NCBI GenBank assembly: GCA_013360195.1
Contig: JABWCQ010000018.1
Coordinates: 1-45,686 of the forward strand
DNA from: a bacterium
GTDB taxonomy: Bacteria; Electryoneota; RPQS01
Length of the DNA stretch: 45,686 bases
Direction of reading: 5' to 3'
In this document: piece after piece, positions 1-45,686 of the stretch
Layout: the number at the start of each line of letters is the position of its first letter
Position numbering within the stretch: position 1 is the stretch's first letter
The notes under the pieces: model-generated
The model's input: the letters and a program-made list of their open reading frames with translations, nothing else
Databases searched by the model: none
Told to the model about the DNA's origin: nothing
Position numbers and translations under genes: made by a program

Positions 1-1527
1 GACTTGACGGCCGAGCACGTCGTATATTTCCAATGTCACATCTTGCTCGCGGATGAGCGCGTACTCGATGGTGACGGTGGAGTTGAAGGGGTTGGGGTAG
101 GGATAACCAAGAGCAAATGTTGTTGGACGCGGCCCTTCGGCGCTTGATGGTGTGAAGAGAGAATCTGCTGACCAAGGGGTGACCGATACGAGATTGTGCA
201 CGCTGTCACCTTGCCCAAACGGGTTTTCAATATGGTGCAACGGTCCGGTGGAATCACCCCAATAACAATTTAATACGTAGCTTGGCGGGGAGCTTGCGAT
301 TCCATGATGTACAGCGTAGCCATCGGAGTTGATAAACATGTTTCGCTCCACAGCTCCGGGGGCAACGTCAATAATCATCGTCGCACCGCCGGGGGGATTT
401 GCAAAGCCATCGGCTGCGTTACCAAAGATATAATTGTCCTTGAAGGATAAGTTTGTCGGGCCTGTCTCACCCAGCAAGGCCACGGAATTTTCGTGCGCCT
501 CATTATTGTAGAAAAGATTATGCGATATCTCACAGATTTGAGTGTTTCCAAAGAATGTGAAAAGCATCCTGCTTATCCAGCGATCATCGCTGAGTCGACG
601 ATTTTCGGCAAAAGTGTTGTAGCGAAATCGTGCGACTGATCCAGTGTCAGCCCCACCAGACTCAAAAAGATCGTGTTGAAATTCGTTGTTTGTTACCGTG
701 TTTGAATCAAAGCGGATGTTCGAAGGCTGAAGATTGCCTTCGCCAGGAAGCCGGAAGAAGTGGTGAAAACGGTTGCTTGAAATTGTACAACCAGTAATCA
801 CAAGTGAATCTGCAATGCCAGTTTGCCGGATACCAATTGCTCCCGGTGAAGTGTTCCAGCCAGTACCAGAAAGGAGTGAGTTGCTTAAGCGCAGCGAACC
901 TCTTGCAATGAACAATGTGTTCTGGTCTGCATCAGTACTTGTTGAGAAACAGTTTAGAAACCTTGTGGAGTCGATGAAAGACGTGCAATCTGTGAGATGA
1001 CATGCCATACCATTTGAAAAAGAGCCGACCCGCTGAAACAAGCAATTTTCAATCCGAACCGTACTATTCACAGAAAGAACTGCACCGCCTGTAGTAGCGT
1101 AACATGAATCAAACTTACAGAACAACAGTGACAAATCCCGATCCTGAATTTCGAGACCTCCGCCACGAATCGATCCTTGCGAGAAAGTGCCTTCAACAGT
1201 GATGCCGATTAGAACTAAACTTGAGACAACTTCAACTTCTCTAGCGTAGAGACAACGATCAAACCAATCGGATGGTCTGATTACGCACGAATCAATCTCT
1301 GTACTATCATTAGTAATTATGTAACTGCCTGCAATTGTCAAGTCGTGATCTGGTGCTTCCAGTGTCAGCGTATAGATTCCGTTTTGAATAAGCACTGTAT
1401 CGCCTGAGCTTGACGAATCTATGGCGACCTGTATATTGGGGTACTCAGCCGGAACATTAAGAACTGACCCGAGCGAGATTGCAGCACTGAGGAGTAGACC
1501 AGCTGACAGTTGCAATGAACATCTCAT
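1..1527 (-). CDS. secreted beta-helix protein with T9SS sorting tail (C-terminus cut by window edge)
   Basis: Reading from the ATG at 1527, 509 codons stay open to base 1, so the stop lies outside the window. A purine-rich GGAAGGGGA ribosome site precedes the ATG and an N-terminal hydrophobic signal peptide follows it. The body has short Asn/Gly-rich turns, 'SGDTVL' then 'LTIAGSY', and repeated 'N.F..N' type rungs, as in right-handed parallel beta-helix (pectate-lyase-like) proteins. Near the end 'NPFGQGD' and then 'YPYPNPFNS' with 'LEIYDVLGRQV' mark the start of a T9SS type A sorting domain. It lies 16 bases after the small Cys-rich gene at 1544-1957 and is probably cotranscribed with it. 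It is clearly paralogous to the protein at 34440-36077, sharing the SGDT opening and the WG..GP.H..NPFGQGD block. Substrate or adhesive role is unknown. By eye the region is AT-richer than polA. Confidence 0.88.
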   Translation of the reverse strand, partial: MRCSLQLSAGLLLSAAISLGSVLNVPAEYPNIQVAIDSSSSGDTVLIQNGIYTLTLEAPDHDLTIAGSYIITNDSTEIDSCVIRPSDWFDRCLYAREVEVVSSLVLIGITVEGTFSQGSIRGGGLEIQDRDLSLLFCKFDSCYATTGGAVLSVNSTVRIENCLFQRVGSFSNGMACHLTDCTSFIDSTRFLNCFSTSTDADQNTLFIARGSLRLSNSLLSGTGWNTSPGAIGIRQTGIADSLVITGCTISSNRFHHFFRLPGEGNLQPSNIRFDSNTVTNNEFQHDLFESGGADTGSVARFRYNTFAENRRLSDDRWISRMLFTFFGNTQICEISHNLFYNNEAHENSVALLGETGPTNLSFKDNYIFGNAADGFANPPGGATMIIDVAPGAVERNMFINSDGYAVHHGIASSPPSYVLNCYWGDSTGPLHHIENPFGQGDSVHNLVSVTPWSADSLFTPSSAEGPRPTTFALGYPYPNPFNSTVTIEYALIREQDVTLEIYDVLGRQV

Positions 1528-1543
1528 GCGATTCCCCTTCCAC

Positions 1544-1957
1544 TTAATTTTTCTCGCAGTTACCGTGACATCCGTTGGTTGAGGGCGTATAGACATCAAC
1601 GCTTGCAGAACCAGCGTCGCAAGTCCCGTTACAGTCTTTGCATTGAACTGAGATACTGATGAGATGCTGCCCGGACGTTGGATAAGATACGCTTGTTGAC
1701 CCGCAACCGCACAAATTCAGAATTTGCCAAACTTGCACTCCATCGAGATAGGCAACAACATTAATTTTGTTGTTTGGGCTACCTGTGTCATAGAAAATGT
1801 ACCAGTTTGTGAAACTATCCGTCGAGTTAAGTTGATGTGAACCAATTGAGGCATTAATATCGCAGCACTGATCATTAACAGCAATGCAAAATGATGTTTG
1901 TGCGAAGGAGCAGTTCAAGGCAAAGAACACAACCGTGAACAAGAGGGCGATTTTCAT
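1544..1957 (-). CDS. small secreted cysteine-rich protein of unknown function
   Basis: The ATG at 1957 is preferred over an upstream in-frame start because GAGGT sits about six bases before it and the protein then opens with a clean signal peptide (MKIALLFTVVFFALNC..FAQ). The mature part (about 117 residues) carries ten cysteines, many in close pairs (QCC, CGC, CKDC, C.GNC near the end), suggesting several disulfides in an exported fold. No family was recognised. It lies directly upstream of the beta-helix T9SS protein, and the same order (small Cys-containing exported protein, then beta-helix T9SS cargo) recurs at 36548-34440. This suggests a functional pair, for example a carrier or binding partner, but that is inference. 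Confidence 0.75.
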   Translation of the reverse strand: MKIALLFTVVFFALNCSFAQTSFCIAVNDQCCDINASIGSHQLNSTDSFTNWYIFYDTGSPNNKINVVAYLDGVQVWQILNLCGCGSTSVSYPTSGQHLISISVQCKDCNGTCDAGSASVDVYTPSTNGCHGNCEKN

Positions 1958-2066
1958 AACAACCTCACATGCAAAAGACAAATAATTCCGCCGCACTTAC
2001 CTGCGGGGTAGGGTTGCTATAAGTAATTCAAAAAAGACCTGGGAATGTCAAGCGGACATTCCGTTG

Positions 2067-2082
2067 TGTGACAAAAATCACA
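2067..2082. promoter_or_regulatory. CRP/FNR-family-like palindromic operator
   Basis: A perfect TGTGA-N6-TCACA palindrome, the consensus architecture of CRP sites. It lies about 110 bases upstream of the minus-strand start at 1957. A TTGACA hexamer reads on the minus strand at 2051-2046 and a TATAGC at 2021-2016, but their spacing (24) does not make a standard promoter. Binding by a CRP/FNR-type regulator is inference; no such regulator is in the window. Confidence 0.4.
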
Positions 2083-2133
2083 GATGTAGCGAGAGAACAA
2101 CGAAGAATAGCTGACGGTAAGCAATTGAGAATG

Positions 2134-2790
2134 CTATCCTTTGGTCTTCAATCTCTTCGGCCATAGGAATAGTTTAGGTTCGATCTCGACGCGCACGTTG
2201 CGATGATAGAATGCAGCAAGTCGTTCGACTTCGGTGGCGACTTGGCCGTTGGCTGTGAGAATTTCCGAGACGCATTCAAGTGGCAAGCTCCCCTTTACAA
2301 GGGCTTCAGCTTGCGGATGTGTGGGCTCGTTCTTTTGTAAGTCTGTGCGAGTCCAATTGTCAACTTTTTCTGCAAACATGGATTGCAAACCTGCAAATCC
2401 TGCCTGTACGCGTGCGCCATAATCTTGCGCGGCGGAGACGGAACAGAACAGTGTGTCAGGATGCTCCAGGAGTTTCGTGTCCAACAGAAGATGCACCCAC
2501 TCCGATTGCCAGGCGGATTTCGAGCGCGCGTAAAGCAGCTCAAAGTTGGGAGTGGTTATTGAACAATTGATGTAATCGAGTCCGACGGCGAAATTCTCCA
2601 ACCTTCGCGGGTCATGCAGCAATCGCTCGGCTTTGGCACCGAATCTTGTTCGCAACCCGCGCGCCGTGTCAATGAAACCGTCTTCAAGAATTTGCGGGAG
2701 GTTGATGGTAAGATGCGTGCTGTGGAAGAGAAGCGTGATATCCCTGCGGCGAAGTTCGCGTGAAATAGTCTTTTTGGCGAACGGCCACAT
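2134..2790 (-). CDS. DarT-like (DUF4433) ADP-ribosyltransferase, apparently orphan
   Basis: A 218-residue protein is read from the ATG at 2790, which overlaps the stop of the upstream MFS gene as TGATG; the longer in-frame start at 2862 would lie inside that gene. Recognised features of the DarT family are an N-terminal H.TH..NLPQIL..G block (residues 23-38), a central 'SITTPNFELLYAR' stretch, an 'LFCSVSAA' strand near 114-121, and the 'HPQAEALV' block whose Glu162 matches the catalytic glutamate of the 'QAE.LV' motif. DarT enzymes use NAD to ADP-ribosylate thymidine in single-stranded DNA and are normally paired with the macrodomain antitoxin DarG. No macrodomain was seen in the flanking genes. 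The protein could be a divergent DarT, a domesticated enzyme, or a toxin whose antidote lies elsewhere. Family assignment is by motif memory and needs a profile search. Confidence 0.68.
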   Translation of the reverse strand: MWPFAKKTISRELRRRDITLLFHSTHLTINLPQILEDGFIDTARGLRTRFGAKAERLLHDPRRLENFAVGLDYINCSITTPNFELLYARSKSAWQSEWVHLLLDTKLLEHPDTLFCSVSAAQDYGARVQAGFAGLQSMFAEKVDNWTRTDLQKNEPTHPQAEALVKGSLPLECVSEILTANGQVATEVERLAAFYHRNVRVEIEPKLFLWPKRLKTKG

Positions 2791-4004
2791 CAGACGACCC
2801 GTAAACGATGATATCTGACAATCGTGTAGGTTGCGACAAGCATACAGACAATCGCCGCGCACATCAGCGACACGCGAGGTCCAAAGGAATGAGCGAGCAC
2901 ACCCAGCAGCACCGCTCCAAACGGACCAAAGCCGAGGAAGCTTGATGTGTAAACTCCGAGAACCCGGCCTCGCAGATGGTCGGGAGTCAACTGCTGCAGA
3001 AGGGTATTGGTGGAGGCAAGCATGGAGATTCCGGAGAAGCCCGCCATCGCCATTGCAATGACGGAGATTTCAAATTGCTCTGAAAGAGAAAAGATGAGCA
3101 AGCCCAAGCCAAGTCCGGCCATTCCCATCATGACCACCCAACCACGTTTACTGCCTTTCTCCATGGACGCTTGCCACAAGCCGCCGAGCAGCGCTCCGAC
3201 ACCCCCGGCCGACATGAGCACCCCGAGCCCCTCCGCCCCTGTTCCCAAGACGATATCGGCAAACATGGGAAGCAACGTCGTGTACGAGAATCCGAAAATC
3301 GTGAGAAAGATGACGTTGCGGATGAGAACGCGTTGAACGGGTGCCTTTTCTATATATATGTATGCATCGCGGAGCTGTTTGAGAACCGGTTCCCGCGGAT
3401 TGCCAGTCGGCGGAGGAAGATTGCGCATGAGTGACAATGTGACAATCAACGAAACATAAGAGAAAGCATTGACCAGAAAGCAGACTCCCTCACCAAACAA
3501 CGGAACAAGGATTCCGGCAATGGATGGTCCGACCAATCGCGCGCCGTTGAAGGTTGAGGAGTTCAGTGCGACCGCGTTTCCGATGTCCTCCTTGCCGACC
3601 AGATCGCCCACAAAGGCCAGGCGTGCAGGCGCATCAATAGCCATGAAGCTTCCGGAGATGGTGGCCAGAATGAGAACGTGCCACTCATTGACCAAGCCGG
3701 TGAAGGTAAGAATAGCGAGGAGGAATGCGGAGAGAGCAAGACCGGATTGTGTGATGTAAAGCACATAACGTTTAGGCGTTCGGTCCACCAAAACTCCGCC
3801 AATGGAGCCAAGCAGGAGGGATGGGAGCTGCGACATCGCACCGATGATGCCGAGCCAGAGAGCGGATTCGGTCAGTCTCCAAACAAGCCATCCTTGCGCA
3901 AGCGTTTGCATCCACGTACCGACAATAGAGAGCGCAAAGCCGCTCCAGAACAAACGGTAGTTGCGATGCCGGAATGCTTGAAAGGTTTGTTTAAGCGAGG
4001 TCAC
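2790..4004 (-). CDS. MFS transporter, MFS_3/EntS-type exporter
   Basis: A 404-residue, about 12-helix membrane protein. It opens with 'FRHRNYRLFWSGFALSIVG' and 'GTWMQTLAQGWLV', typical of the MFS_3 (PF05977, enterobactin exporter EntS-like) branch, with the loop 2-3 motif 'GGVLVDRTPKR'. Such proteins export small molecules or drugs by proton antiport in the inner membrane; the substrate here is unknown. The start overlaps the end of the upstream 553-residue gene by 14 bases, and the stop overlaps the ATG of the DarT-like gene. The three are therefore very likely one transcript with translational coupling. The last helix is followed by only a short basic tail. Confidence 0.9.
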   Translation of the reverse strand: MTSLKQTFQAFRHRNYRLFWSGFALSIVGTWMQTLAQGWLVWRLTESALWLGIIGAMSQLPSLLLGSIGGVLVDRTPKRYVLYITQSGLALSAFLLAILTFTGLVNEWHVLILATISGSFMAIDAPARLAFVGDLVGKEDIGNAVALNSSTFNGARLVGPSIAGILVPLFGEGVCFLVNAFSYVSLIVTLSLMRNLPPPTGNPREPVLKQLRDAYIYIEKAPVQRVLIRNVIFLTIFGFSYTTLLPMFADIVLGTGAEGLGVLMSAGGVGALLGGLWQASMEKGSKRGWVVMMGMAGLGLGLLIFSLSEQFEISVIAMAMAGFSGISMLASTNTLLQQLTPDHLRGRVLGVYTSSFLGFGPFGAVLLGVLAHSFGPRVSLMCAAIVCMLVATYTIVRYHRLRVV

Positions 4005-5652
4005 TATGTTTTAAGGAAAGTTCTGCCAGTTCGCCAAAGTAATCTTTGAGTGTCATGACTTCACTCAGGTAATTTGCTTCGTGTGCCGAACCTTTCCCGC
4101 GCGCCATGCGCAACCACGTGTGTTTCAAGTCATCCGGCCAAGTACGGCACTTGCCGTGCGCAAGCAGGAACAGTCCTTGCTGCGCGACGGAATGTCTTTC
4201 ATTCGCGGACATTTGCGGAATCGGGAAGCCGAGCAGAGCCTCTACCGCTTTAAGGATACGGGAGTCAATCTTTCTGTCGCGGGGGGCAATGCGAGTGAGC
4301 ACATCGGTTGCAAGGAGGCTTACGCGGTCGAGGGGGAATTCATGATAGTCCGCCGGGTCCTGTCCTTCAAGCGGCAAGACGACATCGGCTTCCGCAAGTT
4401 GTTTCAGAACGGATTTTGGCGAGCGATAACCTTTCTGCTTCAGAATCTTCTTGCGCTCTGACTCAGCAAGTCTGCGGATTTTCGCGTCGGTCGAACGGAA
4501 CCCGAGCTTGTAGTAGAACCAATAGGATCCCGAAGCCAAACCTTCTTCATTTTCATGTCCGACTTGATATTTGCGGGCGACACACCACGGCGCGTGATAG
4601 AAAGCGCGTGCGGCGCGAATGAGTTGAGCGTACACCCATGCGGCCTCTCCACCGCGAAACGTATCAAAAAGATTGACTGCAATTTCGAGGCGTGCAGGAT
4701 GAGCCCCTCCTCCGCCGTAGCTGATTGGGACACCGTTCTTTAGCAGCACGAAACCCAATCCTGTCTCTTGAGGCAGTCTCCACTCGGGCTTGGCAAACCA
4801 AAAGAGGAGGGTTGCGCCGCGATCCAATGGGATCTCGTAGAAGTCATCCGGATTGCCGTGCGTTGCACCGTAATACTCGCGCGAACGAATCAACAGAGTA
4901 CCGTGAACTATATTTAATAGATCTTGCGCGCGTTTGTGAGGACTTGGTGCGGGGAGCGTCAACGGCCGGAGAATTTCTTCAGCAAATTTGAATTTCGAAC
5001 GGTCCTCGCGCGGGTCCCATAAGAAAAGCGCGGCAGGTTTTTTGTCGGCAACGGTTGACCGGGAAGGTGCCTTTCCAACCAACTTGAAACGCAGAGTCAG
5101 ATTGGCATCGTTGTAAATCTGCGCGGCCGCGCGGGGCTCGAATGTGCGTTCAAAGCATTCGAGCAGCAGCGAAATGACCGTGCGGTTCCCCGCAGCGCGT
5201 TCGAGAATCTCGCGAACTGTCAGGTCTTCGCTGTCGGCAGCATCCGCTTCGCAATCTTCGAGCAGCAGCCAAAGAATGTCCACTAGCGGATCTTCGCGGG
5301 ACTCGTAATCCTCCCAATCCAGTTCGATGTCCTTGCCAAGCAAATCGGAAAGAACCCTTGCATTGCTGTAGTCGAAGGCATAGGAATACTCCGTGCCTGC
5401 AATTCCGGTTTGAGCCAAATCCTCTGATAATCCCATTTCTTCAATCCGTTCATGGAAGCGGCCAAGCTCGCGGTCGCAGAATTTGCGGATAGCTTCCGAT
5501 TGCGGATAGGCTTTGTAGAACAGTAATTGGTCGTGAAAGACTTCGATGGACTTGGGGGAATGAGCGGCAGCGGCAAGTTCGCGCAGCAGATTCAGCGTCT
5601 CGACGGCATCGGGCCGGGTTTGCAGCTTTTTTAAGAGGGAATTTACAGTCAT
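3991..5652 (-). CDS. large conserved protein of unknown function with possible GNAT-like region
   Basis: The ATG at 5652 has GGAG about seven bases upstream; 553 residues with no signal peptide, so cytoplasmic. The N-terminal half is Leu/Glu-rich and helical. The middle (about residues 245-400) contains 'GTLLIRSREYYGATHGN', 'FVLLKNGVPISYGGG', 'NLFDTFRGGEAAWVYAQLIRAAR' and 'GSYWFYYKLGFR'. The ending 'YYKLGFR' and the preceding beta-strand pattern resemble a GNAT acetyltransferase core, but no acetyl-CoA loop can be asserted. Similar proteins are remembered from Gemmatimonadota- and Acidobacteriota-type genomes without known function. It heads the operon with the MFS exporter and DarT-like enzyme. 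Function is not assigned. Confidence 0.8.
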   Translation of the reverse strand: MTVNSLLKKLQTRPDAVETLNLLRELAAAAHSPKSIEVFHDQLLFYKAYPQSEAIRKFCDRELGRFHERIEEMGLSEDLAQTGIAGTEYSYAFDYSNARVLSDLLGKDIELDWEDYESREDPLVDILWLLLEDCEADAADSEDLTVREILERAAGNRTVISLLLECFERTFEPRAAAQIYNDANLTLRFKLVGKAPSRSTVADKKPAALFLWDPREDRSKFKFAEEILRPLTLPAPSPHKRAQDLLNIVHGTLLIRSREYYGATHGNPDDFYEIPLDRGATLLFWFAKPEWRLPQETGLGFVLLKNGVPISYGGGGAHPARLEIAVNLFDTFRGGEAAWVYAQLIRAARAFYHAPWCVARKYQVGHENEEGLASGSYWFYYKLGFRSTDAKIRRLAESERKKILKQKGYRSPKSVLKQLAEADVVLPLEGQDPADYHEFPLDRVSLLATDVLTRIAPRDRKIDSRILKAVEALLGFPIPQMSANERHSVAQQGLFLLAHGKCRTWPDDLKHTWLRMARGKGSAHEANYLSEVMTLKDYFGELAELSLKHSDLA

Positions 5653-5734
5653 TATTAGCTCCGGTTCAGAGTTGCGGCTGCAGCGGGTGCAGCATTAGAA
5701 TAAGGTCCGTTTATAGAATATAGCACCCTCCGCC

Positions 5735-5770
5735 AAAAAAACAAACGGTCCAGGGGAACCAGACCGTTTG
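5735..5770 (-). terminator. rho-independent terminator of the histone-like gene
   Basis: The arms CAAACGGTC (5742-5750) and GACCGTTTG (5762-5770) form a perfect 9-bp stem. On the minus strand it is followed by seven U residues (A-run 5735-5741). It lies 26 bases after the stop of the Lys/Ala-rich gene and separates it from the operon starting at 5652. Confidence 0.85.
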
Positions 5771-5796
5771 CATATCGTTGCCAGTCAGAAAACCGA

Positions 5797-6090
5797 TTAC
5801 ATCGGCATCGGGGCGGCGGCTTTCTTCTTTGAGCGGCGAGCTTTCTTCTTGGTAGCTTTCTTCTTGGTCGCCTTCTTAGCCGTAGCTTTCTTCTTGGTGG
5901 CTTTCTTCTTGGTCGCTTTCTTCTTCGTAGCTTTCTTCTTGGTGGCCTTCTTTGCTACTTTCTTCTTCGCTACTTTCTTCTTGGCGGCCTTCTTCGCCGT
6001 AGCTTTCTTCTTGGTGGCTTTCTTCTTGGTCGCCTTCTTAGCCGTAGCTTTCTTCTTGGTGGCCTTCTTCTTGGCCTTCTTCACTGCCAT
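5797..6090 (-). CDS. histone H1-like Lys/Ala/Thr-repeat DNA-binding protein
   Basis: A 97-residue protein starting MAVKKAKKKATKKKAT and built almost entirely of KKAT/KKKA units, ending in RRSKKKAAAPMPM. The ATG at 6090 has GAAGGAGAAA just upstream; a longer in-frame extension to 6207 has no repeat character and is rejected. Such low-complexity basic proteins (bacterial H1-like, as in chlamydial Hc1/Hc2 and AlgR3-type C-terminal tails) bind DNA and contribute to nucleoid compaction. The DNA is itself internally repetitive (CTTCTTGGT-type units), so copy number may vary between strains. It has its own terminator and no operon partner. Opposite-strand reading gives only Phe/Leu/Val-rich low complexity. 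Confidence 0.8.
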   Translation of the reverse strand: MAVKKAKKKATKKKATAKKATKKKATKKKATAKKAAKKKVAKKKVAKKATKKKATKKKATKKKATKKKATAKKATKKKATKKKARRSKKKAAAPMPM

Positions 6091-6609
6091 GCGGATTTCT
6101 CCTTCGCTGATTATCGGGCAGAGACTCGTTCGAGAACAGGATGTTTTGTGTCCAGACAGGAAGCTACGACGCTGCCCGAGATTCGCGTGGCTTCCTTTAC
6201 TGTGCAACCCGAAGGACTCGTGCGGCGAGTCACTTAGGTTGTACCGGCGGCTTCTCGAAAGATGAGTCGCACAGTATCTATGATCACGTCCCGGATAAGG
6301 ACGTTCATCTCGTTCTGGGGGCGGGTCTCACAGCCACCGGAGTGGGCGACCCGCACTTAAGGATCGGCTGATCGAGGCTAATCTATAGCAACAAATGGGC
6401 CGATTTTCAGGAAAGTTAAGCAGATGGAACCAAATTTGGTCGTTCCATGTGCCGCATGAGCAGGAGCTAAGCTGTACTCACGATATTGTAAGATTCTGAA
6501 AAACAGTAAACTTACAATCAGAACTGCGCTTTCAATTCAAAGCGATTCAAGCGCAGAAAAAGAACGAAGAAAATTTAAGAAAGAAACGAATCGGAGCAGC
6601 GAATATCGG
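6091..6609. other. gene-free stretch of about 520 bases
   Basis: No convincing gene. It should hold the promoter of the histone-like gene (minus strand), but no clear -35/-10 pair was found. Visible structure: arms GCGGGTC/GACCCGC at 6321-6327 and 6348-6354; ATTGTAAG/CTTACAAT at 6485-6492 and 6511-6518; and CTGCGCTT/AAGCGCAG at 6524-6531 and 6549-6556. The last could act as a weak terminator for the minus-strand gene ending at 6610, but it lacks a strong U-tract. No tRNA fold was recognised. Confidence 0.4.
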
Positions 6610-6972
6610 CTATGATTTCCTTTTTTCTTGCTTCTGCGCACGCTTCTGGGCCTTGCGTTGCGCATTCCACTCACGCTCTTTTTGTTTTGCAACGAGGTCC
6701 TGTTGCTCAATCAGGTCAGCAAAGTAACCGAGGGTCTCACGACGTTCCAGCGCCTGCTGAATGAGGTCATACTCTGCGAGTGTGAACCACGTTCGCAGCA
6801 TGGGCTGAAAGAACAACATGACCTGAGAGCCGATGAAGTTGACAGGCCGCATGGACTCAAGGAACAGAATGGCCGGGAGGGCGAATCCGAGTCCAACCAC
6901 TTTATCGGCAAGCCGCTTGAACAACTCAATTTGTTCCGGGCTCAGATAGTCCGGTGCGGCAGTATCTTTCAC
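6610..6972 (-). CDS. small membrane protein with basic coiled-coil tail, unknown function
   Basis: A 120-residue protein with a GTG start at 6972 that overlaps the upstream stop as GTGA, indicating translational coupling. The N-terminal part has an amphipathic 'SPEQIELFKRLADKV' helix, then a hydrophobic segment (about residues 27-60) that may enter the membrane. The last 45 residues are highly charged and coiled-coil-like (QKEREWNAQRKAQKRAQKQ). No family was recognised. It is the last gene of the group polA, PH-like membrane protein, this gene; the coupling suggests it works with the preceding membrane protein. Confidence 0.7.
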   Translation of the reverse strand: MKDTAAPDYLSPEQIELFKRLADKVVGLGFALPAILFLESMRPVNFIGSQVMLFFQPMLRTWFTLAEYDLIQQALERRETLGYFADLIEQQDLVAKQKEREWNAQRKAQKRAQKQEKRKS

Positions 6973-7403
6973 GGGCGGAGACTGGATTTAGATTCGATCT
7001 GCCCGCGAATATAAGATTCAACTTCGTCCCGTTGCGGAGGTTCCATAAGAAACAGTCCACGGTGTCCGTCAAGTCTTGAGCGTTCGGCAAACGGGGAGAC
7101 AAACAGACCATTGGGGTCGCGGTCGATGCGCTTCAAGCTGTCAAACGAGACACGCCGTTTCCAGAACCATCTCGTCAGCTCAATGCCTTGTTCGTCAATG
7201 ACGAATTTGGTGGGCAGCCAATAAGCGGCTGTGGTTCCCAGCAGAAAGACGGTGGCAAAGAATGCCCAGACGGGACTGCCGAAATTAAACAGCAACGCAG
7301 CCGGCACACCGACAATAGCAAGGATGAATACAACTCGGCGGTATCCACCTTTCTTAGGCGGGTGCACGGTCCACTCAAAGATCACAGCACTATTGGAGGT
7401 CAT
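6969..7403 (-). CDS. two-helix membrane protein with PH-like domain
   Basis: 144 residues. Two close transmembrane helices (about residues 24-42 and 46-62, VVFILAIVGVPAALLF and VWAFFATVFLLGTTAAY) are followed by a cytosolic beta-rich segment opening 'PTKFVIDEQGIELTRWFWKRRVSFDSLKRI'. This pattern is typical of bacterial PH-like (bPH/YcxB-like) membrane proteins. It lies 71 bases after the polA stop and is coupled to the next gene by a GTGA overlap. Role unknown. A related architecture occurs at 15044-15589. Confidence 0.65.
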   Translation of the reverse strand: MTSNSAVIFEWTVHPPKKGGYRRVVFILAIVGVPAALLFNFGSPVWAFFATVFLLGTTAAYWLPTKFVIDEQGIELTRWFWKRRVSFDSLKRIDRDPNGLFVSPFAERSRLDGHRGLFLMEPPQRDEVESYIRGQIESKSSLRP

Positions 7404-7474
7404 CGCTTAACTGACCCTATCGCGCCAAATATAAAGCATGAGAAACCAAAACGCAAGTACTTGCAAGAAAAAAG

Positions 7475-10225
7475 TTAGGAATGTGCTTGAAGCCAATTTG
7501 CTCCAAATCCGACATCGACCTCGATTGGAACACGCAATTTCATGGCACCGGACATCTCATCACGGACGATCATTTCGAGATTGAGGAGCTCGGATTCGGG
7601 AGCTTCAAAGACGAGTTCATCGTGGACTTGAAGCAACATTCGAGCGGCAAACTTTTCCTGTTTTAGCCGTTTGTGGATGCGGATCATCGCGACTTTGATC
7701 ATGTCTGCGGCGCTGCCTTGGACCGGAGTGTTGATGGCTATGCGCTCCGCAAACTCCCGAACCTGGCGGTTCGAGTTGTTGATGTCCGCAATTTGTCGGC
7801 GCCGTCCCATGAGGGTCTCCACATACCCTTTTTCACGGCAGGCGGCGATGGTATCGGCCATGAACAGCCGGACTCCGGGGTAGAGTTTGAAGTACTGTTC
7901 GCGAAATTCCTTGGCCTCGGCTCGCGGGATTCCGAGCTGTTCAGACAAGCCGAAATCTGTCTGGCCGTAGATGATTCCGAAGTTCACGGTTTTGGCGGCC
8001 CGGCGCATGTCGGGAGTCACCTCTGCGATTGGAACGCCGTAGATTTTGGCGGCCGTCTCACGGTGAATATCTCCGCCGCTGTTGAAAGCTTGCAGCAGCG
8101 TGTCATCATTGGACAGATGCGCCATGATACGCAGTTCGATCTGTCCGTAGTCCGCAGAAAGAATTTTCCAGCCCGGTTCACCGGCGACGAATGCCTCTCT
8201 TATTCTCCTGCCGACTTCTGTGCGAATGGGAATGTTCTGCAAGTTCGGATTGTTCGACGAGAGTCTTCCGGTGGCGGCAATGGTCTGGCTGAATGTCGTA
8301 TGCACGCGGCCGGTAAACGGATGCACGAGGTCAGGCAAAGCGTCCACGTAGGTTCCCTTAAGCTTCGAGAGCATTCGATAGTCCACCAGTTTGGCCGGCA
8401 GGTCGTGCATGGGAGCCAACGCGGTCAGCGTATCGACGTCGGTTGACGGTCCGGTCTTGGTTTTCTTCTGAACGGGCAATTTGAGCTTTTCGAACAGAAT
8501 GGTCCCAAGCTGTTTAGGCGAGTTCAAATTGAAGCTCTCTCCAGCCGCCGCGTAGCACTCTTTCTCGAGCCTTGCGAGGTCGCGCTCGAGCTCCTTGGAC
8601 ATTTCTGAAAGGAGTGCCGTATCAAGCCGGATTCCAGTAAACTCCATGTCGCGCAGGACGGTCATCAGCGGCATTTCGAGTTCATCGAGAAGCTTTTTCT
8701 GGGAATCGAGCAGCGGTTCAAGCACGTGAACGAGCCGCAATGCGTAATCCGCGTCTTCGCACGCATAGTCGGCAATTTTTTCCAGATCAACGTCCAACAT
8801 CGAGCCCTGATTCTTGCCTGAACCGATTAATTCAGACGTCGGAATCTTTGAAAGTTTGAGATAATCGCGCGTCAACTCGTCTATCCCGAGGGTGCGGGTA
8901 CCGGGATTCAGGAGGTATGCGGCGATCATCGTATCAAAGAAAAGAGAGGCAACGTCGATGCCGTAAGAGAGGTATACCAGCGCATCGTACTTGATATTCT
9001 GACCTGCCTTGGGTATCGTCTTATCTTCAAGCAGTTCTGCCGCCAGTTCGAGAAAAGCGGCCAAAGCGCCTTCGGCCTGCTGACCGAAGCGAATGAACTG
9101 TCTGCTGCCTGCCGGCGCGGCGTCAAAGTGCGCCATGGAAATGTAGTATGCCTCTCCTTCATTGACGGAGAAGCTCGCGCCGACAAGTTCCGCAAGCATC
9201 GGATCAGCGGACGTTGTTTCAACGTCGAAGGAGAGCAACGGCTTTTCCTTGCGCCACTTGCCGACGAGTGTCTTGAATTCCTTGGCGGAGCGCACGATTT
9301 TATAATCTCTTTGGGTCGCGGACTTCATTCCGCTTCCGCCAGCCGCCGGAGCGCTTCCTCGCAGGCGGTCAAGCAATCGAAAGAGTTCCAACTCGGTCAA
9401 GAGCCGTTCAATCTCCGCATTGTAAATCGGCTTGACATCAAGGTCATCGAGATTGACCTCTATGGGCGCGTGGCAGTCAATCGTAACCAGTTCACGGGAC
9501 AGGCGCGCGGAGTCCGCATATTCAATGAGCGATTCCTTCAGCTTCGAGGGTTTCATCTCCGGTGCGGATTTCAGCACGTTTTCAACGGTGCCGTATTCTT
9601 TAATTAGCTTGACCGCCGTTTTCGGCCCTACTCCGGCGACACCGGGAACATTGTCCGATGAATCGCCCATGAGCGCGAGCACATCCACGACCTGACTTGG
9701 AGGGACGCCGAAGTTTTCTTCGACCTCTGCCGGAGACCAGATGAGTGTGCCGTCGGGCTTGGGATTATAGAGCTTCACTTTGTCCGTGACCAGCTGCTGA
9801 TAGTCCTTGTCACCGGTGACCATGAATACCGTGTAGCCCTGTTCCTCTCCCTGCCGCGCCAGAGTTCCGATGACATCGTCTGCTTCCCAACCGGGCAGTG
9901 CGAGAATTCTGAGGCCGGTCGCGACGAGCACCTGATCGAGTCTGCCCAACTGGTCAACTAATTCTTCTGGCATCTTCTGGCGAGTAGCCTTATACTCCTT
10001 ATATTGCTTGTGGCGGAAGGTCGGTTCGGCGGTGTCAAACACAATCGCCAAATGGGTCGGCTGCTCTTTTTCGATCAGCGAGATGAGGGTATTAAGAAAG
10101 CCGAAAATAGCGGAGGTGATTTCGCCGCGCGAATTGACCAGCGGGTTCCGGAGAAAGGCAAAGTGGGACCGGAACATAAGCGCCGAGCCGTCAATCAGAA
10201 AAAGGGTGTTGGGATCAGCAGGCAT
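7475..10225 (-). CDS. polA: DNA polymerase I
   Basis: A 916-residue protein, normal length for the family, with all three domains. The N-terminal 5'-3' exonuclease/FEN domain has 'LFLIDGSALMFRS', 'GWEADDVIGTLA', 'TGDKDYQQLV' and 'GVGPKTAVKLI'. The 3'-5' proofreading domain keeps its acidic motifs ('FDVETTSADPM', 'GQNIKYDALVY', 'YACEDADYALRL'), so editing is probably intact. The polymerase domain has motif A 'SADYGQIELRIMAHLS', motif B 'RRAAKTVNFGIIYGQ' and motif C 'LLQVHDELVFE'. The enzyme fills gaps in excision repair and removes Okazaki primers. The start at 10225 gives MPADPNTLFLIDGS, matching the usual N-terminus. It is divergent from the DUF3467 gene across a 97-base spacer. Confidence 0.98.
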   Translation of the reverse strand: MPADPNTLFLIDGSALMFRSHFAFLRNPLVNSRGEITSAIFGFLNTLISLIEKEQPTHLAIVFDTAEPTFRHKQYKEYKATRQKMPEELVDQLGRLDQVLVATGLRILALPGWEADDVIGTLARQGEEQGYTVFMVTGDKDYQQLVTDKVKLYNPKPDGTLIWSPAEVEENFGVPPSQVVDVLALMGDSSDNVPGVAGVGPKTAVKLIKEYGTVENVLKSAPEMKPSKLKESLIEYADSARLSRELVTIDCHAPIEVNLDDLDVKPIYNAEIERLLTELELFRLLDRLRGSAPAAGGSGMKSATQRDYKIVRSAKEFKTLVGKWRKEKPLLSFDVETTSADPMLAELVGASFSVNEGEAYYISMAHFDAAPAGSRQFIRFGQQAEGALAAFLELAAELLEDKTIPKAGQNIKYDALVYLSYGIDVASLFFDTMIAAYLLNPGTRTLGIDELTRDYLKLSKIPTSELIGSGKNQGSMLDVDLEKIADYACEDADYALRLVHVLEPLLDSQKKLLDELEMPLMTVLRDMEFTGIRLDTALLSEMSKELERDLARLEKECYAAAGESFNLNSPKQLGTILFEKLKLPVQKKTKTGPSTDVDTLTALAPMHDLPAKLVDYRMLSKLKGTYVDALPDLVHPFTGRVHTTFSQTIAATGRLSSNNPNLQNIPIRTEVGRRIREAFVAGEPGWKILSADYGQIELRIMAHLSNDDTLLQAFNSGGDIHRETAAKIYGVPIAEVTPDMRRAAKTVNFGIIYGQTDFGLSEQLGIPRAEAKEFREQYFKLYPGVRLFMADTIAACREKGYVETLMGRRRQIADINNSNRQVREFAERIAINTPVQGSAADMIKVAMIRIHKRLKQEKFAARMLLQVHDELVFEAPESELLNLEMIVRDEMSGAMKLRVPIEVDVGFGANWLQAHS

Positions 10226-10322
10226 TTTGAATTAGCGAATGGGCTTGACTTTTTGCTGACAAAGCCCCTCATTATTAGGTTCCGATGAAATGGAAGAGCA
10301 AACTTCACAAGGAGATACATAA

Positions 10323-10655
10323 ATGTCTGAACCAGCGCCGCAGCGCCCGCACCAGATTAACGTCAGCCTCGACGAAAAGGTCGCTGAGGGAATATACTCG
10401 AATCTTGCCTTGATTTCACATAGTCCTGCCGAGTTTTTCATTGATTTCGCCCGGATGGTGCCGGGGACGCCGAAGGCCTCGGTGCATGCCCGCGTCATCA
10501 TGACTCCGTCCCATTGCAAATTCCTGTTGAATGCGCTGAAGGAGAACATAGAGCGCTATGAGAAGCAATTCGGCGAAATCAAGCTTCATGGCGGACCGCA
10601 GCAGCAAGGCGGTCAATTTGGATTTCGTTCCGGTTCAGAGCCGGATGGCAAGTAA
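10323..10655 (+). CDS. DUF3467 family protein
   Basis: A 110-residue cytoplasmic protein with the typical DUF3467 course: 'INVSLDEKVAEGIYSNLALISHS', 'EFFIDFARMVPG', 'ARVIMTPSHCKFLLNALKENIERYE..FG.I'. An AGGAG ribosome site lies seven bases before the ATG. The biochemical role of the family is not established. The C-terminus is Gly/Gln-rich and disordered. It is followed after 38 bases by the Fn3 lipoprotein gene and may share its transcript. The promoter is probably in the 97-base spacer shared with polA, where TTGACT (10245-10250) and CATTAT are visible but 19 bases apart. Confidence 0.88.
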   Translation: MSEPAPQRPHQINVSLDEKVAEGIYSNLALISHSPAEFFIDFARMVPGTPKASVHARVIMTPSHCKFLLNALKENIERYEKQFGEIKLHGGPQQQGGQFGFRSGSEPDGK

Positions 10656-10693
10656 ACAGAGCAAAATAGCTGATAATTCGTTCTGGAGGGACA

Positions 10694-12121
10694 ATGACCA
10701 TTCGCATCTTCGCACTGCTCGCCATCGGTCTCGGTTTGACCTTGTCATGCGACAAGGAGGATAAACCGCCGAATCCAGTCGTACCGATATCACCGAATCT
10801 GCTGTCCGCAATTCATATCACATTCAATACGATTACATTGAATTGGAACGACCGCTCGAACAATGAGGAGGGGTTTGAGCTGGAAATGGGACAGAGCGAT
10901 CAATGGCATCTCCACGCGACGCTCAATGCGGACGTGAACGAGATATTGGTAGACGGGCTTGTTCCCAGCACGGAGTATTCGTTTCGCGTGTTTGCCTTCA
11001 ATCAGGCCGGTCGCAGCGAAGCTTCGAATGAAATTACGGTTGCAACGCTAACCAACAACCCTCCGCCTGCACCGACTAACGTCGTCGCCAATCCGCTGGC
11101 ACCGACTGTAGTTCAGATTGAGTGGTCCGACACGGCTCCGATGACCGTCAATTTCGTCATTGACCGTCGAACGCTAAGTACGCCGTGGGCTCGCGTCGGA
11201 CAAGTTGGGGACAATATAGAAACCTTTAACGATTCGACGTGCACAGCGGCCACATCCTATTATTATAGAGTAGGCGCGCTGTTCGGCAACCTGTTGACGT
11301 GGTCGGTGGATTCAGCCGAGGCAACGACTCCGACGCTTGGCACTCCGTTGCCGCCTTCCAACCTTTCCGCCGCTTTAGTTGTCGGGACGGGAGTCCGGTT
11401 AACGTGGACGGACAACTCGCTCGATGAAGCAGACTTTCAAATCCGCCGGAACCGCGACGGACAGTTCTTTGAGATTATCGATACGTTGGCGGAAAACAGC
11501 ATCGAGTATGTTGACTCATTGGGAGACAACACGGGAGTGTATAACTATCAAGTGCGGGCAAGAAACTCATTCGGTGTTTCACCGTGGTCGAATGCAGTGC
11601 AGGTGGAATATGAATACTGTTCAGACGGTGCAGTGCCGATCTGCCTTGAGAACTTCTGGACCTATGAAGTGGATCCGCCAACCGGTCCCATATATAATGC
11701 GCGGAGACAGATCAGGCAGGTGGACTATCCCGGCGGAGTGGACTACTATCTGCTTGTGGAGTTTGTTGGTGACGAAACGGACACGCTGTTTTATTGGCGG
11801 AATTTCGACAACGGTCTGTATCAAGACGCCTATCCGCTGGACGGTTCAGGCGCGGAGTTATTGCTGCGGACTCCCGCATCAAGCGGATTCTGGAATTTTG
11901 AAGGCGACAGTGTCATTGTCACAAGCGCGAGTACAACGGTTAACGTTCAGGGAGTGACGTACACCGGAGTGACGATTTATCAACGATTCAGCCGCACAAG
12001 CAACCACAGCATCAAGTATTATCTTAAGCCGCTGACCGTCGGGATTATCAAGGAAGAGGAATTTGCAGGATCAAGTCTGCAAACGAAACGGGAGCTGATA
12101 GACTCGTATATTCGAAATTAG
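10694..12121 (+). CDS. fibronectin type III repeat lipoprotein
   Basis: The ATG at 10694 follows GGAGGG. The signal peptide ends in a lipobox with LTLSC, so Cys19 is the predicted lipidated residue and the protein is membrane-anchored. Three Fn3 domains follow (about residues 35-115, 122-210 and 218-303), each with the 'TNV/SNL...W.D' start and 'Y.YRV.A.N' end. A C-terminal domain (about 310-475) opens 'ENFWTYEVDPPTG' and resembles substrate or surface-binding modules without a recognised family. The total is 475 residues. A strong terminator follows the stop. Function is probably surface binding; the ligand is unknown. Confidence 0.85.
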   Translation: MTIRIFALLAIGLGLTLSCDKEDKPPNPVVPISPNLLSAIHITFNTITLNWNDRSNNEEGFELEMGQSDQWHLHATLNADVNEILVDGLVPSTEYSFRVFAFNQAGRSEASNEITVATLTNNPPPAPTNVVANPLAPTVVQIEWSDTAPMTVNFVIDRRTLSTPWARVGQVGDNIETFNDSTCTAATSYYYRVGALFGNLLTWSVDSAEATTPTLGTPLPPSNLSAALVVGTGVRLTWTDNSLDEADFQIRRNRDGQFFEIIDTLAENSIEYVDSLGDNTGVYNYQVRARNSFGVSPWSNAVQVEYEYCSDGAVPICLENFWTYEVDPPTGPIYNARRQIRQVDYPGGVDYYLLVEFVGDETDTLFYWRNFDNGLYQDAYPLDGSGAELLLRTPASSGFWNFEGDSVIVTSASTTVNVQGVTYTGVTIYQRFSRTSNHSIKYYLKPLTVGIIKEEEFAGSSLQTKRELIDSYIRN

Positions 12122-12142
12122 TTTGCGAATTCCGAACATGTG

Positions 12143-12180
12143 CCGCCGCTGTGGATATTCTGCAGCGGCGGTTTCACTTT
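12143..12180 (+). terminator. rho-independent terminator after the Fn3 lipoprotein gene
   Basis: The arms CCGCCGCTG (12143-12151) and CAGCGGCGG (12163-12171) form a perfect 9-bp stem followed by TTTCACTTT on the plus strand. It sits between convergent genes, so it may also limit read-through from the minus-strand kinase. Confidence 0.8.
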
Positions 12181-12187
12181 GCTTTGT

Positions 12188-13084
12188 CTAACGAGTTAAT
12201 ATTACCAAGCCGCCCTCTACTGCTCCGCCGGCGGGTTCAACAATTGTCAGCGGGAGCTGCCGCAATTGGATTTCCTCAAGCAGCAACGGTTCAAGGACAG
12301 CCCGCCGCTCCCAGAGACCTCCGGTGACAACAAGCGGAACAAGCGCCATGCTCTGGGGAACATCCTCAATCAGGCGTTCCACCTGATCAATGAGCTCAAG
12401 GGCGGCACGCTCCAGAATTGCCATGACTTCAGGCTGTTCTTCAGCGAACTCGAAGACGAGGGGAGCAAGTTCCGCCCATCGCGTCGGACCGAAGTCTTCG
12501 CGATAAACTTTAGTGATAATGTCATGCGTTGCGTCTACCTTGAGCTTCTCCAGCAGGGCAGCATGAAACGGAGAGAGCTCTTCTCTTTCTCCTTCCCAGA
12601 GGCAATGCCTGAGTGCCTCGCGGCCGATCCACGCTCCGCTGCCTTCATCACCAAGCAATGGTCCCCAGCCGCCTGCGCGAAAGAACTCGTGTCCGTGAGG
12701 ATTCTGGTAAAAGGCAATTGATCCGGTGCCGACAATCAACAGAATTCCCCGTTCTCCGCTGCAGAATGCTCCTTCATATAATAGATGAGCGTCCGTTACG
12801 ACGTGCACCGGGGTATGCGGCCAGAATTCACGGGCAACGGCAACGGCGAGTTCGCGCTCCCGCTCTCTTCCAACACCGGCAAGTCCCATTACGACTCCTG
12901 CGCATGTTCGAGCCGCCGGACAATCGGCCAAGAGCTCAGACAGCGCGATTCGCAGTCCCTCTGCACCCAATCGTGCGACGTTGGAAGGCCCTGCAGTGCC
13001 TTCGTCCATAATAGACTTGTCCGACTTTACGAGCCAGCCACGGGTCTTCGTCCCGCCGCCGTCAATAACGAAGAAATTACTCAT
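12188..13084 (-). CDS. BadF/BadG-type ATPase, N-acetylglucosamine kinase-like
   Basis: A 298-residue ASKHA-fold sugar-kinase-like protein. The phosphate-1 motif 'FFVIDGGGTKTRGWLV' is at the N-terminus, 'VVMGLAGVGRE' and 'VTDAHLLYEGA' follow, then the phosphate-2 motif 'LIVGTGSIAFY' and 'GGWGPLLGDEGSGAWIGREAL'. The adenosine motif 'LVVTGGLWE' is near the end. This matches the BadF/BcrA branch that includes N-acetylglucosamine kinases, which phosphorylate amino sugars for cell-wall recycling. The true substrate cannot be fixed by eye. The start has only a weak ribosome site; an AGAGGAAAG about 20 bases upstream is too far. It stands alone between two terminators. Confidence 0.85.
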   Translation of the reverse strand: MSNFFVIDGGGTKTRGWLVKSDKSIMDEGTAGPSNVARLGAEGLRIALSELLADCPAARTCAGVVMGLAGVGRERERELAVAVAREFWPHTPVHVVTDAHLLYEGAFCSGERGILLIVGTGSIAFYQNPHGHEFFRAGGWGPLLGDEGSGAWIGREALRHCLWEGEREELSPFHAALLEKLKVDATHDIITKVYREDFGPTRWAELAPLVFEFAEEQPEVMAILERAALELIDQVERLIEDVPQSMALVPLVVTGGLWERRAVLEPLLLEEIQLRQLPLTIVEPAGGAVEGGLVILTR

Positions 13085-13120
13085 GTGTATAAGTTACATC
13101 TTTCCTCTATATATATGCAA

Positions 13121-13152
13121 CTCAAAAGGCCGGAGTATTCACTCCGGCCTTT
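13121..13152 (-). terminator. rho-independent terminator after the GyrI-like gene
   Basis: A perfect 12-bp stem, AAAGGCCGGAGT (13125-13136) and ACTCCGGCCTTT (13141-13152), with a 4-base loop. On the minus strand it is followed by a short U-run then GAGTTG. It lies 53 bases after the stop at 13206. Confidence 0.85.
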
Positions 13153-13205
13153 GAAACACTGTCTCCAAGATGACGCGCTGTTCAGTAATCGGCGCGCAAC
13201 ACCGC

Positions 13206-13850
13206 TTATTCCTGCTTTTCAGCCGGAGCATCGGCGGGCTTCTTCATAGCCGGCCAGACGATTTCCACGAGCCAATCTTCTGCTTTCGTGGACTCCATTC
13301 CATTCTTGTGATAGACTTCCATCGGTGCACCGGTCCACACGAGTCCGTTTGACTCTGCAAACTTCATCACATCATTCCAGGCGTTCATTGCGGTATTCGG
13401 ATGTCCCTCGTAAGTACAGGTAACCGCCTGCATTTCGGGGAAATTCTCGATGGTGATCGTGCTGGTTGGTTCGTTGTCGGCGGCGATTGGCATCCCCCAC
13501 TTTGAGGTCAACGAGCCAGCGGTTGTTGATGTTGGATCTTCAAACCACATTGAAAACATGGGACCTGTCGGAGTGATGCCTTTTTCCTGCATATAGGCCA
13601 TGACGCGCATTGCGCCGTTCATCGCCATAGCGCCGATTGCGCCGTCATAATCCTTCTCACCCCAGCCACCCTCAGGCGCAAAATCGGCGGCGCGCACGAA
13701 TGCCGTCGCCGCAATCATCGCGGGCTTTGTGGTCAGTTCCGGGGTTTTTGAAATTTTCGCGTTGCCGGACATCGCGGCATCGTCCTGCGCAAAGCTAACG
13801 GAACACATACAAATTGACAGTGCAAAGGCTGCGAGGCTCAGATACTTCAT
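13206..13850 (-). CDS. exported GyrI-like/AraC-effector-binding domain protein
   Basis: 214 residues with a clear signal peptide (MKYLSLAAFALSICMCSVSFAQ), so periplasmic or outer. The mature protein follows the GyrI-like small-molecule-binding (SHS2/SOUL-like) pattern: 'MQEKGITPTGPMFSMWFED', 'ITIENFPEMQAVTCTYEGH', 'AWNDVMKFAESNGLVWTGAPMEVYHKNG' and 'WLVEIVWPA'. Family members bind small ligands; most are cytosolic or fused to AraC regulators, so export is the notable point. GAGGGAG precedes the ATG. It follows mutY by 53 bases and ends at a strong terminator. Confidence 0.78.
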   Translation of the reverse strand: MKYLSLAAFALSICMCSVSFAQDDAAMSGNAKISKTPELTTKPAMIAATAFVRAADFAPEGGWGEKDYDGAIGAMAMNGAMRVMAYMQEKGITPTGPMFSMWFEDPTSTTAGSLTSKWGMPIAADNEPTSTITIENFPEMQAVTCTYEGHPNTAMNAWNDVMKFAESNGLVWTGAPMEVYHKNGMESTKAEDWLVEIVWPAMKKPADAPAEKQE

Positions 13851-13903
13851 TTCTCCCTCTTTCGGAATTACTCTCTCGTCTATGATTGGATCGTATCAGT
13901 TGT

Positions 13904-15019
13904 TCAGGATGATTTTATCAGCATGTCAAGTACGACGCGGTCGGCCTTTGGGAACGCATATTTCGTCAACTCGGCCGGTCGTACCCACTTCGCATCGGCG
14001 GCATGAATGAGTCTCAATACGCCGCCGATATGTCTGCAGTCAAAGCAGTGCAGAGTGATCTTGAAGTGCGTGTAGGCATGTTTGACGCTGGCAATTCGCT
14101 CCCCGACTTCCACATATATGTCGAGTTCTTCGAGCATTTCGCGCTTCACGCATTCTTCAATCGTCTCGTTGCTTTCCTTCTTGCCTCCGGGAAACTCCCA
14201 CAATCCGCCAAGCATTCCGTCTTCAGGACGCTTGGTGATGAGGATTCTGCCGTTCTTGCGAACAATGGCCGCGCCGATATCATAGTGCGGAACTGCGCTC
14301 TTTTCCGGCTTGCGGGGTAACACAGTGACATCATAATGCGTCTTCCTCGCAGTGCAAATGGACTTGAGCGGACATGAGCCGCACAATGCCTGGCGAGGTT
14401 TGCAAACGGTGGCACCAAGCTCCATGAGCGACTCGTTCAACGCACCGGGAGACAACTCCGCTTTGACCGCGGTCTTCATCCAGTTCGTCGCACTCGTTCG
14501 AAGCCGGGCATGAACCGAGCTCTCAGTAATATAGCCCTCTTCGCCCGTCACACGCGCGATGACTCGCTCGACGTTTCCGTCAAGTACGGGGACCGCTTCA
14601 CCGAAAGCGATGGATGCGATAGCGGCTGATGTGTAGGGGCCGATTCCCGCAAGTTTACGCAATTCGGCGCTCGTTCGCGGAAGATCTCCGCCCATGGCAA
14701 GCACCTGCTTAGCGGCCTTGTGCAGATTCCGCGCGCGGGCGTAATAGCCGCAGCCCTCCCAGACTTTCAGCACTTTGTCAAGCGGCGCTTTCGCGAGTGC
14801 TTCAACTGTGGGAAACTCTTTGACAAACCGCTTATAGTATGACTCGACGGTCGCGACTTGCGTTTGCTGCAGCAGCACCTCGCTTACCCAAATGCGGTAC
14901 GGGTCGCTGGTTTTCCGCCACGGCATATCCCGCTTGTTGTCTTCAAACCAGCGAAGAAGACCGCGTATTGTCGCAGCAGTAATGCTCAAGAGGGAAGAAA
15001 AAAGAGAAGCCGCCCGCAA
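13904..15019 (-). CDS. mutY: A/G-specific adenine DNA glycosylase
   Basis: The protein removes adenine mispaired with 8-oxoguanine. The catalytic Glu47 lies in 'SEVLLQQTQV', the helix-hairpin-helix is 'LAGIGPYTSAAI', Asp147 is in 'PVLDGNVERV', and the [4Fe-4S] cysteines are 206, 213, 216 and 222 (C-X6-C-X2-C-X5-C). The C-terminal MutT-like domain, which reads 8-oxoG, is complete and contains an almost canonical Nudix box (residues 279-301) with Asp in place of the late Gly. The start is uncertain: the first in-frame codon is TTG at 15019 with no ribosome site, and TTG at 14989 would give a more usual N-terminus before 'LLRWF'. It lies 24 bases after the PH-like membrane protein gene. Confidence 0.97.
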   Translation of the reverse strand: MRAASLFSSLLSITAATIRGLLRWFEDNKRDMPWRKTSDPYRIWVSEVLLQQTQVATVESYYKRFVKEFPTVEALAKAPLDKVLKVWEGCGYYARARNLHKAAKQVLAMGGDLPRTSAELRKLAGIGPYTSAAIASIAFGEAVPVLDGNVERVIARVTGEEGYITESSVHARLRTSATNWMKTAVKAELSPGALNESLMELGATVCKPRQALCGSCPLKSICTARKTHYDVTVLPRKPEKSAVPHYDIGAAIVRKNGRILITKRPEDGMLGGLWEFPGGKKESNETIEECVKREMLEELDIYVEVGERIASVKHAYTHFKITLHCFDCRHIGGVLRLIHAADAKWVRPAELTKYAFPKADRVVLDMLIKSS

Positions 15020-15043
15020 CGCAAGTCACAAGCGGCAGACAGA

Positions 15044-15589
15044 CTAATTCAGGTTTGGCTTTCCAAGGTCCAGTTCGAGCAGCAGCTTTATAGTTCCGGA
15101 GACTGGTTCAAGCGCTTTTTTTTTATTCGGGTCGTCGGTGAGCCACCATGCCTGCACGGTTTCAGAGCCATCCAGCCAGATGCGCATCATTCTGCGGTTG
15201 GTTATCACAAGCACAGACTTACCGTCTTTGGATTTCAGTACGCGATAACGGTCCCACAGAAGGTAAGCCCCGCCAATCAAACAGAGTGACAGCCAGCCAA
15301 GCATCATGGTCATTCCTAAAGCCGGGGAATTTTGAGCTATCGCCGCTCCGACTATTAGACAAAAAGGAGTGAACAGCATCATGGTTTTTAGGACAAAAAA
15401 CTGCCCCAGCCGCTTCTGGCGGCGCGGGAGCGGCCAATCTTGAATCGAAACGACATGCTCAGCCTTGCTCAGATTCTGGAACAACAAGTCCAGCAGTTCA
15501 CCGGCCTCTTGATGGACCGCCATGAACGTCTTGTGGCTAAGTTCGCCGCGCGAATACCGCTGCAATGTGTCGAGGTCGATGCTTTTCAC
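15044..15589 (-). CDS. membrane protein with two helices and PH-like C-terminal domain
   Basis: 181 residues from a GTG at 15589. A soluble N-terminal helix region (about 1-60) precedes two transmembrane helices ('MMLFTPFCLIVGAAIAQ' and 'MLGWLSLCLIGGAYLLW'). The C-terminal segment 'SVLVITNRRMMRIWLDGSETVQAWWL' is the strand pattern of bacterial PH-like domains. Architecture resembles the protein at 6969-7403, with low sequence similarity. It is upstream of mutY in the same direction with a short spacer, so probably cotranscribed. Function unknown. Confidence 0.65.
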   Translation of the reverse strand: MKSIDLDTLQRYSRGELSHKTFMAVHQEAGELLDLLFQNLSKAEHVVSIQDWPLPRRQKRLGQFFVLKTMMLFTPFCLIVGAAIAQNSPALGMTMMLGWLSLCLIGGAYLLWDRYRVLKSKDGKSVLVITNRRMMRIWLDGSETVQAWWLTDDPNKKKALEPVSGTIKLLLELDLGKPNLN

Positions 15590-15765
15590 AAATCGGACAA
15601 TTTCCTACTCATCCTATTGAAATCACAATATAATAAAGGAACTTCGCCTAATCAACTCCAGGGCCGTTCCCGACTGTAGTTTGTGTCCTCAATCGGTTGC
15701 AGGAGGAGGGGGAAAACACTATATTTAACTCGACTTAAGGCAAGAAGATTCCACGAGGAGAGGCA

Positions 15766-16191
15766 GTGTTGCGTTCAGTTTGGGTGGTTGTTGGTTTTCT
15801 GGTACTTTTATGCCAGTTTGCCCGTGCAGAGGAACCAGCGGACACTCTGACTACCCCTCCGGACACCTTGTCCATAAGTAAAGAGCCGTCAATAATTTAC
15901 GTAATTCCTGCAGGGCCAGTTGCCGGGTCTTTTACTGACCAAAGCCGGATTCAGGTTGTGGACACCGTGGCCGGATGGGCGAGAGTTCTGGTCGAAGGGT
16001 GGGTTCCTGTCGAAAAAGTAGTCGGCCGAATGGGCGAGAATGCGGTCGTTTTGCAGTCTGCAGGCGAAGTGGAAAAGCCGAAAAAAGCCAAGGTTGAACG
16101 GCCGCAATGTATTGCGAAAACAGCGAAGGGCAAGCAGTGTACCCGGAGGGCAGTTCCCGGTTCCAAAAAGTGCTGGCAGCATTCTCAGTGA
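15766..16191 (+). CDS. exported SH3-like protein with C-terminal DUF5763-type Cys3-His motif
   Basis: The GTG at 15766 follows GAGGAG by about five bases. A 21-residue signal peptide precedes an acidic linker, then a beta-rich segment (about residues 45-95, including 'WARVLVEGWVPVEKVVG') that resembles a bacterial SH3-like domain. The C-terminus 'PQCIAKTAKGKQCTRRA' through 'CWQH' has C115, C125, C136 and H139, the layout of the small DUF5763 zinc-binding-like motif usually met in cytoplasmic or phage proteins. Its presence behind a signal peptide is unusual. The stop overlaps the next gene's GTG as GTGA. Role unknown. Confidence 0.72.
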   Translation: MLRSVWVVVGFLVLLCQFARAEEPADTLTTPPDTLSISKEPSIIYVIPAGPVAGSFTDQSRIQVVDTVAGWARVLVEGWVPVEKVVGRMGENAVVLQSAGEVEKPKKAKVERPQCIAKTAKGKQCTRRAVPGSKKCWQHSQ

Positions 16192-16793
16192 GACTTACGC
16201 TGCTGATTTTGCTGGTGGCAATTGCATCAGCGGGCTATAGTCAATCCCCGGCGAGAATTGCCACGGACTATGAGTGGCAGCTCAGTCAACCGGGGCGAAC
16301 GCTTTTTCGTGACCGATTGCCTGTCGGTCAGATTGCGCTTGTCGCCGGTAAGAAGGAGAAGGCAACCGGCGAAGTGCTGCAGATGCTGACAGACATCGCT
16401 TTCATGCCGGGTGACTCCAATCGATTTTTTGCGGTAGCAATTCGAGTTGGCGAAGGGGATCGCGTGTTTTCGGAAGTTCTTGCGGATGCCGAAGAGCTTC
16501 CCGAATTGATTCGCTCCGCACGGTACATTGGTCAGACTGCGCGCGACATCGCATCAACGGAACGCGCAGAAACGAACATCACGTTTCACACGCGTGCGGG
16601 TTTCAGTCTCGAATTTGTGCAAGCAGGCACGCGCCAGCAGATATCCGTTGCCCTGCCTGATCCGTTTTCCGACGGCGAAATAATCCGGGACATCTCGTTG
16701 GATCAACTTTCATTGTTTGCTGATTTGCTTGATTTGACAATTTTCGAGCTGAACCGTCAGGGTGCGGGCTTGAAAGTGAAGAGCAATAAATAG
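16188..16793 (+). CDS. exported protein of unknown function, coupled to preceding gene
   Basis: The GTG at 16188 overlaps the upstream stop as GTGA and gives a clean signal peptide (MRLTLLILLVAIASAGYSQ); an earlier in-frame ATG at 16107 would put the hydrophobic stretch internally and is rejected. The mature part is about 180 residues, with no cysteines in the core, and no family was recognised. Its strands 'AVRVGEGDRVFSEVLADA'-like and 'LSLEFVQAG' suggest a beta-rich fold. Translational coupling implies stoichiometric production with the SH3/DUF5763 protein, a possible periplasmic pair. Confidence 0.75.
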   Translation: MRLTLLILLVAIASAGYSQSPARIATDYEWQLSQPGRTLFRDRLPVGQIALVAGKKEKATGEVLQMLTDIAFMPGDSNRFFAVAIRVGEGDRVFSEVLADAEELPELIRSARYIGQTARDIASTERAETNITFHTRAGFSLEFVQAGTRQQISVALPDPFSDGEIIRDISLDQLSLFADLLDLTIFELNRQGAGLKVKSNK

Positions 16794-16803
16794 AAAAATC
16801 AAA

Positions 16804-17388
16804 GTGCGTTATTCCGATTTAACAGAAAAAACAAAGAACCTTGCGCCGGGCAAGCACATTATCGGCGAGTACGGCACGGGCAGAGTTATTATTCACAATG
16901 TCGGCACGAGACATCACTATATGTCTCCCCGTCCCGAGTATCGCTTGATTATTGAGACCGGCGGCAAGAGTTATTCACCCCGGCATAGTGATTTTCTGAC
17001 AGACTATCTGCTTAAATGCGAGTGTCGTCCTGAGCTGAGGCTCGCGCTGTCTGAAGCTTGCGATGCCGTGTGCAATGGAGCCGGTCCGTCCGAGTTAAAG
17101 GAATCCGGGAAGTTGCCGCCCCATTTTTCGGAAGTGAGCGACGCGACTTGGACGTATCAGACCTCGAATTTTCAGACAGGCGGGCTTTCGACGGAGCTCT
17201 TTTTGAACGGACTGCAAGCGCTGATCCGCGTCTATGATTTGAACGACCCGGAATTGAAAGCCCCGGAGGCATTCCGCAAAGCGTTTCTTGACGTTCAAGG
17301 CGGCAAGTCCGTTGCCGAGGCTTCACAGCGGCTCCGTCCGCAGATCAGAGGTGGTAAACGTTACTTCGACCGGCTCGAGCGCGCATAG
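16804..17388 (+). CDS. hypothetical protein
   Basis: 194 residues from a GTG 10 bases after the preceding stop; no strong ribosome site. Soluble, no signal peptide. The N-terminal third is beta-rich ('HIIGEYGTGRVIIHNVGTRHHY', 'YRLIIETGGKSYSP'). The middle has a Cys-containing 'KCECRPELRLALSEACDAVC' segment, and the C-terminus is helical and basic ('RLRPQIRGGKRYFDRLERA'). No family was recognised. It lies in a compact plus-strand series leading to the glycosyltransferase. Confidence 0.7.
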   Translation: MRYSDLTEKTKNLAPGKHIIGEYGTGRVIIHNVGTRHHYMSPRPEYRLIIETGGKSYSPRHSDFLTDYLLKCECRPELRLALSEACDAVCNGAGPSELKESGKLPPHFSEVSDATWTYQTSNFQTGGLSTELFLNGLQALIRVYDLNDPELKAPEAFRKAFLDVQGGKSVAEASQRLRPQIRGGKRYFDRLERA

Positions 17389-17390
17389 GC

Positions 17391-17450
17391 ATGAGTTTGT
17401 TCACCGGGTTTGGGTTCGCACCTGAACTTAGCGATCAGGTTACCTCGTGA
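17391..17450 (+). CDS. possible 19-codon leader ORF coupling to the glycosyltransferase
   Basis: An ATG two bases after the stop of the preceding gene opens a 19-codon frame ending in TGA that overlaps the GTG start of the GT2 gene as GTGA. It is in a different frame from both neighbours. It lacks a distinct ribosome site, so translation would depend on reinitiation. It may be chance; the double junction geometry is what makes it worth noting. Confidence 0.25.
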   Translation: MSLFTGFGFAPELSDQVTS

Positions 17451-18613
17451 GCGACATTATTTGGATAGTTCTGTTCTGGGTATGCGCAGGGCTGATGGTG
17501 TATACTTACTTTGGCTATCCACTTACGCTAAGGTTGTTGAAGAAGCGCTACTCAAGGCCTCCGCTGATGGATGAGAACGATTGGCCCAGGGTTGCAGTGA
17601 TGATTCCCGCTTACAATGAAGAGACGGTAATCAATGAAAAAGTACTGAACTGTCTTGCACAAGACTACCCGGCAGAAAAACTTCAAGTACTTGTTGGTTC
17701 CGATGGAAGCACGGATAAGACGGACGAGCTTGTTGGATCAATTGACGACCCTCGCGTGAAACTCTTGCGACTCGGTGGTCGCAATGGCAAGCCTCTGGTG
17801 CTTAACAAGCTTTACGAGCATGCAACAGACGCGGAAGTTGTCGTAATAAGTGATGCAAACATTCAATGGGATAAACAGGCTCTGAGGATGGCATGCAGGC
17901 ATTTCGCGGACCCGCAAGTGGGTGTCGTCTCTGCCGGTCGTTATGCGATTTCGGACAGTCGCGATGAATTGGCTCTCGAAGAGCAGCACTACACTGCACA
18001 TGAGAATAACTTGAAGACATTGGAGAGTCATGTCGGGGGAATGAGTGGCGGGCTTGGGATGTTGCTGGCGATTCGCCGATCCTTGTTTCGTCCCTTCCCG
18101 CCCGGGTCAGCCAATGACGACACTACACCCATGATATGGGCAACGCTGGCGGGCTATCGATCTGTTTGGGAGATGGAATCCAAAGCCTATGAACGTTCAG
18201 GCCAATCATTTCTTGAAGAGTTCCGTCGCCGCATACGGATCGGAGTTGGTAACTACCAGACCCTTTTCCGCTACATCAGTGTTTTGAATCCGCGGTACGG
18301 ACTTGCTTCATATACCTTCTTCTCTCACAAGGTTGTCCGATGGCTCTTTCCTTTCTTAATGATTGTTGCACTTGTTTCCAATTTCCTATTGCTGGAACTG
18401 CCCTTTTATAAGGCGATGCTGGTGTTTCAACTTTCCGTATACACCGTTGGCCTGCTCGGAGGTATACTTGCGGCGTTCAATGTGCGGCTGCCGCCTGTAA
18501 CCTCGCTTTTTCACTTCCTGGCGATGAATGCAGCGTTACTATGGGGATTCTTTCGTTACCTTAAGCAGGGCAATCGCAAGTTTGTCTGGGAACCAACTGC
18601 CCGCAGCAACTAA
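17447..18613 (+). CDS. membrane glycosyltransferase, family GT2
   Basis: 388 residues from a GTG. One N-terminal transmembrane helix (about 3-25) precedes a GT-A domain with 'VAVMIPAYNEETVINEKV', the donor-binding 'VGSDGSTDKT' (Asp86) and the DXD-like 'SDAN' (136-138). Further on are 'GGMSGGLGMLLAIRRSLF', the acceptor-side 'NDDTTPMIWATLAGY' and the processivity-type 'RRRIRIGVGNYQ'. Two or three C-terminal helices and 'KFVWEPTARS' follow. This is the layout of polysaccharide-synthesising GT2 enzymes (hyaluronan or cellulose synthase-like) at the inner membrane; the sugar cannot be named. The dCMP deaminase gene starts four bases after its stop. Confidence 0.92.
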   Translation: MSDIIWIVLFWVCAGLMVYTYFGYPLTLRLLKKRYSRPPLMDENDWPRVAVMIPAYNEETVINEKVLNCLAQDYPAEKLQVLVGSDGSTDKTDELVGSIDDPRVKLLRLGGRNGKPLVLNKLYEHATDAEVVVISDANIQWDKQALRMACRHFADPQVGVVSAGRYAISDSRDELALEEQHYTAHENNLKTLESHVGGMSGGLGMLLAIRRSLFRPFPPGSANDDTTPMIWATLAGYRSVWEMESKAYERSGQSFLEEFRRRIRIGVGNYQTLFRYISVLNPRYGLASYTFFSHKVVRWLFPFLMIVALVSNFLLLELPFYKAMLVFQLSVYTVGLLGGILAAFNVRLPPVTSLFHFLAMNAALLWGFFRYLKQGNRKFVWEPTARSN

Positions 18614-18617
18614 AGAC

Positions 18618-19148
18618 ATGACCAAGAAAATCGACCGCATCTCCTGGGACGAGTATTTCTACAATCTCGTTCATCTCGTATCCATGCGGTCGGCATGTTT
18701 GCGCCGCGCAGTCGGGGCGATGATTGTCCGCAATCATCAAATTCTTGCGTCCGGGTACAACGGCCCGCCCGCCGGCCATCCCCATCCGGAAGAATTGGGC
18801 GGCTGCGAGCGTGAAATCGAAGGCATAAAGTCAGGTGAACGGCTTGAACTCTGCATCTGCTTGCATGCCGAACAGAATGCACTCTTGCAATGTGCCCGCA
18901 ACGGAGTCTCCGTCGAAGGCGCGGAAATATACGTAACTGTCTTTCCCTGCCCGATTTGTGCGCGAATGATTGCGAATTCGGGCATTAAGAAGGTCAAGGT
19001 TTTCGGAAGCTACCCCGGCGAAGACAGAAGCCGAAAGGTGCTCGAGAATGTTGGCATCAAAGTTGAATTGCTGGATGTCACCGGTTTCCGGACCCCGCTT
19101 GCCGGACCGGAAGGCTGGGAGACCGAGTTGGAGAAGTTTAAGAAGTAA
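18618..19148 (+). CDS. comEB: dCMP deaminase (ComEB-type cytidine/deoxycytidylate deaminase)
   Basis: The ATG at 18618, four bases after the glycosyltransferase stop, gives a 176-residue protein of normal length; an earlier in-frame ATG lies inside the upstream gene. Zinc-site residues are His83 and Glu85 in 'LHAEQNALLQ' and Cys111 and Cys114 in 'PCPICARMI'. 'ASGYNGPPAGHPHPEELGGC' and 'LCICLHAE' match the dCMP deaminase subfamily, which has additional structural Cys/His. It converts dCMP to dUMP for thymidylate synthesis. Being cotranscribed with a glycosyltransferase is probably incidental. Confidence 0.93.
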   Translation: MTKKIDRISWDEYFYNLVHLVSMRSACLRRAVGAMIVRNHQILASGYNGPPAGHPHPEELGGCEREIEGIKSGERLELCICLHAEQNALLQCARNGVSVEGAEIYVTVFPCPICARMIANSGIKKVKVFGSYPGEDRSRKVLENVGIKVELLDVTGFRTPLAGPEGWETELEKFKK

Positions 19149-19225
19149 ACACCCTATAATAAGCTGGTGAGTCTCGCGCCACGAGTACATCACCCGAACC
19201 ATCAAACCCAGACTGGGGAGTTTGT

Positions 19226-20581
19226 ATGAAGAGATTCAAGACAGGAGTTGCCCGTTGGCTCGTGCTCTGCACGACCGTCGCAGCCGTCGCATTGTTTGCC
19301 GGTTGCGAGAGTGATGATGACGACGATGATAATCAGCAGCCGACGTACTCGATGACCGCTGATTACTCCGACGACATTGCGAATGCGTGGATTCAAACCG
19401 CGCGGCAGATGGTGAAGAACGCCAGCATGTCACCTCCACGCGCCGCGCGCGCCTATGGCTACCTCGGACAGGTGATTTATGAAGGCGTGGTGAATGGTAT
19501 GCCGCAGCACATTTCGCTGTATGGCCAGATTAACGGAATGCCGCAAGTTCCTGCGACAAACCCGGACCTCGAATACCATTGGCCGTCTGTAGTGAACAAG
19601 GGTTCGCTCGACATTTTGATGTATCTCTTCTCCGATGCGACTCCCGAAGTGCAGGCGTTGGCAACTGCGCAATTCGATGCGATGCACGCCGAATACGAGC
19701 AGATTCTCTCCACTGAAGTGCTGCAGCGCTCTGAAGCGTATGGCCAGCTTGTTGCAAGCATCATTCGCGTGTGCGCCGATCAAGACGGTTATGCAACTAA
19801 TCACAATTGCGCTTACACACCTCCGGTCGGTGAGGGTTTGTGGGAACCGACTCCGCCTGCGTTTGCGCCAAATCCTCTGGAGCCGTGCTGGGGACAGCAG
19901 CGTCCATTCGTTCTTGACGATGCCGGTGTCCAGTGTTTTCCTGATGCGCCGCCTGCTTATTCAACGGATCCGAGCTCCCAGTTTTACACTGAAATGATGG
20001 AAGTCTACAACATCGTTCAGGCTGCCGATCCGGAACAGCTTGCGATCGCCCGTTTCTGGGCGGATGGCGGCGGCACTTCCACTCCTCCCGGGCATTGGCT
20101 CAATGTTGTCAACATAATCCTGAACAGTGAAAACGCAAATCTCGCGGAAGCAGCGGAAATCTACTGCAAAGTGGGTATCGCTGTTAACGACGCGTTCATT
20201 TCCTGCTGGCGCTCGAAGTATCTAATGAACTACTTGCGCCCGGTAACTGCGATTCGCGACTTGGTTGCCGGAGCTGAGAACTGGCTGCCGCCGATTACGA
20301 CTCCGCCATTCCCGGAATGCACGAGCGGTCACTCCACACAAAGCGGTGCAGTCTATGTTGTGCTTGAAGATTTCTTCGGCACAGTGTCGTTCACTGATAC
20401 GACTGCGAATGCCCAGTATCCTGCGCGCACGTTTGACAGCTTCGAAGATGCTGCTTGGGAAGCCGCTTATTCCCGCATTTACGGAGGAATTCACTTCCGG
20501 TTTGCTTGTGAAGAAGGAGTTACGCAAGGCGAATGCATTGGTCAAGCCGTACTCGCGCTGAACTTCCGCGCCAATTCGTAA
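19226..20581 (+). CDS. vanadium-haloperoxidase/PAP2-like lipoprotein
   Basis: 451 residues; GGGAG precedes the ATG. The signal peptide ends at a lipobox with LFAGC (Cys27), and an Asp-rich linker (six Asp in a row) follows. The C-terminal half has the acid-phosphatase/haloperoxidase signature: 'NYLRPVTAIR' (about 337-346), 'FPECTSGHSTQSG' (about 362-374) and 'SRIYGGIHFRF' (about 416-426), where the last His is the expected metal- or phosphate-linked residue. In bacteria such proteins are annotated as vanadium-dependent haloperoxidases or PAP2 phosphatases. Which reaction it performs cannot be told from the motifs alone. It is followed by a strong bidirectional terminator. Confidence 0.85.
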   Translation: MKRFKTGVARWLVLCTTVAAVALFAGCESDDDDDDNQQPTYSMTADYSDDIANAWIQTARQMVKNASMSPPRAARAYGYLGQVIYEGVVNGMPQHISLYGQINGMPQVPATNPDLEYHWPSVVNKGSLDILMYLFSDATPEVQALATAQFDAMHAEYEQILSTEVLQRSEAYGQLVASIIRVCADQDGYATNHNCAYTPPVGEGLWEPTPPAFAPNPLEPCWGQQRPFVLDDAGVQCFPDAPPAYSTDPSSQFYTEMMEVYNIVQAADPEQLAIARFWADGGGTSTPPGHWLNVVNIILNSENANLAEAAEIYCKVGIAVNDAFISCWRSKYLMNYLRPVTAIRDLVAGAENWLPPITTPPFPECTSGHSTQSGAVYVVLEDFFGTVSFTDTTANAQYPARTFDSFEDAAWEAAYSRIYGGIHFRFACEEGVTQGECIGQAVLALNFRANS

Positions 20582-20604
20582 AAAGTAAGGCAACGTCTTA
20601 GATT

Positions 20605-20635
20605 GAAAGAGCCCTGCGATTCGCAGGGCTCTTTC
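20605..20635. terminator. perfect 14-bp hairpin terminator
   Basis: The arms GAAAGAGCCCTGCG and CGCAGGGCTCTTTC surround a 3-base loop. The stem ends in A/U-rich pairs both ways, with CTTTC on the plus side, so it mainly serves the haloperoxidase-like gene. Confidence 0.85.
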
Positions 20636-20892
20636 TGCTCGGAATGCGCACTGAAAGAGAGGATTGCAGACAAATCTGCCTCTGTAGAATTTCACCACGT
20701 GAAAATTCTGTTCACTGTGGGTGACATGCACAACAACTTATATATGCTCAGTCGCAATATCATATTCTATGTGTAGGATTCACAATAGCTAACCTGTTTC
20801 GATGCCGCTGAGTCGAAAGCAGCTCATTCAATCATTTGCCTTCAAGCGAACACATCGCACCGCATCGGATGTGATTTTCATTCACGAATTCA
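20636..20892. other. gene-free spacer with an imperfect palindrome
   Basis: No gene. An imperfect inverted repeat, AGAATTTCAC (20686-20695) and GTGAAAATTCT (20699-20709) with one bulged A, lies between the terminator and the promoter of the giant gene. It could be an operator or a hairpin; nothing links it to a known regulator. Confidence 0.3.
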
Positions 20893-20921
20893 TTGACAAT
20901 CTTACGCGAGAGGAGTAATTT
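20893..20921 (+). promoter_or_regulatory. sigma70-type promoter of the giant T9SS cargo gene
   Basis: TTGACA (20893-20898) and TAATTT (20916-20921) with an exact 17-base spacer. Transcription would start near 20928, leaving about a 40-base leader with AGGAGC just before the ATG at 20968. Confidence 0.65.
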
Positions 20922-20967
20922 AGAAAAATTGCCTCGTAAGTCTGAAAAGTAGCAAGGAGCAAGGAGC

Positions 20968-23900
20968 ATGAGTTACCGCAACACATTTTGGAAGGGGCTA
21001 TTGGCGTGTGCAGCGCTGATAGCGATGTCCGTCGCGGCCTACGCGGTCACACAGGACGACGTCGTGCGGCTGAAACAAAAGGTCGCTGCCGGTCTGCAAT
21101 TAAACGAATCGGAGTTTCAGCTTGCGCTGGAGGCCGAACAGCAATTAGGAAGTCAAATACTTATCCCCCAAACACCGGAAAGGCCACGCGTTCCGGGCGG
21201 CCGTCTCGATGAGTACCAGTGGAACGAAGTGACCTTTGAGTGGATTGACATCACGGGCAACGGCACAAATGCCGGAATCGTGAACGATGACCAAAACGTT
21301 GGTCCCTTCAACTTGGGATTCACCTTCACGTTCTACGATGTGGACTACACGTCGGTTCGTATGTGTTCGAACGGATTTGCGTCGTTCACAAGCACGTCAG
21401 CTCCGTGGACAAACGTGGCAATTCCGGCAGCGGCAGAGCCGAATGCCGCGCTGTATCCGTTCTGGGATGACCTGTATCCGCCTGCGGGAGGCGGGCAGTT
21501 CCTGTACTACGCCGATGCGGCAAACGACCGTTTTATCATGAGCTGGATTAACGTGGCGCATATCAACAGCAATGACGCGCGCTATTCGTTCCAAATCGTG
21601 ATTAATGAAGGCGGTTCGATCCAATACAACTATCAGTCGGTTGCAACGGCGACACCGGGCAATTCTAACTGTACGGTCGGTATTGAAAACGCAGCCGGCA
21701 ATGTTGCCCTGCAAGTTTGCTACAACGGCGCGGGAACGCTGCCGACGTCAAACTGGTCTATTGAACTCTCAGAAGGTGAAGAAGTTTTTGCCGACGTTTC
21801 TGGAACCGTGACGCTTGACGGCGGCGCGGGTGTCATGACGGCCGTGCAGGTGTCTGCAAATGGTTTGGGCTCGCCTGACACGAATCCTGCCGCGAATGGA
21901 CAGTACACTCTTGAAGATGTACAAATCGGCGCACGCCGCATTACCGCAAGCTTGGCAGGCTATCACAATGCCGCGCAGAACATTGAGCACACGGTAAACG
22001 GTACGACCGGTGTCAATCTGAATCTCATTCGCCTTGACCCGCCGGTTCCCACGAATCTCACAGGTTCTGCGAATAATGAAACCGGTGTTGTCACATTAGA
22101 TTGGGACAATTCACCAGATCCTTTGGTTGATGTTTATCCGGTGTATCGAAGATTGCAGGGCGAGCAGGACTGGGTGTTGCAGGGCACGCCGACCGCGTCA
22201 ACCTTCCAGCAGACTCTGACAGCGAACGGCATCTATCAGTATGCAGTTGCCGCTCGTGACAATGATGTGTCAACGCCTGTTGAGTCCGACCTGTCGGGCT
22301 CCATCAACGTACTCTATGGTGAATTGCCCGTCACCTCGATTGGTGGTAATGGTAATTATGATGACCGCATCCGGCTGCAATGGCTGGAGCCGGGAATCTC
22401 CGAAGGAACACTCTTGTCTTATGATGACGGCACGTCGGAAGTTTGGTTCCGTGTAGCAACTCCGAATGGCCCGAACGACTACTTCTGTATGCGGATGACG
22501 CCGCCGGATGACGCGACGTATCCATTAATGCTTTACGCAGCGACCATTTATATGGAACGCAGCGACCCGCTGCCGTGGGTGGGTATCTGTCCGCCAAATG
22601 CAGCGAACAACGGCGCAGACATAGACAACGCTCTGTTTGAGTGGACGAATATTGGTGCAGACAGTACTCCGGGCTGGCTCTTTGCCGAAACCGACGGCTC
22701 CGTGTTTCTCGATGCTCCGGGCGACTTCTACATTGCAATTCAATTCCCGCCGGGAGGCACCGGACCCGGTTGCGGTTCGGACAACAGCGCTCCTGATTCC
22801 CGCGCATATTGGACGAATACCTATCCCAACTGGAACACATTCTTTACGTATGATTGGATGATGCGCGCCTGGGTGGGCGGACCGCCGCCGGAAGGACTCG
22901 CTGGAAGCAATGGACGTTTTGAATTAGTGCAGATTGACGGCCGCGGTGGCTATGCTGAAGACCGAATTCCGCAGCGCACTATCGTAGTACCGACATTCGG
23001 CGATGACAAGGCTTCCATACTTGCCCGTGCGGAGTATGAAGCGACGCAAGGATTCCAGAATCCTCTTGATCAATGGTTCCCGCCCTACAGCCGCGCTCCG
23101 CAGGTTGCTCTGCGCAACGCCGATGGCCGCAGTCTCGATGAAATCGTGAACTATCGTGTGTATCGCGATGGAGCCTTGATTGGTTCACCCACTGAAACGA
23201 ACTACACGGATTTGAACCGGGTCGAGAATGTCTTCCATGACTACTATGTAACGGCATTCTATGACAACGGTCAGGAATCCGGCCCGTCACCGACTTTGCA
23301 CCTTACCTGCAACATGGCGCCTGCGGCTCCGACAAGTCTGACTGCCACACCTTCAGGATTCACAAATATGTCGCTCGCGTGGACGGCACCGGCGACGAAC
23401 GATGACGGTACCGCTTTGGTTGATCTGGCGGGCTACCGCGTCTATCGTGACGGTGTGCAGATTGGTACAACTGCGGCAGGGGTTACGACATATCTGGATA
23501 CTCCGCCAAACCCAACCGGACTTTACACGTGGACAGTCACGGCAGTAGATGAAGTTCCCAACGTGTCAGATCCGTCAAATGGTGCTGTTGGTTCAGTGGT
23601 CAGTCCGTGGGAAGTCAGCGATTTTGAATGGGTTGACATTACAGGTGTTGGAACGCCGCTTGGCATCACCGGCGACGATCAAAACGTCGGGCCGTTTAAC
23701 CTCGGGTTCAACTTCACCTACTTCGGAAACACCTACAATAGCATTCGCGTTTGCTCAAACGGCTGGGCGTCGTTCACAAGTACAGCGACAAACTATTTTA
23801 ACGGTACAATTCCCTCCGCCGCTGAACCTAACAATGCCCTTTACATTTGGTGGGATGATATGTATCCGCCCAGTGGTGGCGGCACATATCTGTACTATGC

Positions 23901-26900
23901 GGATGCCGCCAATGAAAGGTTTATTATCACGTGGGACAGCGTTCCTCACATTTCCAATGCTCAGGCGCGCTACACCTACCAGATAATTATCAATGCGGAC
24001 GGTTCGGTGACCTATAACTACGAATCCATGCCTACGGCGAATCCGGGTGTATCCTCTGGAACAATCGGTGTTGAAAACGCCACTGGTACAAATGCGATTC
24101 AGTTGCTATTCGACGGAACCGGTGACTTCACACCAAGCAACGGAAGCTCGGTGACTTTCTGGGCGCCAACTCCCGCTTACGGTCCTCTATCTGGCACCGT
24201 ATCACTCGATGGAGGAAACGGCAACTTGACACAAGTTCTCGTCCGCGCCAGTGGACGTGGAACACCGACCACCAACCCCAACGCGCAGGGACAATATCAC
24301 TTTGACTCTGTGGCTGTAGGTAACCGCACTGTTACTGCCTCGCTTGCCGGCTATCACACGACCTCTGTTCCGGTTCCGAACCACGATGAAGAAGGAACGA
24401 CCGGTGTCAACATCACGATGGTTCGTCTCGATCCGCCGGTGCCGACAAACCTCACAGGAACGGTTAACAACTCGACCGGACTCGTCTCCCTCGATTGGGA
24501 CAACTCGACCGATCCGCTTGTGGACGTTTACCCCGTCTATCGCAGACTGTCAACAGAACAAAACTGGACGTTAGTCGGCTCACCGACCGCTTCCAGTTAT
24601 ACGGAGACTTTGACTATTCCGGGAATTTATCAATATGCCGTTGCTGCCCGTGACAACAATGTTTCGACACCTGTTGAATCCGATCCCTCGACTCCGATAA
24701 CGATTCTCTATGGTAACTTGCCGGTAACTTCAATCGGCACGAACGGCAATTTTGACGATCGCATCCAGATCAGTTGGCTCGAGCCCGGAGTTCTGGAGGG
24801 TGAGTTGCTCTCTTATGACGACGGCACATCGGAAGTTTGGTACCGTGTTGCCACTCCAAATGGTGCGAATGACTATTTCTGCATGCGAATGACGCCGCCC
24901 GATGATGCGACCTATCCGTTAATGCTGTACGCAGCAACAATCTACATGGAGCGCAGCGACCCGCTGCCATGGGTGGGACTTTGTCCGCCGAATGCAACAA
25001 ATCAGGGCGCTGATATCGACAACCCGCTCTATGAATGGACGGATATCGGTGCCGACGGCACACCCGGCTGGCTGTTTGCCGAAACTGATGGTTCCGTCTT
25101 CCTTGATTCGCCCGGTGACTTCTATATTGTCATCCAATTCCCGCCGGGAGGAACCGGACCGGGATGCGGATCCGATAACAGCGCACCTGATTCCCGTACC
25201 TACTGGACAAACACCTATCCAACGTGGAATTCATTCTTCGCTTGGGATTGGATGATGCGCGCCTGGATCGGCGGCCCGCCGCCGGAAGATGTGTTTGGTT
25301 CACGCGGTCAGGTTATCGAAATTACGTCAAGCGGTGAACCGACCGGATACGCCATGGACCGCATTCCGCAAACGGCGATTGTTGAACCCGTATTCGATTC
25401 CGAAAACGAGAAGGACAATCTTCTTGCCCGCGCAGCCTATGAAACATCACTTGGCTTTGCCGATCCGATGGACAGATGGTTCGCTCCGTTTAGTCGTGCG
25501 CCGGAGGTGACTTGCACAGTCAATCGCGAACGCGGACGCAGCCTCGATGACATCACACACTATCGTGTCTACCGTCAGGGTACAGGTCAGATCGCCCAGA
25601 TTCCCGCGACTCAGCACACCTATCTTGATCTGAACCGTGTCGAAAATACGCCATACACCTATTGGGTGACGGCGGTGTACGACGGCACGAGTGAATCACC
25701 GGAGTCACCGCACGTCGTCGGTACTTGCAATATGGCTCCTGCTTCGCCCACCGGTCTTGATGGCAATCCGCTTGGAACAAACCAAATGGCTCTTGCATGG
25801 GTCGCTCCTGCAACGAACGACGACGGAACTCCGCTCGTGGACCTTGCAGGCTATCGCATTTATCGTGATGGGACCCAGATTGGTACGACCGCACCCGGTG
25901 TGACAACCTACATTGACACTCCGCCGGACAATCAGACGTTCTATACGTGGACTGTCACTGCAGTGGACGAAGTTCCGAACATATCGGATCCGTCCGCACC
26001 GGAAGTCGGAGCAGTTCAAAGTCCGTGGGAGACCATCGAATTCGAGTGGACAGACATCACTGCTAACGGCACGGTCATCGTGAATGCCGATGACATCAAT
26101 TCCGGCTTGATGGATCTACCGTGGGACTTCGAATACTACGGAAATACCTACTCTCAGTTCGCAGTCTGCTCAAATGGCTGGTTGTCATTTACGAGTACGA
26201 CGAACAGCCTTGGCGGTACAATGCCGAATGCGGCCGAGCCCAACAACACCATCGCGATTAACTGGATGGACTTGAACCCGGCGTCCGGCGGCGATGTGTA
26301 TATGTACAATGATGTTGCGAACGATCGCCTGATTATAGCTTGGGTCGCCGTTCCACAGTTTGGAAATCCGAACAACATCTACAACATGCAAATCGTCCTC
26401 GAACCGCCGACGGCCATCTATTTCTACTATCAGTCGGTCGGAGCCACGATTGGTACAGTCGGTGTTGAAAACGAGGATGGCAGTGACGCTATCGCGTTGT
26501 GGATGAATGGCCAGGGAGCGTTCCAGCCTGCCAACGAGACTGCCGTGGCCTTCTGGGCTGGTCCATCCGGTGCAGTCACCGGACTCGTGCGCGAGTTTGG
26601 CTCGAATGCGCCCATCGCCAATGCGGAAGTGACTTCGGCGCAAATGCCCGGAGAAATCGCCTTTACCGACGCTCAGGGTAATTACACTCTCGAAGTTGAG
26701 CCCGGTACGCATGACATCACGATTCACAAGCAGGGCTATTGTGATATGGTGTTTGAAGACGTCGTCGTGGATGACGGCGGTTCCACCACTCGCAACGCCA
26801 CAATGCGACAGCCGAACGCAAACTTCAGCTTGAGTTCACTGAATATCTACACACTTGCCGGACAAAACTCGATTGGCTCATTCGAAATCACGAATCCTGC

Positions 26901-27408
26901 CGGTCAGTGTGAAGTGGCATACAACATCACGTCGGATCAGGGTTGGCTCACGGTGGACCCGGCAAGCGGCGATGTCGAAGCGAATCAAACTCAGCTGATA
27001 ACCGTGACCGGCGCGACTGCAGGCTTCACGCCGGGCGATTACACCGGCACGCTGACAATTGCGCACAACGACGTTGACGCACCGTTCGTCATTCCGGTGA
27101 CCATTACGGTCGCGTTGGACGCGGATGACAACGTTGAAGTGCCGACCGCGTTTGCGCTGCATGCAAATTATCCGAATCCGTTCAATGCCACGACCGCATT
27201 GAGCTTTGACGTCCCGAATGAGTCGCGCGTCCAGATCACGATTTTCAACGTCGCAGGTCAGGAAGTCGCTCGTCCGGTGGATCAAATCATGAATGCCGGA
27301 AGTCACACCGTACTCTACACCGCCGACAATCTGCCGACGGGTATGTATCTTGTGAAGATGACGGCAGGAAGCTTCAGCGCAGTACAGAAGATGGTACTGC
27401 TGAAGTAA
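20968..27408 (+). CDS. giant secreted multi-repeat protein with T9SS sorting domain
   Basis: 2146 residues. A signal peptide (about 1-27) and a short helical pro-region are followed by a unit starting at residue 90 and repeated at 886, with a third partial copy at 1692. Each full unit holds a beta-sandwich of unknown family ('DQNVGPFNLGF', 'CSNG.ASFTST', 'WDD.YPP.GGG'), a carboxypeptidase-regulatory-like domain, an Fn3 domain, a conserved block ('YDDGTSEVW', 'FCMRMTPPDDATYP', 'GPGCGSDNSAPDSR') and two more Fn3-like segments. After the third partial unit come another regulatory-like domain, a BACON/Ig-like domain ('SDQGWLTVDPASG') and the T9SS type A tail ('ANYPNPFNATTALSF' to 'KMVLLK'). It is predicted to be on the cell surface or released; adhesion or binding is likely but unproved. 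No catalytic motif was seen. Confidence 0.9.
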   Translation: MSYRNTFWKGLLACAALIAMSVAAYAVTQDDVVRLKQKVAAGLQLNESEFQLALEAEQQLGSQILIPQTPERPRVPGGRLDEYQWNEVTFEWIDITGNGTNAGIVNDDQNVGPFNLGFTFTFYDVDYTSVRMCSNGFASFTSTSAPWTNVAIPAAAEPNAALYPFWDDLYPPAGGGQFLYYADAANDRFIMSWINVAHINSNDARYSFQIVINEGGSIQYNYQSVATATPGNSNCTVGIENAAGNVALQVCYNGAGTLPTSNWSIELSEGEEVFADVSGTVTLDGGAGVMTAVQVSANGLGSPDTNPAANGQYTLEDVQIGARRITASLAGYHNAAQNIEHTVNGTTGVNLNLIRLDPPVPTNLTGSANNETGVVTLDWDNSPDPLVDVYPVYRRLQGEQDWVLQGTPTASTFQQTLTANGIYQYAVAARDNDVSTPVESDLSGSINVLYGELPVTSIGGNGNYDDRIRLQWLEPGISEGTLLSYDDGTSEVWFRVATPNGPNDYFCMRMTPPDDATYPLMLYAATIYMERSDPLPWVGICPPNAANNGADIDNALFEWTNIGADSTPGWLFAETDGSVFLDAPGDFYIAIQFPPGGTGPGCGSDNSAPDSRAYWTNTYPNWNTFFTYDWMMRAWVGGPPPEGLAGSNGRFELVQIDGRGGYAEDRIPQRTIVVPTFGDDKASILARAEYEATQGFQNPLDQWFPPYSRAPQVALRNADGRSLDEIVNYRVYRDGALIGSPTETNYTDLNRVENVFHDYYVTAFYDNGQESGPSPTLHLTCNMAPAAPTSLTATPSGFTNMSLAWTAPATNDDGTALVDLAGYRVYRDGVQIGTTAAGVTTYLDTPPNPTGLYTWTVTAVDEVPNVSDPSNGAVGSVVSPWEVSDFEWVDITGVGTPLGITGDDQNVGPFNLGFNFTYFGNTYNSIRVCSNGWASFTSTATNYFNGTIPSAAEPNNALYIWWDDMYPPSGGGTYLYYADAANERFIITWDSVPHISNAQARYTYQIIINADGSVTYNYESMPTANPGVSSGTIGVENATGTNAIQLLFDGTGDFTPSNGSSVTFWAPTPAYGPLSGTVSLDGGNGNLTQVLVRASGRGTPTTNPNAQGQYHFDSVAVGNRTVTASLAGYHTTSVPVPNHDEEGTTGVNITMVRLDPPVPTNLTGTVNNSTGLVSLDWDNSTDPLVDVYPVYRRLSTEQNWTLVGSPTASSYTETLTIPGIYQYAVAARDNNVSTPVESDPSTPITILYGNLPVTSIGTNGNFDDRIQISWLEPGVLEGELLSYDDGTSEVWYRVATPNGANDYFCMRMTPPDDATYPLMLYAATIYMERSDPLPWVGLCPPNATNQGADIDNPLYEWTDIGADGTPGWLFAETDGSVFLDSPGDFYIVIQFPPGGTGPGCGSDNSAPDSRTYWTNTYPTWNSFFAWDWMMRAWIGGPPPEDVFGSRGQVIEITSSGEPTGYAMDRIPQTAIVEPVFDSENEKDNLLARAAYETSLGFADPMDRWFAPFSRAPEVTCTVNRERGRSLDDITHYRVYRQGTGQIAQIPATQHTYLDLNRVENTPYTYWVTAVYDGTSESPESPHVVGTCNMAPASPTGLDGNPLGTNQMALAWVAPATNDDGTPLVDLAGYRIYRDGTQIGTTAPGVTTYIDTPPDNQTFYTWTVTAVDEVPNISDPSAPEVGAVQSPWETIEFEWTDITANGTVIVNADDINSGLMDLPWDFEYYGNTYSQFAVCSNGWLSFTSTTNSLGGTMPNAAEPNNTIAINWMDLNPASGGDVYMYNDVANDRLIIAWVAVPQFGNPNNIYNMQIVLEPPTAIYFYYQSVGATIGTVGVENEDGSDAIALWMNGQGAFQPANETAVAFWAGPSGAVTGLVREFGSNAPIANAEVTSAQMPGEIAFTDAQGNYTLEVEPGTHDITIHKQGYCDMVFEDVVVDDGGSTTRNATMRQPNANFSLSSLNIYTLAGQNSIGSFEITNPAGQCEVAYNITSDQGWLTVDPASGDVEANQTQLITVTGATAGFTPGDYTGTLTIAHNDVDAPFVIPVTITVALDADDNVEVPTAFALHANYPNPFNATTALSFDVPNESRVQITIFNVAGQEVARPVDQIMNAGSHTVLYTADNLPTGMYLVKMTAGSFSAVQKMVLLK
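21235..23622 (+). repeat. internal repeat unit 1 of the giant gene (about 2.39 kb)
   Basis: Starts at the codons for 'FEW.DITG.GT' and ends just before the next copy of the same block. Collinear with unit 2 over its whole length, with long stretches identical at protein level, for example 'SYDDGTSEVW' and 'FCMRMTPPDDATYPLMLYA'. Confidence 0.85.
23623..26040 (+). repeat. internal repeat unit 2 of the giant gene (about 2.42 kb)
   Basis: Second full copy, 806 codons against 796 in unit 1. A third, partial copy begins at 26041 and carries only the first beta-sandwich domain before diverging into the C-terminal modules. Synonymous differences are frequent between units 1 and 2, so the duplication is not brand new. 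Confidence 0.85.
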
Positions 27409-27429
27409 TCGCTTGTAGAGCTTGAATGC

Positions 27430-27468
27430 AGAAGCCCCCGCTCGGTTGAGCGGGGGCTTCTCTTTTCG
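27430..27468 (+). terminator. rho-independent terminator of the giant gene
   Basis: A perfect 14-bp stem, AGAAGCCCCCGCTC (27430-27443) and GAGCGGGGGCTTCT (27448-27461), with loop GGTT, followed by CTTTTCG. It lies between convergent genes. Confidence 0.88.
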
Positions 27469-27485
27469 TTCACGGCTATTCTTGA

Positions 27486-28892
27486 TTAAAGCTCTACGCT
27501 ATCACCCCGCTGCGGTATCGAAACGTCCAGATTCTCGCTTCCATAGAGCAGTCGTTCGCGCAGTGCCGTGGCTTGCTCATGCTCGCCGTGTACAAGAAAC
27601 ACTCTGCGCAGTCCCGTCATATTGTCCGCGAATGCATGCAGCTCCTTTGCGTCACCATGCGCACTGAACTCGTTTAGTTTGACAATCTCTGCTTTCACGT
27701 CATACCATTCGTTAAACAGTCTAACTTGTGGCTCGTTTTCGACAAGTCTTCGGCCAAGCGTGTATTCGGCTTGGAAACCGATGATCAAAATGATGTTTTT
27801 CTCGTCACTGATGGTGTGCCGCAGATGATGACGAATCCTACCCCCTTCCATCATACCTGATGATGCAATAATGACGAGCGGACCGTTCTTATCGTTCAAC
27901 TCCATGGATTCACGAACAGTGCGCGTGTATCGAATCTTGTCGTCAATCAGCGGATAATCTCCCGCTTCCGGAAAATCCTTCTTGGTCTGAGTATCATATT
28001 GATCGCGATGATTCCGATACACCGACGTCATGTTGATGCCCAACGGACTGTCTATGTAGATTGGAATATCCGGAATGGAGCCCGCGTCATGCATCCGATG
28101 AAGCACATAGATTAGTTCCTGTGTTCTGCCCAGTGCAAACGCCGGTATTACTACTTTCCCGCGTCTGTCGGTCGCGCGAATGATTGCCTGCCGGAGCTTT
28201 TCATACGCAATTTCTCGCGGCTTGTGCTCGCGGTTTCCATAGGTGGACTCCAGCAGCAATACGGGGCACGGCTCGTCGGAATATTCGGGATCCTTCAAAA
28301 GCGGTGTATGAAATCTGCCAACGTCACCGGAAAACGCGATTCGCTCCGGCCCGGCTTCGCCGTCAAACTCAAGCATCATCCATGCCGAGCCCAGAATATG
28401 CCCCGCCTGATAGAATTTCAATCGAACGCCCGGAATGACCGTGTGCCATTCGCTGCCCTGCTTCGCAAACTGCACTTCTCGAAACAGGTTCATAGTAGCG
28501 GGGACATCATCCGATTCATACAGCGGCTCCGCAGGCTGTGCCTGACTGATCTTTTCCTTGGTGAGCCACTTGAAGTCCTGCTCCTGTATCGAAGCACTGT
28601 CTTTCAAAATGTATTCGGTAATGTCGCGCGTCGCTGCGGTTGAAAATATTTTGCCTTTGTAACCGCGCTTGACAAGCAGCGGAAGCAGTCCGCAATGATC
28701 AAGGTGCGCATGTGACAAGACTACCGCGTCAACGTGCGACAACTCCGGCGACATTCCCCAGTTCAAATCCAGGGCCTCTTTGCGTCTTCCCTGAAACATC
28801 CCGCAGTCCAGCAAAACGCGCTTTCCGCCCGCTTCAATCAAGTGCTTTGAGCCGGTCACACCACCGGCCGCACCGTGAAATGTAATCTTCAT
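27486..28892 (-). CDS. beta-CASP metallo-beta-lactamase fold RNase-like protein
   Basis: 468 residues. The N-terminus 'ITFHGAAGGVTGSKHLIEAGGKRVLLDCGMFQG' and the metal-binding 'SHAHLDHCG' (His61, His63, Asp65, His66) are followed by 'LLESTYGNREH'. The beta-CASP insert has 'IPAFALGRTQELIYVLHRM' and 'VIIASSGMMEGGRIRHHL', and the C-terminal motif is 'LNEFSAHGDAKELH'. This is the CPSF73/YSH1-like branch (COG1236) of bacterial ribonucleases or exonucleases that process RNA. The ribosome site AGGATAGGA precedes the ATG. It is monocistronic between two hairpin terminators. Confidence 0.93.
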   Translation of the reverse strand: MKITFHGAAGGVTGSKHLIEAGGKRVLLDCGMFQGRRKEALDLNWGMSPELSHVDAVVLSHAHLDHCGLLPLLVKRGYKGKIFSTAATRDITEYILKDSASIQEQDFKWLTKEKISQAQPAEPLYESDDVPATMNLFREVQFAKQGSEWHTVIPGVRLKFYQAGHILGSAWMMLEFDGEAGPERIAFSGDVGRFHTPLLKDPEYSDEPCPVLLLESTYGNREHKPREIAYEKLRQAIIRATDRRGKVVIPAFALGRTQELIYVLHRMHDAGSIPDIPIYIDSPLGINMTSVYRNHRDQYDTQTKKDFPEAGDYPLIDDKIRYTRTVRESMELNDKNGPLVIIASSGMMEGGRIRHHLRHTISDEKNIILIIGFQAEYTLGRRLVENEPQVRLFNEWYDVKAEIVKLNEFSAHGDAKELHAFADNMTGLRRVFLVHGEHEQATALRERLLYGSENLDVSIPQRGDSVEL

Positions 28893-28925
28893 GGTCCTAT
28901 CCTGAAAGTGAATACTCTTCCAAGA

Positions 28926-28965
28926 TAAACAAACAAAACACGCCCGTCAAGCGCGGGCGTGTTTT
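28926..28965 (-). terminator. rho-independent terminator of the DUF4397 gene
   Basis: A perfect 12-bp stem, AAAACACGCCCG (28935-28946) and CGGGCGTGTTTT (28954-28965), followed on the minus strand by GTTTGTTTAT. It is symmetric and would also act on plus-strand transcripts. Confidence 0.87.
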
Positions 28966-29049
28966 TATGAAAATTGACGGGTGAACGTTCAGGCACCGGC
29001 AGGGGAGACTCCGCTGCCCGATTCATTTCACTCCGCCAAATATTGCGGA

Positions 29050-31023
29050 TTAATCGCCTTGCGAATCAACTGCCGGAAGCGCGGCGAGCGTTCCATTGCC
29101 TGCCAAACCGATGGCGAACACAGTGTAGTTGGTTGAGCTGCTCAGTTCGATCCCCGGAATCTCAAGCACGACTTGACCGTTGCTTGTGAGTACGACTTCC
29201 AGGTTATATGTTGCCGCGGCGACTCCGATATAGTCGGCAAATTCCCTGAATGAAACATTCTCAAACAGCACTGGCCCGCCGCCTGCGACTCGGATGTTCA
29301 CGGCAGGCGCATCAGGTGACGTGTGCACGAATCGCACGTGCGCATTGCCGTTTGGATCGCCGCTGCGGTCGTCAACCAATACGATTGGCGCAAGATCATT
29401 GCTTCCGACAAGACCCGTTGCCGCGACCGTGTACGCTTGATTTGGAAGCCAGGTCAGCGTTGTGTTGATAACAGGATTTATGGTTGTGCCGGCAACATAT
29501 ACTTCAATCATCTGCGTCTTTGCAGGTACTCGTAAGTATCCGCTCACTGCGGTGAACGGCACATCCTCAAGCACACGGGCGTTGTCCACATATACATCTA
29601 CATTCGGCGCGTCCGGTGAGAGATGTGCGACGCGGACTTCCGCTTCCGCCGATTCAAGACTGAGCACCGTGCTGCCGGGAAAAACCTCATCGACAACGGC
29701 AATCGCTCCCAGTGTTCCGTCACTCAATAATCCTGAAGCATAAATTGAGTACACGCTGCCCGATGGGAGCTCCACATCCGCAAATGAAAGGACAACCGTC
29801 TCCGTTCCCGCAAGCCGCACTTGAAGATTGTAGACTCCGGCAGGAACACCAATGTAATCCAGCGCCTCGTTGAATTCCACATTTCCAAACAGCACCGTGC
29901 CGTCCGTCAACGTGATATCAACCGTCGGAGCGTCAGAGGCCGCGTGAACAAAGCGTATGCGGCTTCCGTCAGTCGTGGTCAGGTCATCGTTTACGACAAT
30001 CGCTCCAAGAGTGGAGTTCCCCGCCAAGCCGGTTGCGACAATCGAGTAAACTTCGTTCGAGCCAAAGACAACGTCCGCGCTGATGACCGGATTCGTTGTG
30101 GTGCCTTCAATAAATACTTCAACTTCAGTCTGCACGTCCGCAGATACCGTGACATACTCGCTGAAACCACGGTAGGAGTAGCCCTGTGCGATCAGCATAC
30201 CGCCTACGTACACATCCACATTCGGCGCGTCAGGTGAAAGGTGTCCCGCGCGCACCAGAGCCGTCGAAGCCTCGACCGGCACAAGATTGACGGTTTGTGA
30301 TCCATTGCCCGGAGCGTCAACCACTGCATACGCAGACAGTGCATTCGGAATACTTCCGGGACTTGCCAAACCCTTGGCGACGACCGTGTAATTCCGCCCC
30401 GCCTCAAGAGAGATTGGAGCAAAGCGCACAACCACATCTGATGTACCGGCGATTCGTACTTCGAGCCCGACACTGCCGGGTGCCACGCTAATGTAGTTTG
30501 CAGCCGAGCGGAACGGAATGTTTGCAAACAGCGGTGTTGTGCCTCCGGTTGCATAGATGTCCACGTTCGGTGCGTCCGGTGATGCATGTGCGAACCTTAC
30601 CTTCGCCTGCCCGCCAGCCGGTGTGCGGTCGTCAATGAGCGCCCATGCGTCAATAGACGGCGTGCCGCTGAGCAATCCTGTTGCCGCTACAGTATATGAT
30701 GTGTTCGCGTTCAGCATGACTGTTTCCTGAATCACAGCGGGCGATGTTGTGTTGGCAGCCACGACAGTGATTGAATGTGAGCCCTCAGTCAACTCCAGGT
30801 ATCCGCTCAGTCCGTTAAAATTGACATCTTCCAAGACAAGATTGCCGTCCACCCAGACATCTACAGCAGGTGCGTCGGGCGACCAGTGTGCCACACGCAC
30901 ATAACTTGATTGAGCTTGCACGGGCGGTGTATCATTGTCGTTATCGGAGTCACAGCCAAATACAAATAGTACCGGCACGATAAGCAAGGCAAGTTTGCGC
31001 AGCAGCGCGATGTTGAATGTCAT
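29050..31023 (-). CDS. six-repeat DUF4397 lipoprotein
   Basis: 657 residues. The ATG has AAGGGGA seven bases upstream. The signal peptide ends 'LFVFGC', so Cys24 is the lipidation site, followed by an Asp/Asn-rich linker. Six DUF4397 domains are marked by '(S)PDAP.VD' motifs near residues 48, 148, 263, 362 (ASDAP), 469 and 569. They alternate between two types, one with 'VYV.G..V' and one with 'LF.N..F....DYI.V', so the gene arose by triplication of a two-domain unit of about 206-215 residues. The family is extracellular and its function is unknown. It lies downstream of the fasciclin gene in the same direction and may be part of the same surface module. Confidence 0.9.
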   Translation of the reverse strand: MTFNIALLRKLALLIVPVLFVFGCDSDNDNDTPPVQAQSSYVRVAHWSPDAPAVDVWVDGNLVLEDVNFNGLSGYLELTEGSHSITVVAANTTSPAVIQETVMLNANTSYTVAATGLLSGTPSIDAWALIDDRTPAGGQAKVRFAHASPDAPNVDIYATGGTTPLFANIPFRSAANYISVAPGSVGLEVRIAGTSDVVVRFAPISLEAGRNYTVVAKGLASPGSIPNALSAYAVVDAPGNGSQTVNLVPVEASTALVRAGHLSPDAPNVDVYVGGMLIAQGYSYRGFSEYVTVSADVQTEVEVFIEGTTTNPVISADVVFGSNEVYSIVATGLAGNSTLGAIVVNDDLTTTDGSRIRFVHAASDAPTVDITLTDGTVLFGNVEFNEALDYIGVPAGVYNLQVRLAGTETVVLSFADVELPSGSVYSIYASGLLSDGTLGAIAVVDEVFPGSTVLSLESAEAEVRVAHLSPDAPNVDVYVDNARVLEDVPFTAVSGYLRVPAKTQMIEVYVAGTTINPVINTTLTWLPNQAYTVAATGLVGSNDLAPIVLVDDRSGDPNGNAHVRFVHTSPDAPAVNIRVAGGGPVLFENVSFREFADYIGVAAATYNLEVVLTSNGQVVLEIPGIELSSSTNYTVFAIGLAGNGTLAALPAVDSQGD

Positions 31024-31111
31024 GATCTATTCCCCTTTTTTCAGGTTGATTTTTGTTCAGGAGTTTCCGCCCGGATGCTGTGATCACATTGCCGGAAGGA
31101 CGCACCGCAAT

Positions 31112-31633
31112 TTACTTTGGCAATATGACCGTGTCAATGACGTGAATCACGCCGTTGGAGCACTGAATGTCGGTGGCAATGACCTTGGCGTTGTCTACCA
31201 TTACATTGCCGTCCTTCACCGCAACCTTGAAGCTTTGACCATTCACTGTTGCGGCTTCCTTTCCGTCAAGCTGAATAACGTCGGCTGCCATAACCTTGCC
31301 TGCAACGACATGATAGGTCAATACTGCCGCGAGCTTCTGTTTGTCCGCGAGCAAGCCGTCAAGCGTTTCTTTTGGTACCTTTGCAAATGCCGCATCATTC
31401 GGAGCAAATACAGTAAACGGTCCCGGTCCCTGAAGAGTTTCAACCAGCCCGGCCGTTTGCACGGCGGTCACCAGTGTGTTGAAGCTTCCTGCAGCAATCG
31501 CTGTTGCCACAATGTCCTGCGGTTTCGCCGTACTTGCTGCGGTCGCGGTCTTCTTGTCATAGTCTCCCGCAAATGCAACGGTGGCCGTCAGCATCAGGGA
31601 CAGCGCTGCGATGCTCGTCAGAATCTTGTTCAT
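31112..31633 (-). CDS. secreted fasciclin-domain protein
   Basis: The ATG at 31633 gives a standard signal peptide ([22 protein letters not shown]) and follows AGGAG; the earlier in-frame ATG at 31669 is rejected. A single FAS1 domain covers most of the 173 residues: '[24 protein letters not shown]', '[17 protein letters not shown]', '[15 protein letters not shown]' and '[13 protein letters not shown]'. FAS1 domains mediate adhesion. It is downstream of the DUF378 gene (36-base gap) and upstream of the DUF4397 lipoprotein gene (88-base gap). Confidence 0.95.
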
Positions 31634-31669
31634 GTTCTTTCTACTCCTATTATATGTGTGATTGAGCAA

Positions 31670-31855
31670 CTAACCCTTGATCCGAAATGCTTGGTGAACG
31701 GCGGAAATGCCCACCAAAGTGTAAACCGTACGTGACAAGCCCGTCATGTCTCCCAGTAGTGTGGCAACGAGGTCGAAATCGAGGAGGCCAACCAGACCCC
31801 AGTTCAGGCCTCCCACAATAATGAGGATCTTGGTGAGAATGTTGAGGAATTGCAT
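31670..31855 (-). CDS. DUF378 small inner-membrane protein
   Basis: 61 residues with two transmembrane helices. 'ILIIVGGLNWGLVGLLDFDLVATL' and 'LSRTVYTLVGISAVHQ' match the DUF378 (YuzA-like) family closely. AAGGGA sits five bases before the ATG. The function of the family is not known. It is the first gene of a group with the fasciclin protein, diverging from the XRE-cupin regulator across 165 bases that contain a palindrome. Confidence 0.93.
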   Translation of the reverse strand: MQFLNILTKILIIVGGLNWGLVGLLDFDLVATLLGDMTGLSRTVYTLVGISAVHQAFRIKG

Positions 31856-31900
31856 GTTATCCCTTGTTTTCAGTTAGATTTGCAGGCGCATTTTCTGAGA

Positions 31901-31916
31901 ATTTTCGCGGGAAAAT
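31901..31916. promoter_or_regulatory. candidate operator palindrome
   Basis: An inverted repeat with arms ATTTTC and GAAAAT around GCGG, located 46 bases upstream of the DUF378 start and just before the -35 box of the divergent regulator gene. The position suits a site bound by the XRE-cupin protein acting on both directions; this is inference. Confidence 0.35.
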
Positions 31917-31928
31917 CGAGTCAGGGTC

Positions 31929-31957
31929 TTGACTTCCCGTCTTCTGTGACTTACATT
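31929..31957 (+). promoter_or_regulatory. sigma70-type promoter of the XRE-cupin gene
   Basis: TTGACT (31929-31934) and TACATT (31952-31957) with a 17-base spacer. Expected start is near 31964, about 57 bases before the ATG at 32021. Confidence 0.55.
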
Positions 31958-32020
31958 AAAATAACTTTGAACAAGGGGTGATTGTTTCGTGAAATGCAAA
32001 GTCATTAAAATGGAGTGAAA

Positions 32021-32650
32021 ATGGAAACAAGAGATGTTTCCCGCGACGAAAACGAAAAGCAAGAGCCGATTGATACGCTCACCCCGTACCTCGCTCAGTA
32101 CTCGCTTGGTGAAAAGATTCGCCGACTTAGGCTTAGGAAAAGCATGGGTTTAGTTGAACTTGGGAGGCATACCGGACTCTCTGCAGCTATGCTCTCAAAA
32201 CTCGAAAACAACCATGTCGTTCCGACCCTGCAGACACTTTCCCGAATTGCGCTCGTCTTCTCTGTCGGACTTGATCATTTCTTCTCTGATCCGGAAAAGC
32301 ACAAATCTATCGCTATCACCCGGGCTGCGGAGCGAATGGATCTTGATGAAAAGCTCGACACGAAGGACATCCTGTATACCTTTCAATGTCTTGACTATCC
32401 TGCTACGGAACGAAAATCGAGTTCATATCTTGCGACAGTTAAGATCCACGATCCCGATGAAGTTGCCCAGCACACGCACGAAGGACATGAATTCATCTAT
32501 GTTCTATCTGGAACGCTCGGATTGAAAGTTGAAGATGAGGAAGTGACTCTTGATAAAGACGATACTGCCTACTTCAATTCCCGGCTTCCGCACGGCTATC
32601 GCAGTATCGGGCAAGGGGAATGCAAGGCCATTGTCGTTACGATTCCGTGA
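32021..32650 (+). CDS. XRE-family transcriptional regulator with C-terminal cupin domain
   Basis: The ATG at 32021 is chosen over a GTG at 32015 because GGAG lies five bases upstream of it. 209 residues. The HTH_3 domain ('LGEKIRRLRLRKSMGLVELGRHTGLSAAMLSKLENNHVVPTLQTL') occupies about residues 28-85. A cupin_2 domain follows with 'HTHEGHEFIYVLSGTLGLKVEDEEVTL' and 'FNSRLPHGYRS', keeping the His/Glu residues that may bind a metal or ligand. Such regulators often sense small metabolites and autoregulate. The divergent DUF378-fasciclin genes and the next gene (DUF438) are the natural targets to test. The N-terminus is charged and probably flexible. Confidence 0.93.
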   Translation: METRDVSRDENEKQEPIDTLTPYLAQYSLGEKIRRLRLRKSMGLVELGRHTGLSAAMLSKLENNHVVPTLQTLSRIALVFSVGLDHFFSDPEKHKSIAITRAAERMDLDEKLDTKDILYTFQCLDYPATERKSSSYLATVKIHDPDEVAQHTHEGHEFIYVLSGTLGLKVEDEEVTLDKDDTAYFNSRLPHGYRSIGQGECKAIVVTIP

Positions 32651-32674
32651 TCACCGAGTATCTCACTCGCGTTA

Positions 32675-32712
32675 AAGCGGCTCACAGTCCAAGTGAGCCG
32701 CTTCTTTTTTCC
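32675..32712 (+). terminator. rho-independent terminator of the XRE-cupin gene
   Basis: A perfect 11-bp stem, AAGCGGCTCAC (32675-32685) and GTGAGCCGCTT (32693-32703), followed by CTTTTTTCC. Confidence 0.9.
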
Positions 32713-32715
32713 GAC

Positions 32716-32744
32716 TTGCCACTTATGATATATTTTGTTAAATT
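32716..32744 (+). promoter_or_regulatory. sigma70-type promoter of the DUF438 gene
   Basis: TTGCCA (32716-32721) and TAAATT (32739-32744) with a 17-base spacer, immediately after the terminator. The leader to the ATG at 32807 is about 55 bases. Confidence 0.5.
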
Positions 32745-32806
32745 CTGGAGTAATTAGTCCAGTATTAGAATTCAATATCCACTTACCATAAAATCAGATA
32801 CTTAAT

Positions 32807-34285
32807 ATGGCAGCATCCCCAATCTCGCGTCTGACTCCGGGTACTCTTGTCGGTGACCTCATCGAGAGCTTCCCGTTTCTCGTTGAAGAACTTGGTCACT
32901 TCAATCCGCATTACCGTGCACTTCAGGATCCTCAAATGCGTCAGATGATGGCCAAAGTAGCGACCCTTGAAATGGCCGCTATGCGCGGCGGCGTCACCGT
33001 TGATGCAATGATGCAGTTCATCGCCGGCGCGGTGCAGCGACACACCGGTCGCACTCTTATCGTTGACAGTACACTGGGACAAACAGTCAGCCCGGAACGG
33101 CTTGAGGCTTTCCGTAAAATCATGGCAAAGCTTCACGCGGGCGGATCACTCGAAGAAGCTCAGCGCGACTTCGCCAACCTTGTTCGTCTGTCGCTGCCCG
33201 GCGAAATTGCCGAGATGGAGCAGCATTTAATCCGTGAAGGGTTCTCTGTCAATGACATCAAGAAAATGTGCGACGTGCACCTGCAGGTGGTCAATCCGTC
33301 GTTGCAGAAAGTGGATATTGCGGTTCCCTCCGGCCATCCGGTGCATACGTTTGTCTCTGAGAATCGTCTGCTTGAGTTAACCGTCTCGCACCTGCGCGCA
33401 ATTCTCGCCGCGACAAACAACGCACCCTCGCCGACATCGCATCCCGAAGCATGGCGTGAACTCACGACCTATCTCGACAAGCTTGGCGAAATTGATAAAC
33501 ACTATCTGCGCAAAGAGCATCAGCTTTTCAGCTATCTCGAGCGCTATGGCTTCACCGGTCCGTCCACCGTAATGTGGGCGACCCATGACGATATTCGTGC
33601 TCTCTTGAAAGCCGTCCGCGAAGCATGCGCGAAGCACGACGCCGATTTTGTCGCCGCCAACATACTGCCCCTGCTCGGAGCCGTATCCAGCATGATTCAA
33701 AAGGAGGAGAGCATCTTGCTCCCGACTGCGATGAAGTTGCTGAGCGAAGAGGATTGGATCGCCATTAAGAAGAGCGAGCACGAAATCGGTTACATGCAGG
33801 CCTTTATTCCGGGAACAGAGTGGAAACATTCGCATGTCGGTTCAAGTCAATCCGAATCATTGCCAGACGGTCGGTTGCAAATGAACGTAGGCGAGTTGAC
33901 ACTCGAGCAAGTCAATCTCATTCTGACTAACCTTCCGGTCGAGCTCTCCTATGTAGACGAGAACGATACCGTGCGCTACTACTCCAATCAGCCGCACAAA
34001 ATCTTCGCGCGCACGCCCGATGCGATTGGCCGAAAAGTTCAGAACTGTCATCCGCCAAAAAGCGTGCATCTCGTCAATCAAATTCTCACCGAGTTTCGCC
34101 GCGGTACACGCGACGTTGCGGAATTCTGGATTCCCTTCGGAGAGATGTTCGTGCACATCCGCTACTTCGCCATTCGCGATAAGGATGGTACGTATCGCGG
34201 CTCCTTGGAAGTTGTTCAAGACGTAGCCAAAATCAAAACACTCGAAGGTCAACGCCGTCTTCTGGAAGAAGAAACCACATCGTAA
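32807..34285 (+). CDS. DUF438 protein with DUF1858, hemerythrin-like and PAS domains
   Basis: 492 residues, cytoplasmic. Domains in order: DUF1858-like segment (about 10-65, 'GTLVGDLIESFPFLVEELGHFNPHY'); DUF438 core (about 95-165, 'LHAGGSLEEAQRDFANLV' and 'REGFSVNDIKKMCDVHLQV'); a hemerythrin/HHE helical domain (about 175-320) with His/Glu residues in 'GHPVHTFVSENRLL', 'IDKHYLRKEHQLFSYLERYG', 'VMWATHDDIR' and 'EESILLPTAM'; and a C-terminal PAS_10-type domain ('LPVELSYVDENDTVRYYS', 'NCHPPKSVHLVNQIL', 'YRGSLEVVQDV'). Proteins of this make-up are thought to sense or handle oxygen or nitric oxide through a di-iron site. The ribosome site is weak. Confidence 0.92.
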   Translation: MAASPISRLTPGTLVGDLIESFPFLVEELGHFNPHYRALQDPQMRQMMAKVATLEMAAMRGGVTVDAMMQFIAGAVQRHTGRTLIVDSTLGQTVSPERLEAFRKIMAKLHAGGSLEEAQRDFANLVRLSLPGEIAEMEQHLIREGFSVNDIKKMCDVHLQVVNPSLQKVDIAVPSGHPVHTFVSENRLLELTVSHLRAILAATNNAPSPTSHPEAWRELTTYLDKLGEIDKHYLRKEHQLFSYLERYGFTGPSTVMWATHDDIRALLKAVREACAKHDADFVAANILPLLGAVSSMIQKEESILLPTAMKLLSEEDWIAIKKSEHEIGYMQAFIPGTEWKHSHVGSSQSESLPDGRLQMNVGELTLEQVNLILTNLPVELSYVDENDTVRYYSNQPHKIFARTPDAIGRKVQNCHPPKSVHLVNQILTEFRRGTRDVAEFWIPFGEMFVHIRYFAIRDKDGTYRGSLEVVQDVAKIKTLEGQRRLLEEETTS

Positions 34286-34389
34286 TTGTCCTCATCGCAA
34301 GAATACGGTCTGCAGAAATGCAGGATTGACTTCGGCGCAATCTCGGCGCGTACAATTCAACTGACATATTCATCTCTACATGAATGAGA

Positions 34390-34413
34390 AACGGCGACCA
34401 ATGGGTCGCCGTT
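34390..34413. terminator. hairpin between convergent genes
   Basis: A perfect 10-bp stem, AACGGCGACC (34390-34399) and GGTCGCCGTT (34404-34413), with loop AATG. On the plus strand it is followed by CTGTATTTCTC and on the minus strand by TCTCATTC. It serves both the DUF438 gene and the beta-helix gene; U-tracts are modest. Confidence 0.65.
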
Positions 34414-34439
34414 CTGTATTTCTCTATTCGATGACTCTG

Positions 34440-36077
34440 CTATTTCAGAAACACGACTTTTCGCGTTTCAATACTTTGCTCTTCTGCGGCACGCAGGAAG
34501 TAAACTCCGGTAGCGAGAGTGTTTGGCGCACTATAATGAATCATCTGACCGTGCCCGCGCCCGTGCAAGAGTGTTGCGACCTCTCGTCCAAGCGTGTCAT
34601 AGAGTTTAAGCGAAAACCCATCTCCCATTAGTCCAGCAATCGCAACCGAGAGTTCACTGTTGAAGGGATTTGGATAGACATTCATCAGCTTCCAGTTTAC
34701 CGGCGCTTCAGGCCGAGGCGACACCGAATTTGAAGTGTCGGGCGGAGATAGCAACCACGGATCAAAAAGCACGCTATCCGACAAAATTGTGTCTCCCTGA
34801 CCAAACGGATTCCGAGTCGGATGATACGGCCCCGTCTCGTGCCCCCACCAGTTGTTGCGTGCATCGATAGTCGAAGGATAGCCTGACAGAAAATCGATGG
34901 TTTGACCAGTGTTTCCGGAAATTATGTTATCATAGATTGTGGGTACACCTTGTGTAGCTGTGCGAATAACAGAAGGGATACCCGGAGTAAGTGAGCTATT
35001 CTCGTTAATGTAATTTTCGAATATCCTTATTCTCGATCCGCAGAATACATATATTTGCCCGCCTCCGCTAACATTATTTCTGAACACGCAGTTAGACACT
35101 TCTCCTCTAATCCCACAAGCTGAGAAGTTGCCAGATCGAATTTGGGAGTCATCTATATTCCCTTCAAGAAGATTGCCATTAAAAATGACAGTATCGCGGT
35201 TGTCACAACAAGTGTTCACTGACTTGGCAGGTATACCCGAATGCCCAAAATAGCACCCCCTAATTTCATGGTGTCCAAGACTTACGGCTAAGTGAGAAGC
35301 CCAATTATAGAAATCATCACTGCTGTTTTCAATAAACTGACTTCCTGTTGTAGTACTCCGTTTTCCCGCGATGTAGGCTCCGCCAGTGGCACCTGAATTG
35401 TGCTGAAAGAGACAATCGTTAATCTCGATGCTACAGTCTAACGAAATTAATGCTCCCCCATCTAATAGGGTTGCGTTATGTATAAACGAAGACCCTTCGA
35501 TTTGCACACGATTGCGATTTGCATAGATCGCACCACCCCACCCGCCCGACGAGCAAGAGTCAAACAAACAGTTAGATACGACGAGGCTACCTTGTGGATC
35601 CCAATCTGGGAAGCCAAACGAGTAAACACCTCCGCCGTTGCTAGCTCCGCTGCTTCTGATGTGACAATCGCGAAGAACGAGATTGCTCTGAAATGAGTAT
35701 ATTGCGCCACCTTGCATTACTTGGCTTTGATCTAAAACTCCCAGCCCGTCGGCAAAGGTTAGTCCAAGCAAGAATAGAGTGTCAGAGATAATACCGCGTG
35801 CAACTAGGCAGTTAGCTGTGTCATCATCCAAGTCCATTGGAGTCCAGATTGTTTGAGCCACAAGATCAGAATCTCCATTAGTTATGAACCGGCTTGCAAT
35901 CGTGAGACCATATTCTCTTAGGACGACTGTGCTTGAATATGTTCCCGGAGCAAGTAGAAGCGTATCACCGCTATTTGCGAAGTTGACCGTTGATTGAAGG
36001 TCGCTCTCCGGCCAAACATCGATGATCTCAGATTGCGCTCCAGCTGCTAAACACAGCAATAAGACGAGTACTATCAT
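34440..36077 (-). CDS. secreted beta-helix protein with T9SS sorting domain
   Basis: 545 residues from the ATG at 36077 (signal peptide MIVLVLLLCLAAGAQS). An in-frame TTG at 36107 is rejected because it lies inside the terminator-like hairpin at 36092-36119. The body has repeated beta-helix rungs with 'GGAIYSF', 'LVLRDCHI', 'GGWGGAIYANRN' and 'GGALISLDCSIEINDCLF', followed by 'NNWWGHETGPYHPTRNPFGQGD'. The C-terminus is a complete T9SS type A domain ('NVYPNPFNSELSVAI' to 'RKVVFLK'). It is a paralogue of the edge-truncated gene at 1-1527 and is likewise preceded by a small Cys-containing secreted protein gene. Substrate or ligand unknown. Confidence 0.87.
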   Translation of the reverse strand: MIVLVLLLCLAAGAQSEIIDVWPESDLQSTVNFANSGDTLLLAPGTYSSTVVLREYGLTIASRFITNGDSDLVAQTIWTPMDLDDDTANCLVARGIISDTLFLLGLTFADGLGVLDQSQVMQGGAIYSFQSNLVLRDCHIRSSGASNGGGVYSFGFPDWDPQGSLVVSNCLFDSCSSGGWGGAIYANRNRVQIEGSSFIHNATLLDGGALISLDCSIEINDCLFQHNSGATGGAYIAGKRSTTTGSQFIENSSDDFYNWASHLAVSLGHHEIRGCYFGHSGIPAKSVNTCCDNRDTVIFNGNLLEGNIDDSQIRSGNFSACGIRGEVSNCVFRNNVSGGGQIYVFCGSRIRIFENYINENSSLTPGIPSVIRTATQGVPTIYDNIISGNTGQTIDFLSGYPSTIDARNNWWGHETGPYHPTRNPFGQGDTILSDSVLFDPWLLSPPDTSNSVSPRPEAPVNWKLMNVYPNPFNSELSVAIAGLMGDGFSLKLYDTLGREVATLLHGRGHGQMIHYSAPNTLATGVYFLRAAEEQSIETRKVVFLK

Positions 36078-36091
36078 ATAACAAAATAGTA

Positions 36092-36119
36092 GCGGCGGCC
36101 AGTGCAACCTGACCGCCGC
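36092..36119 (-). terminator. hairpin between the two cassette genes (terminator or attenuator)
   Basis: On the minus strand GCGGCGGTCAG pairs with CTGGCCGCCGC over 11 positions with one G-U pair and a 6-base loop, followed by TACTATTTTG. It lies 10 bases after the stop of the small secreted gene and just before the start of the beta-helix gene, so it may reduce expression of the second gene rather than end the transcript. Confidence 0.6.
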
Positions 36120-36128
36120 AAACTCGTG

Positions 36129-36548
36129 TTAATTACCTGTTCCCGAGCAACAGTTCACTTGATCTGACGTGTATATGCACGCATGCGCTTCGCCAGTTGT
36201 AATATTCGCGATGGAACGTAAGCAGTAGCTGTATTCATTCGCTTCTATATACACTGATTTTGATCCACACGCACCATTGTGGCGTGCTATCTGATCTAAG
36301 AGCGAAAGCCCCCCTTGACCATCGGTTTTGAGTAGCGCCCCTGTGATATTCCCTGACGATGGGGCTTTTACGTCTAGGTTTGCGTTTGTGTTTGAGCTTA
36401 CATCGAAAAGATTGTCCATTTGCCCTGATGCAGTGTGCATGTTCTCAACACGCACAGCACTTGAGACGTTAGTCAACAAGGCGACCAAGCCAATCGCGAG
36501 TGCTATTAAATACAGCCCCCCCTTGAACTTACGGATTCCTACGATCAT
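36129..36548 (-). CDS. small secreted cysteine-containing protein
   Basis: 139 residues. The ATG at 36548 has AGAGGTG about five bases upstream. The N-terminal hydrophobic segment 'GGLYLIALAIGLVALLTNVSSA' is a signal peptide or anchor. The mature part has five cysteines (GACGS, YCLRS, HACIY, NCCSG), with the last pair near the C-terminus. No family was recognised and similarity to the protein at 1544-1957 is too low to claim by eye. Position (directly upstream of a beta-helix T9SS gene), size and export signal are shared. An excellent promoter lies upstream. Confidence 0.72.
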   Translation of the reverse strand: MIVGIRKFKGGLYLIALAIGLVALLTNVSSAVRVENMHTASGQMDNLFDVSSNTNANLDVKAPSSGNITGALLKTDGQGGLSLLDQIARHNGACGSKSVYIEANEYSYCLRSIANITTGEAHACIYTSDQVNCCSGTGN

Positions 36549-36598
36549 TACGCACCTCTTATTGTTGATTTTCCCTGGGCTTGTTCAGGGTCACCATC

Positions 36599-36627
36599 AA
36601 TATACCTTGCTAAGGTGCGTTTGTCAA
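36599..36627 (-). promoter_or_regulatory. near-consensus sigma70-type promoter of the second secreted cassette
   Basis: On the minus strand TTGACA (36627-36622) and TATATT (36604-36599) are separated by exactly 17 bases. The predicted start near 36592 leaves a 40-odd-base leader containing a small CCCTG/CAGGG hairpin. Confidence 0.72.
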
Positions 36628-36679
36628 TATGCAGAAAAGTTCGCAGTTTTTAGTGCATTATTGGTTATATCTCAAGCTG

Positions 36680-37192
36680 TTACACTAACGTACTGCACTC
36701 ATGCTTCAAGAGCCATGCTTTTCGGTCTAAACCTCCGGCGTAGCCGGTGAGATGATTGTTTTGACCTAAGACTCTGTGGCAGGGAACGATGACGGCAATC
36801 GGGTTTTGACCGTTGGCAAGACCGATGGCGCGGGACGCGCTTGGATAAAATATGCGCTTGGCAATTTCACCATAGGTGGTGGTTGTGCCATATGGAATCA
36901 ATCGCAGCTCGCGCCAGACTTCGCGCTGAAATTCCGTGCCGCGTAAATCAAGCGGCACTTCAAAGTGCGTGCGATAGCCCGCGAAATACTCAGTGAGCTC
37001 CTTTCGTGCCTGCTGCAGGATCTTTGTTTCAATGCACTCACCTTCGGCATCTCTGGGATCGTCACAGAATTCCGCGCGCATCAATCCTGCCGAGGTCGCA
37101 GTCAAACGCATCCGGCCAACCGGAGTCTTCATGTCCGTCCAATAGAGATCCGCCGGAGCCGCAATTAGGGGTTGCTCAACAACGTGTACCAT
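36680..37192 (-). CDS. ogt: methylated-DNA-protein-cysteine methyltransferase
   Basis: 170 residues from the ATG at 37192, normal for Ogt; a TTG at 37228 with GGAG only two bases away is an alternative. The acceptor Cys138 lies in 'VIVPCHRVLG', with the helix-turn-helix region 'GTEFQREVWRELRLIPYGTTTTYGEIA' and 'GYAGGLDRKAWLLKHE' in the usual order. It transfers alkyl groups from O6-alkylguanine to itself. The start overlaps the end of alkA by 28 bases, so the two repair genes are an operon. Confidence 0.95.
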   Translation of the reverse strand: MVHVVEQPLIAAPADLYWTDMKTPVGRMRLTATSAGLMRAEFCDDPRDAEGECIETKILQQARKELTEYFAGYRTHFEVPLDLRGTEFQREVWRELRLIPYGTTTTYGEIAKRIFYPSASRAIGLANGQNPIAVIVPCHRVLGQNNHLTGYAGGLDRKAWLLKHECSTLV

Positions 37193-38055
37193 ATATAGAA
37201 TGTAGCGTAGCCGCGATAGGGCCGCCAACTCTCCGTTATTCGCTTGGTTTCCTCGATACTCGCCTGTCTGCCCAGCCCGTACTCTCTTGCAATCGCATTG
37301 CGTAACCCGATGTCTTCAAACGGACAGGCATCGGAATCGCCATGCACACGCATCATCGCATATTCCACCGACCACGGGCCGACACCGCGCAGCTGTATCA
37401 GTCGTCTCCGAATTCCTGCCGGGTCACTTTCCGTACGCAGCGACTCCCTAAGATAACCCAGCTGAAGCTCCAACGCAAGACCTTGAAGATACTCTCCCTT
37501 TTGTCTTGACAACCCGCACTCCCGCAGTTCATCCGGTGTCAAACTCAGCACTGCTTCAGAAGTTGGAAACCCCTCATAAATCTTATCTTGCCACTCCACC
37601 ACCGCGCCGCAATACAAGGCTAATCGTGAGCGCGTTGAGAACGCAGATGCTACAGAGACCTGCTGCCCGATGATGGACCACGACAAACACTCCCAGAGGC
37701 TGTGGATTCCGACGAGTCGCAATCCGCAATAGTCACGCGTCCACTTTTTCAAGTACTGATTAGTTTCCGCAAACTCGTAAAAGCGCAATAGTTCATTATC
37801 GCACCCAAATGTCCGCTGCAGGTAATGCCTGACTTGTGCTAATCGTGCGTCAGTTGCTCGGCCAACTTTGATCTCAGCTCTGACGGCGCTCTCACCGTGA
37901 GGCGTTACCTCGATGAGAAAGTAGCCGGCGTCATCGGCGAGCACTTGACAGAACTGCTCATCTGAAACCGCGTGTGTCTGCGCGTTTTCATAGCGGCCTA
38001 TGTACTTCGCCGTCCTGCTGAAACTGAACGGTGCGTTGAATGTGTGGATATGCAT
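37165..38055 (-). CDS. alkA: DNA-3-methyladenine glycosylase II-like (HhH-GPD)
   Basis: 296 residues. The helix-hairpin-helix 'LRGVGPWSVEYAMMR' and the catalytic Asp248 in 'CPFEDIGLRNAI' have the spacing of E. coli AlkA (Gly to Asp 24). 'IIGQQVSVASAFSTRSRL' and the C-terminal 'SWRPYRGYATFYIWY' are family hallmarks. It excises alkylated bases and works in the same damage class as the overlapping ogt gene. No ribosome site is obvious before the ATG. Confidence 0.92.
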   Translation of the reverse strand: MHIHTFNAPFSFSRTAKYIGRYENAQTHAVSDEQFCQVLADDAGYFLIEVTPHGESAVRAEIKVGRATDARLAQVRHYLQRTFGCDNELLRFYEFAETNQYLKKWTRDYCGLRLVGIHSLWECLSWSIIGQQVSVASAFSTRSRLALYCGAVVEWQDKIYEGFPTSEAVLSLTPDELRECGLSRQKGEYLQGLALELQLGYLRESLRTESDPAGIRRRLIQLRGVGPWSVEYAMMRVHGDSDACPFEDIGLRNAIAREYGLGRQASIEETKRITESWRPYRGYATFYIWYTLLSNP

Positions 38056-38066
38056 GCAGAATGAGA

Positions 38067-38096
38067 ACCCCCGGCCATTCCAAGCTGACCGAGGGT
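38067..38096 (-). terminator. hairpin after htrA, weak terminator
   Basis: On the minus strand ACCCTCGGTC pairs with GGCCGGGGGT over 10 positions including two G-U pairs, with a 10-base loop, followed by TCTCATTCTG. It lies 41 bases after the htrA stop and just before alkA. The weak U-tract lowers confidence. Confidence 0.5.
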
Positions 38097-38136
38097 ATTT
38101 ACGAAGAGCCGGCAGCGGATGTGCGCCGCCGAGAGG

Positions 38137-39636
38137 TTAGTTCACTTCAACTGCTTCAAAGGTCTTCACCCCGTCGCGCACAATACGGAAAAGCACGGCT
38201 TTGTCACTGTTGCGCAGACTCGCGGCAATCTCCTTGAAGCTGGTCACATCGTCCACGGGCTTGCGATCAATTTCGATAATCACATCGCCTTCGCGCAATT
38301 TGTCACGGGCAGGACTCTTGTCGTCTATCTCATTAATGATGACGCCGTACGTGCCGTCGAGTTTGAGCGCACGCGCCATGGATTCGTTTATCTGACCGAC
38401 GTCAATACCGAGCCAGTTGCTCGACGGCTCGGGAGCGGGCTTGCTCTGTCCGAGGAATGAAGCGAGCTGCGCACGGTCACCCAACACGAACTCAAGCGTC
38501 TTTGTCTTCCCGTCGCGCAGGACTCGCGCGCGCACAGGTTCTCCCGGCGGAACGTCAGCAACCGTCATGCGGAACTGCTGCACATCCTTGATGGGCACGC
38601 CGTTAAAGTCGGTGACAACATCGCCGGGCTCAAGTCCGCCCTTTTCAGCCGGAGTGTTGGGGTCAACACGCTCCACAAACACGCCGTTCTGACTCTCATC
38701 CACACCCGTTGCACTGCGCAAATCGGCGGTCAATTCACGCGGCAGCATGCCTAAATAGCCGCGCGCAACTTTACCGTTCGTGCGCAACTGGTCAACGACT
38801 TTCATCGCCATGTTAATCGGTATCGCAAAACCGATACCTTGACCGCTGGGATTGATGGCAGTATTTACACCGATCACCTCGCCGTGTATGTTGCAGAGCG
38901 GGCCACCGCTGTTGCCGAAATTGATGGACGCATCGGTCTGAATGAAGTCCTGATAGGCCGGACCGCCGCCTTGGATGGCGAGGTTGCTTCGACCGCGCGC
39001 AGACACAATCCCTACCGTCAAAGTCCATTCCAAGCCGAGCGGATTTCCCATCGCAATCGCCCAATCGCCTACTCGCAGCTGGTCCGAATTTCCGATCAAT
39101 GCGACTTCATTCGGCTCAAAGTTGTGATCAACCTTTATCACTGCGACATCCGTTTCCGGATCCACGCCAACGATGCGTGCTTCATACTCCTGGCCGTTTT
39201 GAGTTTTTACGGTGACCTTCTCTGCATTCTCAATGACATGATTGTTCGTTAGAATGAAGCCGTCCCGTGTGATAATCATGCCGGAACCGGTCGAAGGGGC
39301 ATGAAATTCGCGCGGACGGTTTCCGTCACGACGATGGAAGAACTCGAACAAAGGAGAGTCATGAAAGAAATCATCCATCGGATTGGAGGTGCTTATCACC
39401 TTATCCGACGAGATATGCACAACAGTCGGCCCGACTCGTTCGGCAACGGCAACGAACGGACTTTCGCCGTGGTCGTTGATCATGCTGTTGTACTGCGCGT
39501 ACTCGGCGTTCACGCGCGGCGCCACGTCTGACTGCGCTACGGCAGTGACGTCATGATTCATGTTTACGGTGAACAGCACACCCGCTATTGCACCTGCCAG
39601 TACCAAACCGGCACCAATCCATCCAAGTTTTTTCAT
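38137..39636 (-). CDS. htrA: HtrA/DegP-type periplasmic serine protease
   Basis: 499 residues from the ATG at 39636, which gives a compact signal or anchor segment (MKKLGWIGAGLVLAGAIAGVLF); an ATG nine codons earlier is possible and neither has a clear ribosome site. The trypsin-like triad is His133 ('TNNHVI'), Asp163 ('DPETDVAVIKV') and Ser243 ('NFGNSGGPL'). Two PDZ domains follow (about 280-375 and 395-490), each with the 'G...GD.I...' pattern. It degrades or refolds misfolded envelope proteins, which fits a genome rich in exported proteins. Confidence 0.97.
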   Translation of the reverse strand: MKKLGWIGAGLVLAGAIAGVLFTVNMNHDVTAVAQSDVAPRVNAEYAQYNSMINDHGESPFVAVAERVGPTVVHISSDKVISTSNPMDDFFHDSPLFEFFHRRDGNRPREFHAPSTGSGMIITRDGFILTNNHVIENAEKVTVKTQNGQEYEARIVGVDPETDVAVIKVDHNFEPNEVALIGNSDQLRVGDWAIAMGNPLGLEWTLTVGIVSARGRSNLAIQGGGPAYQDFIQTDASINFGNSGGPLCNIHGEVIGVNTAINPSGQGIGFAIPINMAMKVVDQLRTNGKVARGYLGMLPRELTADLRSATGVDESQNGVFVERVDPNTPAEKGGLEPGDVVTDFNGVPIKDVQQFRMTVADVPPGEPVRARVLRDGKTKTLEFVLGDRAQLASFLGQSKPAPEPSSNWLGIDVGQINESMARALKLDGTYGVIINEIDDKSPARDKLREGDVIIEIDRKPVDDVTSFKEIAASLRNSDKAVLFRIVRDGVKTFEAVEVN

Positions 39637-40132
39637 GGTCGTGTATTTTTGCTGTTGGAACATTGATTGAATCGAGGCGGCGAGCAGCCGTCTCTTCCCC
39701 TTAGTTCATGGAGTAAACCACCCGTAATTGCGCAGGTTCCCGGGTTCCCGAGATGTTTGCAAGGTGCAGGCCGGAAAGAACCAACTCAATATTCGTTGCC
39801 GGGAATCGGGTTGCAGGATCATGATCTGTGTTCAGATTCGACAACAAAATGAAAGTAAGATATTGTTTGTATTATCTTTAGTAAATCGCTGTAATGAAAA
39901 ATGCACGGAATTGTCCTGCGGATTCATTCCAAAGTAATTCGTAATTTATGAACATTTGGGCAGACTGTCAAGGGTTGGCGACTTATTTTTGACTTAGATG
40001 TTTGACCAATAACATCGCCACTTTTCGTGTACTGGGAGAACATTAGACTTTGTTAAGAAACCTCCATGGAAACAACTCTCTACAAATCACTTAGTTCAGG
40101 CACGTGTATTTGAGCAGAAGTTAAAAATGACG
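39637..40132. other. gene-free stretch of about 500 bases, AT-rich on the right
   Basis: No gene with a credible start, ribosome site and composition was found on either strand. It should contain the htrA promoter at its left end, but no strong pair is visible. No tRNA or riboswitch fold was recognised. The right side leads into two promoters of the cytochrome genes. Confidence 0.4.
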
Positions 40133-40161
40133 TTGACTTTTTTACTTTTTTGCTCTATTTT
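40133..40161 (+). promoter_or_regulatory. upstream promoter of the cytochrome operon
   Basis: TTGACT (40133-40138) and TATTTT (40156-40161) with a 17-base spacer. Confidence 0.55.
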
Positions 40162-40182
40162 CTGTGCAAACAGTGACTATCG

Positions 40183-40211
40183 TTGACATTTGAAACTATT
40201 AAATATATTAC
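40183..40211 (+). promoter_or_regulatory. proximal promoter of the cytochrome operon
   Basis: TTGACA (40183-40188) and TATTAC (40206-40211) with a 17-base spacer. The start would be near 40218, 26 bases before the GTG at 40244, with TTGGAG between. Confidence 0.65.
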
Positions 40212-40243
40212 TTAATTCGTCAAGTTTTCTTGGAGATTAGGTC

Positions 40244-41311
40244 GTGATTCGTGTCCGTTTGTTGCAAGCCGGTCTGTTCTTATCCGCACTTGTTGCTGCA
40301 AGAATCCTGTTGGGAGACGCCTCCGTAAGTTTTCCCCGACCCAAGCTGCTCTCGGAAACCGGCCTCTATGTCGACTTGCCAAAGCAGCAGATTGCACCGG
40401 CGAACTTCTCCTATTCCCCGCAATACCCGCTCTGGTCGGACGGTGCGGCAAAGCAGCGCTGGTTCTATCTGCCAGACAGCGAAAAGATTGACGCCAGTGA
40501 TCCGAACAACTGGAAGTATCCCGTCGGAACAAAATTCTGGAAGGAATTCTCGTTTGGAGCGCGGGTTGAGACGCGGCTCATTGAGAAGGTTGCGCCGGAT
40601 CGCTGGGAGTATGCGACATATGTGTGGAGAGAAAACGGAAGTGACGCGGAGTTGGCTCCTGACCGCGGCCTGCGCAATCATGCTGAAATCGCCAACGGGA
40701 TAAGACATGACATTCCCGGTGTATATGATTGCAAAGCTTGCCATGAAGGCACAGGCCGCGACATCGTATTGGGGTTCAACGCGCTGCAGCTCTCGCCGGT
40801 GCGGGATTCGCTTGCTCCGCATGCGGAACCGCTGCTTCCCAATATGATTACATTAACAGACCTGGTCAATAGCGGCATCCTGATTAATCAACCGGAGTCG
40901 GCATTTGATTCGCCGCCGGTCATTCGAGCCGCAACACCGCGGGCGCGTGCATCCCTTGGATATCTGTGGTCGAATTGCGGAGGCTGTCACAATGCTCACG
41001 ATCCGCTGGCTTCCGTGGGGATGGTGCTGAAACTTCCCCTGGACACGATGTTCGCCAATCGTGCAGTTGATTTGCCAACGGTAATCGGTCATCCAAGCAA
41101 GTATTCAATTCCGGGATTGCCTGACGGTGAGAGCTATCGTGTTTTGCCCGGAGATACAACTCGCAGTTCACTTGTGTATCGCATGCGGAGCCGTAATCCT
41201 GTTCGGCAGATGCCGCCGCTGGGAACAAAGATAGCGGACGAAGAAGCTATTCATTTGATTTCGGATTGGATTCTGACGGATCTCGTCAGAGAGGTATCGG
41301 ATAAAAAATAG
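40244..41311 (+). CDS. SO2930-family diheme cytochrome c
   Basis: 355 residues from a GTG with GGAG upstream; the hydrophobic N-terminus (about 5-25) is a signal peptide. The N-terminal domain 'LSETGLYVDLPKQQIAPANFSYSPQYPLWSDGAAKQRWFYLP' and 'YPVGTKFWKEFSF..RVETRLIEK' follows the SO2930 (TIGR03806) type. Two c-type heme sites are C163-C166-H167 and C245-C248-H249, with 'MPPLGTKIADEEAI' towards the end. It is predicted to be periplasmic, transferring electrons; the partner is unknown. A monoheme cytochrome gene starts 30 bases downstream, and two promoters precede this gene. Confidence 0.88.
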   Translation: MIRVRLLQAGLFLSALVAARILLGDASVSFPRPKLLSETGLYVDLPKQQIAPANFSYSPQYPLWSDGAAKQRWFYLPDSEKIDASDPNNWKYPVGTKFWKEFSFGARVETRLIEKVAPDRWEYATYVWRENGSDAELAPDRGLRNHAEIANGIRHDIPGVYDCKACHEGTGRDIVLGFNALQLSPVRDSLAPHAEPLLPNMITLTDLVNSGILINQPESAFDSPPVIRAATPRARASLGYLWSNCGGCHNAHDPLASVGMVLKLPLDTMFANRAVDLPTVIGHPSKYSIPGLPDGESYRVLPGDTTRSSLVYRMRSRNPVRQMPPLGTKIADEEAIHLISDWILTDLVREVSDKK

Positions 41312-41340
41312 GAATCTTGGTGGAAAGGAGAAAACAGAAC

Positions 41341-41913
41341 ATGTTGGGGAGAAAATTAGCGCTTGCACTGAGTTTAGCAGTTTGCGTCGTTGCACTTATT
41401 GCCACGTATGCATTCGGCGCAGACGATGCAAAGCAGGCACAAGTTGAACGCGGCCGGCATTTGGTGATGACCTCGGGCTGCACCGACTGCCACACACCGT
41501 GGAAGATGGGTCCGAATGGACCGGAACCGGATTGGGAGAGAAATCTCTCCGGACATCCGCAGGACTTGCAGATGCCGCCGGCGCCGCCGCCGCAGGGTCC
41601 GTGGCTGGGTTCCTATTCGTCGACGTTCACGGCCTGGTCGGGACCATGGGGAGTGAGTTTTACGGCGAACATCACTCCGGACAAGGAAACGGGAATCGGT
41701 GAATGGACGGAAGAAAACTTCGTGCAGTCCATTCGCAGCGGCAAGCACATGGGCAAGGGTCGTGCGATTCTGCCGCCCATGCCTTATCCGGTTTACAACA
41801 ATATGCCGGACGAGGACCTGAAGGCCATTTATGCTTATTTGATGTCTATCCCGCCGATTAAGAACAAGGTACCTGAGCCAGTGGCTCCACCTGCTTCTCC
41901 GGCCGGAAAGTAA
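41341..41913 (+). CDS. exported monoheme cytochrome c
   Basis: The ATG at 41341 follows AGGAG and gives a signal peptide (MLGRKLALALSLAVCVVALIATYAFG); the in-frame start at 41317 is too early. 190 residues with one heme site C47-C50-H51 in 'SGCTDCHTPW'. A Pro-rich middle ('MPPAPPPQGPWLG') precedes 'LPPMPYPVYNNMPDEDLKAIYAYLMSIPPIKN', a region typical of c-type cytochromes that supplies a Met ligand candidate. It is probably cotranscribed with the diheme protein, forming a short periplasmic electron-transfer pair, and followed by a strong terminator. Confidence 0.93.
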   Translation: MLGRKLALALSLAVCVVALIATYAFGADDAKQAQVERGRHLVMTSGCTDCHTPWKMGPNGPEPDWERNLSGHPQDLQMPPAPPPQGPWLGSYSSTFTAWSGPWGVSFTANITPDKETGIGEWTEENFVQSIRSGKHMGKGRAILPPMPYPVYNNMPDEDLKAIYAYLMSIPPIKNKVPEPVAPPASPAGK

Positions 41914-41933
41914 CATAAATTTAAGTACTTCGG

Positions 41934-41971
41934 AAGACCAACTCGACTCGGTTGAGTTGGTCTTTCTTTTC
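41934..41971 (+). terminator. rho-independent terminator of the cytochrome operon
   Basis: A perfect 11-bp stem, AAGACCAACTC (41934-41944) and GAGTTGGTCTT (41954-41964), with a 9-base loop, followed by TCTTTT. Confidence 0.9.
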
Positions 41972-42019
41972 CCGTATCTTTAAGTTTGCCGCCACAATTG
42001 TTAGAGCCTTGAAATTCCC

Positions 42020-43252
42020 GTGCGGATGACCGTTATTGTTAGCAGATACGAACAATCAGGCAGAAACACTATTTTGAAGCGCCGTTTTCGAATTGAGCCC
42101 TGGCTAATTTTCCTCACTATGCTTCCAGTGACGGGCGTGGTTCCAATCCTCAAGACGTTCGTTATGGACGGTTTTGCAGTGTCGGAATTCTGGACGCATG
42201 TCTTCTTTGCCGCGAACATGCTGGCTGCATTTCTGTTTGCTCCGATAGCCGGCAGCATAGCCGATCGTTTCGGGAAACCGCAGGTGTTTCTGGCGATTGC
42301 CGCTGCACTGGACGGAGTGTGTTTCCTGCTCATGCCGCACATGCCGGACTTCGCATCACTGATGGCGCTTAGATTCATCGAAGGAGCGTTTCACATCGCG
42401 GCTTTGTCCCTGTTGCTTGCAATAGCCGGAGCGGAGCAGACGAATCGCAGCGCGGCAATGGGTATCGTTGGAGCTGCAATTACATTTGGTGTCGCATTAG
42501 GTTCGCCGATTGGCGGATACCTCGGTTCCATTTCACCGCTGTACTCGCTTTCATTGGGCGGCGTGCTGATGCTGATCGTGGCAGTCGCGTCGCTGGTGCT
42601 GTATGTGCCAAAGACCGGGCTATCGAGGCGGCAGCCGCTGGGTGAAATCCTCAAGCTTCTTGTCAGGGCACCGCGTCTGCGACTTCCCTATCTGTTCGCC
42701 TTTCTGGACCGTTTCACTGTCGGCTTTTTTGTCGCGTCGTTTCCCATTCTGGCCGCGACTGCCTATGATTTTTCGCCGGGTCAAATTGGCGGTCACATTG
42801 CAGCATTCATGCTGACGATGGGGCTGCTCTGTCCGTTTGTCGTCAAACTCTCCAAGAAGATGTCGCAGACGCAAATGCTGTTATGGGGCTCATTGGTGTA
42901 CGGGATTTTCTTCGCAACCTCGGGCTTCGTCAGTCCGCCGACGCTGATGGTGTGGATGTTTGTGCTCGGTGCAGCATCGGCAGTCATGTTCATCCCTACT
43001 TTGCAGCTCTCGGCTGACCATGCTCCGGATGGGCACGTTGGAACGTCCATGGGCGGTTTTACGTCGGCTGGTGCGCTGGGATTTCTGACCGGTCCATTGG
43101 TGTCGGGCGCACTTTTTTCACTGCTGTCTCACTGGTTTTCGTCCACACTTTCCTACGGGCTGGTGCTGCTTTTCGCAGGCACACTTGAATCCGTGCTGGC
43201 GGCCTATCTGCTGGTTAGAGGCTATGCGACGGAGAAGACGGCCTCGTTTTAA
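42020..43252 (+). CDS. MFS transporter
   Basis: 410 residues, about 12 transmembrane helices. The loop 2-3 motif 'GSIADRFGKPQVFLA' and 'RFIEGAFHIAALSLLLAIAG' are typical of the major facilitator superfamily, multidrug-type branch. Substrate unknown. The start is uncertain: GTG at 42020 and ATG at 42026 lack a good ribosome site, and a TTG near 42074 would begin right before the basic 'KRRFRIEPW' segment. It is separated from the cytochrome genes by a terminator, so it has its own promoter, which was not identified. Confidence 0.88.
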   Translation: MRMTVIVSRYEQSGRNTILKRRFRIEPWLIFLTMLPVTGVVPILKTFVMDGFAVSEFWTHVFFAANMLAAFLFAPIAGSIADRFGKPQVFLAIAAALDGVCFLLMPHMPDFASLMALRFIEGAFHIAALSLLLAIAGAEQTNRSAAMGIVGAAITFGVALGSPIGGYLGSISPLYSLSLGGVLMLIVAVASLVLYVPKTGLSRRQPLGEILKLLVRAPRLRLPYLFAFLDRFTVGFFVASFPILAATAYDFSPGQIGGHIAAFMLTMGLLCPFVVKLSKKMSQTQMLLWGSLVYGIFFATSGFVSPPTLMVWMFVLGAASAVMFIPTLQLSADHAPDGHVGTSMGGFTSAGALGFLTGPLVSGALFSLLSHWFSSTLSYGLVLLFAGTLESVLAAYLLVRGYATEKTASF

Positions 43253-43372
43253 GGTGCCTGAAGTTTCCATTCTGCCACATTGGTTGCTGTGAAAGTGCTA
43301 ACTCCCTATGTTTTAGGGGTGTCTGCGGAGGCTCATTCCATGGCTAACTTCAGGAAATTGAGTAGCTTTGAG

Positions 43373-43401
43373 TTGACTTTTCAAGTGATATGTTCTAAAT
43401 T
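43373..43401 (+). promoter_or_regulatory. sigma70-type promoter of the Fn3-T9SS gene
   Basis: TTGACT (43373-43378) and TAAATT (43396-43401) with a 17-base spacer. The start would be near 43408, about 39 bases before the ATG at 43447, with AGGAG at 43436-43440. Confidence 0.62.
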
Positions 43402-43446
43402 ATCGCATTATCCTCATAACATGACTCGACAACACAGGAGTTCGTG

Positions 43447-45648
43447 ATGCGCTTTAGATTTGCTTTGTTATTGATTTGTTTGATGTTGGGGGCATCGGCT
43501 GTGCACGCTCAGTTCAATGCCATTCTCATCAACGCTACACAGCCTTTGACGCTTGCATGTGGGAGCGGCGACCCCGTACCTGACGGCGTTACCGTCCAGA
43601 TTTTCTGGGATTCGCTTGCCAACGGCGCCACGGCAGATGACCGTCAGCCGCAGGAAGGCCCGGGTTTCTTGCAGGTGAACTTTAATCAATTTCAGCTGAA
43701 TGGAACTGAGGTCCTCGAAGTTCCGGGCGGATTTTACACAGACCCGGCATTTACGATGGCTACGGGTATTCCGACACCGGGCGTTAACGGACATCCGGTT
43801 TACTGGCTGCGCTTGTGCTTGGACGCTCAAGGAATTTATTGGCAGAGCGACACGTTCCGCGTAGAGAGCGGATTGAACGAGTACTACTTCGGCACGGGTG
43901 ACGGTGAAATTCCGTTCACCTGCCATGTCGGACAGTGCGCGGGCTGCCCGACTCCCAGCGCGGTTACCAATATCACTGCTTCGCAGTCATTTTGTGACTC
44001 AATCGTCGTTGATTGGGAGCACGACCTGAATAACATCGCCGGCTACCGTGTGCTTATTGACGGTGAATTGCCTTATCATTACATTCCGGGCCCGGCAAAC
44101 TCGCGTTTCGTGGACACCCAGAGCGTGGGCGGACAGGATCATGTGTATCGTGTGCGCGCCTATCGCATTTGCGGAACAGGTCAGGATGCCGATACCGCAT
44201 TTTCAACGGCAGTTGAAGTAACCGGTCGCAAGACGGTCGGCGCTCCGACACCGCAGAACGTCACGGCATCGGATGATCAGTGCGGTCGTGTGGAAGTGAA
44301 CTGGTCGGTGAACACTGTGCTTGGTTTGGACTCTTTCAGAATTTACCGTGGAACGCCGCCGGTGCATATCGGCTCGGCCAATCGCGGTAATGCCGGTCAA
44401 CTTCGTCAATTCTTCGACAACGCGCCGCTTGCCGGAGTGCAGCCCTATCAGGTTCGTCCGTGGTCGGCATCGTGCGGCGAAGGCACGGGGGTTTCGGATA
44501 ACGGCGCTTCCGGCGCTGCACCAACGTGTCAGGTGACCAATGTCGTCGCATCTGATGATGACTGCGATGAAGTGTGCGTAACTTGGAGCGCAACCTGCAC
44601 CGATGCAGACAGCTTCCAGATTCTGCGCAACACGACGGTTATCGGCGTTGTTACAGCAACCGGCGGACCGAACTATTCGTTCTGCCATGCGCCGCCGGTG
44701 GGATTGGTGGGTGGATATCAGATTCGGCCGTTGAATGATTGCGGCACTGGTACTCTCTTCCCGACGACACCGGAACAAGGTATTCGTCAAGGCGCGCCGG
44801 GACAAGTCACCGGTATCGCTGCATCCGACACACTTTGTGATCGCGTGCGTGTGACGTGGACGGACCTCGCCGCTGCTGATCAGTATGAAGTTCGCCGTAC
44901 GCCGGGCGGAACACTTGCTACCGTTGCCGGTGATGTGAATACGTATGACGATTTGACCGCAGTTGCCGGACAAGCATATTCGTACACCGTTGTCGCGTTG
45001 AACGAGTGCGGAACGGGTGCGAATGCGAACGGAAACCAGGGCACACGCCGCGCACCGGGAACGGGTACGGCGACGTTTACGCTTGTGACAGCCGGTCCGC
45101 CGAACTGGACTTACACGATGGATGTAACGAGCGGCTGTTTGAATACCGTTGTGATTCGCGACTTCTGCGAAGGCACGACGGCAACCGCTCCCACGGGCTG
45201 GACCGTTGAAGTGGATGACGACTCGATTATCTTCTCGTCTACAACCGCAGTCGGCGCGCAGGATGCTCCGGTGACGGGCTTCGTGCTCTCTCATCCGACC
45301 TGCGACGGTAACGGCCGTTGGAACATCGGTGACTCCGGTGGTTCCATTCGCGGTCCGCTGCCGGTGGGTGAGCACGCTGAAATCCCGACCGAATACAACG
45401 TGAAGGTGTTCCCGAATCCGTTCAACCCGCAGACGAATTTCCGTATGGCGATTCCGCAGGCTGCTGAAACCCGCATTCTGGTCTTCAACCTTACGGGTCA
45501 GCTCGTGCGCGAGATGAACCTCGGCCGTATGCAGGCCGGTTATCACACCGTGCAATTCGGCGGCAGCGAACTGCCTTCCGGAATGTATTTCGCCCGCGTC
45601 CAAGCCGGTAACTTCCACAGCACACACAAGCTGATGCTGCTGAAATAA
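43447..45648 (+). CDS. secreted Fn3-repeat protein with T9SS sorting domain
   Basis: 733 residues. The ATG at 43447 is preferred over a GTG three bases upstream because AGGAG is then six bases away. Signal peptide MRFRFALLLICLMLGASAVHA. An N-terminal domain (about 25-155) of unknown family contains 'WDSLANGATADDRQPQEGPG'. Four Fn3-like domains follow, each with a Cys in the first strand ('FCDSIVVDW', 'QCGRVEVNW', 'DCDEVCVTW', 'LCDRVRVTW') and one near the end ('ICGTG', 'SCGEGTG', 'DCGTG', 'ECGTG'), suggesting one conserved disulfide per domain. A further module follows, then a complete T9SS type A tail ('KVFPNPFNPQTNF' to 'KLMLLK'). Probably a surface-bound protein; ligand unknown. Confidence 0.9.
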   Translation: MRFRFALLLICLMLGASAVHAQFNAILINATQPLTLACGSGDPVPDGVTVQIFWDSLANGATADDRQPQEGPGFLQVNFNQFQLNGTEVLEVPGGFYTDPAFTMATGIPTPGVNGHPVYWLRLCLDAQGIYWQSDTFRVESGLNEYYFGTGDGEIPFTCHVGQCAGCPTPSAVTNITASQSFCDSIVVDWEHDLNNIAGYRVLIDGELPYHYIPGPANSRFVDTQSVGGQDHVYRVRAYRICGTGQDADTAFSTAVEVTGRKTVGAPTPQNVTASDDQCGRVEVNWSVNTVLGLDSFRIYRGTPPVHIGSANRGNAGQLRQFFDNAPLAGVQPYQVRPWSASCGEGTGVSDNGASGAAPTCQVTNVVASDDDCDEVCVTWSATCTDADSFQILRNTTVIGVVTATGGPNYSFCHAPPVGLVGGYQIRPLNDCGTGTLFPTTPEQGIRQGAPGQVTGIAASDTLCDRVRVTWTDLAAADQYEVRRTPGGTLATVAGDVNTYDDLTAVAGQAYSYTVVALNECGTGANANGNQGTRRAPGTGTATFTLVTAGPPNWTYTMDVTSGCLNTVVIRDFCEGTTATAPTGWTVEVDDDSIIFSSTTAVGAQDAPVTGFVLSHPTCDGNGRWNIGDSGGSIRGPLPVGEHAEIPTEYNVKVFPNPFNPQTNFRMAIPQAAETRILVFNLTGQLVREMNLGRMQAGYHTVQFGGSELPSGMYFARVQAGNFHSTHKLMLLK

Positions 45649-45686
45649 CCGTCGTTAGCTTTTGTAACTCAAGCGGGGCGAACCAT

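Follow-up and report, generated by a model that had tools for sequence, protein, structure and literature searches.

P0001, a 218-aa protein, is predicted from its sequence and modelled structure to be an orphan DarT-fold ADP-ribosyltransferase of the DarT1 type. The best explanation, to which about even confidence is attached, is that this transferase has been domesticated: it would be fixed in the chromosome, act on a changed acceptor and work with an MFS exporter. The DarT enzymes so far described in the literature covered are nucleic-acid-modifying toxins held by a dedicated eraser; the pattern found in this family of uncultured bacteria suggests that what was once a toxin now serves as a resident enzyme acting on another target. 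If true, the explanation predicts a new acceptor for a DarT-type enzyme, and the combination of a kept catalytic core, a replaced base reader, no eraser alongside and strict coupling to a transporter would show a toxin becoming a resident enzyme.

Operon organization and partner genes

The window (the whole stretch of DNA analysed, 45,686 nucleotides) lies on contig 18 of the 3.23-Mb genome G000, which comprises 46 contigs. Comparisons were made within three taxonomic families of one phylum: f1 (the family of G000), its sister family f2, and f4. Three genes of the window are transcribed from the reverse strand. P0003 (553 aa; 3991-5652) is followed by P0002 (404 aa; 2790-4004), which has a GTG start and overlaps the preceding P0003 ORF by 14 bases, and then by P0001 (2134-2790), whose ATG start overlaps the stop codon of the MFS gene by a single base (TGATG). 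All three ORFs and both overlaps of the initial annotation were confirmed. On the same strand, an intrinsic-terminator-like site with a 13-bp stem and T tract (5741-5771) lies after the upstream Lys-rich gene and before P0003, and a second terminator-like site with an 8-bp stem and T-rich tail (2042-2062) lies downstream of P0001. Because these sites, the first of them strong, flank the trio, P0003-P0002-P0001 looks like a single transcription unit. Codon identity between the two species of the genus, given per position as formal dS is saturated between them, is 34-39% at third positions versus 72-91% at positions 1 and 2, and this large difference indicates purifying selection on all three genes.

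P0002 is a predicted EntS-like exporter. This protein matches PF05977 (MFS_3) over most of its length (221.5 bits, cut-off 27; E-value: 2.2e-65), and a PDB sequence search with it returned nothing. In each of the eight f1 loci, DarT follows the MFS gene. In six of these its start codon and the MFS stop codon share one base (TGATG), in one the two overlap by four bases (ATGA), and in one they are separated by an 85-base gap. As the overlap is repeated in 7/8 orthologous loci it is not due to chance, and the coupling to an exporter proposed from the single locus holds. In f2, an MFS gene occupies the same neighbourhood of polA and the Lys-rich protein gene without either DarT or P0003, which suggests that these two genes were added to a pre-existing MFS locus in the f1 ancestor. 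The MFS-DarT link is confined to f1; the orphan DarT genes of f4 are paired with a SIMPL protein.

P0003 has no match in Pfam, NCBIfam, PADLOC or PHROG, and none by PDB sequence search. Its model (pLDDT 88.7) has a central sheet-helix region, with a GNAT-like core at approximately residues 266-385 between helical domains. The Foldseek neighbours are nearly all GNAT acetyltransferases, with marginal E-values (0.03-0.3) and no sequence-profile match; the suggestion of a possible GNAT-like fold is compatible with this list. P0003 is contiguous with the MFS-DarT pair in four of the eight loci (G000, G001, G003 and G008), close by in a fifth (G002), and either detached or missing from the matches in three (G005, G007 and G010), and its homologues in f2 and other phyla have neither DarT nor MFS adjacent. 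It is an added, separable member of the operon; on these gene neighbourhoods, a role as a fixed third component was rejected. Of the trio first put forward as a possible system, the MFS-DarT pair is therefore constant in f1 and P0003 is not.

The overlapping operon and the GNAT-like core of P0003 had also raised the idea that the genes form a new toxin-immunity system, with the exporter or the large protein as the protective element. This now appears very improbable: P0003 is missing from the operon in 3/8 loci and occurs DarT-free in many phyla, and neither partner adjoins the f4 orphans. Protection by either protein finds no support, because P0003 is separable, the MFS gene occurs without DarT in f2, and the f4 partner is a SIMPL protein.

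Family, fold and active site of P0001

P0001 belongs to the DarT superfamily by its match to PF14487 (80 bits, gathering cut-off 22.5; E-value: 2.6e-22) and also matches the PADLOC DarT profile (51 bits). Its score against the NCBIfam equivalog toxin_DarT (NF048013) is 33.6 bits, below the cut-off of 150. When a profile of P0001 orthologues was compared with solved structures, E. coli C7 DarT1 (8baq) gave the sole meaningful score (E-value: 2.1e-14). The same structure is the best Foldseek match of the P0001 AlphaFold2 model (pLDDT 82; E-value: 7.1e-11, TM 0.75), ahead of DarT2. The profile and structure searches thus concur with the DarT assignment originally made for this protein. Phylogenetically, the orphans of f1 and f4 group together on the DarT1 side with moderate support only (89/85), and DarT2 forms a separate branch from them with strong support (100/97).

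Residue positions were taken from a profile alignment to DarT1, and their roles from the DarT1 crystal-structure paper (PMC11543638). In DarT1, H17 contacts the NAD+ ribose, R52, D54 and M71 are essential, and E152 is catalytic; N104 is the guanine-coordinating Asn, and Q150 and Y73 contact the DNA (PMC11543638). In P0001, the counterparts of H17 and T19 are H23 (codon 2722-2724, reverse strand, as are all that follow) and T25 (2716-2718), both invariant in the eight orthologues and in all DarT1-type rows. R63 (2602-2604), corresponding to R52, is invariant in f1, and E65 (2596-2598) stands in the alignment in place of D54. The ART-characteristic catalytic Glu is E162 (2305-2307; DarT1 E152), which is invariant and lies in the motif PTHPQAE. 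Overall, 14/17 active-site positions are invariant in f1 versus 50/201 elsewhere (p = 3.6e-6). Because H23, T25, R63 and E162 are invariant, P0001 very likely retains both NAD+ binding and ADP-ribose transfer.

The residues that read the base are different. DarT1 N104 is replaced by S119 (2434-2436), with Ser in 8/8 f1 orphans and Gly in both f4 orphans, whereas Asn occupies this position in 9/9 DarT1/helicase-linked rows and 3/4 DarT2 rows. Within the DarT1-type set, the replacement is confined to the antitoxin-less groups, and all examined partnered enzymes keep Asn. The guanine-coordinating Asn characteristic of DarTG1 is thus absent from P0001. The K74 position is variable, and Y75 corresponds to Arg89. 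From these replacements we infer that the acceptor is altered relative to DarT1 and is no longer ssDNA guanine. This reading is alignment-based, and loops 61-66 and 92-95 of the model have pLDDT values below 50.

P0001 resembles E. coli C7 DarT1 (8BAQ; the toxin of DarTG1/DarT-NADAR; PMC11543638) in fold, overall length, the H-x-T NAD+ site, the essential Arg and Glu, and an acidic residue (Glu) at D54. It differs in its base-reading positions, in the substitutions M71 to Leu (Leu85) and F18 to Ser, in its coupling to an MFS exporter, and in the lack of NADAR from both operon and genome. With DarT2 of DarTG2 (Thermus, M. tuberculosis) it shares the superfamily and the catalytic Arg/Glu, but it lies on a separate branch, has no DarG and has no Tyr at the [H-Y-E] position.

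M71, F18 and F72 are substituted in P0001 (the last two by Ser and Leu), and the enzyme may therefore have little or no activity. Together with the very close link between P0001 and a membrane protein, these changes would fit a catalytically dead derivative that acts in the transporter as its NAD+ sensor or as a binding subunit. With the catalytic Glu, the Arg and the H-x-T site invariant in 8/8 orthologues, this is the least likely of the explanations weighed.

The leading alternative is that P0001 is still a nucleic-acid ADP-ribosyltransferase, acting on DNA or RNA at another base or sequence for growth control, with the damage reversed by a macrodomain protein in trans or by general repair. 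The conservation of the DNA-contact positions Q150 and Y73 in f1 keeps a nucleic-acid acceptor possible, and the f1 orphan proteins are mildly basic (pI 7.8-9.8). In its favour, M. tuberculosis DarTG serves as a chromosomal regulator and is not a system of the defence-island kind (PMC12170906), and DarT lesions in E. coli are reported to be reversed by NER and RecF-mediated recombination (PMC7003065). Against it, the base-coordinating residue is gone from all of the orphans.

Absence of an adjacent eraser and distribution of the orphan

P0001 is the only DarT protein of the G000 genome. No DarG, NADAR or ADP-ribosylglycohydrolase gene lies beside it; the operon contains no macrodomain gene, in agreement with the absence of an adjacent DarG first noticed, and so lacks the hallmark of DarTG2. 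The NADAR partner of DarT1 (NADAR-DarT1, PF22397), which would mark a DarTG1 system, is absent from the operon and from the 11 f1, two f2 and two f4 genomes. PF08719 is absent from G000, and no ADP-ribosylglycohydrolase above the cut-off was found in the 13 f1 and f2 genomes. All f1 genomes are draft assemblies, and these absences are to be read accordingly.

A stand-alone macrodomain, intact or degenerate, is present in 8/8 f1 genomes with the orphan DarT, which is consistent with a nucleic-acid acceptor and an eraser in trans. Five of the eight (G003, G005, G007, G008 and G010) have an intact MacroD-type protein. The sole macrodomain protein of G000 is encoded on another contig, has 25% identity to an intact relative in G011, and no longer contains the NAAN and GAGV motifs of that relative; the usual motifs are likewise lost in G001 and G002. 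In f4, the two genomes that carry a related orphan (G014 and G019) have no macrodomain. With a single degenerate macrodomain and no NADAR found, a DarG or NADAR partner elsewhere in G000 was rejected. The degenerate motifs in three genomes, the lack of a macrodomain in f4 and the absence of NADAR-DarT1 throughout count against the nucleic-acid explanation, which is regarded as possible but unlikely.

The initial annotation had also considered that a darG homologue might accompany other copies of the gene. Such homologues do exist: canonical DarT2 genes in the relatives G005, G011, G018 and G037 adjoin a macrodomain gene. As G005 carries both a canonical DarTG pair and the orphan, the orphan is a separate lineage and not a DarTG system stripped of darG here.

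Orthologues of P0001 (50-65% identity) are found in 8/11 f1 genomes; the other three are MAGs that are 56, 80 and 91% complete. Among 386 genomes of wider kinship, the only matches are those in f4 (G014 and G019) and three weak or fragmentary ones. Two matches, a fragment with a stop in G385 and one inside gyrB in G124, were set aside as uninformative. The f4 orphans are paired with a SIMPL (DUF541) protein and score only approximately 97 bits against the f1 profile, but resemble the f1 orphans in having no macrodomain or NADAR-DarT1 found and in the loss of N104.

Relatives on plasmids (tblastn) have only 25-34% identity to P0001. Plasmid DarT1-type genes adjoin NADAR-DarT1 or ADP-ribosylglycohydrolase genes, and the closest relatives outside f1 (30-34% identity) sit in plasmid modules of a UvrD-like helicase, DarT and an ADP-ribosylglycohydrolase. 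These modules (plasmids L064-L066 and L069-L071; also G233) share the DarT1-type active site with P0001 but keep N104, carry the glycohydrolase and have no MFS gene at the corresponding position. An f4 orphan used as a plasmid query gave no match. P0001 has no phage match and no viral relative, and with plasmid relatives this distant a mobile or phage origin was rejected.

The plasmid modules bear on a further explanation, that P0001 is a phage-defence effector triggered by infection and hence needs no constitutive antitoxin. DarTG1 and DarTG2 do protect against phages (reviewed in PMC11543638). P0001, however, is linked to polA and the Lys-rich protein gene rather than to defence genes, is spread through one family rather than patchily, and is coupled to a transporter; a defence role is accordingly considered improbable.

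Proposed model for P0001

The proposed model for domestication of P0001 is as follows. A DarT1-type transferase would have become fixed in the lineage, co-translated with an exporter. It would have kept NAD+ binding and ADP-ribose transfer while its acceptor shifted away from ssDNA guanine, and the antitoxin would have become dispensable once the acceptor had changed. The cargo of the MFS exporter may be the enzyme's substrate or its ADP-ribosylated product; a small molecule is the most plausible candidate. A small-molecule acceptor handled by the exporter is the favoured conjecture, drawn from the MFS-DarT coupling, and the lack of a recognisable dedicated eraser would fit a non-toxic modification. 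Taken in full, that is, as a DarT-fold enzyme acting off nucleic acid on a small molecule, with a dedicated exporter and free of an antitoxin, the proposal is a tentative one, thought rather doubtful.

Domestication itself is favoured by the family, fold, orphan status, residue pattern, conserved coupling and purifying selection. Against it stand the retention of Q150 and Y73, the basic pI, the changes at M71, F18 and F72, the macrodomain in every orphan-bearing f1 genome, the restriction of the exporter link to one family, the dependence of the altered acceptor on an alignment, and the poorly modelled loops. A few queries of the open-access literature found no account of a DarT lineage that is coupled to an MFS gene or lacks an eraser; on present evidence, the MFS-coupled orphan is a variant inside the DarT family and not a novel type of system. 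The Arr-type rifamycin ADP-ribosyltransferases, which belong to a different ART family, act on a small molecule and offer a precedent, by analogy, for the favoured mechanism.

Other DarT genes and a macrodomain protein

UvrD-like helicase or '3'-5' exonuclease' genes are grouped with DarT and ADP-ribosylglycohydrolase genes in modules at loci L064, L065, L066, L069, L070, L071 and L058 (positions 3-3825). These modules look like a third type of DarT toxin-antidote system. They are carried by plasmids and one genome, and one of them (L069) is bordered by a BREX pglZ gene. DarT proteins of a second antitoxin-less kind are encoded in two genomes from another family of the same phylum (L061:2135-3596 and L037:7701-9173), where the DarT gene is adjoined or overlapped by a SIMPL (DUF541) gene.

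Contig 7 of the window's own genome encodes a macrodomain protein with degenerate ADP-ribose motifs (L063:4722-5267, minus strand). The neighbouring genes encode a HIT-type hydrolase and succinate dehydrogenase, and an intact relative of the protein is carried by genome G011.

P0003 and the gene at polA

The family of the 553-residue protein P0003 (window 3991-5652; loci L105-L115), which has a predicted GNAT-like core, is widespread and unnamed: it is present in 11 families outside the phylum and has no entry in Pfam. The minus-strand gene at 5797-6207, which adjoins polA, encodes a Lys/Ala-rich, histone H1-like protein with AKKATKK repeats. Its match to HC2 is weak and falls under the cut-off. 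A similar gene is found in the vicinity of polA in the f1 and f2 relatives.

DNA repair genes

In G014 (L116:6063-7835), the MFS relative of P0002 is followed by a 3-methyladenine DNA glycosylase (Tag) gene, which starts directly after the MFS stop codon. Paired genes for an AlkA-like glycosylase and an O6-methylguanine methyltransferase (window 36680-38055; L025:3391-4796; L032:6420-7825) lie no more than a few kb from the MFS-DarT gene pair in G001 and G005, but 34 kb from it in the window.
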